64,000 nt of DNA from Haemophilus sputorum CCUG 13788 (lineage in GTDB: Bacteria; Pseudomonadota; Gammaproteobacteria; Enterobacterales; Pasteurellaceae), in the NCBI RefSeq assembly GCF_000238795.1, contig NZ_AFNK01000003.1, forward strand, positions 1 to 64,000, given 5' to 3'. The position numbers were made by a program, and so were the translations under genes. Shown here piece by piece: positions 1 to 64,000 of the stretch (position 1 is the stretch's first letter; each line of letters starts with the position of its first letter). The notes under the pieces are model-generated. The model was not told the origin of the DNA, ran no database searches, and was given only the letters and a program-made list of their open reading frames with translations.

Positions 1-49
1 TTAAGACTTATTCATAAACTTCAAATTATAGCCACTTGCTATATCAGAA

Positions 50-125
50 GGGCGATTAGCTCAGTTGGGAGAGCACCTCCCTTACAAGGAGGGGGTCACT
101 GGTTCGAGACCGGTATCGCCCACCA
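50..125 (+). tRNA. tRNA-Val (anticodon TAC)
   Basis: A complete cloverleaf can be drawn. The 7-bp acceptor stem is GGGCGAT/ATCGCCC, the anticodon stem CCTCC/GGAGG carries loop CTTACAA with anticodon TAC, the T arm has GGTTCGAGACC, and the CCA end is encoded. It reads valine GUA codons. Confidence 0.97.
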
Positions 126-189
126 CTTATTTCTATTTTCTCCTATTTAAATTTAGCTTATCATTATTTCTTATTTAAGGAGAAAATTG

Positions 190-807
190 ATGTTAACTGC
201 TAAAAGCTGTGAATTATTTGATATTCCATTTTTCCAATTTGCACAATTAAAAAAATATTGCCCTGAAGAAATTCCTCGTATTAAAGCCGATTACAAGCAT
301 AATTGGGAAATTTGGAAAAAGCTTCATTTAGACGTTTCTCGTATGTTAGGAAATCCATTTGCCCCACCGCATATTGAAAAATGGTGCAATGGATGGCAAG
401 TGCGGGCACATTTCTTTGCTTATTATAAGTATGAGTTTAATCGAGATTCTGCAGCAATTCTGTCTGTTTTATTAAATCGTCGTCGCTTACAAGTTTCACT
501 TGATTGGCATTGCTATCGTGCAGATCGTTCTCAAATTAAATTGCCTCAATATAACCAATGGTTATCGGCTTTAGATCGTAAACAATATCAGGATTTTGAT
601 ATTTGGCATGGTCAAGAGAGTGAATATGCAGATTTTCAAAGTGTGAAGTCATTCGGACAAAATGAATTTTTGCTAAATAATGAAGAAGATTTTTACTGTA
701 TTGGCAAAAATATAGAGAAATCTTCATTAGCTGATATTGATGCACCAGAGTTTATTTATCAGACTATTCGCCAATTATTACCGCTTTATGAGGCTTGTCA
801 TCGTTAA
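190..807 (+). CDS. Conserved hypothetical protein, 205 aa
   Basis: I do not recognise a characterised function. The protein is soluble, rich in aromatic residues (several Trp/Tyr/Phe between residues 35 and 85), and shows no signal peptide or membrane segment. An AAGGAG ribosome site at 178-183 lies 6 nt before the ATG at 190, so that start is preferred over the TTG one codon upstream. The gene stands alone between tRNA-Val and the tRNA-Leu promoter. Pasteurellaceae genomes carry similar short proteins, sometimes under the doubtful label 'glucose-6-phosphate dehydrogenase family'; nothing in the sequence supports an enzymatic role. Confidence 0.8.
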   Translation: MLTAKSCELFDIPFFQFAQLKKYCPEEIPRIKADYKHNWEIWKKLHLDVSRMLGNPFAPPHIEKWCNGWQVRAHFFAYYKYEFNRDSAAILSVLLNRRRLQVSLDWHCYRADRSQIKLPQYNQWLSALDRKQYQDFDIWHGQESEYADFQSVKSFGQNEFLLNNEEDFYCIGKNIEKSSLADIDAPEFIYQTIRQLLPLYEACHR

Positions 808-872
808 AATGAATCGAATTCCAACAAAGTGAATCAAAAATAGTCAATTAACTTTAAAAAAGCAATTTTTGT

Positions 873-900
873 TTGACGAGTTCTGAAAAATCCTTATAAT
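873..900 (+). promoter_or_regulatory. Strong tRNA promoter
   Basis: A -35 TTGACG (873-878) and a perfect -10 TATAAT (895-900) are 16 bp apart. They are followed by a GC-rich discriminator (GCGCTC), typical of stable-RNA promoters under stringent control. It drives tRNA-Leu and tRNA-Gly. Confidence 0.85.
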
Positions 901-936
901 GCGCTCTCGTTGATTAAGCAAAATCAATAATGTGTT

Positions 937-1023
937 GCCCGAGTGGCGGAATCGGTAGACGCAAGGGATTTAAAATCCCTCGCCTTTCGGGGCGTGCCAG
1001 TTCAAGTCTGGCCTCGGGCACCA
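937..1023 (+). tRNA. tRNA-Leu (anticodon TAA)
   Basis: Acceptor stem GCCCGAG/CTCGGGC, anticodon stem AGGGA/TCCCT with loop TTTAAAA (anticodon TAA), a long variable arm (CGCCTTTCGGGGCG) as expected of a class II tRNA, and an encoded CCA end. Confidence 0.97.
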
Positions 1024-1040
1024 TTTAAATTACCAAATAT

Positions 1041-1116
<76 letters not shown>

Positions 1117-1127
1117 TTTTAAAAGAT

Positions 1128-1149
1128 AGCACCATGAGGTGCTTTTTTT
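1128..1149 (+). terminator. Terminator of the tRNA-Leu-Gly unit
   Basis: AGCACC-ATGA-GGTGCT hairpin followed by seven T. Confidence 0.85.
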
Positions 1150-1187
1150 ATATCTAAAATTTCCTAACCAATCTTTCAAAGAATGAT

Positions 1188-1219
1188 AAAAAAATAGGCT
1201 AACCATTCATGATTAGCCT
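1188..1219 (-). terminator. purC terminator
   Basis: Read on the minus strand: stem AGGCTAA/TTAGCCT, then A and a run of seven T. It lies just after the purC stop. Confidence 0.8.
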
Positions 1220-1226
1220 GCTGCTA

Positions 1227-2084
1227 TTATTTAGTGAGTAAATTCAATGCTTCTTGGTATTTTTCTACCGTTTTCTTGATGACTTCGTCTGGAATTTTAG
1301 GCGCTGGTGCTTGTTTATTCCAACCGCTTTGTTCTAGCCAATCACGAATAAACTGTTTATCGAATGAAGGTGGTGTGGTACCTTCTTGATAAGTATTCAC
1401 AGACCAAAAACGACTAGAATCTGGCGTTAATACTTCATCCATTAAGGTTAATGTCCCATTTTCATCTAAACCGAACTCAAATTTTGTATCACAAATAATG
1501 ATGCCTTTAGTTAGAGCATATTTAGCTGCTTCAGTATAAAGTGCTAATGCAGATTCTTTAACTTTCGCAGCAAGCGCAGCACCAATTTGTTGTTCACATT
1601 CAGCATAAGAGATGTTGATATCGTGATCACCCACTTCAGCTTTGCTTGACGGGGTAAAAATGGGCTCAGGTAATTTGCTTGCTTCCACCAATCCTTTTGG
1701 TAATTCGAGACCGCAGATGGTGCCAGTTTTTTGATAATCTTTTAAACCAGAACCCGTTAAATAACCTCGTACAATGGATTCAATTTTCACAGGTGTTAAG
1801 CGTTTGCAAACTACAGCGCGATGTTTAATCGCTTTTGCTTCTTCTTCAGGTAAAACATCAAAAACGGAATCGCCAGTAAAATGATTTGGCATGATATGAG
1901 AAAGTTTGTTAAACCAGAAATTAGAAATTTGAGTCAGGATTTCACCTTTATGTGGAATGGGGTCATCTAAAATGACATCAAAAGCAGACAGACGATCACT
2001 TGCCACCATGAGCATTCTTTTGTCATCAATTTCATATAGGTCACGTACCTTGCCAGAATAAATTTTTTTTAAGCTGATTTGCAT
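1227..2084 (-). CDS. purC: Phosphoribosylaminoimidazole-succinocarboxamide synthase (SAICAR synthetase)
   Basis: Cytoplasmic enzyme of de novo purine synthesis. It joins CAIR and aspartate, using ATP, to make SAICAR. Family motifs are clear: SGKVRDLY (residues 10-17), SDRLSAFD (29-36), VRGYLTGSG (105-113) and FTPSSKAEVGDHD (143-155). At 285 aa it has a normal length. The frame is open for 21 codons further upstream, but the ATG at 2084 has AGGAA in front of it and matches the usual N-terminus. It is a single-gene unit with its own promoter, PurR operator and terminator. Its second lysine pair is encoded within an A8 tract (T8 at 2064-2072 on the plus strand). Confidence 0.97.
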   Translation of the reverse strand: MQISLKKIYSGKVRDLYEIDDKRMLMVASDRLSAFDVILDDPIPHKGEILTQISNFWFNKLSHIMPNHFTGDSVFDVLPEEEAKAIKHRAVVCKRLTPVKIESIVRGYLTGSGLKDYQKTGTICGLELPKGLVEASKLPEPIFTPSSKAEVGDHDINISYAECEQQIGAALAAKVKESALALYTEAAKYALTKGIIICDTKFEFGLDENGTLTLMDEVLTPDSSRFWSVNTYQEGTTPPSFDKQFIRDWLEQSGWNKQAPAPKIPDEVIKKTVEKYQEALNLLTK

Positions 2085-2117
2085 AATCAAATTCCTATTT
2101 GGTAAAAGATTTTCCAA

Positions 2118-2147
2118 ATTATACCGCTTGTTTACCCTCTTGCGCAA
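2118..2147 (-). promoter_or_regulatory. purC promoter with an uptake sequence in its spacer
   Basis: Minus-strand -10 TATAAT (2118-2123) and -35 TTGCGC (2142-2147) are separated by 18 bp. The spacer and the edge of the -10 hold an uptake word (2123-2131), and the -35 lies inside the PurR box. Confidence 0.7.
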
Positions 2148-2157
2148 ACGATTGCGT
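2142..2157 (-). promoter_or_regulatory. PurR operator of purC
   Basis: The 16-mer GCGCAAACGATTGCGT is close to the known PurR consensus ACGCAAACGTTTGCGT. It overlaps the -35 of purC, so the purine-bound repressor would block RNA polymerase. The assignment rests on sequence match and on the identity of the downstream gene. Confidence 0.85.
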
Positions 2158-2210
2158 AACTTTATTGGGCTTGTTCAAAAAAAATTTATTACTACTTTAG
2201 AAGTAAATAG

Positions 2211-2226
2211 TGTGACAGGGATCACA
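2211..2226 (+). promoter_or_regulatory. CRP binding site upstream of the lactate permease
   Basis: TGTGA-N6-TCACA with both half-sites perfect. Its centre is about 60 bp before the start site inferred from the -10 TAGAAT at 2266-2271, the usual position for class I activation. cAMP-CRP control of lactate use is inferred. Confidence 0.85.
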
Positions 2227-2318
2227 AATCGTTAACATTTTTCTATCTTTTTTTAGAAAACTCCCTAGAATGCGAGGCTCAATTTTGGAATTTTTTTTCA
2301 TTTATTTTGAGGTCGTCT

Positions 2319-3914
2319 ATGGCGCTGTTTCTTAGTATTTTTCCAATTGTTTTACTAATCTATTTAATGGTAAAACGTAATGCACTTCCATCTTATGTTG
2401 CGCTTCCTTGGATTGCAGCAGTAGTGCTTATTATTCATCTTATTTTCTTCGCAACTGATGTGACAATTATCAGTGCGAAAATTGCTTCAGCTGTTATTGA
2501 TGTGTTAACACCAGTAACTGTTATTTTCGGCGCGATTCTCTTCAACCGTTTCTCAGAAGTTTCTGGTGTAACCAACACTTTACGTAAATGGTTAGGTAAC
2601 ATTAACCCGAACCCAGTTGCACAATTGATGATCATCGGTTGGGCGTTTGCGTTCATGATTGAAGGTGCGAGTGGTTTCGGTACACCGGCAGCGATTGCAG
2701 CGCCAATCTTAGTTGGTTTAGGTTTTAACCCAATTCGTGTAGCGATTCTTGCGTTAATTATGAACTCAGTACCAGTTTCATTCGGTGCGGTAGGTACGCC
2801 AACCTGGTTCGGTTTTGGCCCATTAAACCTTCCAGAAGATAAAATCTTAGAGATTGGTTCTATGACAGCAACTATTCACTCGATTGCGGCATTTATCATT
2901 CCTGTGATTGCGTTAAGTTTTATCGTAACGTGGAAAGAAATTCGTCAAAATATTGTTTTCATCTATTTAAGCGTATTAGCTTGCGTAGCACCTTATTTCT
3001 TACTTGCTCAAGTAAACTACGAATTCCCATCATTAGTAGGTGGTGCAATTGGTATGTTCTTATCAATCTTCTTAGCAAATAAAGGCATTGGTTTAGCGAA
3101 AGTAGAAAATACTTTAGATAACACCGCCGTAACAGGTAAAGAAGTTGCAAAAGCATTGTTACCAACAGGTTTATTAATTGTTTTCTTAATCTTAACTCGT
3201 GTTAAACAATTACCATTCAAAGCAATGATGAACGATGCAACAGAGTGGTTCGGTGCACAATTAGGTTCATTAGGTCACTTTGAAATTAGTAATGGTTTAA
3301 TCTTCAGCTTGAAAAACATCTTCGGAACAGGCATGAATGCAAGCTATAAATTGCTTTATGTACCAGCGTTAATTCCGTTTGTAATCACTGTATTAATTGC
3401 AATTCCTGTATTCTCAATGTCTGCAAGCAATGTGAAAGGTATCTTCTCAACTAGTTTCAAACAAGTTCGTAACCCATTCGTCGCATTGATTGGTGCGTTA
3501 ATCATGGTGAACTTAATGTTAGTGGGTGGTGATGAATCAATGGTTAAAATCATCGGTCGTAGCTTTGCACATGCAACAGGTGAATACTGGACTGTGTTTG
3601 CTTCATACTTAGGTGCAGTAGGTGCGTTCTTCTCAGGTTCAAATACAGTATCTAACTTAACTTTCGGTAGTGTTCAATTATCAACCGCTGAAATTACGGG
3701 TATCTCTGCATCATTAGTACTTGCGTTACAATCAGCAGGTGGTGCAATGGGTAACATGGTATGTATCAACAATATCGTGGCAGTAAACTCAGTATTAGGT
3801 ATTGAAAACCAAGAAGGTGCAATCATTAAGAAAACTGTCGTGCCAATGTTTATCTATGGTGTGATTGCTGCAGTGGTTGCTTTAACTGTGATTCCATTAT
3901 TCTTTAATGTATAA
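2319..3914 (+). CDS. lctP: L-lactate permease
   Basis: Inner-membrane proton-coupled lactate transporter of the LctP family, 531 aa, hydrophobic throughout with about 12-14 membrane helices. The family-typical stretch rich in Gly/Ala/Pro (GASGFGTPAAIAAPILVGLG) lies near residues 115-135. The ATG at 2319 follows GAGG by 6 nt; the TTG four codons earlier overlaps that ribosome site and is rejected. Downstream, after an uptake-sequence hairpin, comes the lut operon, so uptake and oxidation of lactate are encoded side by side. The upstream CRP site suggests induction when preferred sugars are absent. Confidence 0.95.
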   Translation: MALFLSIFPIVLLIYLMVKRNALPSYVALPWIAAVVLIIHLIFFATDVTIISAKIASAVIDVLTPVTVIFGAILFNRFSEVSGVTNTLRKWLGNINPNPVAQLMIIGWAFAFMIEGASGFGTPAAIAAPILVGLGFNPIRVAILALIMNSVPVSFGAVGTPTWFGFGPLNLPEDKILEIGSMTATIHSIAAFIIPVIALSFIVTWKEIRQNIVFIYLSVLACVAPYFLLAQVNYEFPSLVGGAIGMFLSIFLANKGIGLAKVENTLDNTAVTGKEVAKALLPTGLLIVFLILTRVKQLPFKAMMNDATEWFGAQLGSLGHFEISNGLIFSLKNIFGTGMNASYKLLYVPALIPFVITVLIAIPVFSMSASNVKGIFSTSFKQVRNPFVALIGALIMVNLMLVGGDESMVKIIGRSFAHATGEYWTVFASYLGAVGAFFSGSNTVSNLTFGSVQLSTAEITGISASLVLALQSAGGAMGNMVCINNIVAVNSVLGIENQEGAIIKKTVVPMFIYGVIAAVVALTVIPLFFNV

Positions 3915-3927
3915 TTTGGTAAATTCT

Positions 3928-3972
3928 CAAGCGGTCTGATTTGGTCAAAGTTTTGCAAAAAATGACCGCTTG
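3928..3972. repeat. Inverted pair of uptake signal sequences
   Basis: CAAGCGGTC at 3928-3936 faces GACCGCTTG at 3964-3972. The pair can fold into a hairpin behind lctP. Such pairs commonly double as terminators in this family. Confidence 0.8.
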
Positions 3973-3986
3973 CAAAGTCATTTAAA

Positions 3987-4009
3987 AAGGAAGCGATAAG
4001 CTTCCTTTT
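3987..4009 (+). terminator. Hairpin between lctP and lutA
   Basis: AAGGAAGC-GATAA-GCTTCCTT followed by TT; a weak intrinsic terminator, possibly only partial so that some transcripts read on into lutA. Confidence 0.55.
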
Positions 4010-4070
4010 GTCATTTATGGCTTTTTAAATACGATTATTTCTTATTTTTATTTAGACGTGGGATATTCCA

Positions 4071-4808
4071 ATGAACGTAAATTTTTATGTAACCTGTATC
4101 GCTGATATTGCAAAAAGCAATGTGGCAAAAAACAGTGTTTTACTGCTTGAAAAACTCGGTTGTAATGTAATCTTCCTTGAAAAACAAGGTTGTTGTGGAC
4201 AACCTGCAATTAACAGTGGCTATGCAAAAGAAGCTGTTGCAGGGATGAAATCTTTAGTTGAAACCTTTGAAGTGAATGATTACCCAATCGTGGCGCCAGC
4301 AGGTTCTTGTGTTTATGCAATTAAAAACTATCCGGAATACTTTACCCGTTTCGGTGAGCCTGAATGGGCAAAACGTGCTGAAAAAGTGGCAGCGCGTTTC
4401 TGTGATTTAACGGATTTTATTGTTAACAAATTAGGTAAAACAGATGTGGGTGCGCGCTTAAAAGGTAAAGCGGTTTATCACCCATCTTGCAGCTTAACCC
4501 GTAAATTAGGGGTTGTTGATGAGCCTTTAGCGCTATTAAAAAATGTAAAAGGCTTAGAGTTAATGCCAATTCACAACCAAAATACTTGCTGTGGTTTCGG
4601 TGGAACATTCTCTGTCAAAATGGCTGAAATTTCAGGTGAAATGGTAACAGAAAAAGTAGTTAACATTTCTGAAGTTGATCCAGATTATCTTGTAGGTGCA
4701 GACGTAAGCTGCTTGTTAAATATTGCAGGCCGTTTAAGCCGTGAAGGCAAAAATGTGAAAGTTATGCATATTGCTGAAGTATTAATGCAAGAAGAAGGAG
4801 AAGCCTAA
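4071..4808 (+). CDS. lutA: Lactate utilization (Fe-S) protein LutA/LldE
   Basis: Cytoplasmic subunit of the LutABC iron-sulfur system that oxidises L-lactate to pyruvate without a flavin LldD enzyme. The 245-aa protein has the two cysteine-rich CCG domains expected of the family: QGCCGQP (Cys41-42) and NTCCGFGG (Cys173-174), with further cysteines at 80 and 140. Its stop overlaps the lutB start by one base (TAATG at 4806-4810), which implies translational coupling. Known from Bacillus lutABC and E. coli ykgEFG. Confidence 0.93.
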   Translation: MNVNFYVTCIADIAKSNVAKNSVLLLEKLGCNVIFLEKQGCCGQPAINSGYAKEAVAGMKSLVETFEVNDYPIVAPAGSCVYAIKNYPEYFTRFGEPEWAKRAEKVAARFCDLTDFIVNKLGKTDVGARLKGKAVYHPSCSLTRKLGVVDEPLALLKNVKGLELMPIHNQNTCCGFGGTFSVKMAEISGEMVTEKVVNISEVDPDYLVGADVSCLLNIAGRLSREGKNVKVMHIAEVLMQEEGEA

Positions 4809-6217
4809 TGTCGCATTTACAAACCAGTAATTTACCGTTTAAACAGCGTGTAGAACAACAAGTTAATAACGAAATTATGCGTAAAGCGGTGGTAAAAGCA
4901 CAAGAAACCATCGGCGCAAACCGTCAAAAAATGGTTGATGAGTTAGGTAACTGGGAAGAATGGCGTGATCTTTCTAAACAGTTCCGTAACCACGTATTAG
5001 CAAACTTAGATGCTTACCTTTATCAATTAAGCGAAAAAGTCACGCAAAACGGTGGTCATGTTTATTTTGCAGAAACTGCAGAAGAAGCGACCGCTTACAT
5101 TCGTAAAGTCGCACTTGAGAAAAAGGCGAAAACCATCGTGAAATCTAAATCAATGGTAACCGAAGAAATCGGTATGAACCATGTTTTAGAAGCAGAAGGC
5201 ATTAAAGTCGTTGAAACCGACTTAGGGGAATATTTACTACAAATCGTAGGCGATAAACCATCTCACATCGTTGTGCCGGCAATTCATAAAGATCGTCATC
5301 GTATCCGTAAAGAATTACATGAAGTATTAGGCTATGAAGGAACAGAACAGCCAGAAGAAATGAATGCTTTTGTGCGTAAAACCTTACGTAAAGATTTCTT
5401 AGAAGCAGATATTGGTATCTCAGGTTGTAACTTTGCCGTGCCAGAAACTGGATCAGTTTGTTTAGTGACTAACGAAGGTAACTTACGTTTAGCAACTACT
5501 GTGCCAAAAACGCATATTGCAGTCATGGGAATGGAGCGTTTAGCCCCAACGTTTAAAGAAGTGGATGCTTTAATTACAATGCTTTGCCGTAGTGCAGTAG
5601 GCGCGAAATTAACAGCTTATAACACTTGGTTAACCGGCCCGCGCTTAGAAGGCGAAGTGGATGGTCCTGAAGATTTCCATTTAGTTATCGTAGATAATGG
5701 TCGTTCAAAAATTTTAGAAAGCGAGTTTGAAGAAGTTTTACGTTGTATCCGTTGTGGTGCATGCTTAAATATTTGCCCAGCGTATCGCCAAATTGGTGGT
5801 CATGGTTATGGTTCAATTTATCCGGGCCCAATTGGTGCAGTTATCTCGCCATTATTAGGTGGTTATGATGAGTTCAAAGAGTTACCGTATGCCTGTTCAT
5901 TATGTAATGCGTGTAACAGCGTATGCCCAGTGAAAATTCCACTTGCGCAGCTTATCTTAAAACACCGTGAGAAAATGGTGGAAGCAGGCATTACACCTAA
6001 ATCAGAGCAACTTGCAATTAAAGGCTTTACCTTCGCAAATGCTCGCCCTTCAGTTTGGAATGCAAGTGTGAAGATCGGTGCGAAATTAGCAGGTAAGTTC
6101 ATTAAAAACGGTAAAGCACCTATTCATTTCGGTGCATTAGGCGAATGGACAAAAGCACGTGATTTACCTTCAATAGAAGGCGAAAGTTTCCGTGAATGGT
6201 TCAAAAACCGTAAATAA
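4808..6217 (+). CDS. lutB: Lactate utilization protein LutB, iron-sulfur/LUD domain
   Basis: A 469-aa subunit of the LutABC lactate oxidase. An N-terminal LUD domain (about residues 70-300) is followed by two 4Fe-4S binding motifs: Cys313-x2-Cys316-x2-Cys319-x3-Cys323 (CIRCGACLNICP) and Cys363-x2-Cys366-x2-Cys369-x3-Cys373 (CSLCNACNSVCP). The C-terminal region is the usual DUF3390 tail. The length is normal. Both ends are coupled to the neighbours: the start overlaps the lutA stop, and its own TAATG overlaps a possible lutC start. Confidence 0.95.
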   Translation: MSHLQTSNLPFKQRVEQQVNNEIMRKAVVKAQETIGANRQKMVDELGNWEEWRDLSKQFRNHVLANLDAYLYQLSEKVTQNGGHVYFAETAEEATAYIRKVALEKKAKTIVKSKSMVTEEIGMNHVLEAEGIKVVETDLGEYLLQIVGDKPSHIVVPAIHKDRHRIRKELHEVLGYEGTEQPEEMNAFVRKTLRKDFLEADIGISGCNFAVPETGSVCLVTNEGNLRLATTVPKTHIAVMGMERLAPTFKEVDALITMLCRSAVGAKLTAYNTWLTGPRLEGEVDGPEDFHLVIVDNGRSKILESEFEEVLRCIRCGACLNICPAYRQIGGHGYGSIYPGPIGAVISPLLGGYDEFKELPYACSLCNACNSVCPVKIPLAQLILKHREKMVEAGITPKSEQLAIKGFTFANARPSVWNASVKIGAKLAGKFIKNGKAPIHFGALGEWTKARDLPSIEGESFREWFKNRK

Positions 6218-6240
6218 TGGCAAGCAAAAAGGATAAAACA

Positions 6241-6939
6241 ATGGATCAACAAAACAGAGAAAATTTCTTAAATAAACTTGCCGCAAAAATGGGGCGTGCG
6301 CGTAAATTAGTGCCAGACCAAATGGAAGAGCAAGTTAACCACCATCCAACGACGCGTTTAACACACTTATCGCAAAATGAACTTTGTAACGAGTTTATGA
6401 GCTTTGCGAAAGTATTGTTAGTTGATGTGGTAGAAACAAAAGAAGCTGATGTGGCGCAAGCAGTGTTAGATGTTTGCGAAAAATATGGTGGCGGTAACAT
6501 CGTATTAAACAACGATGATCGTTTAAACCAATTAGGTATTACTGATGCAGTAAAAGCGAAATATGATAGTTTCGTTTGGGATTTCAACCTAGATCGTGAA
6601 AACATTGCAAAATCAGCGGAAGCAAACATAGGTATTGTTCATGCAGAATATGGTTTAGCTGAGTCTGGCGGTATTGTGTTATATGCAACTAAAGACAATG
6701 GCCGTTCAACCAGCTTATTACCAACAACATCTGTGGTGGTTGTGCGTAAGAGCAAAGTATTGCCACGCGTGGCACAACTTGCGCAAGTGTTACATGAGAA
6801 AGCACAAGCAGGCGAAAGAATGCCATCTTGTATTAACATTATCTCAGGCCCTAGTGCAACTGCAGATATCGAGTTAATCAAGGTTGTTGGGGTTCATGGT
6901 CCAGTGTCTAAAATTTACGTTGTGATTGACGACCTATAA
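6241..6939 (+). CDS. lutC: Lactate utilization protein LutC, LUD domain
   Basis: Third subunit of the LutABC system, 232 aa from the chosen start, a single LUD domain with the typical GLAESGGIVL stretch near residues 138-147 and a conserved GPS-x-TADIE motif near the end. Two starts are possible. The ATG at 6217 overlaps the lutB stop; the ATG at 6241 has AAGGA 7-8 nt upstream and gives the N-terminus (MDQQNRENFLNKLA) seen in relatives. I prefer 6241. Confidence 0.9.
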   Translation: MDQQNRENFLNKLAAKMGRARKLVPDQMEEQVNHHPTTRLTHLSQNELCNEFMSFAKVLLVDVVETKEADVAQAVLDVCEKYGGGNIVLNNDDRLNQLGITDAVKAKYDSFVWDFNLDRENIAKSAEANIGIVHAEYGLAESGGIVLYATKDNGRSTSLLPTTSVVVVRKSKVLPRVAQLAQVLHEKAQAGERMPSCINIISGPSATADIELIKVVGVHGPVSKIYVVIDDL

Positions 6940-6952
6940 TTTCTCCGATTTA

Positions 6953-6978
6953 ATGCCCAATATTTATTGGGCATTTTT
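6953..6978 (+). terminator. lut operon terminator
   Basis: Perfect stem ATGCCCAAT/ATTGGGCAT with a 4-nt loop, then TTTT. Confidence 0.85.
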
Positions 6979-7004
6979 ATTTTTTCAATTTTAAAAGGAC
7001 AAAC

Positions 7005-7664
7005 ATGGCAGCAGAAATTCTTACCATTAAAATTGGATTGGTTGAATCCGTTACTTTTGCAGATGGCACCACGCTAGAATCGGCGATTCGTAAAAAGCCG
7101 GTTGAACAGGTGCGTATTCATGAATTAGGTGCTGAAGGGAATGATGTCGGCTTAAAGGCACATCATGGTGGGCCAGATAAAGCATTGTTTTTTATGGCAG
7201 ATCAAACCTTTGAAAAACTCACTACGCTTATTGGTAAGGATTTTGACTGGCAAGGCACTGCGATTTATGGTGAGAATTTTATCGTTTCAGAATTAAATGA
7301 AACAAATGTTTGTGTTGGGGATCGCTATCAAATTGGCGAAGTTATTGTAGAAGTTTCTCAACCGCGTAAACCGTGCGAGCGCTTATCAAAAAATAGTGAA
7401 TGCGAAGCAACCCAAAGCCTTGTTCGGGAAACGGGTTTAAGCGGTTGGTATGTGCGAGTTATTCAAGGGGGAATTTGTAAAAAAGGAGATAAAATTGACC
7501 GCTTGCAACGGCCTTATCCTGATTTGAATATTCTGCACTTAAATCAACTGTTAGCACAGAAACCTTCAATTAAGATCAAATCTGATTTAGAGCGCGCTTT
7601 AGCTTGTGAAGTTTTAGCAGAAGCCTTTAAGCGCTCTCTCCGAAACCAGCTTTCGAGAATTTAA
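7005..7664 (+). CDS. MOSC domain protein (YiiM-like)
   Basis: The 219-aa cytoplasmic protein is a stand-alone MOSC domain, the sulfur-carrying fold of the molybdenum cofactor sulfurase C-terminus. It has the family's H-GG-DKAL motif near residues 53-62, the GENF motif near 88-91, and the conserved cysteine in PRKPC (Cys124). E. coli YiiM, a close relative, takes part in reducing N-hydroxylated compounds; that role is inferred here. The start follows AAAAGGA. The 3' end overlaps the convergent rmuC stop by 4 nt. An uptake word (ACCGCTTGC) lies inside the coding region near 7498. Confidence 0.9.
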
Positions 7665-9289
7665 GCCGAAGATTTCGGTTTTTCTACCACGGACTCTAAT
7701 CGCATTGTTTCGTGGTCATTGCTGAGCAACTCAACTTGCGGAGTTGCTTGGCTAGCCTTAGTGGAAAGTTGTTGGAATCGCTCAACTTTACCAATTAAAC
7801 CTTGGCGACCGACTAAGGACGTGACGGTTTGATTATATTGATTGCTGACAGTGTTGAGCGTATTTCCAAGTTTACTTAATCGTTCTGCCACCACACAAAC
7901 TTGATTATAAATCTCTCCTGCTTTTTCACTGATTTCTCGTGCTTCATGATTACCACGTTCAATTCGCCAAAGATTGGCGACAGTGCGTAAAATCGGCATC
8001 AGTGTCGTATAAGAAACTAAAATCACATTACGTTCATAGCCAAAATTAAATAGCTGTGGATCATGTTTCATCGCTTCAATATAAGCAGGTTCAATAGGCA
8101 CAAACATGAGTACAAAATCAGGGCTTGTAACGCCAGGTAAGTTGGCATAATTTTTCTTAGAAAGCCCCTCAATATGCGCTCTTAATGATTTGCAGTGTGC
8201 TTCTAATGCTTGGTTCATGCTGAGATTATCTTCGGCTCGTACTGCCTCATCATAAGCAAGCAACGAAACTTTGCTATCTAAAATTAACTGTTTATTATCG
8301 GGTAAGTGCAAAACAAAATCGGGGGCTAAACGTCGTCCTTCTTGATCGCGAAAACTTTCTTGTGAAACGTAATGTTCTCCAGCCAATAAACCAGCGGATT
8401 GCAGCGCAGATTCTAGCTGTACTTCGCCCCAGTTCCCTGCAATTTTGTTATTTCCTTTTAAAGCTGTCGCAAGATTTTGCGCTTCTTCTGACATTGAGGC
8501 GCCAATTTTCAGTACTGCTTTAATTTCTGCAGCTAAGGTTGCTGTGCCTTTTAGGGATTCACTATGCACTTCATTGACGCGTTTTTGAAAGCCTTCAATT
8601 TGTTCTCTAAATGGTTTCAGTAAAGCATCTAAGCTAGCTTGGTTTGTTTGATCAAAACGTTGACTTTTTTCTTCCAAAATCTGTTGTGCGAGATGTTGGA
8701 ATTCAACATTCAGTTGCTGTTTGACTTCCACAAAATTGCGTTGTTGCGCTTCAAAATTAGCTTGTTTTTCATGAAGTGTAGTGCGAAGCTCAGTCAGCTC
8801 ATTTTGAACCTGTTGATATTGTGCCGTAAGTTGTGCCTGTTCTTGTGCTTTTTGCGAGAGTTGTTGCAAGCTATGTTGCAGTTGCTCTTCTAGGCCTTCA
8901 GCTTTTGCTTGTGATGCGCCAACGCGTTCTTTCAGCGCGTTGATATAGCGCTCAAGCTCGTTTTCGTTATCTTCGGCAAGCACAAGACGTTGTTGCAAGC
9001 GGTCTAATTCTGTTAATTTTTCGCTAATTCGTTCCGCATAGGATTCAGCTTGCGTACGAAATTGCACGGCTGATTGTTCCGCTTGATGCTTTTCTTGGGT
9101 CAGCAAGGCTACGCTTTGTTGTGCTTGAGCTAGCGCTTGTTGGCGTTCAGTTAAGTCCTGTTGTAAATTCTCCATTCCTTGCTGATAGCGGTTTTGCTGA
9201 ATAAACCAATAAATCGCAAGCCCACCTAAGCTAATTAGGAGAGCAACAGCCAGATAGAGCCAAAGCGGATCGAAAGTTAGCGTCATCAT
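7661..9289 (-). CDS. rmuC: DNA recombination protein RmuC
   Basis: A 542-aa protein that limits inversions at short inverted repeats. It has one N-terminal membrane helix (about residues 8-29), a long Gln/Glu/Ala-rich coiled coil (about 33-220), then the RmuC nuclease-like domain (about 250-490) with [12 protein letters not shown] and a conserved LDSKV-type acidic/lysine motif. Two ATG codons are adjacent at 9284-9289; neither has a strong ribosome site, and translation may depend on the upstream psiE gene, whose stop is one base away. The pair therefore looks like an operon. Confidence 0.94.
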
Positions 9290-9290
9290 A

Positions 9291-9710
9291 TTAGATATTT
9301 TTTACTTTATCAGAATAGAGAATAATGCATAGAGCAATAACCATTACCAATATTGAGCAAGCAAATAACAAGGTACTGGTTGCACTTTCATGATCGACAA
9401 TGATTAAACGAACCATGGCAGTAATGCCGGTGTAAATAAAATATCGAAGTGGAAAATGGTAACCACTGCGGAAATATTGTGCAATAAGCCCTAAGAAACC
9501 GAAGTAGAGGAAGAAAACTAAAATTTGTTCGGCTAATTGATTGGGCACAATTGGCGCAGGACCTAGTGCCATCATAAATAGTTCGTAACTGATTTTTGCC
9601 AAAGCGACAATTAACACCGCAGCTAACCCTAATAAGAACATAATTAAAATCATTTTAAGCACTCTAGGAATAATGTTAGAAAGATGAGTTGAAATATTTT
9701 GTATAGTCAT
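9291..9710 (-). CDS. psiE: Phosphate-starvation-inducible PsiE family protein
   Basis: Small membrane protein, 139 aa, with four hydrophobic segments. It carries the family's signature FPLRYFIYTGITAMVRLIIV near residues 86-105. The function of PsiE is unknown; E. coli psiE is induced by phosphate limitation. It lies directly upstream of rmuC on the same strand. No Pho box could be identified with confidence in the short region behind prfC. Confidence 0.9.
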   Translation of the reverse strand: MTIQNISTHLSNIIPRVLKMILIMFLLGLAAVLIVALAKISYELFMMALGPAPIVPNQLAEQILVFFLYFGFLGLIAQYFRSGYHFPLRYFIYTGITAMVRLIIVDHESATSTLLFACSILVMVIALCIILYSDKVKNI

Positions 9711-9754
9711 AATTTGATTTTGAGATTTTTAGAAAAATAAATAAGCCTTCAATG

Positions 9755-9786
9755 AATGCCCCTCTTTGAAAAGAGGGGCATTTTTT
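9755..9786. terminator. Strong hairpin at the end of prfC
   Basis: Nearly perfect stem AATGCCCCTCTTT/AAAGAGGGGCATT with a 2-nt centre, directly against the prfC stop. The T run lies on the plus-strand side, so in the prfC (minus) direction it lacks a good U tract. It may act mainly as an mRNA 3'-end structure or block antisense transcription. Confidence 0.6.
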
Positions 9787-11374
9787 AATGTTCTCTAGTT
9801 TTAAAGAATGTTACATCAGGGTAGCGTTCCTGGGCTAAGTTGAGATTCACCATAGTTGGTGCGATATAAGTTAAGTTATCGCCACCATCTAAGGCTAGGT
9901 TTTGTTCATTTTTGCGTTTAAATTCTTCGAATTTTTTCACATCATCACATTCAACCCAGCGTGCGGTAGCAACATTAACGTTTTCATAAATAGCCTCAAC
10001 GTTATATTCCGTTTTAAGGCGAGAAACGACCACATCAAACTGTAACACCCCTACTGCGCCTACGATTAAATCGTTATTCATGAGCGGGCGGAATACTTGC
10101 ACAGCCCCTTCTTCTGAAAGCTGAACCAAGCCTTTAAGCAGTTGTTTCTGCTTAAGGGGATCTTTTAAGCGAATTCGGCGGAATAATTCTGGCGCAAAGT
10201 TTGGAATGCCCGTAAATTTCAAGATTTCACCTTGCGTGAAAGTATCGCCAATTTGAATAGTGCCGTGATTGTGCAGGCCGATAATATCGCCTGCATAGGC
10301 TTCTTCCGCATGCGCACGATCGCCCGCCATAAAGGTTAGTGCATCCGAGATCACCACATCTTTACCAATACGAACGTGTTTCAGCTTCATGCCTTTTTCA
10401 TATTTGCCTGACACTACGCGCATAAAGGCAACGCGGTCGCGGTGTTTTGGATCCATATTTGCTTGAATTTTAAATACGAAACCAGAGAATCTTTCTTCGC
10501 TGCTTTCAACCGTACGAACATCCGCTTCACGTGCTTGCGGTTTTGGTGCCCATTCGGTTAAACCATCTAAGAAATGATCTACCCCAAAGTTACCTAATGC
10601 AGTTCCAAAAAATACTGGAGTTAATTCGCCTTTAATGAACGCCTCATGGTCAAATTCGTTACTTGCACCTTGTACGAGTTCTAATTCATCGCGCAGTTGT
10701 TGGGCTAAATCATCGCCTACGGCAGCATCTAATTCAGGACTATTTAAGCCTTTTACAATACGGACTTCTTGAATGGTTGAACCTTGCCCAGATTGGTAAA
10801 GGTAGGTTTCATCTTTTGCTAAATGATAGACACCTTTGAATAATTTACCGCAACCGATAGGCCAAGTAATTGGCGCACAACGAATTTTGAGTACACTTTC
10901 TACTTCGTCTAATAATTCCATTGGATCGCGAATATCACGGTCGAGCTTGTTCATGAACGTTAAAATTGGTGTATCACGTAAGCGTGTAACTTCCATCAAT
11001 TTAATTGTACGTTCCTCAACCCCTTTGGCAGAGTCAATCACCATTAAGCAGCTATCTACTGCAGTTAATGTACGGTAAGTATCTTCCGAGAAGTCTTCGT
11101 GCCCTGGGGTATCAAGCAAGTTCACCAAGCAATCGTTGTAAGGAAATTGCATTACAGAGGTGGTAATCGAAATTCCACGTTGTTTTTCCATTTCCATCCA
11201 GTCTGATTTTGCATGAGCTGCTGAGCCTTTGCCTTTTACTGAACCTGCCGTTTGAATGGCATTTCCATAAAGTAATACTTTTTCAGTAATGGTCGTTTTA
11301 CCGGCATCGGGGTGGGAAATAATCGCAAAGGTACGGCGCTTATTCACTTCTTGAGGGTATTGGTTAGTTGACAT
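9785..11374 (-). CDS. prfC: Peptide chain release factor 3 (RF3)
   Basis: Translational GTPase, 529 aa, that recycles RF1 and RF2 from the ribosome after peptide release. The GTPase motifs are all present: SHPDAGKTT (P loop, residues 20-28), the switch I/G2 region, DTPGHEDF (G3) and NKLDRD (G4). The frame stays open for 19 codons upstream, but [10 protein letters not shown] at 11374 is the standard RF3 N-terminus. The gene is monocistronic with an extended -10 promoter just upstream. Confidence 0.97.
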
Positions 11375-11419
11375 AAATAATCTTGTGTAAATAAAAAAGT
11401 CATAAAAAATAAAGGCGAC

Positions 11420-11425
11420 ATTATA
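11420..11425 (-). promoter_or_regulatory. prfC -10 element
   Basis: Minus-strand TGTTATAAT is an extended -10 (TG-n-TATAAT). It lies about 46 nt before the prfC start, and an uptake word (11433-11441) sits immediately upstream. Confidence 0.55.
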
Positions 11426-11455
11426 ACACAAGACAAGCGGTCAAATTTAACGAAA

Positions 11456-11566
11456 TTTTTGCAAATTGGCGAAAACCAATATGGTGAAGATCCTAAAGCA
11501 AAAGAGAGAGCATTGGTTAATTCTTATGCTGAACATAGCGTGGAGAAAAACAACGAGAATAGTTAA
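11456..11566 (+). pseudogene. 3' remnant of a third DUF805 gene
   Basis: Reading from 11462 gives QIGENQYGEDPKAKERAL... to a TAA at 11564-11566. This aligns directly with the C-terminal GQIGANKYGEDPKEEERAL of the gene at 12296. The promoter, start and membrane segments are missing. The surviving 111 bp begin next to an uptake word (11433-11441), and the tail is followed by the same uptake word plus hairpin that follows the intact copy. This is the last exonless stub of a deleted tandem duplicate. Confidence 0.8.
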
Positions 11567-11602
11567 CAAGCGGTTGGATTTTCTCAAGATTTTGCAAAAA
11601 TA

Positions 11603-11629
11603 AGGCGCATTCTTTAAGAGAATGCGCCT
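11603..11629 (+). terminator. Terminator behind the DUF805 remnant
   Basis: AGGCGCATTCT-TTAAG-AGAATGCGCCT perfect inverted repeat. The 12979 hairpin is nearly the same sequence, showing that gene end and terminator were duplicated together. Confidence 0.75.
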
Positions 11630-11677
11630 AACTTTTGTTATAATCCTGAAGTTTTTCAACGTATAAAAGGAATTGTC

Positions 11678-12268
11678 ATGAATTATTTTCTTTATGCCCT
11701 AAAAAATAGCTTTAATATCAAAGGTAGAGCTAGACGCGCTGAATTTGGCTGGTTTACTTTAATCTGCATGTTAATCTCGTTTTCGTTGATGCTTATTGGC
11801 GGATTCGCTGATGGATTAGGTTTTCCCAAATTAGCTTCTGCACTTGAGATAATCAACTCATTATTTAGCTTACTTATTTTTCCTGCGAGTATTACGATTG
11901 CTATACGCCGTTTGCATGATTTAGGGAAATCAGGCTGGTGGTATGTTGCATATACTGTGATTGTTGTGGTTGTTATTGCATTTATCTTGGCCTCACTGAT
12001 TTCAGCAGTCATCGTTCATCAAATGAATGAAGACGAAATTATTGAGTTTTTACTTTCAGGTAATATCTTGATTCCACTCGGATTGTTGTTAATTTTTGTT
12101 TATGGTGTGCTTTTATTCTTAATTTTCAAAGATGGACAACGTTTTACCAATGCATATGGTGAAGATCCAAAAGCGCCAATCACTGAAAAAGTTGAACCTG
12201 TTTTAAACAATGTTAGCAATGTGCAAGATGGAACAGAACAGTCTAAAATTGGGCATCAGGAATTCTAA
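11678..12268 (+). CDS. DUF805 family membrane protein (copy 1)
   Basis: A 196-aa inner-membrane protein with three to four helices. It has the DUF805 hallmarks: an N-terminal FNIKGRARRAEFGWF segment (residues 12-26), RRLHDLGKSGWW (about 76-87) and a C-terminal GQRFTNAYGEDPK. The function is unknown; relatives include E. coli YhaH/YhaI. It follows an extended -10 TGTTATAAT (11636-11644) and AAGGA ribosome site, and lies 27 bp before a paralogue in the same direction. The two copies differ greatly in the middle, so the duplication is old. Confidence 0.88.
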   Translation: MNYFLYALKNSFNIKGRARRAEFGWFTLICMLISFSLMLIGGFADGLGFPKLASALEIINSLFSLLIFPASITIAIRRLHDLGKSGWWYVAYTVIVVVVIAFILASLISAVIVHQMNEDEIIEFLLSGNILIPLGLLLIFVYGVLLFLIFKDGQRFTNAYGEDPKAPITEKVEPVLNNVSNVQDGTEQSKIGHQEF

Positions 12269-12295
12269 TTTTTTTATTTCACAAGAGGTCTTTTT

Positions 12296-12943
12296 ATGAA
12301 ATGGTTTATTTACGCAATTAAAAATATATTTAACTATCAGGGGCGTGCTAGACGTTCTGAGTATGGTTGGTTCCAGTTAGTCAATTATCTATTACAAATG
12401 GCATTTATGCTCGTGTTTTGGCTGATTATAGCTGGCGCTGCGGCTGGCAGTATGGCACTTGGTCGAAATGAAGAAACCATGCTAATGGGGGTTAGTATTG
12501 TAGCGATAGTAGTTTATGCTTTATTGCTCCTTTACCAAGTCGTGATTTTCTTAGTGTCATTGAGTGTGACAGCTCGCCGTTTACACGATTTAGGTTGGTC
12601 TGGTTGGTGGCAGTTAGTTTTATTTGTGTTACCGCTTATTATTATAGTGATTTTTATGATCAATATGCCAACCAATATGCCAAGTGAGCGTGATCTTGCT
12701 CAAGCCATGTTCTTTCCTTTCTTAATGATGGGGATTTATGCGCTTGTTGCATTTGTTGTCATGTGCATCTTATTGTTCAAAGAAGGTCAAATTGGTGCTA
12801 ATAAATATGGTGAAGATCCAAAAGAAGAAGAGCGTGCATTGCTTCAACATATGCGAGAACAAATGGCTGCGAAAAAAATGCAAGAAAAAGCTCTCACTTC
12901 TCCGAATTCTGCTGAAAATACGGTAGAGCAAAATAGCAATTAA
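12296..12943 (+). CDS. DUF805 family membrane protein (copy 2)
   Basis: A 215-aa paralogue of the gene at 11678, with the same FNYQGRARRSEYGWF, RRLHDLGWSGWW and GQIGANKYGEDPK landmarks and four hydrophobic segments. The C-terminal tail is longer and charged (lysine/glutamate/methionine-rich, residues 175-215). An AAGAGG ribosome site precedes the ATG. It is likely co-transcribed with copy 1 and ends at a strong terminator. Function unknown; DUF805 proteins are often found as tandem paralogues. Confidence 0.88.
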   Translation: MKWFIYAIKNIFNYQGRARRSEYGWFQLVNYLLQMAFMLVFWLIIAGAAAGSMALGRNEETMLMGVSIVAIVVYALLLLYQVVIFLVSLSVTARRLHDLGWSGWWQLVLFVLPLIIIVIFMINMPTNMPSERDLAQAMFFPFLMMGIYALVAFVVMCILLFKEGQIGANKYGEDPKEEERALLQHMREQMAAKKMQEKALTSPNSAENTVEQNSN

Positions 12944-12978
12944 CAAGCGGTCAAATTTGCGAAAAATTTTGCAAAAAC

Positions 12979-13012
12979 AAGGCGCATTCCTTAAATAGGA
13001 ATGCGCCTTTTT
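12979..13012 (+). terminator. Terminator of the DUF805 operon
   Basis: AAGGCGCATTCC/GGAATGCGCCTT stem with a 7-nt loop and a T run; an uptake word (12943-12951) lies just before it, overlapping the stop codon. Confidence 0.85.
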
Positions 13013-13033
13013 CATGACGAAATGAAAAGAAAA

Positions 13034-15328
13034 TTAGAAGCGAATCTCAATTGCCCCAGCAAAATTACGTCCAGGTGCATAAAAACGTTCTAAACCTTTT
13101 CCATCTTTATCGACTGAGTCTGTGGTGCTTATTTTATTAATCCCACGTAAGGTATCCCAAGTATGATATTTACGATTAAACATATTATAAATACCGGCTC
13201 GTAGAGTGATGTTTTTATTCACTTTATAGAAGCCATATAGGTCGAATAATACAGCTGAACCATTAAGATATGGATAGGCTTTTACTTCTCTAACAAAGTT
13301 AGCGGAATATTGCACGACTTGTGCATCTTTAGCTTTTTTTGCACCTAGATAGCTACCTTTGAAGTTAAGCCCCCAAACATCATTTGGATCTTCATAACCA
13401 ATGCCTAAAATCACTTTAATCGGCTGAATAGAAAGCAAGCTTGCTTCTGTACCCGTTAATTTTCCTTTTGCATAACCAAGATTAGCTAAGAATTTCCAAC
13501 CTTGTGGAATAGCAGAAATGACCTGATCCAAATTAACTTTACTTGTTAATTCCACACCAGAAATACGTGCACGATCAATGTTGACAGCTTGTTGAGCAAT
13601 TGTTGTGTAATAAGCTTGTTGCCCGTAGCTTGCACTGTACGGATTATAAAATGGGTTCCATTTTTTATAGGTTGATTCTTGTTCCGTTAAGAAATTTTTA
13701 TAACGGGTATGATAAAGATTCAACCCAAAAGTACCTAACTGATGTTCCGCTTGAATATTGATAGATTGATTAAGTGCTTGCTCCGCTTTTAAGTCTGGGT
13801 TTGGAATCCAGTTACCTGCCGGGTGATTAAAAGAGAAATACATTTCTGAAGCGGTTGGAATACGGAAACCGGTAGAAATGTTATAGCCTACTTTCCAAAT
13901 ATCGTTAAGTTGAGCATCTAAGCCTAATGAACCACTTAAACTTTGGAAGGTGTTTGAAGCTGGTTTACGGCTACAAGCACGGCAAAACGCTTTCAAATCT
14001 TGTGGAACTAACTCATCCCAATCGTAGCGAATACCCAGTTGGCTAGAGAATATCTCGTTCCAAACCACGTTATCTTGTAATTGAGCAAAGAATGAACGAG
14101 TTCTTACAGGGTGTTGAATAGATTCGCTATCTTTTGCGTTACTACCGTCTGAATTGACGCCTGGGTATTCATGTTCATTACTGTTATCAAAATCTTTTTG
14201 TGAAATACCGGTTCTTAAGGTGAATTGATGGCTACCAAAACGAGTTTCCCATGGCATAAGATCCGCACGTAAAGAGGCTCGCATAAAACGACTGTTCATA
14301 CTGGTATCTTGGATTTCAATTAAAGACTTTCCTGCATATGCGGTAAAATCAGCATTATAACGATAGCCACCTTTGTAGTTTTTAGAACCCACATTCGTTT
14401 TTTGCCAATCTAAATCTGTTTTTAGATAGCTTAACCAACTGCTATTTTCTGGGAAATACTCATAAGCAACGTTGGCATTATAACGTTTACTAATATCATG
14501 AGATTCACGCCAAAGCCCTGCAAGTTGATAAGATTTTTCATCGACAAAGTTATCGGCTTTTTGTGCATTAAATGAAGCACTAATACGGTGTGCTGGCGTA
14601 ATAAAATAGCCTATTTTAGCTAAATAGCTGTGATTTTTGTGATGTGATGGGTCTGGAATTCCACGAGCACTCCCTAAAATATCTGCCCCAGTTCCACGGC
14701 TTTTCATTTCATGCCCGTTACGATAAGAGTAGAGAAGTGTTGCATCAAATTTATCGTCTTTATACGCAGTCCCTACGGTATGCGTCCATTCACGATTTTT
14801 GCTAGCATAGCCATTTTTAAGCAATACGCCCCATTTCTTGCCTGGCAGAATAATATCGTCTGCACCTAACGTGCGGTAGTTTACAGAACCACCTAATGAA
14901 CCGCTTCCTGCATTAAAAGAATCAGCACCACGCATAATATCAATGCCTTGAACTAACTCAGGATCGATGCTTAAACGAGAACTGTTGAAGTTACCATAAC
15001 GTGCATAAAGCGAGTTTTCTTCTGATTCAGGTAAATTCACGCCATCAATACTGATCCCAACACGGTTGCCTTCCACGCCACGCATTGCAAAACCTTTATT
15101 GCGGCGACCATTATCGCTAATACCCACATCGGTTGAATAACGCACTAAGTCATAATTATCAGCAATGAGCTCTTCTTGAATAGCTTTACGAGTTTTTTTT
15201 ATCTGGTTTGCTTTAACCTCGGTGGCATTTACCGTCACCGTATCTAATGTGGTTTGTTCTTCAGCATAAGCTTGTAAGGCAATTGCCACACAAAGCGCGC
15301 TTAAAGAAAGAGGGAATTTGCGAGCCAT
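13034..15328 (-). CDS. hmbR: HmbR-like TonB-dependent hemoglobin receptor
   Basis: Outer-membrane receptor, 764 aa, expected to strip heme from hemoglobin and import it using TonB. It has a signal peptide (residues 1-22), a TonB box-like DTVTVNA (29-35), a plug domain and a 22-strand barrel ending in phenylalanine (EIRF). The segment from GNRVGISIDGVNLP through EENSLYARYGNFNSSRLSID closely resembles what I recall of neisserial HmbR. Two cysteines four residues apart (FCRAC) probably close an outer loop. It diverges from a surface-lipoprotein gene followed by hutX and hutZ. An A8 tract lies early in the gene (plus-strand T8 at 15193-15200). Confidence 0.88.
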   Translation of the reverse strand: MARKFPLSLSALCVAIALQAYAEEQTTLDTVTVNATEVKANQIKKTRKAIQEELIADNYDLVRYSTDVGISDNGRRNKGFAMRGVEGNRVGISIDGVNLPESEENSLYARYGNFNSSRLSIDPELVQGIDIMRGADSFNAGSGSLGGSVNYRTLGADDIILPGKKWGVLLKNGYASKNREWTHTVGTAYKDDKFDATLLYSYRNGHEMKSRGTGADILGSARGIPDPSHHKNHSYLAKIGYFITPAHRISASFNAQKADNFVDEKSYQLAGLWRESHDISKRYNANVAYEYFPENSSWLSYLKTDLDWQKTNVGSKNYKGGYRYNADFTAYAGKSLIEIQDTSMNSRFMRASLRADLMPWETRFGSHQFTLRTGISQKDFDNSNEHEYPGVNSDGSNAKDSESIQHPVRTRSFFAQLQDNVVWNEIFSSQLGIRYDWDELVPQDLKAFCRACSRKPASNTFQSLSGSLGLDAQLNDIWKVGYNISTGFRIPTASEMYFSFNHPAGNWIPNPDLKAEQALNQSINIQAEHQLGTFGLNLYHTRYKNFLTEQESTYKKWNPFYNPYSASYGQQAYYTTIAQQAVNIDRARISGVELTSKVNLDQVISAIPQGWKFLANLGYAKGKLTGTEASLLSIQPIKVILGIGYEDPNDVWGLNFKGSYLGAKKAKDAQVVQYSANFVREVKAYPYLNGSAVLFDLYGFYKVNKNITLRAGIYNMFNRKYHTWDTLRGINKISTTDSVDKDGKGLERFYAPGRNFAGAIEIRF

Positions 15329-15401
15329 ATTTGTACCTGAAATTCAATTTAATTTAATAAAATTCAGCTCACAGTTTACAAAAGTTTAATAAAGCTGACA
15401 A

Positions 15402-15422
15402 GTATATTGCAAATCATTTTTA
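15402..15422. promoter_or_regulatory. Possible Fur box between hmbR and the lipoprotein
   Basis: ATATTGCAAATCATTTTTAT matches the Fur consensus (GATAATGATAATCATTATC) at roughly two thirds of positions, with AATCATT exact. Its place in the divergent promoter region of two heme-uptake units fits iron control. Sequence match only. Confidence 0.4.
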
Positions 15423-15483
15423 TTTAGAGTAAATTACACAAAATTAGTTCATTTACCTAAACATAAACAATAAGGATTTTCTT

Positions 15484-16473
15484 ATGGGGAAAATAAAACT
15501 TTCAATCATTGCTCTTTCTTGTGCAATGGCATTAAGCGCTTGTTCTTCTAGCTCTAAAGGCGGTACAGATAATACAGATCAAATTCGCCAGGCAGAAAGT
15601 GAATTAAGTCAAAAAATTACTGAAGCAAATAAGAAAGCAGAAGAAGCGGCAAAAAAAGCTGAAGCGGCAATTAAAACGGCAAAAGCTAACAGCCAGCAAA
15701 CTGAAGCTGAGAAAAAAGCTGCCGAAGAAGCACAAAAAGTAGCAGAAGAACGCTTAAAACAGTTAGAAAATTTGCAAGCTAATGAAAAAGCACGTATTCC
15801 ATTAAGTGATAAAGTCTTTGGTGGTATTAGCGGTGAAATGACAGATGCTATTTCAGGCGGTACTTTAGTTGGTGAACAAAATATTGCAAATCGCACATTA
15901 ACTCGTGATATCCGTGATCTGACTATTATTGATGAAAGTGGTAAGTTAGTGGATATCAATATCCTAAGAAGAGCGGATGATATGGATCCATGGACTTATG
16001 AAGCATACGATGATCAGTATAATCTTCGCAAAGAAGGCCAAACTATTTTAAGTAATAGTAATTTAGAGTCTAGTGCGTTTGGTACTTATGTGGATAGATT
16101 AACGGGTAATCAATATTTCTATGCTCAAGGTAAGCCAACAGTAATGGCTCAAATTCCAACAGTTGGCAAAGCAGAATATAAAGGTGGCGCTGTTTATAAG
16201 AAAGATGGCGAACGAAATTATAGTGAGATCAGTGAAATGACTGCGACGGCTGATTTTGCAAATAAAGTGATTGATATCAATATCGCACAAAAAGCGAATG
16301 CCGTACCTAGTATGAACTTTGGCGGTAAAATCACTGGTAACAGTTTTGCTGGAGAAGTGAATGGTATTAAAACCCAAGGTGGTTTCTTTGGTGAAAATGC
16401 AAAAGAAATGACTGGTTTATATACTAATGAAGCAGATCAATCTCGCGGTGCATTTGGCGGGATTAAGCAATAA
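15484..16473 (+). CDS. Surface lipoprotein: coiled-coil stalk plus TbpB-like barrel
   Basis: A 329-aa lipoprotein with lipobox LSAC (Cys20). Residues about 32-98 form a highly charged Ala/Lys/Glu/Gln-rich coiled coil. Residues about 105-329 look like the beta-barrel of the TbpB/HpuA/factor H binding protein class, carried to the cell surface by Slam translocons: repeated glycine-rich strands and the near-terminal GGFFGENAKEMTGLY motif. It diverges from the HmbR-like receptor and is followed by hutX and hutZ, so a role as hemoglobin or heme co-receptor is inferred. No Slam gene is in this window. I know of no characterised protein with this exact layout. Confidence 0.8.
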   Translation: MGKIKLSIIALSCAMALSACSSSSKGGTDNTDQIRQAESELSQKITEANKKAEEAAKKAEAAIKTAKANSQQTEAEKKAAEEAQKVAEERLKQLENLQANEKARIPLSDKVFGGISGEMTDAISGGTLVGEQNIANRTLTRDIRDLTIIDESGKLVDINILRRADDMDPWTYEAYDDQYNLRKEGQTILSNSNLESSAFGTYVDRLTGNQYFYAQGKPTVMAQIPTVGKAEYKGGAVYKKDGERNYSEISEMTATADFANKVIDINIAQKANAVPSMNFGGKITGNSFAGEVNGIKTQGGFFGENAKEMTGLYTNEADQSRGAFGGIKQ

Positions 16474-16497
16474 CAAGCGGTCGAGTTTTAAATAAAA

Positions 16498-16992
16498 ATG
16501 ACAAATCTTACACAGCAAATTGAAGATTACCTTACTGAGCATCCACAAGCAATTACGCTTGATATGGCTGCATATTTTGGACTGCCAGAAGGTAAAATTT
16601 TAACCGCACTTCCCGCACGTTTCGTGCGGGTTTTTCCTGCACATCGTGCAGAAGAAATTTTGACATCTGTTGCCCAATGGGGAATTTTTACAACCATTAT
16701 TGAAAAAGGTGGTTCAATTTTTGAAATTAAAGATCGTTTCCCAGAGGGGATTGTAGGCAGAGGTTACTACAATCTTAATATGAAAGGTGATCAAGGGGCA
16801 TTACACGGGCATTTAAAGTTAGATAACATTGCGCAAATTGCCTTTGTGAGCTTACCGTTTCGTGGCAAAGAGAGTTATAACATTGCTTTTATTGCAGAAA
16901 ACGGAGAAACCATTTTTAAAATTTATTTAGGTCGGGACGAGCAGCGTCAGCTATTTCCCGAACAAGTTGAACACTTCAACACCTTTCAATAA
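16498..16992 (+). CDS. hutX: Heme utilization carrier protein HutX
   Basis: Cytoplasmic heme-binding protein of 164 aa. In Vibrio it passes heme to the heme-degrading enzyme HutZ. The family fold is supported by length, by the N-terminal helical part (residues 1-60), and by the following GSIFEIKDRFPEG and GYYNLNMKGDQGALHGH stretches; the histidines near 102-104 are candidate ligands. The ribosome site is weak, and an uptake word fills most of the 24-bp gap after the lipoprotein gene, so expression may depend on read-through. hutZ follows at 20 bp. Confidence 0.9.
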   Translation: MTNLTQQIEDYLTEHPQAITLDMAAYFGLPEGKILTALPARFVRVFPAHRAEEILTSVAQWGIFTTIIEKGGSIFEIKDRFPEGIVGRGYYNLNMKGDQGALHGHLKLDNIAQIAFVSLPFRGKESYNIAFIAENGETIFKIYLGRDEQRQLFPEQVEHFNTFQ

Positions 16993-17012
16993 GAATTATT
17001 TAGGAGTTAAAA

Positions 17013-17540
17013 ATGACAGATCGTCAAGAGGTCTTGCAAAATCGCCTTGGACCACAAATTCAAGAACTTAAAGCCCAAGCGAAAACTATTTTATTAGCGA
17101 CATTAGATGAACAAGGCAATCCAAATGTGAGCTATGCGCCTTTTGTTATCCATAATGGTAAATATGTTGTGTTAATTTCTGAAATTGCGCGTCATGCTCG
17201 CAATTTACAACAAGTACCAAAAGTTTCACTTATGTTGATTGAAGACGAAAGCTTAAGCCGTCAAATTTTTGCGCGTAAGCGTTTAACTTTTGATGCGACA
17301 GCACAGGTTTTAGATAAAGACAGTGATGAAGGTAAGGCTTGTTTAGAAGCACTTGCTGCACGTCATGGCGAATTGATTTGGGATTTAGCAAAAAATGCGG
17401 ATTTCAAAATTTTCGGTTTTGAACCAAGCCAAGGCTTATATGTCAAAGGCTTCGGACAAGCATTCCAAGTAAGCCCATCTGATTTAGTTGATTTTGTTCA
17501 TTTAGATGTTGGACATATCAAAGAAGAAGAGCAAGCATAA
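17013..17540 (+). CDS. hutZ: Heme utilization protein HutZ/HugZ
   Basis: Cytoplasmic heme-degrading oxygenase of the split-barrel pyridoxamine-phosphate-oxidase-like family, 175 aa. It has the typical TILLATLDEQGNPNVSYAPF start of the barrel (residues 23-42) and a conserved C-terminal DLVDFVHLDVGHI with the histidine needed for heme binding in Vibrio HutZ. A good TAGGAG ribosome site precedes it. As the last gene of the lipoprotein-hutX-hutZ unit, it completes a path from hemoglobin capture to iron release. Confidence 0.92.
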   Translation: MTDRQEVLQNRLGPQIQELKAQAKTILLATLDEQGNPNVSYAPFVIHNGKYVVLISEIARHARNLQQVPKVSLMLIEDESLSRQIFARKRLTFDATAQVLDKDSDEGKACLEALAARHGELIWDLAKNADFKIFGFEPSQGLYVKGFGQAFQVSPSDLVDFVHLDVGHIKEEEQA

Positions 17541-17555
17541 AATTACAACAATGGG

Positions 17556-17588
17556 AAAAGGGAACGCTTGATTGAAACGTTCCCTTTT
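17556..17588 (+). terminator. hut operon terminator
   Basis: AAAAGGGAACG/CGTTCCCTTTT stem, 11-nt loop, ending in a short T run. Confidence 0.8.
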
Positions 17589-17652
17589 CTGTTTTTAGCG
17601 TTTTTGTTATAATCCGCCTCTATTTTATCTCTTATTTGCATAAGGAAACGAA

Positions 17653-18546
17653 ATGGCACTAAAAGCTTACTCTACGCCAAGTTACTGGCAACGTGTAAAA
17701 ATTGCCTTACATTATCTTTTACCACAGTTAGCGATTACGCGTGCTGCGGGTTGGTTAGCTGAGCGTCGTTGGGGTTCAGTAACACATTTCATTATTAAAG
17801 CCTTTGCTAAACAATATCAAGTTAACTTGGCTGAGGCAGAAAAATCTTCACCAAGCGATTATGCTACCTTTAACGAATTTTTTATTCGTCCATTAAAAGC
17901 TGGTGCGCGCCCGATAGAAGCTGCACCTGATTACTTGTGTTTACCGGCAGATGGACGAGTGAGTGAATCAGGCAAAATTGATGCTAACCGTTTGATTCAA
18001 GCGAAAGGGCATTTCTTCACGCTAGAAACCTTGTTAGCTGAAGATACTGAAATGGCAGCAAAATTCCAAGATGGCGACTTTATTACGACTTATTTATCGC
18101 CAAGTGATTATCATCGTGTGCATATGCCATGCGATGCAACTTTACGTAAAATGGTGTATGTTCCGGGCGAATTATTTTCGGTAAACCCATTCTTAGCTGA
18201 GCATGTGCCTAATTTATTTGCGCGCAATGAGCGTTTAATTTGTGAATTTGAGACTGAATTTGGTCCAATGGTGCAAATTCTAGTTGGCGCAACAGTTACC
18301 GCAAGTATGAGCACTGTTTGGGCGGGAGTGGTTAACCCACCGCGTCCAGATGAAGTGGTTGAATATCACTATAACACTGAAGGCGAAGGCGTTATTCGTT
18401 TGAAAAAAGGCGAAGAAATGGGCGCATTCCGATTAGGTTCAACGGTGATTAACCTCTTCCCGAAAGGCGCTGTTGTGCTAGAGCTTTACTTACAAGCGGG
18501 CGAAAAAACTCGAATGGGTGAAAAATTAGGACGCTTATTAAAATAA
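17653..18546 (+). CDS. psd: Phosphatidylserine decarboxylase proenzyme
   Basis: Membrane-associated enzyme that turns phosphatidylserine into phosphatidylethanolamine. The 297-aa proenzyme self-cleaves at Gly262-Ser263 in the LGST motif to make the pyruvoyl cofactor. Other family features are present: NEFFIRPLK (residues 75-83), LPADGRVSE (97-105) with the catalytic Asp, and HRVHMPCDA (155-163) with the catalytic His. AAGGAAA precedes the ATG. The gene is monocistronic, with a terminator on each side. Confidence 0.97.
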   Translation: MALKAYSTPSYWQRVKIALHYLLPQLAITRAAGWLAERRWGSVTHFIIKAFAKQYQVNLAEAEKSSPSDYATFNEFFIRPLKAGARPIEAAPDYLCLPADGRVSESGKIDANRLIQAKGHFFTLETLLAEDTEMAAKFQDGDFITTYLSPSDYHRVHMPCDATLRKMVYVPGELFSVNPFLAEHVPNLFARNERLICEFETEFGPMVQILVGATVTASMSTVWAGVVNPPRPDEVVEYHYNTEGEGVIRLKKGEEMGAFRLGSTVINLFPKGAVVLELYLQAGEKTRMGEKLGRLLK

Positions 18547-18558
18547 CCACTTAACAAG

Positions 18559-18593
18559 AAATCGCATTTAGTTATTCTAAATGCGATTTTTTT
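18559..18593. terminator. Bidirectional terminator between psd and the esterase gene
   Basis: AAATCGCATTTAG/CTAAATGCGATTT perfect stem with 5-nt loop and a T run on the plus side; it also lies right behind the convergent esterase stop. Confidence 0.85.
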
Positions 18594-19440
18594 ATCTTTG
18601 AATTTGCTGCATTGTTGCGGCAATCGCTTCAGGAATTACTGCGCCATGATTTTTTCCTGTAATGAGCTGGAAGGTAGTTGGTACACCTTGTTGCTGTAAT
18701 TCAGTAGCGAGCTGTTCTGCATTCATCCATGCCATTTTTTGTCGCTGTTGAATTTTTTCAAGCTGGGCTGGCGTCATCTCTGGATCACGTTCTGGGAATT
18801 TTTCAAATTCGCCTAGGCTAACCCAAACCGATTTAGGTGGTAAGGATACCCACGGTTTTTCTCTTTTCAAAAACTCACCATGGCCCCACCATAATGATGG
18901 GCTGGCGATGCTGTAATAATCAAATAATGTCGGTTGATGAAATAGCACATATAAGCCAAATAAACCACCAAATGAATGCCCAAAGAAATATTCTGGTGTG
19001 GTTTTACCATAATGTTCAACAACATAAGGTTTAACTTGATTTGCAAAAAATCGCAAAAAATCGACCGCTTGCCCGCCTTGTTTAAACGCTTCTCCCGTTG
19101 CTGGAAATGTGTAATCTCGAGTGCGTTGCTCAATAGCATAGGCTTTATCTGAAACATAGCCCACCCCAATAATTAAGGGTAACGGCAAATTCGGATCAAC
19201 AGCATTTACGGCTAATGGAAACTGCGCGTTACCATCGAGTACATAAAGTGTGGCATGCGCTGGTTTTTTAGGTTCTGCAATAAACAAGCGATATGCTTTA
19301 CCTTCAAAGTTTAGATCTTGTTGATGAAACTGATAATGAGCATTCATGGCGGGTTTGATGGTAGGAATTTGAAAATCGGGCGCGGCATGAGTGATTACCG
19401 GTGCCATAAGTAATGTTAAACAGAATAAAAAAATACGCAT
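18592..19440 (-). CDS. Periplasmic alpha/beta hydrolase, siderophore-esterase-like
   Basis: A 282-aa esterase D-family hydrolase with a signal peptide (cleavage after about residue 20). The nucleophile is Ser156 in GHSFGG and the catalytic His265 is in GKNHGAV. Its closest functional analogues are IroE and related esterases that cut catecholate siderophores. It lies directly downstream of a TonB-dependent receptor on the same strand, so hydrolysis of the imported iron-siderophore in the periplasm is the likely job. The substrate is unknown. An uptake word lies within the gene (19063-19071). Confidence 0.87.
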   Translation of the reverse strand: MRIFLFCLTLLMAPVITHAAPDFQIPTIKPAMNAHYQFHQQDLNFEGKAYRLFIAEPKKPAHATLYVLDGNAQFPLAVNAVDPNLPLPLIIGVGYVSDKAYAIEQRTRDYTFPATGEAFKQGGQAVDFLRFFANQVKPYVVEHYGKTTPEYFFGHSFGGLFGLYVLFHQPTLFDYYSIASPSLWWGHGEFLKREKPWVSLPPKSVWVSLGEFEKFPERDPEMTPAQLEKIQQRQKMAWMNAEQLATELQQQGVPTTFQLITGKNHGAVIPEAIAATMQQIQR

Positions 19441-19446
19441 ATTATG

Positions 19447-19474
19447 AGTCTGCAGTAGCGAACCACTGCAGACT
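19447..19474 (-). other. Stem-loop between receptor and esterase genes
   Basis: Perfect 10-bp inverted repeat AGTCTGCAGT/ACTGCAGACT with 8-nt loop. On the transcribed (minus) strand no U run follows, so it more likely stabilises the receptor mRNA or lowers esterase expression than ends transcription. Confidence 0.6.
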
Positions 19475-19495
19475 TTTCCTTATTTACAATTTAAC

Positions 19496-21577
19496 TTAGA
19501 AACTCAAATTCATATTTGCCCAGAAACGACGGCCATCTTCTACTGTCCAGCTACCGCCGTTAGTATCAACGCGGTCACCAATTTCGTTACCGATATTTAG
19601 CACAGCTAGGTTAAATGAAAGATGTTTATTCACTTGAATTGTTGAGCCTACATCAACCGTTGTGTAACCAGGGCGGGTGCGGTAAGCATTGCGATTATCG
19701 CCATTTCGAGGGTTTGCCCAAATTTGTTTACCTTTATAAGCAACACGCGTGTAAGCAGAGAAGGTTTCGTTTGGTGTCCAAGAAAGTTTCGCGCTAGCAC
19801 TATGTTTTGGCGTATTGTCTAGTGGTAAGCCTCTTAAACTCACGCCAGAAGCAGAAATATCTTCATCTGATTTACGTTTTGAATGTTGATAGGTATAAGC
19901 TAAATCCATCGCCCAACGTTCATTAAATGCAAGATGCGCACTCATTTCAGCCCCTTTAATGTTCGCACGACCTACGTTGCTGTATTGGTATAAACGAACA
20001 TTCGTGAGCGGATCAATTGTGCCTGAGTTGTGGCTTGTGAGTTTATTTTTGAAATCTGTGTTAAATAGCGTGAAGGTAGCATTCCAATCATCACGAGTAT
20101 AAACCAAGCTTAATTCTTCGTTCACACTTGTTTCAGGTTTTAGGTTTGGATTACCGTAAATAACGCCAGCGCCACGTTCAGTTGAAGTTACATAACCTTC
20201 GCTAATTTCACGAATACTTGGTGCGCGGAACGCTTTTGCTACGCCACCTTTTAGGCTGAAGTTATCATCAAGATGATAAATGAGGTAAGCGCGAGGGTTC
20301 CAATGTGAGCCAAATTTTTGGTGATGATCGAAGCGTGACCCTAATGTGAGTAAGACTTTATCTGAGAAGTTGATTTCATCTTCTAAGAAGAAGGCGTATT
20401 GTTTCACTTTATTCGTTGTGTGCTCATAAATTGGGCGGTAAGAAGTTTGTGTTTTACCTTTTACCGTTTGTGAACGTGTTGCGACACTTTTCACTGAATC
20501 ATCAGCTAATTTGGCATGTTGATGTTGCCCCCCAAATACAAAGAAATGGTTGGCAACTGGAAGCATAAATTTTGCATCAAATACGGTATTAGTAATTTCT
20601 GGTTGACGGCTATCCATCACGCCATTGATGATCGATTCACGTTTGGCTTTTTCTTGATAAACGCTTAATTCAGAGCGTATTACATCCCAATCAGCTTGAT
20701 GACTCAAAGACCAATGATTTCGTACTGCACGCGTTTTGCTTGGATTATTATTGACGGTGCTTTGTCCACGTGTGGTCGTTAATGCGATAGATTTCCCTGG
20801 GGTTTCATCTTTTTCTAAGAAATGACGACCGCCTTCTAAAATAAAGGTTTGTTTTTCAGTTGGGGTAAAGGTCAGTTTTGTGTTGATATTACGGTTTTTA
20901 TTTTTGTTAGATGCGCCAATTAAACTATCTTCCTGACGATAATTTCCGCCACCGTAAACTTGTAAACCAAGAACATTGTTGACAATAGGACCAGAAAGGA
21001 AGAAGTTTCCATGATAGCCATCACCAAACACTTTTCTGTCATGTAGCGTAAAGCCACTAGAAAGAGAGCCTGTCCACTCTTTGGTTGCATTTTTGGTAAT
21101 GATGTTGACTACACCACCCATTGCATCTGAGCCGTAGAGTGAAGACATTGGGCCACGCACCACTTCAATACGCTCAATTGCATTCACAGGAGGCATAAAA
21201 CCACCTTCAAAACCGCCATTACCATTTGGACGAGATTCACGGGTATTTTGGCGACGACCATCCACCATGATTAAGGTGTAATCTGCAGGTAAGCCACGAA
21301 TAGAGACATCGCTTCGGTTGGCATTACTACCACTGATATTTACTCCAGGCACATCTTGTAACGCGTCTTCTAAGCGATTAACCGGATGTTGTTTGAGTTG
21401 TTGCTGATTTACCACGCTAATACTGGCAGGCGCATCTTTAAACGCTTGTTCGTTACCGGCAGCAGTTACCACAATTTCATCTAAATGAGCTGTGGTATTT
21501 TCTTCCGCAAGGGTCGCGAATGGAAAGATAGAAAGTATTGTTAGGGTTAATTTTGAAAGTTTATATGAGTGGCTCAT
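19496..21577 (-). CDS. TonB-dependent siderophore receptor (FepA/CirA family)
   Basis: Outer-membrane receptor, 693 aa. The signal peptide covers residues 1-24, the TonB box is DEIVVTA (33-39), the plug includes DVSIRGLPADYTLIMVDGRR (about 88-107) and VVRGPMSSLYGSDAMGGVVN (about 138-157), and the barrel ends in NLSF. The plug matches catecholate siderophore receptors of the CirA/FepA/IroN group better than heme receptors: it lacks the heme-receptor FRAP and NPNL motifs in their usual form. A probable Fur box overlaps its promoter, and an esterase gene follows. Confidence 0.88.
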   Translation of the reverse strand: MSHSYKLSKLTLTILSIFPFATLAEENTTAHLDEIVVTAAGNEQAFKDAPASISVVNQQQLKQHPVNRLEDALQDVPGVNISGSNANRSDVSIRGLPADYTLIMVDGRRQNTRESRPNGNGGFEGGFMPPVNAIERIEVVRGPMSSLYGSDAMGGVVNIITKNATKEWTGSLSSGFTLHDRKVFGDGYHGNFFLSGPIVNNVLGLQVYGGGNYRQEDSLIGASNKNKNRNINTKLTFTPTEKQTFILEGGRHFLEKDETPGKSIALTTTRGQSTVNNNPSKTRAVRNHWSLSHQADWDVIRSELSVYQEKAKRESIINGVMDSRQPEITNTVFDAKFMLPVANHFFVFGGQHQHAKLADDSVKSVATRSQTVKGKTQTSYRPIYEHTTNKVKQYAFFLEDEINFSDKVLLTLGSRFDHHQKFGSHWNPRAYLIYHLDDNFSLKGGVAKAFRAPSIREISEGYVTSTERGAGVIYGNPNLKPETSVNEELSLVYTRDDWNATFTLFNTDFKNKLTSHNSGTIDPLTNVRLYQYSNVGRANIKGAEMSAHLAFNERWAMDLAYTYQHSKRKSDEDISASGVSLRGLPLDNTPKHSASAKLSWTPNETFSAYTRVAYKGKQIWANPRNGDNRNAYRTRPGYTTVDVGSTIQVNKHLSFNLAVLNIGNEIGDRVDTNGGSWTVEDGRRFWANMNLSF

Positions 21578-21586
21578 TAGATATCC

Positions 21587-21612
21587 TTATAATGATTGAG
21601 AACTATTTTTAT
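21587..21612 (-). promoter_or_regulatory. Probable Fur box of the siderophore receptor gene
   Basis: The region contains ATAATGAT (8 of 9 positions of a Fur half) overlapping TGAGAAC-T-ATTTTTA, a good 7-1-7 Fur motif. It ends a few bases before the AAGGAT ribosome site of the receptor gene, so binding would block the promoter or early elongation. Confidence 0.6.
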
Positions 21613-21800
21613 TATAATACGTCAAAATTTTTCTTAGGAATAGCGAAAGTTCAAGAATTTCAAAAAATTGAGTAAATTACTTAGTTTTAGTTAATTTTTT
21701 ATAACTAATTTATCTATTTACTTCCAAAGAATAATTGCTTGAGTGAAAAAATCTGCTATTTTGGCAAACTAAATCTATTTTTAATTACCAAGGACTTGCA

Positions 21801-24074
21801 ATGAAACTACAACAATTGATTAAAACGCACCAACTTGGACTCCTTTTTCAACAAGGGAAATTTGGCATCGAAAAGGAGAGTCAACGTATTGATGCCAACG
21901 GTAATATCGTGACTACTGCACACCCCGCTGTTTTTGGTAGTCGCACTTATCACCCTTATATCCAAACGGATTTTGCTGAAAGTCAGTTAGAACTCATTAC
22001 ACCACCGAATGAAAAACTTTCGGATACTTTGCGTTGGCTTTCAGCCATTCACGAGGTCACACTGCGTTCTTTACCTGAATCGGAATATATTTTTCCGCTG
22101 AGTATGCCAGCAGGTTTACCACCAGAAGATCAGATTCAAGAGGCACAATTAGAAAATAAATGGGACGTGGAATATCGTGAGCATTTGTCGAAAATTTATG
22201 GCAAATATAAACAGATGGTTAGCGGTATTCACTACAATTTTCAAATTTCTGATGAATTTGTGGAAAAGCTGTTCTCGCTTCAACAGACTTATTCTGATCC
22301 GATTGAGTTTCGTAATGCGCTTTATATGAAGTTAGCCAATAACTTCCTACGTTATCAGTGGATTTTAGTGTACTTGCTTGCCGCAACGCCAGAAGTGGAA
22401 TCGCAATATTTTGGGGAAAAATCACCGCTTGCAGCAGGGCAATTAGTGCGTAGTTTACGCTCTAGCCCTTATGGTTATGTCAATGCAGCGCATATCGTGA
22501 TTAACCACGATAGCCTCAAAGATTACGTTGAATCTCTAGAACATTTTGTAGCCAGTGGCGATTTATTGGCTGAAAAAGAGTTTTACTCTAACGTTCGTTT
22601 GCGTGGTGCGAAAAAAGCGCGTGAATTGCTAGAAAAAGGGGTGAAATATGCTGAATTTCGCTTATTTGATCTTAACCCATTTGCGCCTTATGGCATTACA
22701 CTAGAAGATGCGCAGTTTATCCATTATTTCCTCTTAACTATGCTTTGGTTAGAGGAAACAGGCGGACAACAAGCGGTTGAACAGGGCAAAGCATATTTAT
22801 ACCAAGTCGCTTTAGAAGATCCGCGAGCACCAACGGCATTACAAACAGAAGGTGAAGCCATCTTAAAAACAACGTTAGAGATGCTTGAACAAATCCAAGC
22901 GGGCAAAGAGATTGAAGCGATCGTAAAAGCAAAATTGGCGCAATTTGCAGATCCAAGTAAAACGATTAACGGACGCTTACGCCAAGCGATTGAAAAAGCA
23001 GGAAGCTATAAAGCACTGGGTGCGCAATTAGCACAACAATACAAAGCACAAGCGTTTGAACGTTTCTACGCCCTTTCAGCATTCGATAATATGGAGCTCT
23101 CAACTCAAGCATTGTTGTTTGATTTGATTCAAAAAGGGCTAAACGTTGAAATTTTGGATGAGAATGATCAATTCTTGGCAGTGAAATTTGGTGATCATTT
23201 GGAATATGTTAAAAACGGCAATATGACGAGCCACGATCAATATATTTCACCGCTGATTATGGAAAATAAAGTAGTCACTAAAAAAGTACTAGCCAAAGCG
23301 GGCTTTAATGTGCCAAAAAGCGTGGAATTTACCTCAGTGGAACAAGCAGTAGCGCATTATCCGTTGTTTGAAGGTAAGGCGGTTGTAATTAAACCAAAAT
23401 CTACCAACTACGGATTAGGGATTACTATTTTCCAACAAGGTTTAACGAATCGAGATGATTTCCGTCAGGCGATTGAAATTGCTTTCCGAGAAGATAAAGA
23501 AGTTATGGTGGAAGATTATTTAGTCGGTACAGAATATCGCTTCTTTGTATTAGGAGATGAAACGTTAGCAGTGTTGCTTCGTGTGCCAGCAAATGTGATT
23601 GGCGATGGCGTAAAAACGGTGCGCGAATTGGTTGATGCGAAGAATGCTGATCCATTGCGTGGCGATGGTTCTCGCTCACCACTTAAGAAAATTGCGTTAG
23701 GTGAGATAGAACAATTACAGCTAAAAGAGCAAGGGTTAACACCTGAAAGTGTGCCTGCAAGCGGTCAAATTGTGCAACTGCGAGCCAATTCTAACATTAG
23801 TACGGGTGGCGATTCGATTGATATGACCGACCAAATGCATGAAAGCTATAAAACGCTGGCGGTTGGTATTGCGCATGCAATGGGCGCGAAAGTGTGTGGT
23901 GTAGATTTAATTATTCCAGATCTTAGCCAACCTGCTCGCCCAAATTTAGATTCATGGGGCGTTATTGAAGCGAACTTCAACCCAATGATGATGATGCACA
24001 TTTTTCCATATCAAGGAAAATCACGTCGTTTAACGCAAAATGTGATTAAGATGTTATTTCCTGAACTACCTTAA
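21801..24074 (+). CDS. gshF: Bifunctional glutamate-cysteine ligase / glutathione synthetase
   Basis: A 757-aa fusion enzyme that makes glutathione in two ATP-dependent steps. The N-terminal part (about 1-470) is a gamma-glutamylcysteine ligase of the E. coli GshA type (GKFGIEKESQRID, residues 19-31). The C-terminal part (about 490-757) is an ATP-grasp domain (VVIKPKSTNYGLGI near 526-539; the final EANFNPMMMMHIFPY). This fusion is known in Pasteurella, Actinobacillus and streptococci. Three uptake words lie in the coding region (near 22427, 22769 and 23757). The gene is monocistronic and ends at an uptake-sequence hairpin. Confidence 0.96.
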   Translation: MKLQQLIKTHQLGLLFQQGKFGIEKESQRIDANGNIVTTAHPAVFGSRTYHPYIQTDFAESQLELITPPNEKLSDTLRWLSAIHEVTLRSLPESEYIFPLSMPAGLPPEDQIQEAQLENKWDVEYREHLSKIYGKYKQMVSGIHYNFQISDEFVEKLFSLQQTYSDPIEFRNALYMKLANNFLRYQWILVYLLAATPEVESQYFGEKSPLAAGQLVRSLRSSPYGYVNAAHIVINHDSLKDYVESLEHFVASGDLLAEKEFYSNVRLRGAKKARELLEKGVKYAEFRLFDLNPFAPYGITLEDAQFIHYFLLTMLWLEETGGQQAVEQGKAYLYQVALEDPRAPTALQTEGEAILKTTLEMLEQIQAGKEIEAIVKAKLAQFADPSKTINGRLRQAIEKAGSYKALGAQLAQQYKAQAFERFYALSAFDNMELSTQALLFDLIQKGLNVEILDENDQFLAVKFGDHLEYVKNGNMTSHDQYISPLIMENKVVTKKVLAKAGFNVPKSVEFTSVEQAVAHYPLFEGKAVVIKPKSTNYGLGITIFQQGLTNRDDFRQAIEIAFREDKEVMVEDYLVGTEYRFFVLGDETLAVLLRVPANVIGDGVKTVRELVDAKNADPLRGDGSRSPLKKIALGEIEQLQLKEQGLTPESVPASGQIVQLRANSNISTGGDSIDMTDQMHESYKTLAVGIAHAMGAKVCGVDLIIPDLSQPARPNLDSWGVIEANFNPMMMMHIFPYQGKSRRLTQNVIKMLFPELP

Positions 24075-24084
24075 TCTTTAACGG

Positions 24085-24131
24085 ACAAGCGGTCAGATTC
24101 TGCAAAACTTTTGCAAAATTTGACCGCTTGT
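24085..24131. terminator. Uptake-sequence hairpin behind gshF
   Basis: ACAAGCGGTC (24085-24094) pairs with GACCGCTTGT (24122-24131), and the inner TGCAAAA stretch extends the pairing. The IS begins at the very next base. Confidence 0.8.
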
Positions 24132-24176
24132 TGATCTGCACCCCAAAACCTGGACATCTAATTTGAGGTGCAGATT

Positions 24177-24551
24177 ATGTCCTACTCTTATCAATTTCGT
24201 TTGAAAATTATCAAACTCGTCACCGAACAGGATTATGGTATCCGTGAGGTGGCTAAACTTCATAAAATTTCCCACGCTCTCGTCATTTATTGGCTAAAAG
24301 CATTTCGGGAAAGGGGGCTTGATGGCGTAAAATCGCCTCATACAAACCTTCAAACACCGAAAATAGTGAAGCCAAAGATGAAAAAGAAAGACATTGAAAC
24401 TCCAGAAACTACAGACTTTTCACCTAAAGCGTTTAAAAAGTTACAACGAGAGCTCGCCTTGGCTCGAGCGGAGATTGCTTACCTAAAGGAGTTGGAGGTG
24501 CTCGACCGTCAAAAACAACGACAGAAAAAAGAAAAATCATTGAAAGATTGA
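24177..24551 (+). CDS. IS3-family transposase OrfA
   Basis: A 124-aa helix-turn-helix protein that binds the IS ends. Residues 5-50 form the HTH (FRLKIIKLV..YGIREVAKLHKIS..VIYWLKAF), and residues 78-105 form a leucine-zipper-like coil (LQRELALARAEIAYLKELEVL). The ATG at 24177 follows GAGG and is preferred over the GTG three codons upstream. A run of six A then G at 24525-24531 near the end is the likely -1 frameshift site for making the OrfAB transposase. Confidence 0.9.
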   Translation: MSYSYQFRLKIIKLVTEQDYGIREVAKLHKISHALVIYWLKAFRERGLDGVKSPHTNLQTPKIVKPKMKKKDIETPETTDFSPKAFKKLQRELALARAEIAYLKELEVLDRQKQRQKKEKSLKD

Positions 24552-25354
24552 AGCCAGACCACGCGTTAAATGATTTACTTCATGTGGCTAAAATGCCTCG
24601 CTCAAGCTTTTACTATAAAGAGATTAAGAGAAATTATCACGAGGTAAAAGAGGCTATCTTATCGCTGTATAAAAAGAACAGAAAGCGAGATGGTTATCGC
24701 CCCATGACGTTTAAATTACGCCAAATGGGTTTTAATTTGAATCATAAAACGGTGTTAAAGCTAATGAACGAGTTAGGTATTCATTCCATTTTACGCAAGA
24801 AAAGACATGGAAAACGTGGAAAAACATCGCATATTGCCCCGAATTTACTGAATCGTGATTTTACAGCAACAGCACTCAATCAAAAATGGGTAACGAATGT
24901 AACGGAATTTCATGTTGGGCAAGAAAAGCTTTATTTTTCACCGTTGATGGACTTGGCTAACCGAGAAATTATTGCCTATAACTTTGCGACACGCCCGAAG
25001 TTTTCATTGGTGAAAAAGATGTTAGAACAAGGACTTAGTCGAATTAAACCGATAGAATGCCCGATTATTCATAGCGACCAAGGCGTATTGTATGGCACGG
25101 CGGAATGGGTGAAAATGTTGGAGGGTAAAGCGGTTCAAAGTATGAGCCGCCGAGGAAATTGCTACGATAATGCGGTGATTGAAAGCTTTTTTGCAATATT
25201 AAAATCAGAGTGCTTTTACTCTCGGAATTATCATTCAATTGCTGAATTACAGGCTGAAATTGAAGAATATTTAGTGTATTACAACCAAAAACGAATTAAA
25301 CTTGGTTTAAAAGGATTGAGCCCAGTGCAATACCGAGCTCAATATTTAAGTTAA
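24548..25354 (+). CDS. IS3-family transposase OrfB, first catalytic Asp replaced by Asn
   Basis: The integrase-like catalytic part (268 codons from a TTG at 24548) is normally joined to OrfA by a -1 frameshift; its frame stays open upstream through the A6G site and reads KKEKIIERLKPDHALND. The HTH_21 region comes first, then the rve domain. The usual W-x-T-D-V/I-T motif reads WVTNVTEF: codon AAT at 24896-24898 gives Asn where the first catalytic Asp belongs. The second Asp (HSDQG) and the Glu (NAVIESFFAILKSE) are intact. The protein is full length but predicted to be unable to transpose. Confidence 0.88.
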   Translation: MKPDHALNDLLHVAKMPRSSFYYKEIKRNYHEVKEAILSLYKKNRKRDGYRPMTFKLRQMGFNLNHKTVLKLMNELGIHSILRKKRHGKRGKTSHIAPNLLNRDFTATALNQKWVTNVTEFHVGQEKLYFSPLMDLANREIIAYNFATRPKFSLVKKMLEQGLSRIKPIECPIIHSDQGVLYGTAEWVKMLEGKAVQSMSRRGNCYDNAVIESFFAILKSECFYSRNYHSIAELQAEIEEYLVYYNQKRIKLGLKGLSPVQYRAQYLS

Positions 25355-25394
25355 CTAACCTGTCCAACTTTTGGGGGGCAGATCACTTAGACGA

Positions 25395-27350
25395 TTATTT
25401 ATCTAATTGAACGGGAAGAAATAAGCTCAATGGTCGTTTTTTCACAATTTGGCAAACTTCATGCCAAATTGGCCACCAGCTATCAATTTCCGCATTCAAA
25501 GAACGCAGTGCAACCCAAAGTGTTAATGAAAAACTGACAATTAAATTCACTAAACCAATCAACAATACAAAACCAATGCATTGTAAAAGCAATGAATAGG
25601 TGAATTGTCCGCTCACAGCAATATAGCCTACATTCGCAGATGAAAATGCCACATGACGAATATCTAACGGAAGGTGCGTTAAGTAACCCACTACACCCGT
25701 AATCCCAAGCAACATACCAAAACAAAGGTTACCGATAAGCGAGCCATAATTCTCATGTATATAATTAGCAAATTTAACGCGAGATTTCTCAGACATTATT
25801 TTTTTCAATAACGGATGCTGGGTTAAACGCATACGCATATTCAAATAATTGCTGCGGTTATCAAAATAGCCCGAAATAATCCCCGAGCAGAATAACCATA
25901 CTCCCGCAATGGCTGCAAACCATAAGGTTCCTGCGAAAGGATCAATGCTATGTAACTGATAAGCGATTTGATCGGCATTCATCAACGGCTCACCTGTTTT
26001 ATATTGGTAACCAAACGCAATCAATGCCGCTAAGCCCATCGCAATGAGAACATTACCTAGCACCGCAATACTTTGAGAGCGAAATACATCCACTAATAAC
26101 TGAGCTAATTTCATATTGACAGTTTTACCTTGGGGCGTTTTCTCGACGGCCTCAGCAAAACGGGCTGCTGTCATGGCTGGCTGTTTCGTCGCTACCGTAA
26201 AATGCAACATAAAGATCACCATAAAACCTAAGCCGTAATTTAAGCCTTCGGCAATCCCTTTCCAGACTTTATCATCAATAATGCTACCTAGATAGATTTT
26301 AAATAGCGCCATCAGTGCAATTAATACACCACCACCTGCCGCAGAATAAAACATTGCCCAGTACTCTTTTTTATCTCGAGTAATGTAATGCTCGCCGTGG
26401 TCTCCAGCATTCTGCGTAACACTACGAGCAATTAATCTTGAGCTTTGTTTCCATAATCGGGTGATGCTATGTTTTTCTGCTGCAGCGCGAGCAAAACAGC
26501 CGATTAATAACAATATTCGGCGTGGTAAATAGCGATTTGAAACAAAAATCGCCATCAAGGTTTCTAATCGTTCTAAAGTCTGAGAAAGACGCTCCAATAA
26601 ATAAGCCGTATTTAAAGAAGAACCGACCACTGCCCCACGTTTTTGCAAACGCTCAACCAATTTTTTACATTGGCTAAACATTACCTGCAAATGACTATCA
26701 TCAAAAACGGTTGATTGTCGGCGCGCCTGTAACCAATTCACCACTTCATGGTGTAATGCGACAAAAGGGGAATCAGCATTCAACAGAGAGGGCTCCATTC
26801 GCATCAGCTCAGGATCCATATCTTCAGCCGCAATCCAAATTGAAAGCATCTCTATGGCAAATAGCCCTTCACTTTCAATATGATTTTTTAAACGTTCACG
26901 ATCTTTTTGTTCTGTATAACGAGTTAAAACGCCAAATAAGCCTCGCCACGTTTTTAAAGGAACGGCATCAATCCAGCGCGCATCATTTTTATCGCTAAAC
27001 AATAAATAAAAAATATCACGTAAATCATTAATATCTTTAAAAGAGGGGTTAAAACGCTCATAAATACGCGTTTTCATTTCTTGCCCAAAACCGCCACGCG
27101 TAAGAATACCACTACTAATAAACAATGGGTAAAGACGTAAACCACATAACCAACCACATAATAATTTCGAAACAGAACAGCCTAATTCTTTATCGTTCTT
27201 TAAGATAAACTTAAAAAAATGCAAGGTTGGAGAAATTTTTTCTGTAGGGCTACTACGTAATAATTGACACAGCCCTTCCACAAGACCAAAAGCATCATTT
27301 TCCTCGACTTTATTACGCAAAAATTGCGGTAAAGTATCCAGTTTTATCAT
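25395..27350 (-). CDS. Membrane protein of the 'site-specific recombinase' family (PF10136)
   Basis: A 651-aa protein. The first half (about 1-330) is soluble and helical; the second half has about six membrane helices (between about 335 and 630). It belongs to the family named after Neisseria Gcr, annotated as a recombinase, but nothing in it resembles a tyrosine or serine recombinase, and the membrane helices argue against that role. The true function is unknown. GGAGGAA stands 7 nt before the ATG at 27350, which is preferred over the start five codons upstream. An IS ends 9 bp after its stop codon. Confidence 0.8.
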   Translation of the reverse strand: MIKLDTLPQFLRNKVEENDAFGLVEGLCQLLRSSPTEKISPTLHFFKFILKNDKELGCSVSKLLCGWLCGLRLYPLFISSGILTRGGFGQEMKTRIYERFNPSFKDINDLRDIFYLLFSDKNDARWIDAVPLKTWRGLFGVLTRYTEQKDRERLKNHIESEGLFAIEMLSIWIAAEDMDPELMRMEPSLLNADSPFVALHHEVVNWLQARRQSTVFDDSHLQVMFSQCKKLVERLQKRGAVVGSSLNTAYLLERLSQTLERLETLMAIFVSNRYLPRRILLLIGCFARAAAEKHSITRLWKQSSRLIARSVTQNAGDHGEHYITRDKKEYWAMFYSAAGGGVLIALMALFKIYLGSIIDDKVWKGIAEGLNYGLGFMVIFMLHFTVATKQPAMTAARFAEAVEKTPQGKTVNMKLAQLLVDVFRSQSIAVLGNVLIAMGLAALIAFGYQYKTGEPLMNADQIAYQLHSIDPFAGTLWFAAIAGVWLFCSGIISGYFDNRSNYLNMRMRLTQHPLLKKIMSEKSRVKFANYIHENYGSLIGNLCFGMLLGITGVVGYLTHLPLDIRHVAFSSANVGYIAVSGQFTYSLLLQCIGFVLLIGLVNLIVSFSLTLWVALRSLNAEIDSWWPIWHEVCQIVKKRPLSLFLPVQLDK

Positions 27351-27429
27351 GCTTTCCTCCTTCAATCGTTTATATTCAAAGGGTAAATATTATACAGATC
27401 TGTTAGGGAAAATAAAAATGAAAGGAAAA

Positions 27430-27447
27430 GTGATCTGCCCCCAAAAA
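27430..27447. mobile_element. Stray IS end
   Basis: GTGATCTGCCCCCAAAAA repeats the terminal sequence of the IS at 24132-25385, with one C fewer in the C run. No transposase sequence adjoins. Together with the IS right end at 25373-25386 it brackets the gene at 25395-27350 with an inverted repeat. An uptake word follows at 27451. Confidence 0.65.
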
Positions 27448-27465
27448 TTTGACCGCTTGTTTTTT

Positions 27466-29958
27466 TTACTCTTCTTTCTCTTCCCCTTTTTCTTTTTCGG
27501 CTGTTACAGATTCCAGCGTTAAAGGTTTCAAGTGTTCATCTAATAAACGAGCCAGTAATAGCACACCGTCTTTAAAACGATATTCTGCGTAAGCCGCTGT
27601 GCTGTAATATTTCTCTTTGCCACTTGGGAAGAAATAATCTTGGCTTGGTAGGCGAGTTTGCCAGCCATCCGTTTTCAGTGGGAGATACACATTTGGCGCA
27701 CAACCACTAAAATCGGTTGGGACGGTATCACTCATCCGACAGATATCTACAATGCCTTGTTCATTGCGCTGAATCAATGCGTAGAATTTTTTCGGAAAAT
27801 CATCTTGGCGTTCAATGTTATTTAATATTGTATAGTTGAGCACCATGTAATCGCCTTGCAATAATGAACGCGGATCAATCGGTTCAATTTCTAAAATAAC
27901 CGATTCTCCCTCATTTAGCACTGCGTTATATTGCATCATTTTCATATTTACACTGGTTAATACGCCACCAGTTAACACTAACAGCACAAGGTAAGCGAAC
28001 TTCACTTTTCCTGATTTTATTGCGTTTTGTTCCTCATTGGTTTCTGTTTGTGGTGCTTCGCGTACCAGTAAATAACAAAATAGACTGACTAAACCTACTG
28101 CAAGGCACATCAGTGCTTTGTAATCAAATGGCAATGGCTCGTAGTAATAGAATCTCCATAGCCAATTATGCATGAGCATTAAGACACAAAAACCTAACAA
28201 TGCGCGGCTTGGCATAAAATAGGCGATAAAGAGTAAATAGATTGGCCACCACACTCTGGTAATGAGTAAAACAACCGTAAGCAGCACCATTGCGAAAATC
28301 AATTTTGTTGCTTTAACGCCATCAAAACCTTGCTGATAGACTCGGTAGACTAACGCCACCAGACAACAGATAAAGATGCCCCAATAGAAGATAAAACTTA
28401 TGGTGAAATCATTCCATTGGCTTGGCATAAAAAATCTAAACAGCATTTTAATGAAATCATCTTGTGAGAGTTCACTTAATTCCATTGAGCTGTAGTACAT
28501 TAGATGGGTAGTCCAAATTTCGCTTGCGGCAAAATACAGTAATATCCCCCATGCAAGCGCCATAATACGACTTTGTTGGCGTGCTGAATTTAGAGATAAC
28601 CAAATAAAACTCATGCAAATTATTAAGAGACAGGCGGTTATAAAATAAAAATTAAAAGATAACCACTCTAACTCTAATACTGCCAAGTGATATATTGTTG
28701 AGTAAAAGAAACAATAAATGCTCGTCGCTAATGAAAGTATGCGTAGCCATTGTGGCAGTGCGAAAATAAAGAAAAATCCAGTATAAATCACACTGACTAA
28801 AAGCATTGGCCCAGATACTTCACTCAATACACTCAGTTCCATCCCTAAAGTGGCAAACATAGCGAGAGCTTGCCCTAAGCCTAAGGAAACCGCATAAATA
28901 TAGCCTTTATTGAAAAAGTATCTTGTTCCTAACGCAGTAAAAATGAATGCCCCTACCCATAGTGCATAAAAATCCTGAAATGCAAACCACATGAACACAA
29001 GCACAAGTATCGTGACGAACATCAAAATAATGCTAGACCCCAAATTAAATGCCCAGTGATCGGCTAATTCAGGTTGGCTTTTTAAGTAATAATTCCGTCC
29101 ATAAACAATCAAAAGCCAAAACGCAAATAATGTGCAGAGAATTGCGCTAAGAAGCCCACCAGTAAAGTCGCTCGAACTCATGATTATCCATGTATCACCC
29201 ATCCCAATCATACCAATGAAATAGAGTACGGCTAGTAAGATATCTCGGCGAACAAAGTAGTAAATAAAACCGATAGCATAAACCAGTATAGTGATAGCTA
29301 GAGTGTTTTCATCTATACCGAAAATGACAACTCTGCACCAAGAAAGGATTAAAGCAATGTTGGCAAATCTTGCGGTTGTACGGTGGTGATCGTTAAGCAG
29401 ATGCCCCCAACGTTCACAGATAACAATAATTACAAGATTGAGTAAAGCTACTGGTAATTGAGAGACAAAGCGTACAGACCAATCTAGATTATTCGACCAA
29501 CGTAAAGTCGGAATAAAGTTATATTCTAGGAAAAAGAGTAGAGCCAAATTCAGCGTGCAGATAAACAAAATTGCTGAACCAATATTGGCAAAGTAGAAAA
29601 GCAATGGCAGTTGTACGAGTGACCATAGGGCAAATAATTCCCAAATGTCAGCGCCAGTTTGATAGCTTTGTCCAAATAACGCAAATAGCCCACCAAAACT
29701 CACTGCCAACAGCAAGGACGAAAATTGACTCAACCAGTTTTTGTTGGCAACGAGATTATTACGTGAGCGATAAATGCCATATTGGGTAACTAACATTAAC
29801 AGGACGACGAGTGCCTGTACGCTATATAATTTTTGGAAGATACTCCAGTGTTGCCAGTTTGCCGCCACCCAGCTAATTAGCGCCAGCCCTAACTGACCGA
29901 CGCCAAATGCCAAGAAAATGATACTAAGATAGCGTTGCCAACTCATTTTAAATATCAT
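27466..29958 (-). CDS. Large membrane protein: DUF2157/DUF4401 plus GDYXXLXY domain
   Basis: An 830-aa inner-membrane protein of unknown function. Residues about 1-640 hold some twenty hydrophobic helices of the DUF2157 and DUF4401 kinds. After the last helix (about 660-680), residues 690-830 form an outer GDYXXLXY domain, recognisable from LLQGDYMVLNYTI. In many bacteria these parts are separate adjacent genes, so this is a fusion. AAGGAGAAAGC precedes the ATG at 29958. It lies 47 bp after the aas gene on the same strand and is probably co-transcribed, which hints at a cell-envelope role. Confidence 0.82.
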   Translation of the reverse strand: MIFKMSWQRYLSIIFLAFGVGQLGLALISWVAANWQHWSIFQKLYSVQALVVLLMLVTQYGIYRSRNNLVANKNWLSQFSSLLLAVSFGGLFALFGQSYQTGADIWELFALWSLVQLPLLFYFANIGSAILFICTLNLALLFFLEYNFIPTLRWSNNLDWSVRFVSQLPVALLNLVIIVICERWGHLLNDHHRTTARFANIALILSWCRVVIFGIDENTLAITILVYAIGFIYYFVRRDILLAVLYFIGMIGMGDTWIIMSSSDFTGGLLSAILCTLFAFWLLIVYGRNYYLKSQPELADHWAFNLGSSIILMFVTILVLVFMWFAFQDFYALWVGAFIFTALGTRYFFNKGYIYAVSLGLGQALAMFATLGMELSVLSEVSGPMLLVSVIYTGFFFIFALPQWLRILSLATSIYCFFYSTIYHLAVLELEWLSFNFYFITACLLIICMSFIWLSLNSARQQSRIMALAWGILLYFAASEIWTTHLMYYSSMELSELSQDDFIKMLFRFFMPSQWNDFTISFIFYWGIFICCLVALVYRVYQQGFDGVKATKLIFAMVLLTVVLLITRVWWPIYLLFIAYFMPSRALLGFCVLMLMHNWLWRFYYYEPLPFDYKALMCLAVGLVSLFCYLLVREAPQTETNEEQNAIKSGKVKFAYLVLLVLTGGVLTSVNMKMMQYNAVLNEGESVILEIEPIDPRSLLQGDYMVLNYTILNNIERQDDFPKKFYALIQRNEQGIVDICRMSDTVPTDFSGCAPNVYLPLKTDGWQTRLPSQDYFFPSGKEKYYSTAAYAEYRFKDGVLLLARLLDEHLKPLTLESVTAEKEKGEEKEE

Positions 29959-30005
29959 GCTTTCTCCTTGTCTTTTTAAAAGACTTTTGCAAATTGCCTT
30001 AAAAA

Positions 30006-33000
30006 TTAGACCGCTTGCGTTAATAATTTTTGTGCTAATTGTTTTGCCCCTTTGAAATCGACCTTGCCTGAGCCTAACAGTGGAATTTCTTCTACTAGCA
30101 ACACTTCGCTTGGCTGCATAATCGGGACTAAACTAGAGGCTTTAATTCTCGCTTTAATCTCAGCTAAATCTAAGGTTGATTTCACCAATAAGACCACAGA
30201 TTCGCCTTTTTTCTCATCACTAATGCTTGTGGCAGTAAATTGGGTTTCATCGCCGAAGACTTGTAAAAGTGCTTCTTCAACAGCACCAAGGCTAATCATT
30301 TCTCCGCCAATTTTAGCAAAGCGAGAATAGCGATCCACAATGGTAATAAAACCTTGTGCATCAATATGACCTTTATCGCCGGTTTTGTAATAGCGAACAC
30401 CATCAATCTCAACAATGACATCATCGGTTTTCTCAGGATCATTTAAATAGCCTTTCATGACTTGCCCACCACCGATAAGAATTAAGCCATCTTCACCCGT
30501 TGCTAATTCTTCTAAGGTTTCTGGATTCACAATTTTAATAACCGTGCCAGGAAGTGGTAAGCCAACAGAGCCAGTTTTACTAAATGTAAAGCTATTTAGT
30601 GTATCTGGATCTAACATATTCGGCATGTTGACACAAGCAACCGGTGCGGTTTCTGTTGCGCCATAACCTTCATAAATCTCTAGCCCGAATTTAAGGCGGA
30701 AAGCTTCATGCACGTCAGATTTTAATTTTTCAGCACCTGCAATTACCATACGGACTTGTTGGAACATGAGCGGATCCAACTTTTTATTTTTGCTGTATAA
30801 GCGGAAGAAAGTCGAGGTACCAAACAAAATACTAACATGATGACGCGCCGCCATTTTGCCGATAGTTGCCCCATCGGTTGGATCTGGGCAACTAACCATT
30901 TTAACCCCTTCGCAAAGTGGCATTAACGTGGTGACCGTTAATCCAAAGCTATGGAAAATAGGTAAAGAGTTTAAAATCACATCATTGTGTTTGAAATTTA
31001 ATAATTCGCTCACTTGCTTAATGTTGGTTAACAAGTTTTTGTGACTGAGCTCAATGCCTTTCGGATCCCCTTCACTTCCACTACTAAATAGAATAGTGGC
31101 GGTATCGTTAAGTGTGGTGTCTGCAAAATAGCAGAGTTTCATTAACGATGCTGGCATCAATAAGGCGGTAAGTAATGCACTGATTTTCGTACTGCGAGCG
31201 GTCATTTTTGCTAAATTTTCTGCAAAAATGGCTTTATCGCCTAATACTTCTGCAAAATCGAACCCTTTATCTTTCAGTTTATTTAAGAATTTCTCTGAAG
31301 TGATAATGTGGCTAATATTCGCTTTTGCTAAAGCTTTTTGCATACTTTCTTGGCTTAACGTGTAGTTTAGGTTAACTGGCACTTTACCCATGACAAATAG
31401 TGCCATGTTTACCATTGCCCCGACGGCAGAACTTGGTAATAACACCCCAACGTGTTTGTCATTTTTCAACACGTTTTTGAGTTTTTTCACAAATACCAAT
31501 ACACCAGTAATAAATTTCAGGTTATTTAGTTCCATGCCTTGTGCATCAGCCACACAGCTTTTAAGAAGCTGACTTTTCGCTTGATCTAACCAGTGATGTT
31601 GCAATGGTTTTTGGCGGTTAATAAAGCGTTCCCACGCGCTGAACGAGAGTTCAACGACTTTTTGTTTCATAGTTGCTGCATCGACAGAAGCATCCACAAC
31701 TGGACCAAATGCGACCAAAATTTCGCGTTTACCTTGGCGTTTAGTCATGCGTTTGTAGAAGTTATCGGCACGAGAGAAGCTTGAGCCCCATAAACCGCGT
31801 AAGTAGAACGGCATCACTGCCACATTTTCAAGACCTTTTAAAATAAGTTCAAAGCCTTTTTGGAATTCGTTAATTTGTCCGTTATAGCTGATATGACCTT
31901 CAGGGAATAATGCAACAACTTCGCCTTTCTCTAAACAAGCACGAATGGCTTGAATCGATTCTTTGCTTGCGCCAGCACCAATTGGAATAACACGGAAGAA
32001 TTTAAATAACCATTTCAAATACCATTTGTTATAAATTGGGCGGTACATTACAAAACGGATCGCACGTGGGCTGGCTGCTTGTAAGATCATCCAGTCAATC
32101 CAACTAATATGGTTGCCAAGCATTAACACGCCACCTGTTTGTGGAAGGTTACGTAAGCCATCAACATGGAAACGGTAGCTGGCTTTAACGATAGGTAGCA
32201 TTAACAAGCGGGCAAATAAATGAGGTAATTGCAAAATAGCAAAGAAACTACCGATTAAACAAACTAATGCCGTAAAGAAGAATAGTCCGGTGGTAGAAAC
32301 TTGTAAGCTGACTAACAGCATGCTCAATAGCAAAAAGCCAACCATGAAGATATTTTGGATGAAGTTATTGCCTGCCATAATGCGACCACTACTTTCTTCT
32401 TTGGCTAAGAATTGAATCGTTGCATTCAGTGGCACAATAAATAACCCACCAAAAAAGCCGAAACCAAAAGAGCATAATGATAAACCTGTATTCGTACCAG
32501 AAAGGGTTAAACCTAACAATGAGAAGAAGAGGCCTAATGCACCGATTGGAACAATACCATGTTCAATATGATAATCAGACCATTTTCCTGCAATGTAAGA
32601 GCCTAGAATTAACCCTACACCGCTAATCGCTAAAATACCTTGAATCACAAGCGCGTTATCTGAACCAAAATTCGCTTTATAGTGAGCTGGAAATGCTGCT
32701 ACTACAACTTGAGAAACACCCCAAAACAGGCTTAACCCAATAATGCTTAACCAAATGTTACTATCGGCACGTAAAGCATTAACGTTTTCACGTAGATAGC
32801 TTAATTTTGCATATTTTTTCGCAGAAAAGACCGCTTGTTGTTCGGTTTCTTGTGGATAAAACGGAATGCGCCAAGCAAATAAAGCTTCTAAAGTACTGAG
32901 TACAACCAATGCCACTCCAATTAAAGAGACACTTTGAAGCACAACATTTGGGTCTGTTGAAGCCGCGTAGTCTTGCTCAAAATAGAAAGAGAAGGCAAAA

Positions 33001-33464
33001 GAGCTGAATAGGATTGCCACAATGGTAAGGGCTTGAATGACACCATTTGCCATCCCTAATTTTTCTGAACCGACAATAGATTTGATAATGCTGTATTTTG
33101 CCGGAGAGTAAATCGCACTTTGTGCGGCGAGCACTAATGTTAATCCAAATGCCCAATAAAATTGGCCACTGAAATAGCATAAACAAATCAGTGCGCTAAT
33201 GACGACGGCGGCCACACTGCTGTAACGAATCACATTAGTGCGTGAAAATTTTTCATTTAAAAATGCAGAGGGCGAAAATAAAAAGATAAACGGCAACAAG
33301 ATCATGGTATTGACCAGTGCAGTTAAAATCGTTTGGGTATCGCCTTCAAAACTCTTTAATAAAACGTTTTGAATCGTAATTTTATGGGCTAAATCGACGC
33401 TTGCGTTTAAAAACATAATCGCAAGGTAAGGCATAAAGCCAGTAATACGAAAAAGCTTTAACAT
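30006..33464 (-). CDS. aas: Fused lysophospholipid transporter / acyltransferase / acyl-ACP synthetase
   Basis: A 1152-aa inner-membrane protein for lysophospholipid repair. Residues 1-410 are an MFS flippase like E. coli LplT. Residues about 430-620 are a PlsC-type acyltransferase with the H-x4-D motif in GNHISWID and FPEGHIS. Residues about 650-1150 are an AMP-forming acyl-ACP synthetase with FSSGSEGDPKGIELSH, YGATE and KTGDKG motifs. In E. coli, lplT and aas are neighbouring genes; here they form one chain. GAGG precedes the ATG. The stop codon is followed within the coding end by an uptake word (30009-30017), so the final residues are encoded by it. Confidence 0.94.
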   Translation of the reverse strand: MLKLFRITGFMPYLAIMFLNASVDLAHKITIQNVLLKSFEGDTQTILTALVNTMILLPFIFLFSPSAFLNEKFSRTNVIRYSSVAAVVISALICLCYFSGQFYWAFGLTLVLAAQSAIYSPAKYSIIKSIVGSEKLGMANGVIQALTIVAILFSSFAFSFYFEQDYAASTDPNVVLQSVSLIGVALVVLSTLEALFAWRIPFYPQETEQQAVFSAKKYAKLSYLRENVNALRADSNIWLSIIGLSLFWGVSQVVVAAFPAHYKANFGSDNALVIQGILAISGVGLILGSYIAGKWSDYHIEHGIVPIGALGLFFSLLGLTLSGTNTGLSLCSFGFGFFGGLFIVPLNATIQFLAKEESSGRIMAGNNFIQNIFMVGFLLLSMLLVSLQVSTTGLFFFTALVCLIGSFFAILQLPHLFARLLMLPIVKASYRFHVDGLRNLPQTGGVLMLGNHISWIDWMILQAASPRAIRFVMYRPIYNKWYLKWLFKFFRVIPIGAGASKESIQAIRACLEKGEVVALFPEGHISYNGQINEFQKGFELILKGLENVAVMPFYLRGLWGSSFSRADNFYKRMTKRQGKREILVAFGPVVDASVDAATMKQKVVELSFSAWERFINRQKPLQHHWLDQAKSQLLKSCVADAQGMELNNLKFITGVLVFVKKLKNVLKNDKHVGVLLPSSAVGAMVNMALFVMGKVPVNLNYTLSQESMQKALAKANISHIITSEKFLNKLKDKGFDFAEVLGDKAIFAENLAKMTARSTKISALLTALLMPASLMKLCYFADTTLNDTATILFSSGSEGDPKGIELSHKNLLTNIKQVSELLNFKHNDVILNSLPIFHSFGLTVTTLMPLCEGVKMVSCPDPTDGATIGKMAARHHVSILFGTSTFFRLYSKNKKLDPLMFQQVRMVIAGAEKLKSDVHEAFRLKFGLEIYEGYGATETAPVACVNMPNMLDPDTLNSFTFSKTGSVGLPLPGTVIKIVNPETLEELATGEDGLILIGGGQVMKGYLNDPEKTDDVIVEIDGVRYYKTGDKGHIDAQGFITIVDRYSRFAKIGGEMISLGAVEEALLQVFGDETQFTATSISDEKKGESVVLLVKSTLDLAEIKARIKASSLVPIMQPSEVLLVEEIPLLGSGKVDFKGAKQLAQKLLTQAV

Positions 33465-33765
33465 AGAAACCTCGTGGTTTAGGGCAAGAAGCTATTTTTA
33501 CTTCTTTACGGATACTGAACCACCCTTAAATCAGCTTAAGGGCGCTTTTAAAATATCGCTATTTTAAATATCTAATTTGAAAGTGTAAAGCTCAACTTTT
33601 CAGTTTAATAAAGATATTTTATATTTATGAATTTAATTCATGTTTAATTTGAAAATTATGAGTTTGCATAATATTGTAAAAAGTATGATTATCTCCTCAA
33701 GCCGTTTAGCGAAGTGCTAAACCTCTGTATTTTAGAAAATTATAAAGATCATAGGAGTTATCATC
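33465..33765. promoter_or_regulatory. Divergent aas / metE control region
   Basis: This 301-bp gap holds, from left: a hairpin CCCTTAA/TTAAGGG (33523-33542) in what is probably the aas leader; the metE MetR operator (33628-33640); a -10-like CATAAT (33667-33672); and a hairpin GTTTAGC-GAAGT-GCTAAAC (33704-33722) in the metE leader. No known riboswitch was recognised. Confidence 0.6.
33628..33640 (+). promoter_or_regulatory. MetR operator of metE
   Basis: TGAATTTAATTCA is a perfect TGAA-N5-TTCA MetR site. Its centre is 33 bp before the -10-like CATAAT, about -45 from the expected start, as for an activator. The same site and spacing recur before metF. Confidence 0.82.
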
Positions 33766-36048
33766 ATGGGTACATTACATACTACTTCCCACATTTTAGG
33801 TTTTCCACGCGTTGGTGCAAAACGCGAATTAAAATTTGCACAAGAACGTTATTGGCGTAAAGAATTAGCCGAACAAGATTTATTAGATATTGCTAAAGTA
33901 TTACGCGAGAAAAACTGGCAAAACCAAGCAGCAAGTCATGTTGATTTTGTGGCAGTAGGCGATTTTACTTTCTACGATCATATCTTAGATTTACAAGTTG
34001 CAACCGGTGCAATTCCTGCTCGTTTTGGATTCGATAGCCAAAATTTAACACTTGATCAATATTTCCAGTTAGCACGCGGTAACAAAGCGCAGTTTGCCAT
34101 CGAAATGACAAAATGGTTTGATACCAACTATCACTACCTTGTACCAGAATTCCATGCAAATACTGAATTTAAACCAAATCCTACTCATTATGTCAACCAA
34201 ATTCGTGAAGCAAAAGCATTAGGCTTAACTGTCAAACCAGTTATTGTTGGCCCATTAACCTTCTTATGGTTAGGAAAAGAGAAAGGGGAAGCCTTCAACC
34301 GCTTTGATTTATTAGCGAAATTAGTTCCAGTTTATCAGGCTATTTTAGCTGCGATTGTAGCCGAAGGTGTGGAATGGATTCAAATTGATGAGCCAGCACT
34401 GGCTTTAGATTTACCGGCTGAATGGGTGGCTGCTTACGAAGGCGTTTATGCGCAATTAAGCCAAGTGAATGCTAAAATTTTATTAGCAACCTATTTTGGT
34501 TCAGTTGCAGAACATGCGGCACTTTTAAAACGCTTACCAGTTGATGGCTTACATTTAGATTTAGTGAGAGCGCCAGAACAATTAAGTGCATTTGAAGATT
34601 ACACAAAAGTTCTTTCAGCAGGCGTTATTGAAGGTCGTAATATCTGGCGTGCGAATTTAAACCAAGTTTTAGACGTACTTGAACCGTTAAAAGCGAAATT
34701 CGGTGAGCGTTTATGGGTTGCTCCAAGCTGTTCATTGCTTCATACCCCATATGATTTAGCAGTTGAAACGCAATTACAAGAGAAAAATCCAGATTTATAT
34801 CGCTGGTTAGCATTTACTTTACAAAAAGTTGGCGAGTTAAATGTGGTAAAACAAGCTTTAAATCAAGGTCGTGATGCAGTGCGTGCTGAGTTAGATGATA
34901 GCCAAGCAGCAGCAGATGCGCGTGCAAGCAGCAAAGTGATCCACAAAGCCGAAGTGGCTGAACGTTTAGCGAATTTACCGGCTAATGCAGATCAACGTAA
35001 ATCACCATTTGCAGAGCGTATTGCACAACAAAATGCGTGGTTAAATTTACCTGTTTTACCAACGACAACAATTGGTTCATTCCCACAAACCTTACAAATT
35101 CGTCATGCGCGTGCAGCGTTTAAGAAAGGTGAGCTTTCACTTGAAGATTACGAAGCAGCAATGAGAAAAGAGATTGAGTATGTGGTTCGTCAACAAGAAG
35201 ACCTAGATCTTGATGTACTTGTTCACGGTGAAGCTGAACGTAACGACATGGTGGAATATTTTGGTGAATTATTAGATGGTTTTGCTTTCACAAAATTTGG
35301 TTGGGTACAAAGCTACGGTTCACGTTGTGTGAAACCACCTGTTATTTTTGGTGACGTTACTCGCCCAACGCCAATGACAGTACGTTGGTCTGAATATGCG
35401 CAAAGCTTAACTAACCGCGTAATGAAAGGGATGTTAACTGGCCCTGTGACAATTCTACAATGGTCATTTGTGCGTAACGATATTCCTCGTTCAACCGTGT
35501 GTAAACAAATTGCTGTGGCGCTTTCTGATGAAGTATTAGATTTAGAAAAAGCAGGCATCAAAGTGATTCAAATTGATGAACCAGCGATTCGTGAAGGGTT
35601 ACCGCTTAAACGTGCAGATTGGGATGCTTATTTACAATGGGCTGGTGAAGCGTTCCGTTTAAGCTCAATGGGTTGTCAAGACGATACTCAAATTCATACA
35701 CACATGTGTTATTCTGAATTTAACGACATCTTACCTGCGATTGCAGCACTTGATGCAGACGTGATTACGATTGAAACCTCACGTTCAGATATGGATTTAT
35801 TAGATGCCTTCGTGAAATTCAATTACCCGAATGACATTGGCCCAGGTGTGTATGATATTCATAGCCCACGTGTGCCAACAGCAAACGAAATCGAACACTT
35901 ATTGCGTAAAGCGTTAAATGTGATTCCAAAAGAACGTTTATGGGTAAACCCAGACTGTGGTTTAAAAACACGTGGTTGGACAGAAACCGTAGAGCAATTA
36001 AAAGTGATGGTAGATGTGACTAAAAAATTACGTGCAGAACTTGCCTAA
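33766..36048 (+). CDS. metE: Cobalamin-independent methionine synthase
   Basis: Cytoplasmic enzyme (760 aa) that moves the methyl group of 5-methyltetrahydropteroyl-triglutamate to homocysteine, the last step of methionine synthesis. The two-barrel layout is intact. The N-terminal barrel starts with [13 protein letters not shown]. The C-terminal barrel carries [21 protein letters not shown] and the zinc site HTHMCYSEF plus a late cysteine in [18 protein letters not shown] precedes the ATG. A MetR site controls it, and metF, which makes its methyl donor, follows under an equivalent site. Confidence 0.97.
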
Positions 36049-36060
36049 TTTCCACACGTT

Positions 36061-36086
36061 AGCAGGCCGAAAGGCCTGCTTTTTTA
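36061..36086 (+). terminator. metE terminator
   Basis: AGCAGGCC-GAAA-GGCCTGCT with a stable tetraloop, then six T. Confidence 0.9.
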
Positions 36087-36091
36087 TTCTG

Positions 36092-36138
36092 ACAAGCGGT
36101 CGGTTTTCGCAAAAAATTTGCAAAATCAGACCGCTTGT
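36092..36138. repeat. Inverted pair of uptake sequences between metE and metF
   Basis: ACAAGCGGTC (36092-36101) faces GACCGCTTGT (36129-36138), with inner GCAAA-type pairing; a second hairpin behind the metE terminator. Confidence 0.85.
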
Positions 36139-36172
36139 TGTTTTATATGACTCATATTAAAGATTATTTAGT

Positions 36173-36185
36173 TGAATTTTATTCA
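36173..36185 (+). promoter_or_regulatory. MetR operator of metF
   Basis: TGAATTTTATTCA, a perfect TGAA-N5-TTCA site, centred 33 bp before CATAAT (36212-36217), exactly the spacing seen at metE. The flanking bases (ATG after the site, TGAAAA, TTGCATAAT) are also shared. Confidence 0.82.
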
Positions 36186-36216
36186 TGTAAAACGTGAAAA
36201 ATATCAACTTGCATAA

Positions 36217-37146
<930 letters not shown>

Positions 37147-37165
37147 GTTTGAAATCAATTCAAAT

Positions 37166-37204
37166 AAAAATGTGTGAGTTAAAATAACTCACACATTTTT
37201 TTTA
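37166..37204. terminator. Bidirectional terminator between metF and the MerR-like gene
   Basis: A-rich start, TGTGTGAGTTA/TAACTCACACA stem, then a T run on the plus side (and the complementary A run gives a T run on the minus side). Confidence 0.88.
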
Positions 37205-37846
37205 TGCACCTTTCGCTTGTTGTTGATAAGTGTTGAAAGTTTGTAAATTCAACACATAAGGTTTTAAGAGCAATAACATATCAAATAAGTGTTTTAATCG
37301 ACCATCTTGATCTTCACGGTCAGCTAAAATATTCAAACCGATTTTGACTTCTTGTTGCGCTAGTTTTTTCGCTGTTTCTGCATAATCTTTTAATAATTGA
37401 TATTCATCGCCATCACAACGGCTGATAATAGCAAGAATATCTCGCTCTTTTCCAGTATAAATGCCGTTACGTGGGTTAATTAACCCCATTTCAACTAATT
37501 CATGTAATTCAATTTCAGTGATACCAAATTCTTCACATAATTCTGATGCTAAGAATTTTTCACTTTCTGCGCCCATAATCAGATCTAATGAATAAGTCAG
37601 ACTTTTATATGGATTGTTGATGTCAAAATCTGGATGCGAAAATAGCGCACGGATTTGTGAAATAGAAGCATTAAAGTTAGTTTGTAAATATTTAATAAAT
37701 TCAATGAGTTGAATATTGCCTTCATCATATAGGTGAAAATTGGGTTTATCTTTGAATGGTTCTGGCAATAACCCTTCTTTAATATAATAAAGAATAGTCG
37801 ATTTTGGGGTATTTGTCAGTTTGGAAAGATCGTTCATTTTTAACAT
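37202..37846 (-). CDS. MerR-family transcriptional regulator with a possible second HTH
   Basis: A 214-aa DNA-binding protein. The N-terminal MerR winged helix runs from residue 3 to about 70 (SKLTNTPKSTILYYIKEGLLP..). A second segment near 100-145 (LCEEFGITEIELHELVEMGLINPRNGIYTGKERDIL) has the same helix-turn-helix plus wing pattern, as in some tandem MerR proteins. No cysteine pair for metal sensing is seen. AAAGGAG precedes the ATG. It diverges from an aromatic amino acid permease gene, with a palindrome in the shared gap, so it may regulate that gene. The effector is unknown. Confidence 0.82.
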   Translation of the reverse strand: MLKMNDLSKLTNTPKSTILYYIKEGLLPEPFKDKPNFHLYDEGNIQLIEFIKYLQTNFNASISQIRALFSHPDFDINNPYKSLTYSLDLIMGAESEKFLASELCEEFGITEIELHELVEMGLINPRNGIYTGKERDILAIISRCDGDEYQLLKDYAETAKKLAQQEVKIGLNILADREDQDGRLKHLFDMLLLLKPYVLNLQTFNTYQQQAKGA

Positions 37847-37946
37847 AAGTTACTCCTTTCTAATAATATTCTCTTAAGTATAGCACAAAAGTAAGAAGTC
37901 AAACTATTAACTTTTATTCTTTGAAGCGGTTTATTTCAGAGAATGT

Positions 37947-37962
37947 TTCTGTAAATACAGAA
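37947..37962. promoter_or_regulatory. Palindrome between the MerR-like gene and the permease
   Basis: TTCTGTA-AA-TACAGAA, a perfect 7-bp inverted repeat 50 bp before the permease start. A candidate operator for the neighbouring regulator; it does not fit the TyrR consensus. Confidence 0.5.
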
Positions 37963-38012
37963 TTTATGGCAAAATCGAACAATTAGACTTCATTAATTCA
38001 AAAGGATTCATT

Positions 38013-39215
38013 ATGAGTAAACAACCTTCTCTATTTGGAGGAGCTTCGATTATTGCCGGCGTGTGTGTTGGCGCGGGTATGTTAGCATTACCAACTGCAG
38101 GTGCAGGGGCTTGGACAATTTGGACAATTTTTGCCATGTTGCTTACCATGATCACCATGACACTTTCTGGTTGGTTATTATTAGACGTTTATAAAAGCTA
38201 TCCATTACGTGTTTCATTTAATACGGTAACTAAAGATTTATTGGGTAGTGTGGTTAATGTGATTAACAACCTTGCCGTTTATTTCGTCGGTGGCATTTTA
38301 CTTTATGCTTATACTACAGTGTCAGGTGGTATTTTTAGCGGGCTCACACAAAATTATGTAGATTTTGGTGCTAACAGTGCGGCAATTTGGTCTGTCATTA
38401 TTGTAGGATTATTTTCTTTTATTGTTTGGCATTCAACTCGATTTGTTGACCGAGTGTCTGTTTTGCTAATTGTTTTCATGGCAATTACCTTTATATTGAG
38501 TATTTGGGGATTAGTCACAAACATCAATCTTTCAACGCTTTTTGATACACAAAAAATGGCAGAATCAGATTATGCTAAATATACGTTAGCCGTGTTACCA
38601 GTTGCGTTAACCTCATTTGGCTACCACCATTCTGTTTCCTCTATGCGTGATTACTACGGGGAAGAGCGCAAAGCAAAATGGGCAATTGCTGGTGGAACAA
38701 CGATTGCTTTACTTCTTTATCTACTTTGGATTATTAGTATTTTCGGTGTGTTACCACGTAGTCAATTTGGCCCGTTAATTGCTAACGATAATGTTGCTAC
38801 TTTATTAAATGCGGTAAGTGCAGTGGTTGAAACGCCATATATTAGCCAAGCGATCAATGCCTTTACCATTGCGGCAATTCTTTCTTCTTTTGTTGGTGTA
38901 GGTTTAGGTACTTTCGATTTCTTATCAGATTTCTTCAAATTTGATAACAGCAAAGTAGGTAGAACAAAAGCGTGGGCAGTAACTTTCTTACCACCATTAG
39001 CTTTCTCATTAGTTTCTCCGGAAGGCTTTGGGTTGGCTATCGGTTATGCCGGTGCAGTAGCAACCATTTGGACATGTATCATTCCAGCTGCATTAGCTTT
39101 CAAAGCGAAAAAAAGTAACATTGCTGCAATTAGCTTAATTCTGATTTTTGGTATTTGTACGGCAGTATTCCATTTTCTTGCAATGCAAGGAAAAATCCCG
39201 TTATTTAAAGGCTAA
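38013..39215 (+). CDS. Aromatic amino acid permease (Mtr/TyrP family)
   Basis: A 400-aa inner-membrane proton symporter of the HAAAP family with about 11 helices. It has the family's opening GASIIAGVCVGAGMLALPTA (residues 9-28) and later SFGYHHSVSSMRDYYG (about 201-216). The sequence does not decide between tryptophan (Mtr) and tyrosine (TyrP). AAAAGGA precedes the ATG. It is a single gene between a divergent MerR-like regulator and rraA. Confidence 0.88.
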   Translation: MSKQPSLFGGASIIAGVCVGAGMLALPTAGAGAWTIWTIFAMLLTMITMTLSGWLLLDVYKSYPLRVSFNTVTKDLLGSVVNVINNLAVYFVGGILLYAYTTVSGGIFSGLTQNYVDFGANSAAIWSVIIVGLFSFIVWHSTRFVDRVSVLLIVFMAITFILSIWGLVTNINLSTLFDTQKMAESDYAKYTLAVLPVALTSFGYHHSVSSMRDYYGEERKAKWAIAGGTTIALLLYLLWIISIFGVLPRSQFGPLIANDNVATLLNAVSAVVETPYISQAINAFTIAAILSSFVGVGLGTFDFLSDFFKFDNSKVGRTKAWAVTFLPPLAFSLVSPEGFGLAIGYAGAVATIWTCIIPAALAFKAKKSNIAAISLILIFGICTAVFHFLAMQGKIPLFKG

Positions 39216-39228
39216 TGAACAGAATGTT

Positions 39229-39256
39229 TTGCAAATAAGCCGGCTAGCGTTATACT
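39229..39256 (+). promoter_or_regulatory. rraA promoter
   Basis: -35 TTGCAA (39229-39234), 16 bp, -10 TATACT (39251-39256), 36 bp before the rraA start. Confidence 0.6.
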
Positions 39257-39292
39257 GAAACCGATAAAAACAGTTTAAACAAGGAGCATATT

Positions 39293-39790
39293 ATGCGTGT
39301 TGATACTTCTGCGCTTTGCGATATTTATTTAGATCAAGTCGATGTCGTGGAACCTATCTTTTCCAGCTTCGGTGGCGCGTCTTCTTTCTTTGGTAAAATT
39401 ACTACCGTTAAATGCTTTGAAAGCAACGGGTTAATTGCACAAGTATTAGAAGAAGAAGGGGAAGGGCGCGTATTACTTGTCGATGGCGGTGGCGCAGTAC
39501 GCCGTGCTTTAATTGATGCTGAATTAGCACAACTTGCATTAGATAACGGCTGGGAAGGGATTATTGTTTACGGTGCTGTTCGTCAATTAGATGTATTAGA
39601 AACACTAGATATTGGGATTCATGCACTTGCCCCAATTCCAGTAGGTGCAGAAGAGACAGAAATCGGTGAAGTGGATACACCTGTGAATTTCGGTGGCGTC
39701 ACATTCTTCCCAGAAGATTATATTTATGCTGATCTGACGGGCATCATTCTTTCTCCTGAATTACTAGATTTAACCGAGTTAGAAGAATAA
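39293..39790 (+). CDS. rraA: Ribonuclease E activity regulator RraA
   Basis: Cytoplasmic 165-aa protein that forms trimer-based rings and inhibits RNase E by binding its C-terminal half. The whole sequence matches the RraA/demethylmenaquinone methyltransferase-like fold: [16 protein letters not shown] (residues 21-36), [14 protein letters not shown] (about 61-74) and [11 protein letters not shown] (about 92-102). AAGGAGC precedes the ATG. It is monocistronic. Its target gene rne lies about 4 kb downstream in this window. Confidence 0.95.
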
Positions 39791-39803
39791 TTCATTATCA
39801 TTG

Positions 39804-39834
39804 ATAAGCGGGCTTTTTAGCCCGCTTATTTTTT
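39804..39834 (+). terminator. rraA terminator
   Basis: ATAAGCGGGCT-TTTT-AGCCCGCTTAT then six T. The arms are one base off an uptake word (AAGCGGGC), suggesting origin from an uptake-sequence pair. Confidence 0.9.
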
Positions 39835-39910
39835 ACATTTAATTCTTTTAGAACATTCATTTTATGATTCACAATCAAAAATTGATAATTTGATTAAAAC
39901 ACTATATTAT

Positions 39911-39936
39911 TTTACTAAAGTATACTCTTTTAGTAA
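39911..39936 (+). promoter_or_regulatory. Promoter framed by an inverted repeat
   Basis: TTACTAAA (39912-39919) and TTTAGTAA (39929-39936) flank a -10-like TATACT (39921-39926). The layout suggests an operator placed across the -10. The arms end 11 bp before the lipoprotein start, so the ribosome site overlaps the right arm. Confidence 0.45.
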
Positions 39937-39947
39937 GGAAATGTATC

Positions 39948-40835
39948 ATGCGCTCTCATAAGATTAAACTAATTTGTTTGGCTGCACTTGCAACCTTTTT
40001 AACAAGTTGCTCAACAATGTATAACCCATTAGACACTTTATACTGGCATGGTAAAGAAGACTATGAGTTTTTTGCTCGAAAACGTTTACCAGATGAATCT
40101 TATCAATGCTTTAAAGACAATGAAAAAAGTTATATTCACGCTTATCGACTTGCTCTTTATGATTTACAAACCTATGAAGTTGGCAGAAATTCTAGAACAA
40201 TCTTTCTGACAACCGAAAAAGTCTATACTGGCGGTCATACATGGACTTATGTATTTACAGATGCAAACCATAAAATCACATCTATTAGAGATGCCACCGG
40301 GTTTGGTGACATTGAAAAAGAATTTGGTTGTGGTGAGTATCAAGAAGCAGTAAAAATTGCTACACCAGAAGAACTAAAAAAACGCAAAATTAAACCTAGA
40401 TTATGGGCGGCTATTGCTCGCTCTCCAGAAATAAATCAAATGATGTGGGCTTCAGATGCCGCCTATAGCACGCTTGAGCAAGCCAAACAAGATGCACTAA
40501 AACAATGTCAAGAGTATGGTGGTAAAGACTGCCAATTAGCGATTGGCATAAGTAATATGTGTTTAGGGCTAGCTAGCGGTAGAGATAGTAGCGGTTTGAG
40601 AGATTACTTTGGAAATAGTATTATCCCTGAGCACGCAAAAGCAATGGCAGTTGAGAATTGCCAAGCAAAAGGAGGCTCATCTTGTGAACCAAGCCCAGCA
40701 CCGTCGCTTTGTGCCCTACCGTGCGATATGCTTAAAGATAAAACTTGTAACTTCGATAGCCCTCAGGTCATCATGCCAGGGGTTAAAGGCGGAAAAGCAT
40801 TTAATGTAGCATTAGATGGTAACGTAATTAAATAG
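39948..40835 (+). CDS. Lipoprotein with DUF4189 domain
   Basis: A 295-aa lipoprotein; lipobox LTSC (Cys21). The N-terminal half (about 25-145) is not recognised. The C-terminal half (about 155-265) is a cysteine-rich DUF4189-like domain: WAAIARSPE, then SDAAYSTLEQAKQDALKQC, with several paired cysteines expected to form disulfides in the periplasm. No function is known. TAAGGAA precedes the ATG. It stands alone, and the remains of an IS follow 14 bp after its stop. Confidence 0.82.
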   Translation: MRSHKIKLICLAALATFLTSCSTMYNPLDTLYWHGKEDYEFFARKRLPDESYQCFKDNEKSYIHAYRLALYDLQTYEVGRNSRTIFLTTEKVYTGGHTWTYVFTDANHKITSIRDATGFGDIEKEFGCGEYQEAVKIATPEELKKRKIKPRLWAAIARSPEINQMMWASDAAYSTLEQAKQDALKQCQEYGGKDCQLAIGISNMCLGLASGRDSSGLRDYFGNSIIPEHAKAMAVENCQAKGGSSCEPSPAPSLCALPCDMLKDKTCNFDSPQVIMPGVKGGKAFNVALDGNVIK

Positions 40836-40849
40836 CCTACTTCCAAAAT

Positions 40850-41028
40850 TGATCTGCACTTAAAAATTAGGACACCTAATTTGAAGTGCAGATTATGTTT
40901 TATTCTTATCAATCTCGTTTAGAAATGATTAAACTGGTCATCAAGCAGGATTGTGGTATTTGTAAGCTAGTTAAATACAAGAATTTGGGATAGATTCCTA
41001 ACATATCTAACTTTTTATGCGCAGATTA
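40850..41028 (+). mobile_element. Internally deleted IS derivative, 179 bp
   Basis: The left end TGATCTGCAC and the following ~140 bp run parallel to the left end of the IS at 24132 (shared ACCTAATTTGAAGTGCAGATTATG-like leader, one substitution from the full copy's version). The right end CTAACATATCTAACTTTTT...GCAGATTA parallels that IS's right end. Everything between, including all of orfB, is gone. The result has the size and form of a MITE. Its right end abuts an uptake-sequence hairpin (41029). Confidence 0.82.
40895..40993 (+). pseudogene. Truncated orfA in the IS derivative
   Basis: A 32-codon reading frame MFYSYQSRLEMIKLV... that aligns with the N-terminus of the intact IS OrfA (MSYSYQFRLKIIKLV...), then ends at a TAG. 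It has diverged at about a third of its residues, so the insertion is old or from a sister IS. Confidence 0.75.
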
Positions 41029-41075
41029 ACAAGCGGCCAGATTTCGCAAAATTTTTGCAGAATCTGACCGCTTGT
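41029..41075. repeat. Uptake-sequence hairpin behind znuA
   Basis: ACAAGCGGCC (41029-41038, one mismatch to the uptake word) faces a perfect GACCGCTTGT (41066-41075). It lies 29 bp beyond the znuA stop and probably ends znuA transcription on the minus strand. Confidence 0.75.
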
Positions 41076-41104
41076 ATGTTATTTGGCTAACGTTAGTCTA
41101 TTGA

Positions 41105-42043
41105 TTATTTTAAACACTGACTAAATTCATCTGCCATGCTTTGTAGGAATTGCGGATAAGCATCTGGGCCAAGTTCAATTTTTGCACCAAGTGGGTCAAG
41201 TTGTCCAACTTTGGTCTGAGTACCTTTACTTAAACTTTCAACCACTTTTGGTGTGAATTGTGGTTCTGCAAATAAACAAGCAGCTTTATGTTCTTTAATA
41301 TCCGCTTTGATTTTACCTAGTGTTTTTGCACCTGGTGCTACAGTTGGATTGATTGTAAATGAACCAAGTGATTTAAGCTCATAAAGGCTTTCAAAATAAC
41401 CGTAGGCTTCATGGAATGTATAGAAGCCTTTGCCTTTAACTGGCGCGAGTTGGGTTTTTAAGTGTGCCACTTTATCCGCCACATTCGTTTTAAATTTGGC
41501 TAAGTTTTCTTCGATTTTGGCTTTTTTATCTGGATATTGTGCTGTTAATTTTTCAGCAATTTGTTCAGCACTTAAAATGGCAATGTCTGAAGAAAGCCAA
41601 ATGTGCCAGTCTCTGCTGTGATCGTGGCCATCATGGTCGTGCGCATGTTCGTGATGATGGTGCTCATCATGTCCGTGTTCATGCCCATGATCATGGTCAT
41701 GATCTTCTTTGTGCGTTGCATCAACGAGTGTTTTGATTGCCGGCACTTTACCTAATGTTAAGACTTTTTGGCTATCTAGGTTGTTTACGCTTTTGGTTAA
41801 GAATGATTCCATTCCACCGCCAACCCAAACGACTAAATCGGCTGATTGTAATTTGCTCGCATCGGAAGGTTTTAGGCTGTAATCGTGTGGTGATGCGCTA
41901 ACAGGAAGTAATACTTCCGTTTCAGTTACGCCGTCGGTAATTGCGGCAGCAATAAAACCAAGTGGTTTAATTGTTGTTAATACATTTGCTTGTGCGCTTG
42001 CAGCAGTTAATAGTGCTGCGCTTAATAGTGTTCTTTTTAACAT
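41105..42043 (-). CDS. znuA: High-affinity zinc ABC transporter, periplasmic binding protein
   Basis: Periplasmic zinc-binding protein (312 aa) of the ZnuABC importer. It has a signal peptide (residues 1-19), the cluster A-I fold, zinc ligands His53 (SPHDYSL) and His147, and a family-typical histidine/aspartate-rich loop (residues 111-142) that gathers zinc. The start ATG is preceded by GGGGAT. The permease and ATPase genes znuB and znuC are not in the window, so the system is split. No convincing Zur box was seen upstream. Confidence 0.95.
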   Translation of the reverse strand: MLKRTLLSAALLTAASAQANVLTTIKPLGFIAAAITDGVTETEVLLPVSASPHDYSLKPSDASKLQSADLVVWVGGGMESFLTKSVNNLDSQKVLTLGKVPAIKTLVDATHKEDHDHDHGHEHGHDEHHHHEHAHDHDGHDHSRDWHIWLSSDIAILSAEQIAEKLTAQYPDKKAKIEENLAKFKTNVADKVAHLKTQLAPVKGKGFYTFHEAYGYFESLYELKSLGSFTINPTVAPGAKTLGKIKADIKEHKAACLFAEPQFTPKVVESLSKGTQTKVGQLDPLGAKIELGPDAYPQFLQSMADEFSQCLK

Positions 42044-42143
42044 AAATTTATCCCCTTTATTTTTTTATGGATGATTCAAGCGGTCGTATTTTATCAAAGT
42101 TTTACCAATTGACTATAATTTTTTTATGGATATTTAAATAAAT

Positions 42144-42176
42144 AGAAAAAAAGCACAAAAATGATTTTGTGCTTTT
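42144..42176 (-). terminator. Terminator of the DUF3298-like lipoprotein gene
   Basis: On the minus strand: AAAAGCACAAAA/TTTTGTGCTTTT stem with 4-nt loop, then a run of T. Confidence 0.85.
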
Positions 42177-42187
42177 GGAGAGTTAGA

Positions 42188-43171
42188 TTAACGTAAATCT
42201 GATGAAGGAATTAAATCAAAGCCATCTTTTTTGGTACGTTGATATTCTTTTGCAATTAAGTTATTCACTTCATACCATGGTAGCGTTAACGTTTTTTCGC
42301 CGTCAGCAAATGGCCCAAGCTCATATGGTGCATAAGAGAAAACAATTCCATCGTTGGTAAAGTAGAACTGGTTACTGATATCAAAATCCGCTTTAGCGGT
42401 GAAAGGTTCTTGTTTACCGTTTTCATCCACTGGGCTTTCACGTAAATAGGCATCCCATAATAACGCTTTTGCTTTAGTTTGGTTGGCTTTGGTCATCAGT
42501 TTATCTAGAGTGATAATTGATTTCTTATCAACATCAATATTGATGTAAGTAGTCGCAAATAAACCGTGCGCACCGCCGCTGAAGCTATAATTGAAAACTG
42601 AGAAGCTAACAATATTATCGCGTTGTCCTAAGTAGCGAAGTTCAGCGCTGACTTCCATACCGCTAACTGGCCCGTCTCTCACTTCAGTTAGTGAGTCATT
42701 AAAATCTTTTTCAAAGGCTTTGAGTAATTGCGCTTTCTCATTACCTGTCACTTTGTCTGGGTCTTGTTTTGCATCTTCAGGTGAGTAATCAAGCCATAGT
42801 TTACGAATCACTAAATTATCTAACCATTCAAAACCGGTTTTAGGAATGCTAATAAAATAGTTGACTTGCCCTTCTTCAAAATAGGTTTGCTCTTTTGGTT
42901 TTACTTTTTGTGATTTAGAAAAGAGTGGCTCAATTTCGACTTTTAATGCAGGGAAAGCATTTTTTGTTTTTTCTAAATCGGCGAGTTTTTGATCGGTTTC
43001 AGCTTTATAAGCGGTGAAATCTTGCTGAGATTTAGCTAAGTCCTGATTTAATTGCGTGATGGTTTGTTCAGCTTTCTGTAATTTCTCAGTTAGTGCTTGA
43101 GTTTCCTTTTCATTACAGCCAGCCAGTAAAAAAATAGAGGCTGCAAATAAGGCGAGATAAGATTTTTTCAT
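42188..43171 (-). CDS. Lipoprotein with coiled coil and RsiV-like (DUF3298) domain
   Basis: A 327-aa lipoprotein; lipobox LAGC (Cys19). Residues about 22-70 form a coiled coil (KLQKAEQTITQLNQDLAKSQ). Residues about 85-325 resemble the DUF3298/RsiV C-terminal fold, recognisable from FNYSFSGGAHGLFATTYINID and the later FYFTNDGIVFSYAPYELGPFADG. In other bacteria this fold binds lysozyme (RsiV) or has unknown roles. It is monocistronic, with its own terminator. The function here is unknown. Confidence 0.85.
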   Translation of the reverse strand: MKKSYLALFAASIFLLAGCNEKETQALTEKLQKAEQTITQLNQDLAKSQQDFTAYKAETDQKLADLEKTKNAFPALKVEIEPLFSKSQKVKPKEQTYFEEGQVNYFISIPKTGFEWLDNLVIRKLWLDYSPEDAKQDPDKVTGNEKAQLLKAFEKDFNDSLTEVRDGPVSGMEVSAELRYLGQRDNIVSFSVFNYSFSGGAHGLFATTYINIDVDKKSIITLDKLMTKANQTKAKALLWDAYLRESPVDENGKQEPFTAKADFDISNQFYFTNDGIVFSYAPYELGPFADGEKTLTLPWYEVNNLIAKEYQRTKKDGFDLIPSSDLR

Positions 43172-43555
43172 AAAAACTCCATGAAATTAGTGCGATTTTC
43201 ATTATAAAGCATAACACGAACTTGTTGAAAATTCATGAAGATTTTGCTTCGTTTTTCTGCAAATTTGGCGCAAGGTAATTATAAAGAATCGCCTTGCTTT
43301 TCCTTGATTTAAAAGCCATAATGACTCGTTATTTTTCTGCTGGAAATTGTTATAAAATGAGTAAAATTTCGGCAAAAAACGACCGCTTGCGCATTAGGCA
43401 AGCCGCTTTCGCAGTTTATTCGAGACAAGAAGAATCTAACGTAAGACGAAACTTAACAGGTATTAGCGCAGAGACAATCGGGATGATTGCCCAATATGCA
43501 ATAAGCAGGCCGCGCTAAGCTCTCAAACAATAAAAAATGAAATAAGAGAAACACA
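43172..43555 (+). promoter_or_regulatory. rne promoter and long 5' leader
   Basis: A 384-bp gap. An extended -10 TGTTATAAA (43348-43356) would give an rne leader of about 190 nt. The leader contains a GCTTGC/GCAAGC hairpin (43385-43403) built partly on an uptake word, and other short stems. In E. coli a structured rne leader allows RNase E to limit its own mRNA; the same may apply here, but the sequence is not obviously conserved. Confidence 0.5.
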
Positions 43556-46540
43556 ATGAAACGTATGTTAATTAATGCAACTCAAAAAGAAGAGTTGCGT
43601 GTTGCCTTAGTTGATGGGCAGCGTTTATTTGATCTGGATATTGAATCGCCAGGTCATGAACAAAAGAAATCAAACATTTATAAAGGGAAAATTACTCGTG
43701 TTGAGCCAAGCCTTGAAGCCGCATTTGTGGACTATGGTGCAGAGCGTCACGGTTTTTTACCATTAAAAGAAATTTCTCGCGAATATTTCCCGCAAGGTTA
43801 TGTATTTAGCGGTCGCCCGAATATCAAAGATATTATCAAAGAAGGGCAAGAAGTCATTGTACAAGTCAATAAGGAAGAGCGTGGTAATAAAGGGGCAGCC
43901 TTAACCACTTTCATTTCTTTGGCGGGTAGTTATTTAGTTTTAATGCCGAACAATCCTCGTGCTGGTGGAATTTCTCGCCGTATTGAGGGCGATGAGCGTT
44001 TAGAGCTGAAAGAGGCATTAGATTGTCTCGATGTGCCAGAAGACGTGGGTTTAATCGTGCGTACTGCTGGTGTGGGTAAATCACCAGAAGAGCTACAGTG
44101 GGATTTAAAAGTTTTATTACACCATTGGGAAGCGATTAAAACGGCAGCAGAATCTCGTGCGGCACCGTTTTTAATTCACCAGGAAAGTGATGTAATTGTC
44201 CGCGCGATTCGCGATTATTTGCGTCGTGATATTGGTGAAATTCTGATCGATAACAAAAAAGTGTTTGAAAAAGCCAAAAATCACATTCGTTTAGTTCGTC
44301 CGGATTTTATTAACCGCGTGCGTTTATACGAAGGTGAAGTACCACTTTTCAGTCATTATCAAATTGAATCACAAATTGAATCTGCATTCCAACGCGAAGT
44401 ACGCTTACCATCGGGCGGTTCAATCGTTATTGATGTTACTGAAGCATTAACTGCAATTGATATTAACTCTTCACGTTCAACGCGTGGCGGAGATATTGAG
44501 GAAACCGCATTAAATACCAACTTAGAAGCAGCAGATGAAATTGCGCGTCAGTTACGTTTACGTGACTTAGGTGGCTTAATTGTTATTGACTTTATTGATA
44601 TGACACCAGTACGCCATCAGCGTGAGGTGGAAAGTCGCTTGCGTGAAGCGACTCGTCAAGACCGTGCGCGTATTCAATTTGCGCGTATTTCTCGCTTTGG
44701 TTTATTAGAAATGAGCCGTCAGCGTTTAAGTCCATCATTAAGCGAAGCTTCAAGCCACATTTGTCCACGTTGTCAAGGTACAGGTAAAGTCCGTGATAAT
44801 GAATCTATCGCGCTTTCTATCTTACGTTTAGTAGAAGAAGAAGCGATTAAAGAAAATTCAGCGCAAATTCACGCTATTGTGCCAGTGGAAGTGGCTTCTT
44901 ACTTGCTCAATGAGAAACGTAAAGCAATTTCTAACATTGAAAGTCGTCACGATGTTAACGTGCTAGTGGTTCCAAGCGAAAGTATGGAAACACCACATTT
45001 CGCGGTTTATCGTTTACGTGAAAATGAAATTCTACCAACCTTAAGTTACGATTTAGCGAAACACTATGCTGCGCGTGATGAAGACGATGTCTTTACCAGC
45101 CATAATCATACGGCAACGGCAGAAGAAGCGTTAGTGAGCCGTAACGAGCCGGTTATTACAGTTGAATCTGTGTTAAATAGCAGTGCGTTGAACATTCAAC
45201 CAGCGCCAATGCCGACCGAAGCCGAAAAACCTTCGCTCTTTAGTCGTATTGTTGCGAAGTTGAAATCATTATTTGCTTCTGAACCAGAAAAAGCAGAAGA
45301 AAAACCGGCAGCGAAAAAACGCCCAACACGTGAGCGTAGAAATAATCGTCAACGTAATAATCGTCAAGAGCGTCGTCAAACTCCTGCATTATCGCAAGAG
45401 GTGAAAGAGGAAGTTAAGGTTGAAAAAACAAAACAGCCTCGTCGCCAAATTGTTGAAGAAACAGCGGGTAGTTCAGAGCTCCCTGAGCAAAAATCTCAAC
45501 AAGTGGCAGAGCGTCGTCAACGTCGTGATTTACGTAAAAAAGTACGTGTGGAAAATGATGTGTCTGTAGTACCTGTAGTAGCAGTTGAGAAAGTTGATGC
45601 GCCAGTTGTCACTGAAAAACCAGTTCAAGCAGAGAAATTGCAAAATGAGGCGCCAATTCGACCGCTTGTAGGCAATGAGCCAGCAACTGAAACAGTCTTT
45701 GAAAATAACGAAAATGCGGAAAATCGTGAAAATGGACGTCAACGTCGTTTACCTCGTCATTTACGTGTAGGTAATCAACGCCGTCAAAATCGCGATAATC
45801 GCCAAGTGAAAGCGATGGCATTAGCGGCAGCGGTGGTTTCACCTGAAGCTGCAAGCGGTAAGATTTTGTTATCAATTAACGTGAAGGGACAAAAAGCAGC
45901 ATCTCAAGAAAAATCTCGCTTCTTGTCTGTAGATGAAATGTTGGAGCAACAAAATCAAGCACCACAAGCTGAACAAGTTGAATTAGTTCAGCCTGAAGTT
46001 GTAAGAGCGCACCCGAATAAATCGGCAACTTCTACGGTGCCATTTGGTGCGGTAGTTAGCCAGCATTCAGATCGTGATTTAGTCAAAGAAAAACACGAAC
46101 GTGCTCATCATGAAGCAGAGCAGCCTTCAGTAGAAAGTAAACCGAGTAAAACTGTTGAGCAAGTTGTGCCGTTTGGTGCAGTAGTCAGCCAGCATTCAGA
46201 TCGCGATTTAGTGAAAGAAAGACATGCTCGTACACAGCGCTATAAGGCACAGCCAACACAGGCACAAGCGGAAGAAAGTGCGCCGATTGCTATTGTTGTT
46301 CCACAATCAACTTATCAAAGTGAATATACCTTTAACGGTAAAATTGGGACATTCTCTCGCGTAGAGCATACCAAAGCGCAAATGACACAAGCGAAAGCGC
46401 CTGAAGCAATGGAAGATGCATTTGAGATTACTGAATGGAAACATTCACGCTATTACTTCCATGGTAAAGGATATGGTGGCCACACAAGTGCAGTGAGCCA
46501 TGTATATACAGCACCGAGAGTTGCAACATTAGATGCATAA
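43556..46540 (+). CDS. rne: Ribonuclease E
   Basis: Endonuclease (994 aa) that starts most mRNA decay and processes rRNA and tRNA; core of the degradosome at the inner membrane. The catalytic half (1-~510) has the S1 domain (about 38-120), the DNase I-like domain with [11 protein letters not shown] near 301, and the Zn-link Cys403-x2-Cys406 (CPRCQGTG). The C-terminal half is disordered and basic (RRERR/RQRNNRQ-type tracts at about 585-620). It holds two copies of [18 protein letters not shown] (about residues 827-844 and 870-887), probable protein-binding microdomains. Uptake words occur at 45661 and near 45852. Confidence 0.97.
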
Positions 46541-46544
46541 GATG

Positions 46545-46573
46545 AAATGGGCAAGAAATTGCCCATTTTTATT
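46545..46573 (+). terminator. rne terminator
   Basis: AAATGGGCAA-GAAA-TTGCCCATTT then T-rich. Confidence 0.85.
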
Positions 46574-46600
46574 TGAACTTTTATTTTGTAGGTGTAGACT
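46573..46600 (+). promoter_or_regulatory. Promoter of the repeat lipoprotein gene
   Basis: TTGAAC (46573-46578), 16 bp, TAGACT (46595-46600). Moderate match. Confidence 0.45.
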
Positions 46601-46644
46601 AACTAAACACATCTTACATATACATTCTTTAATGGAGTTCTATC

Positions 46645-47139
46645 ATGAAAAAATCATTATTAGCCCTTGTTTTTGGTTCTGCATTAGCGTTAACCGCTTG
46701 TGATAACGCACAAAAAGCGGCGGATAAAACACAAGCTGCAGTCGCTGAAGTAAAAGAAGCTGCAACTGACAAAGCAGTAGAAATGAAAGATGCAGCAGTA
46801 GCGAAAGCGGCTGAAGTAAAAGAAGCTGCAACTAACAAAGCAGTAGAAATGAAAGATGCAGCAGTAGATAAAGCGGCTGAAGTAAAAGAAGCTGCAACTG
46901 ACAAAGTAGTAGAAATGAAAGATGCTGCGGTAGAAAAAGCGGCTGAAGTAAAAGAAGCTGCAACTGACAAAGCAGTAGAAATGAAAGATGCTGCGGTAGA
47001 AAAAGCAGCTGAAGTAAAAGAAGCTGCAACTGACAAAGCAGTAGAAATAAAAGATGCTGCGGTAGAGAAAGCGACAGAAGCAAAAGAAGCTGTAACTGAG
47101 AAAGCAGCTGAAGTAAAAAGCTCAGTTGAATCTAAATAA
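46645..47139 (+). CDS. Small lipoprotein built of 22-residue helical repeats
   Basis: A 164-aa lipoprotein; lipobox LTAC (Cys19). Almost all of the mature protein is a tandem repeat of 22 residues, each made of two 11-residue units (EVKEAATDKAV and EMKDAAVxKAA). There are five full copies (residues 35-144) and a degenerate sixth. The 11-mer pattern with regular K, E and A predicts long amphipathic helices like those of LEA-type or apolipoprotein-like proteins, possibly lying on a membrane or forming a periplasmic rod. AATGGAG precedes the ATG. The function is unknown; a stress or envelope role is a guess. Confidence 0.85.
   Translation: MKKSLLALVFGSALALTACDNAQKAADKTQAAVAEVKEAATDKAVEMKDAAVAKAAEVKEAATNKAVEMKDAAVDKAAEVKEAATDKVVEMKDAAVEKAAEVKEAATDKAVEMKDAAVEKAAEVKEAATDKAVEIKDAAVEKATEAKEAVTEKAAEVKSSVESK
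46747..47076 (+). repeat. 66-bp tandem repeat, five copies
   Basis: Each 66-bp unit encodes 22 residues. Copies differ at a few positions (for example GAC/AAC and GCA/GTA changes), so slippage between units is likely. Strains may vary in copy number without loss of frame. Confidence 0.92.
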
Positions 47140-47160
47140 TCTTTTAGAGAAAAAAGAAAA

Positions 47161-47189
47161 CCTGAATACGTTGGTATTCAGGTTTTTTT
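47161..47189 (+). terminator. Terminator of the repeat lipoprotein gene
   Basis: CCTGAATAC-GTTG-GTATTCAGG then seven T. Confidence 0.9.
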
Positions 47190-47208
47190 ATATTTGCATT
47201 TAGCAAGA

Positions 47209-48927
47209 TTAATGTTGATTTAGCCAATTTAAAAAAGCTGAAGCTTCTAAAAAACCAGTAATGCGAGCATTGGTTTGTTCATTCCCGTTTTCATCAAAAA
47301 AGAGAATTGTTGGTAAACCAAGAATTTGGAAATGTTGCATCAAGGCGCTATTTTCAGCTGAATTTTTGGTCATATCCATTTGTAGTACAACCATTTCTGC
47401 TAATTTTCGCTGTACGGCCGCATCACTGAAAGTATATTTTTCAAACTCTTTACAAGCAACACACCAATCAGCATAGAGATCAAGCATCACTTTTTTGCCT
47501 TTAGCTGTTGCAAGTTTTTCATTGAGTTCAGCTAAAGAGCTCACTTTCTCAAAGGTGACATGTGTTGTCTCGTTCTGTTGTGTTTGTGGTGCTTGCCAAA
47601 TGAGTTGGCCAACAGGATAAGCTGAAACTGCAAATGCAAAAAATAACCCAATTCTGACCGCTTGTTTAAATAAACCTTGTGCTGGAATCACGCTAATCAG
47701 CCAACCCAAGAATACCATTGCTAACGCCGACCACATGAGTGCTTCATAATGTGCAGGCAGTACGCGAGAAAGTAAAAATACCGGTAAAGCTAACATCACA
47801 AAACCAAAAGCGGTTTTCACTTTAAGCAGCCAGTCGCCAGATTTTGGTAAGATTTTATTGCCAAATAGCGTAATTAGGACTAATGGCGTTCCCATACCAA
47901 GCGCAAGTAAATAAAGTGCTAATCCACCCGTAAACAGATCGCCATTCTGCGCCACATAAAGTAGTGCACCAGAAAGCGGCGCAGAAGTACAAGGTGAGGC
48001 AACTAAGCCTGCAATCATTCCCATTACAAATACACCACCAAATGCGCCACCACTTTGTTTTTGGCTAAGGCTATTTAATTTTTGTTGCCAGCTATTAGGT
48101 AAGCGAATTTCAAATAAACCGAACATAGAAGCCGCAAGCAAGGTAAATAGCACAGATAACGCAATGAGCACCGCAGGACTTTGTAGCGCAATTTGGAATG
48201 GTAAGCCAATCGCTGCAACTAATAAGCCTAATAAAGTATAAGTGACCGCCATCCCTTGTACATAGCTAAAGCTTAATAACAAAGCACGTAAACTGTTCGG
48301 GCGATCTTTTTGCCCGATAACAATTGCAGAAAGTAGCGGTAACATAGGCAATACGCATGGCGTAAAAGCTAAACCGACACCTAATAAGAAGAACCAAAAG
48401 ACAGCTAATTGATTTTTGGCTAAATTATCTGCCAGTTGATTTTGCTCTGCTTGCGGCGCATTAGTATTTGCAATTTTTTCTACAGAATTGACCGCTTGCA
48501 TAGGTTGGCTGTTGCCAGATAAAGACACACTAATCGTTTCAGGCGGATAGCAAAAGCCGTGCGTACAGCCTTGATAACGAATTTCTACTTGGCTTTTTTC
48601 ATTAGCTTCACTAAATGGTACATTTAATTGCAGCTGGTTGCGGTAAATTTCAACTTCGCCAAAAAATTCATCTTGATAGCTTTCAGCCTGCGGAAAGTGA
48701 ATTTCACCCAGTTTGACATCTTGCCCGCTAACTTTTACTTCTTTTTGATAAAGGTAGTAGCCATCAGCAATTTGCCAATGGAGTTGTAGTTCATTGGCTT
48801 GGTGTTGTGTCGTCAGCGCAAACGCTTCTTCACTTTTTAAGAATGTAGGTTTTTTATCAAATAAGCCTGCCAGTGCAAAGCCTGAAAATAGGCAAAGGAT
48901 AAGGAAGGCAGAAAGTTTTTTAAACAT
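47209..48927 (-). CDS. dsbD: Thiol:disulfide interchange protein DsbD
   Basis: Inner-membrane protein (572 aa) that carries electrons from cytoplasmic thioredoxin to periplasmic DsbC, DsbG and CcmG. It has a signal peptide (residues 1-20), the N-terminal domain with Cys121 and Cys126 (CTHGFC), eight membrane helices with Cys191 (TPCVLP) and Cys313 (SPCTSAP), and a C-terminal thioredoxin domain with Cys489-VA-Cys492 (WCVAC). All six redox cysteines are present. Two uptake words lie within the gene (near 47656 and 48489). It is monocistronic. Confidence 0.97.
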   Translation of the reverse strand: MFKKLSAFLILCLFSGFALAGLFDKKPTFLKSEEAFALTTQHQANELQLHWQIADGYYLYQKEVKVSGQDVKLGEIHFPQAESYQDEFFGEVEIYRNQLQLNVPFSEANEKSQVEIRYQGCTHGFCYPPETISVSLSGNSQPMQAVNSVEKIANTNAPQAEQNQLADNLAKNQLAVFWFFLLGVGLAFTPCVLPMLPLLSAIVIGQKDRPNSLRALLLSFSYVQGMAVTYTLLGLLVAAIGLPFQIALQSPAVLIALSVLFTLLAASMFGLFEIRLPNSWQQKLNSLSQKQSGGAFGGVFVMGMIAGLVASPCTSAPLSGALLYVAQNGDLFTGGLALYLLALGMGTPLVLITLFGNKILPKSGDWLLKVKTAFGFVMLALPVFLLSRVLPAHYEALMWSALAMVFLGWLISVIPAQGLFKQAVRIGLFFAFAVSAYPVGQLIWQAPQTQQNETTHVTFEKVSSLAELNEKLATAKGKKVMLDLYADWCVACKEFEKYTFSDAAVQRKLAEMVVLQMDMTKNSAENSALMQHFQILGLPTILFFDENGNEQTNARITGFLEASAFLNWLNQH

Positions 48928-49100
48928 AATTGTTGAGGAAAGGTAAATTCGAAAAGGTTGACAGTATAGGCGAAATTAACGGAAGAATCATCAACCGATA
49001 GCAGCGATTGGTAAATCATTATAAAAATTTGACCGCTTGCATAAAAATTGCATATTTTTTTACTGGACTAAAACATTTTCAAGTAATAAAATAAAAACAG

Positions 49101-49139
49101 CTTGCATATTTATGCACAAAAATTTAATATTCATTCAGT
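49101..49139 (+). promoter_or_regulatory. Tandem ARG boxes of the art operon
   Basis: Two 18-bp boxes, 49101-49118 (core TGCATATTTATGCA) and 49122-49139 (core TTAATATTCATTCA), are separated by exactly 3 bp, the spacing needed for one ArgR hexamer. They match the consensus TGAAT-W4-ATTCA at 8 and 9 of 10 fixed positions. Arginine-dependent repression of artPIQM is the clear prediction. Confidence 0.85.
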
Positions 49140-49164
49140 TTTAATAATATAGGAATCAACACGA

Positions 49165-49899
49165 ATGGCAATTCGTATCAGTGATGTCAATTTCTTTTAT
49201 GGCAATAGCCAAGCCTTGTTTGATATCAACTTAAACATTGAAAAAGGCGATACTGTTGTATTGCTTGGGCCTTCTGGCGCAGGAAAAAGTACCTTAATTC
49301 GTACTTTAAATTTATTAGAAGTCCCGCAATCTGGTGTGTTAGAGATTGCTCAGCATAAATTCAACTTAAACGGTAAGACAAATGCAAAAGAAGTCGCATT
49401 ATTACGCCGTGAAGTAGGAATGGTGTTCCAGCAATACCATTTATGGAATCACTTAACCGTATTAGAAAACCTCATTGAAGCACCAATGAAAGTATTGGGT
49501 TTATCAAAAAGTGAAGCAATTGAGCAGGCAAAAGGGCATTTGGCTCGTTTACGTTTAGCAGAATTTGCTGATCGATTCCCGCTCCAACTTTCAGGTGGTC
49601 AGCAGCAACGTGTGGCAATTGCGCGTGCGTTGATGATGCAGCCGCAAGTATTGTTGTTTGATGAACCAACCGCGGCGCTCGATCCAGAAATTACCGCGCA
49701 AGTGGTTGAGATTATTAAAGAATTGCAACATACCGGAATTACGCAAGTTATTGTGACTCACGAAGTCGGCGTTGCGCGTAAGGTAGCGAATAAAGTGGTC
49801 TATATGGAACGTGGAAAAGTGATTGAGCAAGGTGGCGCAGATTGTTTTGAGCATCCAAAAACAGCAGCTTTTGCAAATTATCTTTCTCATTCCGAATAA
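49165..49899 (+). CDS. artP: Arginine ABC transporter, ATP-binding protein
   Basis: Cytoplasmic ATPase (244 aa) of the ArtPIQM arginine importer. Walker A is GPSGAGKST (residues 34-42), the signature is [15 protein letters not shown] (about 140-154), Walker B is LLFDEP (about 162-167), and the H loop is VTHE. AGGAATC precedes the ATG. It is the first gene of a four-gene operon behind paired ARG boxes, in the order artP-artI-artQ-artM as in E. coli. Confidence 0.95.
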
Positions 49900-49928
49900 A
49901 TTATGCATTTACATTAAGGATTATTAAC

Positions 49929-50654
49929 ATGAAAAAATTACTTACCCTTTCAGCATTAGTTTTAACAGCATTTTCTAGCGTGCAAGCTAAAGAAATCAAA
50001 TTTGCGATGGAGCCAAGCTATCCACCGTTTGAATTTACCGATCAAAAAGGGGAAATTATCGGCTTTGATGTGGATATTGCGAATGCAATTTGTAAGGAAA
50101 TTCAAGCGACTTGTAGCTATTCTGGTCAAGCTTTTGATGGTTTAGTGCAAGCGATCAAACAAAAACGTGTTGATGCAGTGATTTCTGCAATGGATATTAC
50201 CGAAGCGCGTAGCAAACAAGTACTTTTCTCTGATGCGTATTACGATAGTTCAGCCAGCTTTATTGGTGTGAAAGATAAAGTCGATTTAACGAGTGCAAAA
50301 AATGTGGGTGTGCAAAACGGTACAACCTTTCAACAATATGTTGTTGCTGAAGGTAAACAATATGCACCGAAGGCTTATGCTTCATTACAAGATGCAGTTT
50401 TAGATTTAAAAAATGGTCGTATTGATTTAATTTTTGGTGATACAGCAGTATTAGCAGATATGTTAAGCAAAGAAGCGGGTTTAGCTTTCGTAGGTGAGAA
50501 AGTGACTAATCCAAAATACTTTGGTAACGGTTTAGGTATTGCTGTGAATAAATCCAATGCGGAATTAGTGGCTGAACTTAACAAAGGTTTAGCAACAATT
50601 AAAGCAAATGGCGAATATCAAAAAATCTATGATAAATGGATGACAAATAAATAA
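49929..50654 (+). CDS. artI: Arginine ABC transporter, periplasmic binding protein
   Basis: Periplasmic binding protein (241 aa) with signal peptide (residues 1-20). The family-3 solute-binding motif [18 protein letters not shown] lies at about 41-58, and a conserved [12 protein letters not shown] at about 87-98. Two cysteines (54 and 61) probably form the disulfide typical of this family. AAGGATT precedes the ATG. It lies 29 bp after artP and one base before artQ. Confidence 0.94.
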
Positions 50655-50655
50655 G

Positions 50656-51330
50656 ATGAACTTTGTTGAGTATTTGCCGCTAATTTATCATGCCACCCTA
50701 ATGACTTTAGGGTTGGCGGTAGCATCCCTGATTGTGGGGATGCTGCTTGCGATTATTTTTGCGGTATTAGAAGGCAGTAAATGGCGTTGTGTACGTTTGC
50801 CGGCATCAGTATTTTTTTCGCTTTTACGCGGCTTACCTGAAATTTTGATGGTGTTTTTAGTGTTCTATGGTTCTTCTAATTTAGTTGAAATGCTAACAGG
50901 GGAATTTGTAGAATTCAGCGCCTTTTGGTGCGGGGTATGGGCATTGTCTTTGATTTTTGCCTCTTATGCCTCTCAATCGCTCCGTGGTGCGATTCAAGCC
51001 ATTCCAAAAGGACAATGGGAAAGTGCCGCCGCGCTAGGACTACCTAAAGCCCATACATTTGTGCAGATTATTTTGCCACAGGTTTGGCGCCATGCTTTAC
51101 CAGGGTTAAGTAATCAATGGTTAGTGTTACTGAAAGATACGGCGTTAATTTCTCTCATTGGTGTGAGTGATTTAATGCGCCAAACTGAATTGATTAACAC
51201 AAACGAGCACCAACCATTTACTTGGTATGGTTTTGCTGCACTGATCTATTTAGCGATTACTTTAATTAGCCAAGCGATTATTCGTCGCTTAGAACTGCGT
51301 TTTACCCGCTTTGAAAGAGGAGAGGCTTAA
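50656..51330 (+). CDS. artQ: Arginine ABC transporter permease
   Basis: Inner-membrane permease (224 aa) of the His/Glu/Gln/Arg family, with five helices and the EAA loop SAAALGLPKAHTFVQIILPQ (about residues 120-139). It pairs with ArtM. No ribosome site stands clear of the artI end, so translation is probably coupled to artI, whose stop is one base upstream. The stop overlaps the artM start (TTAATG). Confidence 0.94.
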   Translation: MNFVEYLPLIYHATLMTLGLAVASLIVGMLLAIIFAVLEGSKWRCVRLPASVFFSLLRGLPEILMVFLVFYGSSNLVEMLTGEFVEFSAFWCGVWALSLIFASYASQSLRGAIQAIPKGQWESAAALGLPKAHTFVQIILPQVWRHALPGLSNQWLVLLKDTALISLIGVSDLMRQTELINTNEHQPFTWYGFAALIYLAITLISQAIIRRLELRFTRFERGEA

Positions 51331-52013
51331 TGTTTGAAGAATACTTCTCCGTGATTGCACAAGGCATTCCAACCAGTTTAGGTTTGACAGCTGTTTCGTT
51401 AGTGATTGCCTTTTTAATGGCGATTGGATTTACCTTTGTGTTATCCATGGAAAATCGCTGGTTTAAAGCGATTGTTAATGGTTATTTAACACTCTTTACG
51501 GGTACGCCGCTGTTGGTACAATTTTTCTTAATTTACCATGGGCCGGGTCAGTTCCAATGGTTAGTAGATAGCCCGTTTTGGCATTTGTTCTCTGATGCGT
51601 GGTTTTGCGCAGCGCTTGCCCTAGCACTCAATAGTGCCGCGTATTCTACCCAACTTTTCCATGGTGCAGTGAAAGCTATTCCAAAAGGGCAGTGGGAAAC
51701 TTGTGCTGCATTAGGCTTAAGTCGGTTACAAACGCTAAAAATTCTAGTGCCTTACGCGCTTCGCCGAGCATTGCCATCCTATAGCAATGAAATTATCTTG
51801 GTCTTTAAAGGCACTTCGCTTGCTTCGACCATTACGATTTTAGATATTATGGGATATGCGAAGCAGCTAAATGGGACAGAATATAATGCTTTAGCGATTT
51901 TCGGTTTGGCTGGTGCGATTTATTTAGTGATAACTGGTGTGATGACGCTAGTTTTACGCCAAATTGAGAAAAAAGTACTCGCATTCGAAAATCCGATGCT
52001 AAGCACAAAATAA
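51330..52013 (+). CDS. artM: Arginine ABC transporter permease
   Basis: Second permease (227 aa), again five helices and an EAA loop (CAALGLSRLQTLKILVPYAL, about residues 128-147). It overlaps the artQ stop by one base, with AGAGGAGAGG just upstream as ribosome site. It is the last gene of the operon and is followed by a strong terminator. Confidence 0.95.
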   Translation: MFEEYFSVIAQGIPTSLGLTAVSLVIAFLMAIGFTFVLSMENRWFKAIVNGYLTLFTGTPLLVQFFLIYHGPGQFQWLVDSPFWHLFSDAWFCAALALALNSAAYSTQLFHGAVKAIPKGQWETCAALGLSRLQTLKILVPYALRRALPSYSNEIILVFKGTSLASTITILDIMGYAKQLNGTEYNALAIFGLAGAIYLVITGVMTLVLRQIEKKVLAFENPMLSTK

Positions 52014-52016
52014 TTA

Positions 52017-52055
52017 AAAGGTTTGAGCAAATGGTTATGCTCAAACCTTTCTTTT
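52017..52055 (+). terminator. art operon terminator
   Basis: AAAGGTTTGAGCA/TGCTCAAACCTTT perfect stem with 8-nt loop, then C and five T. It also serves the convergent nagA end. Confidence 0.9.
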
Positions 52056-52062
52056 TATTAGC

Positions 52063-53205
52063 TTAATGCCATTGTAATTCGCCGTTAACAGCCGTCGCTT
52101 TGACTTTAAACTGCTGATCAAAAATTGCAAGATTTGCCACTTTTCCGACCGCTATTGAGCCCAGTTTATCATCTACACCAATCGCTTTGGCTGGGTAAAG
52201 CGTACACATTCTTAAAATTTCATCAAGGCTTAAATCGGTGTGATGAATTAGGTTTTGAATTGATTCAATCATGGTCACAGAAGCCCCACCTAAGGCGCCG
52301 AATTCATCGTAGCATTTTCCTTCTTTAACGGTCACTTTTTTGCCTACAAAGATAAATTCACTAATATCTGCACCCGCTGCAGCAGTAGCATCAGTAACGA
52401 CCACTAATTTATCGCCTTTAGCTTTTTTCGCTAAACGAATATTGCCCCAGTGTACGTGTAGCCCATCACAAATAATGCCTGTGTAAACATCACTATCTAA
52501 CACTGCACCAACAACCCCCATTTCTCGACCAGAGCTAATTGGTGACATTGCATTGTGTAAGTGTGTCGCAAAACTCGCGCCTTCAGCAAAACGTTGTTTA
52601 GCTTGTTCATAAGTCGCATTAGAGTGCCCGATAGAAACAATAATACCTGCTTGAATAAAGCGTGAAATATATTCAGCCGTTGGATTTTCGGCAGCAACAG
52701 TTAATTTGGTAATCACATCTCCGTTTTGACAGAGAAAATCTAACATTTCTGGTGAGATTTCACGAATGTATTCGGGACGATGCACACCTTTTTTCGCAAC
52801 GCTTAAATAAGGGCCTTCTAAGTGTAGTCCTAAAGCTTGGTTTTGATGTTTGGAAAGGTATTCACGCATGACTGCAACGGCTTGTTTCATGCCTTCATCG
52901 GGGGAGGTAATAAAAGTCGGTAGGTAGCTAGTGGTGCCAGATTTTAAATTAGTCGCTTGCATAATTTCTAAGGTGTTTACGCTAATATCTTCATTAAACA
53001 TCACACCACCACAGCCATTAAGTTGCAAGTCGATAAATCCTGCTGAAAGATTCGCGCCGTCTAAGTCAACCGTAGGCATCTCTTTTGCAAGATCTTTCTC
53101 TAAAATGACCGCTTGTATAAGGCCGTTTTCAATCACAACCGCGTGTTCGTAAAGGACTTTTTCACCGGTATAAATGACAGCGTTGGTTAAAGCATATTTT
53201 TTCAT
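52063..53205 (-). CDS. nagA: N-acetylglucosamine-6-phosphate deacetylase
   Basis: Cytoplasmic amidohydrolase (380 aa) that removes acetate from GlcNAc-6-phosphate during amino-sugar use and wall recycling. Family motifs: GFIDLQLNGCGG (about residues 55-66), LGLHLEGPYLS (about 122-132) with the metal-binding Glu, SIGHSNATYEQA with His (about 189-200), FATHLHNAM (about 209-217), and the catalytic Asp in VVTDATAAAG (about 266-275). AAGGAT precedes the ATG. The usual partner nagB is not adjacent, so the pathway is split in this genome. An uptake word lies near the gene's start (53107-53115). Confidence 0.95.
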   Translation of the reverse strand: MKKYALTNAVIYTGEKVLYEHAVVIENGLIQAVILEKDLAKEMPTVDLDGANLSAGFIDLQLNGCGGVMFNEDISVNTLEIMQATNLKSGTTSYLPTFITSPDEGMKQAVAVMREYLSKHQNQALGLHLEGPYLSVAKKGVHRPEYIREISPEMLDFLCQNGDVITKLTVAAENPTAEYISRFIQAGIIVSIGHSNATYEQAKQRFAEGASFATHLHNAMSPISSGREMGVVGAVLDSDVYTGIICDGLHVHWGNIRLAKKAKGDKLVVVTDATAAAGADISEFIFVGKKVTVKEGKCYDEFGALGGASVTMIESIQNLIHHTDLSLDEILRMCTLYPAKAIGVDDKLGSIAVGKVANLAIFDQQFKVKATAVNGELQWH

Positions 53206-53327
53206 AGGGAATCCTTTTTATTATCATAAATCACAGGTTATGAATTATAGCAATATTGGAGTAATCATTCATAAATAATCTTCAAAAATAAAGTAAATTT
53301 TCTAACAACTGAATTGCTGACAATTCC

Positions 53328-53356
53328 TTGTAGAAAGTGCGCTTTTTCTCTACAAT
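53328..53356 (+). promoter_or_regulatory. pth promoter inside an inverted repeat
   Basis: -35 TTGTAG (53328-53333), 17 bp, -10 TACAAT (53351-53356). TTGTAGA and TCTACAA at the two ends form a 7-bp inverted repeat with an inner AAAG/CTTT, so the promoter is itself a possible hairpin or operator. Confidence 0.55.
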
Positions 53357-53386
53357 AGCCTATTTTTAGGCGCAAGAGAGGCAAGT

Positions 53387-53971
53387 GTGTCGCAAATTAA
53401 ATTGATTGTTGGGTTAGCAAATCCGGGGGCGAAATATGAGTCGACCCGCCATAATGCTGGCGAATGGTTAATTCAAAAGCTAGCGGATGCTTACCGCGTT
53501 CAACTCAGCGAGAATAGCAAGTATTTTGGTAAAACCGCCAAAATCAATACAGCACAAGGCGAATTTTGGTTATTAGTGCCGACAACCTTTATGAATTTAA
53601 GCGGAAAATCTGTCGGAGCATTAGCCAATTTCTTTCGCATTCAACCAGAGGAAATTGTGGTTGCACATGATGAGCTAGATTTACCATGTGGTGTTGCAAA
53701 AATTAAACAAGGTGGCGGACACGGTGGTCACAACGGTTTAAAAGATATTATTGCAGCATTAGGTAATCGTAATAATTTTTATCGAATCAGAATCGGTATT
53801 GATCACCCGGGTTCAAAAGAATTGGTTGCAGGTTATGTATTAGGTAAAGCGCCAAGTGCAGATCAAGAAAAAATGGATGCAGCAGTAAATGAAGCCGCTC
53901 GAGCAATGGATATTTGGTTCAAAGATGGCGTGACTAAAGCAACCAACCAATTAAATGGCTTTAAAGCCTAA
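53387..53971 (+). CDS. pth: Peptidyl-tRNA hydrolase
   Basis: Cytoplasmic enzyme (194 aa) that frees tRNA from peptides dropped by the ribosome. Motifs: [19 protein letters not shown] (residues 9-27) with catalytic His22, FMNLSGKSV (about 69-77), HDELDLP (about 94-100) and [11 protein letters not shown] (about 109-119). The start is GTG at 53387 with AGAGAGG upstream. ychF follows 35 bp later, the same pairing as in E. coli. Confidence 0.96.
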
Positions 53972-54006
53972 TCGTAAACTTTTATTTTAATGAGATAGGA
54001 ATAAAA

Positions 54007-55098
54007 ATGGGATTTAAATGTGGAATCGTCGGTTTACCAAATGTAGGTAAATCAACACTTTTTAATGCATTAACGAAAGCGGGTATTGAAGCAGCAAACT
54101 ATCCGTTTTGTACGATTGAACCAAATACTGGTGTAGTGCCAATGCCAGATCCGCGCTTAGATGCATTAGCGGAAATTGTAAAACCAGAACGTGTATTACC
54201 AACTACGATGGAGTTTGTAGATATTGCAGGTTTAGTAGCAGGGGCAAGCAAAGGCGAAGGGCTGGGAAACAAATTCTTAGCAAATATTCGTGAAACGGAT
54301 GCAATTGGGCATGTGGTGCGTTGTTTTGAAAATGACGATATCGTTCACGTTTCAGGCAAAATTGATCCCGCAGATGATATTGAAGTCATCAACACTGAAT
54401 TAGCGCTTGCTGATTTAGATAGTTGTGAACGTGCAATTCAACGTTTACAGAAACGCGCAAAAGGTGGCGATAAAGATGCTAAATTTGAGCTTTCTATCAT
54501 GGAGAAAATTCTGCCAACCTTAGAAGCTGGCGGCATGATTCGTTCAATAGATTTAGACAAAGATGAGCTACATGCAATTAAAGGTTATAACTTCTTAACT
54601 TTAAAACCAACCATGTACATTGCAAACGTGAACGAAGATGGTTTTGAAAATAACCCATATCTTGATCGTGTGTGTGAAATTGCGGCAAAAGAAAATGCAG
54701 TTGTTGTACCCGTTTGTGCAGCTATTGAAGCAGAAATTGCTGAGCTAGAAGATGATGAAAAAATCGAGTTCTTACAAGACTTAGGCATTGAAGAGCCAGG
54801 TTTAAACCGTGTAATCCGTGCAGGTTATAAATTATTAAACTTACAAACCTACTTTACGGCAGGTGTAAAAGAAGTTCGCGCATGGACAGTGTCTATTGGT
54901 GCAACAGCACCGAAAGCGGCAGCAGTCATTCATACCGATTTTGAGCGTGGCTTTATTCGTGCTGAAGTGATTGCTTATGATGACTTTATTCAATTTAAAG
55001 GCGAGAACGGTGCGAAAGAAGCTGGAAAATGGCGCTTAGAAGGAAAAGATTATATTGTGCAAGATGGCGATGTAATGCACTTCCGTTTTAACGTGTAA
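54007..55098 (+). CDS. ychF: Redox-regulated ATPase YchF
   Basis: Obg-related P-loop protein (363 aa) that prefers ATP and binds ribosomes; it affects oxidative-stress responses. Motifs: [14 protein letters not shown] (residues 8-21), [20 protein letters not shown] (about 72-91), and a NxxE in place of the GTPase NKxD (NVNED, about 204-208), which explains ATP use. The C-terminal TGS-like domain begins near 280. Co-transcribed with pth and ended by a bidirectional terminator. Confidence 0.96.
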
Positions 55099-55123
55099 TT
55101 AGGTCTTTGCAAAAAATCCATAA

Positions 55124-55157
55124 AAATAGCCCGCTTGTAAACACAAGCGGGCTATTT
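55124..55157. terminator. Bidirectional terminator between ychF and erpA
   Basis: AAATAGCCCGCTTGT/ACAAGCGGGCTATTT perfect 15-bp stem with a 4-nt loop. Each arm carries a near-uptake word (ACAAGCGGG). Confidence 0.85.
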
Positions 55158-55169
55158 GTTTATCCCAGT

Positions 55170-55511
55170 TTAAATGCTGAAAGAAGAACCGCAACCGCAG
55201 GTTGAACTCGCATTTGGATTTTGCACCACAAAACGTGATCCATCTAATCCTTCGGTATAATCGACTGTTCCACCGATTAAGTATTGTAAGCTCATCGGAT
55301 CAACCACCAAACCCACATTTTGGTTTTCGATAGTGAGATCACCATCGTTGATTTGATCGTCAAAGGTAAAACCATATTGGAATCCACTGCAACCCCCACC
55401 GGTAATATACACACGTAAACGGAGGTTAGGGTTATCTTCCCCTTCAATTAAACTTTTCACCTTTTTGGCCGCTGCATCAGTAAAGATTAGCGGAACTTGG
55501 ATGTCGTTCAT
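55170..55511 (-). CDS. erpA: Iron-sulfur cluster insertion protein ErpA
   Basis: A-type Fe-S carrier (113 aa) that delivers clusters to targets such as IspG/IspH. The three conserved cysteines are present: GGGCSGF and the C-terminal STCGCGSSF. The ATG at 55511, with GAGGAAC upstream, is preferred over a TTG four codons earlier. In A. pleuropneumoniae, as I recall, erpA marks one border of the O-antigen locus, and here the locus begins at once on the other side. Confidence 0.95.
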
Positions 55512-55604
55512 GTTGTTCCTCAAAAATAGAGATAATTAGTATATTATCCCCTAATATAGGTTGTTGAGCAAGAGCGCAAGTAAGAAGAGTTGACCTTAAA
55601 TCTT

Positions 55605-55633
55605 TTGGCAAGAAGATGAAAAATTGATATGAT
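55605..55633 (+). promoter_or_regulatory. O-antigen operon promoter
   Basis: -35 TTGGCA (55605-55610), 17 bp, -10 TATGAT (55628-55633), each one base off consensus; 34 bp before the wzm start. No JUMPstart/ops element was seen. Confidence 0.7.
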
Positions 55634-55667
55634 ATTCCTCTATTTTATATAAAAAGTGATGTAAATA

Positions 55668-56456
55668 ATGAAGACAATTGTAAGTGGGTTTCAGCGTTTT
55701 TTGGCTTTTGATGAGCTACTTAAGCAGCTAGTTATTCGCGATGTAAAACTTAAATATAGACGAAGCTATCTGGGTTATTTGTGGAGTATTTTAAATCCAC
55801 TAATGTTAATGATGGTGTTAGTGGTTGTTTTCTCAAACATATTTCGTTTTGATATTCCAAACTTTCCACTTTATATGATTGCCGGTCAAACAATGTTCAA
55901 TTTTATGATTGAGGCAACCAATAATGCAGTTTGGTCTATTACTGGAAATGCTTCATTGCTTAAAAAAACCTATGTACCGAAATATATTTTTACCCTTTCT
56001 AAAGTAGGAAGCTCATTAGTTAATCTTGTCTTTTCTTTGGGCGCCTTAGTGCTAGTGATGGTTTTTACTGGTGCTGAGTTTTCTTGGAACCTTTTATACT
56101 TTCCTATTATTATCTTGCAAGTGCTGATTTTTAGCTTAGGTATTAGTTTATTTTTAGCGGCAGCAACAGTTTTCTTCCGAGATATTCAATATCTTTGGGG
56201 AGTGTTTACTTCCATGTGGATGTATCTAACTCCCTTGTTTTATCCAGTAAACATCATTCCAGAAGAATATCGTTGGGCATATATGAATTTAAACCCAATG
56301 TATCGTTATATTGAGCAATTCCGAGATATTGTGTTATACGCTAAAGCACCAGATTTTAATTCCATGCTAGTTGGATTTATTGTCGCTTTTGGATTTTTGA
56401 TTTTAGGTGCTTGGTATTTTAATAAAAAACAAGACGAGTTTATTTTATATATCTAA
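55668..56456 (+). CDS. wzm: Polysaccharide ABC exporter, permease (Wzm type)
   Basis: ABC-2 transporter permease (262 aa) with six helices, which moves lipid-linked O chains across the inner membrane. The family start DVKLKYRRSYLGYLWSILNP (residues 25-44) and LTPLFYPVNIIPEEYRW (about 188-204) are clear. Its TAATG stop overlaps the wzt start. First gene of the O-antigen operon. Confidence 0.93.
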   Translation: MKTIVSGFQRFLAFDELLKQLVIRDVKLKYRRSYLGYLWSILNPLMLMMVLVVVFSNIFRFDIPNFPLYMIAGQTMFNFMIEATNNAVWSITGNASLLKKTYVPKYIFTLSKVGSSLVNLVFSLGALVLVMVFTGAEFSWNLLYFPIIILQVLIFSLGISLFLAAATVFFRDIQYLWGVFTSMWMYLTPLFYPVNIIPEEYRWAYMNLNPMYRYIEQFRDIVLYAKAPDFNSMLVGFIVAFGFLILGAWYFNKKQDEFILYI

Positions 56457-57187
56457 TGAATACAGAAACTGTTATTAAAGTCACTAATGCTACCGTTCGT
56501 TTTAATAAAGCAACCGAACAATACAATGGCTTAAAAGAGTATGTGATTAAGATGCTAAAGGGCGAACTTATGTTCCAAGAGTTTTTAGCATTAAGAGATG
56601 TAAATCTTGAAGTAAAGAAAGGCGAATCGTGGGGGCTAATTGGTACCAATGGTTCAGGTAAGTCAACGCTTCTAAAACTCATTTGTGGTATTTTAAAACC
56701 CTATAAAGGTACGGTAGAAGTACACGGTAATATTGCACCGTTGATTGAGCTAGGTGCAGGTTTTGATGGCGAACTTACTGCAAGAGAGAATATCTATCTC
56801 AATGGTGCTCTGCTTGGGCATAAGAAAGCTTTTATGGAGCAGCATTTTGATGAAATTATTGAGTTTGCGGAACTGCAAGATTTTGTGGATGTGCCACTTA
56901 AAAACTTTTCATCAGGAATGGCAGCACGGTTAGGCTTTGCAGTGGCAACGATAGTGAAGCCAGAAATTTTAATTGTGGATGAAGTATTGGCTGTAGGTGA
57001 TGCAGCATTCCAAGAAAAATGTAAGCAACGGATGGAAAAAATGTTGGCTGGTGGCACAACGCTTTTATTTGTTTCTCACTCTATCGACCAAGTTAAAGAG
57101 CTTTGTCAGAATGTTATTTGGATTGATAAAGGTGTTGTGAAGGCAATAGGTAAAGCGGAAGATGTAATTCCACTATATGACAGATAA
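56456..57187 (+). CDS. wzt: Polysaccharide ABC exporter, ATP-binding protein (Wzt type)
   Basis: ATPase (243 aa) of the O-antigen exporter. Walker A is GTNGSGKSTLLK (about residues 63-74), the signature is FSSGMAARLGFAVA (about 152-165), and Walker B is ILIVDEVLAVGD (about 172-183), all typical of the polysaccharide-export subgroup. It ends soon after the nucleotide-binding domain, so it lacks the C-terminal carbohydrate-binding domain that some Wzt proteins use to recognise the capped chain end; export is then probably coupled to synthesis. Overlaps wzm by one base. Confidence 0.93.
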   Translation: MNTETVIKVTNATVRFNKATEQYNGLKEYVIKMLKGELMFQEFLALRDVNLEVKKGESWGLIGTNGSGKSTLLKLICGILKPYKGTVEVHGNIAPLIELGAGFDGELTARENIYLNGALLGHKKAFMEQHFDEIIEFAELQDFVDVPLKNFSSGMAARLGFAVATIVKPEILIVDEVLAVGDAAFQEKCKQRMEKMLAGGTTLLFVSHSIDQVKELCQNVIWIDKGVVKAIGKAEDVIPLYDR

Positions 57188-57235
57188 ATTTTAGTTTTTT
57201 AGTACAAAATAACAGTATTTAATACAGGTATATTT

Positions 57236-58990
57236 ATGCATACTTTACAAAGAGCGGTATTTCCTAGTTTTTCATTATGTTCGCAAACGGAGTTATATTT
57301 TAGATATAACGAATTTGTAGATTTAGATATAAATAATCGTATATTAAAGTTGGCTAAGTTTGGTGTTTTTTCTACAGATACTTATTTTAATAGTATTAGT
57401 GTTGGTAAGTGGAAAAGACATACTAATGTTGATAGCCTTCAATTTTTAATTAAATTTAAAGGTAAAATAAAGATTGTTTGGAATTTAAAACAGTTGCATT
57501 TTAGTGACCGAATTTTGAGTGAAGAATATCTTGATAGTGATGAAGTAACAACATTGCATATTCAACTTCCTTTTTGGGAAAATATTGAAGATGGGATGCT
57601 TTCTTTTGATATTGAAGCTTTCTCTGATGCGGAAGTGATGGATTTCTCTTATTTAACAGAGTGCAATACTCAAAATGTTATAAAATTAGGAATTGTCATT
57701 ACTCATTTTAATCGTCAGAATTTTGTATTGCCAGCCGTTGAGCGATTAAATAACCAATTATTAAAAGAACCTGAATTTAATAATAAGGTTGATTTATATA
57801 TTGTTGATAATAGCCAAAATTTACCAGAAATTGAAAATGTAACTATCATTCCTAATGAAAATTTAGGTGGTTCAGGTGGTTTCACTCGAGGTTTAATGCA
57901 TCTTAAGGAAAGCGGTAGTTATACTCACTGTTTGTTTATGGATGATGATGCTTCGTGTGAGGTTGAGGGTATTAAGCGTACAATATCTTTCTTAGAGCAT
58001 GCTTTAGATCATAAGACTGCATTAGCAGGGGCGATGCTTAGAGAGGCAGAAATGTTCCGTCAATTTGAAAATGGGGCAAAATTTGATGGCGTCTGTAAAG
58101 CGGTTAAACCAAATCTAGATCTAAGAGAGGTTAATTCTTTATTAATCAATGAACAAGAAGAACATATTGATTATGGTGGTTGGTGGTTCTTTGCATTTCC
58201 ATTATCAGAAGTAAAACATTATGCTTTCCCTTATTTTGTGCGTGGAGATGATTCGGGATTTAGCCTAGTTCATGATTTTAAAATTTTAACATTAAATGGT
58301 ATTTCTTCATGGCAAGAAGATTTCTCATTAAAAAATGGACCATTACCACATTATTTAGATACTCGTTATCACATTATGCATTATTTACATAATTTGGTTC
58401 GAGGAAATGCAAAAGATGTGATAAAAACAACCGCTAGAATGTGCTTAAAAAATCTATTGTCATATCAATATGAAACAGCATTGGCTTCTATTTTAGCGAT
58501 GGAAGATGTAATGAAAGGAAAGTCTTTTTGGGAACAGAATGTTAGTATGTCTGAAAGACGACCTGAAATTCAAAAAATAATTTCTGCTGAAAAAGTTATA
58601 GATATTCCTTATGAGGTTTCGTCCAATGTTATTTGGGGAAAACCAGAAGAAGGACGTCTTGCTCGATTATTCCGTTGGGCTACATTAAATGGGCATATTT
58701 TACCAAAAGTATTCTTTAAAAAAGGTATGGTGTGGCAACCTAAAGGATTTGGCGGTAATTTAAGAGAAGTTTATCGCTATAATAAGGTGCTTTATATCCA
58801 TTGGCCAACTCAAAAGGGATTTATTCTTGAGCATGATAAGAAAAAATTCTTTAGTTATTTAATTAGATATACTAAAGCTGCGTTTAATTTATATAAGAAT
58901 TATGATTCTCTTAAAAAAGAGTATCAATCATCTTATGATGAGTTAACCAGTGCAGAATTTTGGAAAAAACAATTCAAGCAAGATAAATAA
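57236..58990 (+). CDS. Galactofuranosyltransferase, GlfT2-like (GT2)
   Basis: A 584-aa transferase that probably adds galactofuranose from UDP-Galf. Residues 1-~145 form a beta-rich N-terminal domain. The GT-A domain starts near 151 (LGIVITHFNRQ) and has NENLGGSGGFTRG (about 206-218), the metal-binding MDDDA (235-239), GGWWFFAFP (about 313-321) and VRGDDSGF (about 336-343). A helical C-terminal part follows. This order is that of mycobacterial GlfT2. The glf gene for its donor comes next. The coding region is visibly richer in A+T than its neighbours, suggesting a different origin. Confidence 0.87.
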   Translation: MHTLQRAVFPSFSLCSQTELYFRYNEFVDLDINNRILKLAKFGVFSTDTYFNSISVGKWKRHTNVDSLQFLIKFKGKIKIVWNLKQLHFSDRILSEEYLDSDEVTTLHIQLPFWENIEDGMLSFDIEAFSDAEVMDFSYLTECNTQNVIKLGIVITHFNRQNFVLPAVERLNNQLLKEPEFNNKVDLYIVDNSQNLPEIENVTIIPNENLGGSGGFTRGLMHLKESGSYTHCLFMDDDASCEVEGIKRTISFLEHALDHKTALAGAMLREAEMFRQFENGAKFDGVCKAVKPNLDLREVNSLLINEQEEHIDYGGWWFFAFPLSEVKHYAFPYFVRGDDSGFSLVHDFKILTLNGISSWQEDFSLKNGPLPHYLDTRYHIMHYLHNLVRGNAKDVIKTTARMCLKNLLSYQYETALASILAMEDVMKGKSFWEQNVSMSERRPEIQKIISAEKVIDIPYEVSSNVIWGKPEEGRLARLFRWATLNGHILPKVFFKKGMVWQPKGFGGNLREVYRYNKVLYIHWPTQKGFILEHDKKKFFSYLIRYTKAAFNLYKNYDSLKKEYQSSYDELTSAEFWKKQFKQDK

Positions 58991-58997
58991 AAGGTAA

Positions 58998-60149
<1,152 letters not shown>

Positions 60150-60168
60150 GTATAGCGAGCCTATCATC

Positions 60169-60199
60169 AAGCCATATACGATTTCGTGTATGGCTTTTG
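60169..60199 (+). terminator. Possible terminator inside the O-antigen operon
   Basis: AAGCCATATACG-ATTT-CGTGTATGGCTT followed by TTGTTT, between glf and the next transferase. It may split the operon or lower downstream expression. Confidence 0.6.
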
Positions 60200-60221
60200 T
60201 TTAAATAAAATTGAGTCAATT

Positions 60222-61148
60222 ATGCATACTGAAAAATCAATTTGTGCAGTGGTTGTGACATTTAACCGCAAAGCATTATTATTAAATTGTTTAAATGCAC
60301 TGAAAGCCCAAACACATCCTTTAACTCATATTGTGGTGATTGATAATACCAGTACTGATGGCACAGCTGATTTTTTAGGTGAGCATGGTTGGACAAATAA
60401 TGATGCTTTTACTTTGATCACCTTGCCCGAAAATATGGGAGGGGCAGGCGGATTCCATGAGGGAATCAAGTATGCTTTTGAGCATGGCTTTGATTATATT
60501 TGGCTAATGGATGATGATGGTGTTCCTGCGAATGATTGTTTAGCGAGATTATTCCCATTTGCGACAGAAAATAATTATTTAGGCCCATTAGTGCTTGATA
60601 TTAAACAACCCAATAAATTTTGTTTTCCGATGCGACTACCTTCAACCTTGAAAAGGTTAGATACGTTAGCTGATCTGAGAGCATTAGAAATCAAAGAAAA
60701 AATAGACGGTATAGTTATTCCATTTAACGGTATTCTGCTTTCATCGAAAGTGGTTGAAAAGGTCGGTTTCCCTTTAAAAGAGTATTTTATTTGGGGGGAT
60801 GATATGGAATACACGGCAAGAATGAAAAAATATGGTGTAGACATTGCTTCTATTGTAGATGCTTATTTTTATCATCCTAAAGATGAATCATTAGGTACGC
60901 CGATGTTTTTTAATAAACTACATTTTAACGATACACCATCGAAGTTGAAACTTTATTGCATGTGTAGAAATGCTATATCCAATCATAAAAAATATAGTGG
61001 CTATTTGCATGTTTTGGCATTTATATTTAAAGTTTTATGGTTCTATTCATTGACCAAACCTAGTTTTTCTAAATTGAGTATCGCTGCCAGAGGAATTTTT
61101 CATGGCATAATGAGGGACTTCTCTCATCATAAGGATTACTTAAAATAA
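60222..61148 (+). CDS. Family 2 glycosyltransferase, galactofuranosyltransferase-like
   Basis: A 308-aa GT-A transferase. The fold starts at ICAVVVTFNRK (residues 7-17), then PENMGGAGGFHEGI (about 72-85), the metal-binding MDDDG (about 98-102), and WGDDMEYTARMK (about 189-200). The ENMGG-GGFHEG motif is of the kind seen in galactofuranosyl and rhamnosyl transferases, so it may start or link the Galf chain. The frame is open 12 codons further upstream, but that part covers the terminator-like hairpin; the ATG at 60222 begins the usual N-terminus. Confidence 0.87.
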   Translation: MHTEKSICAVVVTFNRKALLLNCLNALKAQTHPLTHIVVIDNTSTDGTADFLGEHGWTNNDAFTLITLPENMGGAGGFHEGIKYAFEHGFDYIWLMDDDGVPANDCLARLFPFATENNYLGPLVLDIKQPNKFCFPMRLPSTLKRLDTLADLRALEIKEKIDGIVIPFNGILLSSKVVEKVGFPLKEYFIWGDDMEYTARMKKYGVDIASIVDAYFYHPKDESLGTPMFFNKLHFNDTPSKLKLYCMCRNAISNHKKYSGYLHVLAFIFKVLWFYSLTKPSFSKLSIAARGIFHGIMRDFSHHKDYLK

Positions 61149-61149
61149 T

Positions 61150-61920
61150 ATGCAAAAGCTTACTGTATTAGTGATTACGCATAAAGACTATGAATTTCCT
61201 CATTCAGCATGTTATCGTCCGCTGTTTGTAGGGGGTGTTGCAAGCGGTCTAAAAAATGAGGACTTTTACCAAGATAATTCAGGTATAAATATTGCTGAGA
61301 AAAACAGTAGTTTTTGTGAACTTACCGGGCTTTATTGGGCTTGGAAAAACGGTGTGTTTGAAAATAATCAATATGTTGGGTTGGTACATTATCGCCGCTA
61401 TTTTTCGGGTAAAGCATTATATTTGAAAAAAAAACAAATTGCTTCAGAGTCAGAGCTGTTAAGCATTTTAGATAAATGTGATGTAATTTTACCGAGAAAA
61501 CGGAATTATTTTATCGAATCAATTTACTCTCATTACCAACATGCACATCATATCAAAGATCTTGATATAACAAGGACAGTTATCACTGAATTGCAACCTG
61601 AATATTTAAAGAGTTTTGATACCGTGATGCAAGGTCGTAAACTTCATCTATACAATATGTTTGTAATGTCATCAGAAAAAGCATCAGAATACTGCCTCTG
61701 GCTTTTCTCTATTTTGTTTGAATTAGAGAAGCGCCTAGATATTACTCAGTATGATAATTATCAAAAAAGGGTCTTTGGGTTTATTGCAGAACGTTTGTTT
61801 AATGTTTGGGTGCTACATAATCAATTGAATGTGAAGTTTCTTCCTGTAGTAAATTTAGAGGGAGAGAATTTATTGAAAAAAGCGTTTGGTATGATTAAGC
61901 GCAGAATAGTTAAAAAATAG
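61150..61920 (+). CDS. DUF4422 protein, probable glycosyltransferase
   Basis: A 256-aa protein of the DUF4422 family, common in capsule and O-antigen loci and thought to be glycosyltransferases. Landmarks are [11 protein letters not shown] (about residues 56-66), [12 protein letters not shown] (about 75-86) and [20 protein letters not shown] (about 201-220). The start lies 1 bp after the previous stop. The codons for Lys-Lys-Lys near residue 97 form an A9 tract (61436-61444), where slippage would switch the gene off. Confidence 0.85.
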
Positions 61921-61931
61921 AAAGAAATAAA

Positions 61932-62999
61932 ATGCCTAAAAAATTGTTAATTACAGGTGGGGCTGGTTTTATCGGTTCTGCTGTAATTCGTTATATTATC
62001 GAAAACACACAAGATAGCGTAGTCAATGTTGATAAATTAACCTATGCGAGCAATTTAGATTCTTTAGAGTCGGTTAAAAACAATCCGCGTTATGCTTTTG
62101 AGCAAGTAGATATTTGTAATATAAAAGAATTGTCTCGAGTATTAGAACAACACCAACCTGATGCAATTATGCATTTAGCGGCAGAAAGTCATGTTGATCG
62201 CTCTATTGATGGCTCAGCGGTATTTATTGAGACAAACATTGTAGGCACTTATACGTTATTAGAGGCTGCTCGTGTATATTGGGATAATTTGAGTGATGAG
62301 AGAAAAATGGCATTTCGCTTTCATCATATTTCAACGGATGAGGTTTATGGCGATTTAGCCCTACAAGATAGTTTATTTACCGAAACTTCTCCTTATTCCC
62401 CAAGCAGCCCCTATTCGGCTTCTAAGGCATCAAGCGACCATTTAGTGCGAGCATGGGCTCGAACTTATGGTTTACCAATTATTGTTACGAATAGTTCAAA
62501 TAATTACGGGGCTTTCCAGTTCCCTGAAAAATTAATTCCTTTGATGATCTTAAATGCTTTAGCTGGAAAGCCACTACCAATATATGGTAATGGCCTACAA
62601 AGACGAGATTGGCTATTTGTAGATGATCATGCACAAGCACTATATAAAGTTGTCACGGAAGGAAACGTTGGCGAGACTTACAATATTGGTGGGAAAAATG
62701 AAAAAGCGAATATTGATGTCGTACTTGCAATTTGTCATTTGTTAGAAGAGCTTGCACCAAATAAGCCTAAAAATGTGGCGAAATATGAAGATTTAATTTC
62801 GTATGTCAAAGATCGACCAGGCCACGATTTGCGTTATGCGCTTGATATCACAAAAATTGAACATGAATTAAGCTGGAAACCAAAAGAGACATTTGAATCA
62901 GGTATTCGTAAAACAGTAGAATGGTATTTGAATAACAAAAAATGGTGGAGCCGTGTGTTAGATGGTTCATATCACCGCGGATATTTGAGTGTTAAATAA
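61932..62999 (+). CDS. rmlB: dTDP-glucose 4,6-dehydratase
   Basis: NAD-dependent short-chain dehydrogenase (355 aa), second step of dTDP-sugar synthesis (toward dTDP-rhamnose and related deoxysugars). NAD-binding [10 protein letters not shown] lies at residues 8-17, catalytic region [11 protein letters not shown] (about 131-141) with the Asp-Glu pair, and [10 protein letters not shown] (about 162-171) with the Tyr-x3-Lys pair. rmlA, rmlC and rmlD are not in view, so the final sugar cannot be named. An uptake word follows the stop (63003-63011). Confidence 0.95.
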
Positions 63000-63083
63000 T
63001 TTACAAGCGGTGAAATTTTATGTGCTTCTTGCAAAAGTGCAAAAGCATATAAAATCGTATGCAGAGTTAACAAGGGAAATAAT

Positions 63084-64000
63084 ATGGTAAAAACTTATCG
63101 TTCAGCGCCTTTTATCAATAAGCTTAGCCTTATTGGTACAGACTTTTTCTCTTATATTTTCTCGATCTCTGTGGGTTACTGGCTTTCTCCATTAAATGAT
63201 TTTTCTAATGATATTTTGGAAATTAAAGGTTCTATTTATCGCGCGGGTTCTTTTTTACTTGCCATGCTAGCCAGTATTGGCATTTTATGGGTGGTTTATC
63301 GACATTACACCTATCGTAAACCTTTTTGGGATGAGTTAAGAGATCTTTTCTTCACGCTTTTTGTTATTTCATTGGCTAATTTGGCATTACTGGTTTTTGC
63401 AAAAGTTCCGGAACCACTTGAAACCTGGATAAGCGTTTATGGCGTGCTTTTTGTTTGCTTTCCTATTTTCCGTTTGCTGTGTAAAAAAATATTGAGCCTG
63501 AAAGGAATGTGGGAGATGCCAAGTGCCATTATAGGTACGGGCAGGAATGCTTTTAGAGCGTATAAAGCGATTCAAGCAGAAAAAAATCTCGGTTATCAAG
63601 TCACCGCTTTTGTTGCAAAACAAGATTGTGGCCTTTTAGCCAAAGATTTGGAGTTTATCACCGAGCAACAATTTTTTAAGCAAATAGGAAAATTTGAGAA
63701 AATCTTTATTGCATTAGAGCATGATGAGGCGGAGTTGCTGGCTTATTGGGTAAAGAAGCTATCTCGCCTGAATTTCCGTAATGTATCTATCATTCCTTCC
63801 TTGCAAGGCATTCCGCTTTATGGGGCAGAGGTTTCTCACTTTTTTAGTTCAGAAACTATTGTTTTGCGGATTCCGAATAATTTAGCCAAGCGCTCAACAC
63901 GTTTTGTTAAACGGACTTTTGATATTATCGTGTCTAGTTTGCTCTTAGTTTTTCTTTCTCCACTTTTTTTAGGAATATGGCTAATTATTAAAAAGGATGG
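63084..64000 (+). CDS. wbaP: Undecaprenyl-phosphate hexose-1-phosphate transferase (WbaP-like), cut by the window end
   Basis: The first 305 codons of a polyprenol phosphate sugar-1-phosphate transferase, which starts O-antigen units on the lipid carrier. There are four N-terminal helices (between about residues 13 and 130), a CoA-binding-like middle domain (PSAIIGTGRNAFRAYKAI at about 150-167), and the opening of the catalytic domain (KRSTRFVKRTFDIIVS...LFLSPLF, about 271-295). The usual catalytic Asp-Glu pair and the end lie beyond 64000. AAGGGAAAT precedes the ATG at 63084. Galactose-1-phosphate is the likely substrate by comparison with WbaP. Confidence 0.88.
   Translation, partial: MVKTYRSAPFINKLSLIGTDFFSYIFSISVGYWLSPLNDFSNDILEIKGSIYRAGSFLLAMLASIGILWVVYRHYTYRKPFWDELRDLFFTLFVISLANLALLVFAKVPEPLETWISVYGVLFVCFPIFRLLCKKILSLKGMWEMPSAIIGTGRNAFRAYKAIQAEKNLGYQVTAFVAKQDCGLLAKDLEFITEQQFFKQIGKFEKIFIALEHDEAELLAYWVKKLSRLNFRNVSIIPSLQGIPLYGAEVSHFFSSETIVLRIPNNLAKRSTRFVKRTFDIIVSSLLLVFLSPLFLGIWLIIKKD

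Follow-up and report, generated by a model that had tools for sequence, protein, structure and literature searches.

The window, a 64,000-nucleotide stretch of DNA from Haemophilus sputorum CCUG 13788 (contig NZ_AFNK01000003.1, positions 1 to 64,000), contains a full insertion sequence (IS) and an internally deleted derivative of it, each lying against an inverted pair of uptake sequences (USSs); the question raised by this locus is whether the element selects USSs as its target. An earlier note on this DNA had described the left end of the full IS and the right end of the deleted copy as adjoining such pairs, and both contacts were found to be exact to the base. The left terminus TGATCTGCACCCC starts at 24132, directly after the USS pair (24131/24132); the deleted copy runs to 41028 with ...GCGCAGATTA as its right terminus, and the other pair begins at the next base (41028/41029). 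The two contacts use different ends of the element, IRL in the full copy and IRR in the deleted one. Both USS pairs were predicted to fold into strong hairpins, with energies of -30.2 kcal/mol for the pair at 24085-24131 and -26.4 kcal/mol for the pair at 41029-41075 (0/200 shuffles as good in each case). In total, 18 Apl-type (ACAAGCGGT) and 2 Hin-type (AAGTGCGGT) USS 9-mers were counted in the 64 kb. According to the sections of PMC1626085 drawn on here, which report the USS consensus and uptake tests, GCGGT is common to both USS dialects (ANNNGCGGT), and exact USS 9-mers number from 742 to 1485 per genome in five Pasteurellaceae genomes.

Table 1. Features of the IS, of the adjoining uptake sequences and of the segment to the right of the IS; positions are those of the window except for the sister IS.
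Feature	Position	Strand	Remarks
Apl-type USS inverted pair ACAAGCGGTCAGATTCTGC...TTTGACCGCTTGT (hairpin)	24085..24131	.	touches IS left end; sequence and fold
Full IS (family A), 1254 bp	24132..25385	+	IRL TGATCTGCACCCCAAAA / IRR TGATCTGCCCCCCAAAA
OrfA, helix-turn-helix transposase part	24177..24551	+	ATG start by eye; mechanical ORF start 24168
OrfB, DDE integrase part, IS3 family	24548..25354	+	NF033516, rve domains
Putatively imported 2-kb segment	25386..27430	.	starts with CTT half-site of Hin-type USS, ends AAAAG
PF10136 (SpecificRecomb) gene within the segment	25395..27365	-	
16-bp IS right-end remnant TGATCTGCCCCCAAAA	27431..27446	-	far edge of segment
Half Apl-type USS GACCGCTTGT	27451..27460	.	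after IS remnant; sequence
Internally deleted IS derivative, 179 bp	40850..41028	+	sequence read
Apl-type USS inverted pair ACAAGCGGCC...GACCGCTTGT	41029..41075	.	touches right end of deleted copy; sequence and fold
Sister IS reference copy, 1244 bp	L040:2810-4053		

The element of the window is, by its domains and termini, an IS3-family insertion sequence: the family's HTH_21 and DDE core, two overlapping ORFs, TG...CA inverted repeats and a short (3-5 bp) target duplication were all found. OrfB matched NCBIfam NF033516 with 276.9 bits (cut-off 160) and the Pfam models HTH_21, rve, rve_2 and rve_3; OrfA scored above the cut-offs of PF01527, PF13518 and PF13384 and matched the NCBIfam IS3 model under its cut-off. 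The reading frames of OrfA and OrfB overlap by 4 nt (24548-24551), and OrfB is probably made by a frameshift from OrfA. Both IS termini read TGATCTGC.CCCC. The nearest plasmid-borne relatives of OrfB include ISPsy9-family (50.9%) and E. coli copies (49.3%, one of them annotated as InsK of IS150); in OrfB, the element thus resembles IS150 and ISPsy9 within the IS3 family. IS150 is not known to target USS or REP. When the IS DNA was compared with E. coli, no place covered 80% of the query, coverage being at most 20% among the matches listed.

The genome of the strain (2.14 Mb) contained six copies or parts of the IS. Five of the six touched a USS at 0 bp, four via the left end and the deleted copy via the right end; no USS contact was found for the 5'-truncated copy L003. 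Copy L004, situated on another contig, touched a Hin-type USS, and copy L002 had both a USS contact and a TAT/TAT duplication.

The IS DNA was used to search 140 Pasteurellaceae genomes (E <= 1e-15, two candidates scored per genome), and matches were found in 46 of them, belonging to 13 of 43 genera. A deeper search took in the strain's own genome and 27 of these 46; copy numbers are thus incomplete, and not every end-bearing place was fetched. The 229 ends obtained comprised 206 distinct ones, of which 185 belonged to family A (ends at least 69% identical to the window IS), and 158 were left after merging orthologous flanks by shared 11-mers. The 21 ends below 69% identity, some of them from a sister family, were tabulated apart, three being within the set of 60 USSs used for the pairing analysis. 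A USS contact was defined as at least four of five matches to GCGGT at offset 4, for which the control predicts about 1.6 chance cases. The contacts of L107 and L155 look like such chance cases.

Offsets were analyzed for 157 ends, one of the 158 being excluded because its flank was shorter than 150 bp. An outward-facing exact USS 9-mer of either dialect stood at offset 0 in 36 of the 157 flanks, compared with 11 at offsets 1-140 together. The GCGGT core (at least 4/5) was found at offset 0 in 56 of the 157, the other offsets having a mean of 1.56 and never more than 6; these controls are all positional, the same flanks controlling for location and base composition. Since the excess sits at a single-base offset, selection alone is disfavoured. 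The earlier note had proposed mapping the distances of all copies in this genome and its relatives, on the expectation that they lie close to uptake sequences; the excess at offset 0 agrees with this expectation, and copies with no contact, such as L003, depart from it. The IS end facing the USS was IRL in 31 and IRR in 29 of the 60 contacts.

Among the 158 flanks, 57 had the USS core at the IS end and 71 were of the half-site type, beginning with YTT, TGT or TAT, a start that is weak evidence when taken singly. Five flanks lay on the loop side of the core, one had ACCGC at offset 0, and 24 were none of these, although three of the 24 carried a USS shifted by one base. Because every insertion has a USS on one side and a half-site on the other, this mixture is roughly what is expected if most copies were inserted at USSs. 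The first three flank bases were CTT in 51, AAG in 37, ACA in 9 and TGT in 6 of the 158 flanks.

The insertion point was AAG^TGCGGT in the Hin-type and ACA^AGCGGT in the Apl-type USS, in both dialects 4 nt before GCGGT. After insertion, a complete USS stands against one IS end and a three-base half-site (AAG/CTT or ACA/TGT) at the other; the uptake tag is not destroyed, since the 3-bp duplication leaves this complete USS in place. Copies with two ends were reduced to a single representative for each merged site (35 of 53, with L002 subsumed under L059 and scored as having no USS). A USS was present at one or both ends in 21 of these 35 non-redundant copies. Perfect 3-bp target duplications were found in 12 of the 35 (AAG/CTT in ten, ACA in one, and AAA in one), and 11 of the 12 had a USS at one end, the exception being the AAA copy, L014. 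The 14 copies scored as without a USS comprised four reading AAG[IS]CTT, one with a shift of 1 nt, two on the loop side and seven unexplained. The specificity described here is read from standing copies, already filtered by selection. In L024, L102, L072 and L163, which read AAG[IS]CTT with a USS at neither end, the IS seems to stand in place of an entire USS hairpin.

A sister IS was found with about 66% identity to the window IS over the last 250 bases. Its matches were distributed over five of the nine genomes searched (40 in G078, 22 in G081, 12 each in G073 and G076, and 1 in G077), and no match was found in the other four. The 87 matches yielded 65 distinct two-ended copies and 60 sites after merging, the rest being fragments or not fetched. 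The exact core lay within 12 nt of an end in 63 of the 65 copies, L278 and L290 having a one-base variant, and in 58 of the 60 non-redundant sites. A distance of 4-7 nt between core and IS occurred 85 times, versus 0.11 occurrences per offset at 60-140. The sister IS was inserted in the loop of the USS hairpin or just 3' of a USS, mostly 5-6 nt past the core; a target duplication of 3-4 bp was present in 50 of the 60 non-redundant sites, and cores on both sides, by a loose pattern, in 51 of the 65. Judged by these positions, two related ISs use opposite sides of one motif. In five family-A copies (L011, L015, L048, L049 and L059), one end lay on the loop side, where the sister family typically inserts; these copies are possibly products of exchange between the two families.

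The earlier note had suggested that the IS targets these hairpins. An inverted partner within 75 bp was sought for the 60 contacted USSs (all ends with at least 65% identity) and was present in 33 and absent in 27. Six doubtful cases among the latter were set aside. L107 and L155 were probably chance matches, the sister IS had displaced the partner in L040, the partner was degenerate in L052 and L056, and the flank of L093 was cut; 21 unpaired contacted USSs were left. Since unpaired contacts exist, the hairpin as a strict requirement was rejected. In a strict test with exact 9-mers, 22 of 38 targets were paired, as opposed to 44 of 147 non-coding background USSs (Fisher p = 0.002); 5 of 118 coding-like background USSs were paired. 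By these counts, USS pairs are preferred but not required, and what the IS targets is the USS motif, not the hairpin. We infer that this preference reflects better targeting of paired USSs and not a higher tolerance of insertions there. Of the earlier suggestion, targeting of USSs holds, with one exact position in several genera, but the hairpin as the target does not.

Two further statements of that note, that the sites lie between genes and that uptake sequences serve as landing sites for mobile DNA, agree with our data: the former was largely so, and this IS family does insert at USSs in several genera. By a rough open-frame test, which is not annotation, 12 of 56 USS-side flanks of family A were open through 150 bp, versus 862 of 1000 random window positions, and one of 65 sister-family sites was open in both 150-bp flanks.

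Relatives of OrfB with 36-46% identity over most of its length were found in Firmicutes, Bacteroides bins and a Mycoplasmatota genome. We examined 27 distant loci (L184-L201 among them); both IS ends could be set in seven and could not in 20. In five of the seven, from the genera Sediminibacillus, Bacillus, Bacteroides and Lactobacillus, the IS occupies the centre of a palindrome with no relation to the USS (0/300 shuffles as good for each; dyad p < 1/300), and both failures, L188 and L184, are from Sediminibacillus. L188 looks like a product of exchange between copies, since it shares its left flank with L186 and has on the right the complement of the left flank of L187. From this small sample, palindrome targeting seems to be the older trait, with USS targeting as a local variant.

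The reading that we favour, with a probability of about 0.92, is that this is an IS3-family element whose transposase directs insertion to the USS, 4 nt upstream of GCGGT in either dialect. Three other explanations were weighed against it. Random insertion, with copies elsewhere purged and those at intergenic USS terminators surviving, would fit the largely intergenic location of the sites, including the 1/65 sister sites open on both sides. It accounts neither for the concentration of core matches at offset 0 (56, where other offsets average 1.56 and reach 6 at most) nor for the consistent AAG/CTT duplication; this combination of random insertion and selection was rejected by the offset control, and we regard it as hardly credible. 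The USS might instead be part of the mobile unit, moved together with the IS and not targeted by it, as the contact on the USS side at nearly always 0 bp would allow. Loops, arms and flanks past the core vary between sites, however, both dialects are contacted, and the opposite end holds the duplicated half-site. In addition, the USS persists in relatives that lack the IS: the loci L300, L301 and L302 hold an intact USS where the window and the genomes G024, G061 and G069 have IS ends. An element-carried USS was rejected on the grounds of variable flanks, half-site duplications and empty sites, and its probability is negligible.

A more serious alternative is that the IS targets terminator hairpins in general, USSs being struck since many terminators in these genomes are inverted USS pairs. 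The enrichment of pairs among the targets (22/38 versus 44/147 in the non-coding background), the cores on both sides of 51/65 sister sites and the location of the distant relatives in unrelated palindromes are all in its favour. A rule based on structure alone does not, however, predict an excess at one offset from GCGGT, and 27 of the 60 contacted USSs (21 after removal of doubtful cases) are unpaired, with insertion at the same base relative to GCGGT either way. We therefore consider general terminator targeting improbable, though less so than the two preceding explanations. If insertion is directed to the USS, as we favour, the transposase, perhaps with a host factor, would recognise the GCGGT core, and more strongly as an inverted pair; such recognition may be a retuned form of the palindrome targeting of the distant relatives. 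With this specificity, hundreds of sites in each genome would be open to the IS, many lying outside genes.

Insertion of IS1397 and ISKpn1 into REP palindromes is reportedly described in Clement 1999 and in Wilde 2001 and 2003. As summarized in the sections of PMC1525189 used here, these IS3-family elements undergo transposase-directed insertion into REP palindromic units. The window IS is like them in belonging to the IS3 family and in its fixed position within a short repeated palindromic intergenic sequence, but its target is the USS, a sequence known to function in natural transformation; unpaired USSs serve as targets too, and family A sits at the outer edge. The same sections list ISPsy8 (IS3), ISPa11, ISPpu9/ISPpu10 and IS621 (IS110) as other REP-associated ISs, with association in 6/6 cases for ISPa11, 7/7 for ISPpu9 and 7/7 for ISPpu10, and IS1106 of Neisseria meningitidis as associated with type 2 REP (PMC1525189). 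The window IS shares with these elements the tie to an abundant species-specific intergenic repeat, although their targets are REP elements. DNA uptake sequences are also present in the host of IS1106, as USSs are in the hosts considered here. The main text of PMC1525189 does not contain the terms uptake, Haemophilus or Pasteurella. No report of IS insertion at USS or DUS was found in our literature search, in which subscription papers were thinly covered, so that an earlier one may be in print. REP targeting by IS3-family ISs is already established, and the USS as a target follows the same logic with a new target.

The IS was also compared between genera. Full-length copies with 94-96% identity to the window IS were found in the genera g19, g21 and g38, and those of other genera had 89% (g5) and 82% (g18). 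The gshAB-like gene to the left of the window IS had 70-76% identity in the 10 other genomes with a match. Because the IS copies are 94-96% identical while this neighbouring gene is 70-76% identical, the IS appears to be mobile between genera.

The DNA to the right of the window IS differs from its surroundings. The region 25384-27432 had 95.6% identity with H. parainfluenzae (L300, G076) and 95.3% with G078, versus 68-69% with the window's own genus (G001, G002); matching parts of the rest of this 19.9-kb window stretch had 67-81% with the five genomes compared. At both borders of the segment, L300, L301 and L302 have intact Hin-type USSs and no IS, and the donor-like loci read AAAAG|TGCGGTC where the window holds the 16-bp IS remnant. 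Thus, the 2-kb segment looks like an import from an H. parainfluenzae-like donor, bounded by the IS and an IS remnant. The flanks of the full window copy, TGT on the left and CTT on the right, form no matching target duplication; this would be explained if the IS joins a host site of Apl type to an imported site of Hin type.

The arrangement recalls a composite transposon: the PF10136 gene has an IS on both sides in G061, G024 and G069, and a full IS and the 16-bp remnant enclose it in the window. It is unlike a composite transposon in that the borders are USSs flanking the gene in H. parainfluenzae and that no outer target duplication was recognised. Such units may have moved either as composite transposons or through uptake followed by recombination at the IS, exchange being as likely as transposition. 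Copy L002 borders DNA with 98% identity to G078 and 96% to G076, and 66% over part of its length in G001; no match to this DNA was found in G002.

Discussions of why USSs accumulate usually invoke uptake bias, terminator use or genome maintenance. Mobile elements that read the USS code would be a new actor, with USSs as harbours for ISs and a docked IS inheriting the uptake tag. DNA fragments carrying a copy docked beside an intact USS may be preferentially taken up, and IS copies at USS edges could supply the homology through which genera exchange genes; such copies would be junctions of inter-genus exchange, as in the window itself. Whether these ISs exploit natural transformation, USS docking in both dialects tagging the DNA of a copy for uptake by Pasteurellaceae and the ISs giving homology for integration, is a tentative proposal to which we give somewhat less than even odds. 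If it is true, the transposons of a bacterial family have adopted its transformation code for their own dispersal and landing, and predictions on the spread of ISs in competent bacteria follow that can be tested. Two USS dialects, two insertion positions and palindrome-targeting relatives also form a natural series for target choice by IS3 transposases.

Several minor observations concern the remaining copies. The flank of L004 matched Haemophilus-group genomes only in part (91% over 367 bp), which was not counted as firm evidence of transfer. The flanks of L003, L004, L005 (G000:C57) and L006 (window 39861-40850) had about 87-98% identity to Haemophilus-group or A. segnis loci over 200-1000 bases; these stretches may be further imported patches. 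Sequence CABDVE010000001.1 (L176, L183), titled Pseudomonas stutzeri NCTC11607, corresponds by position to the Pasteurellaceae genome G128, and its title looks wrong.
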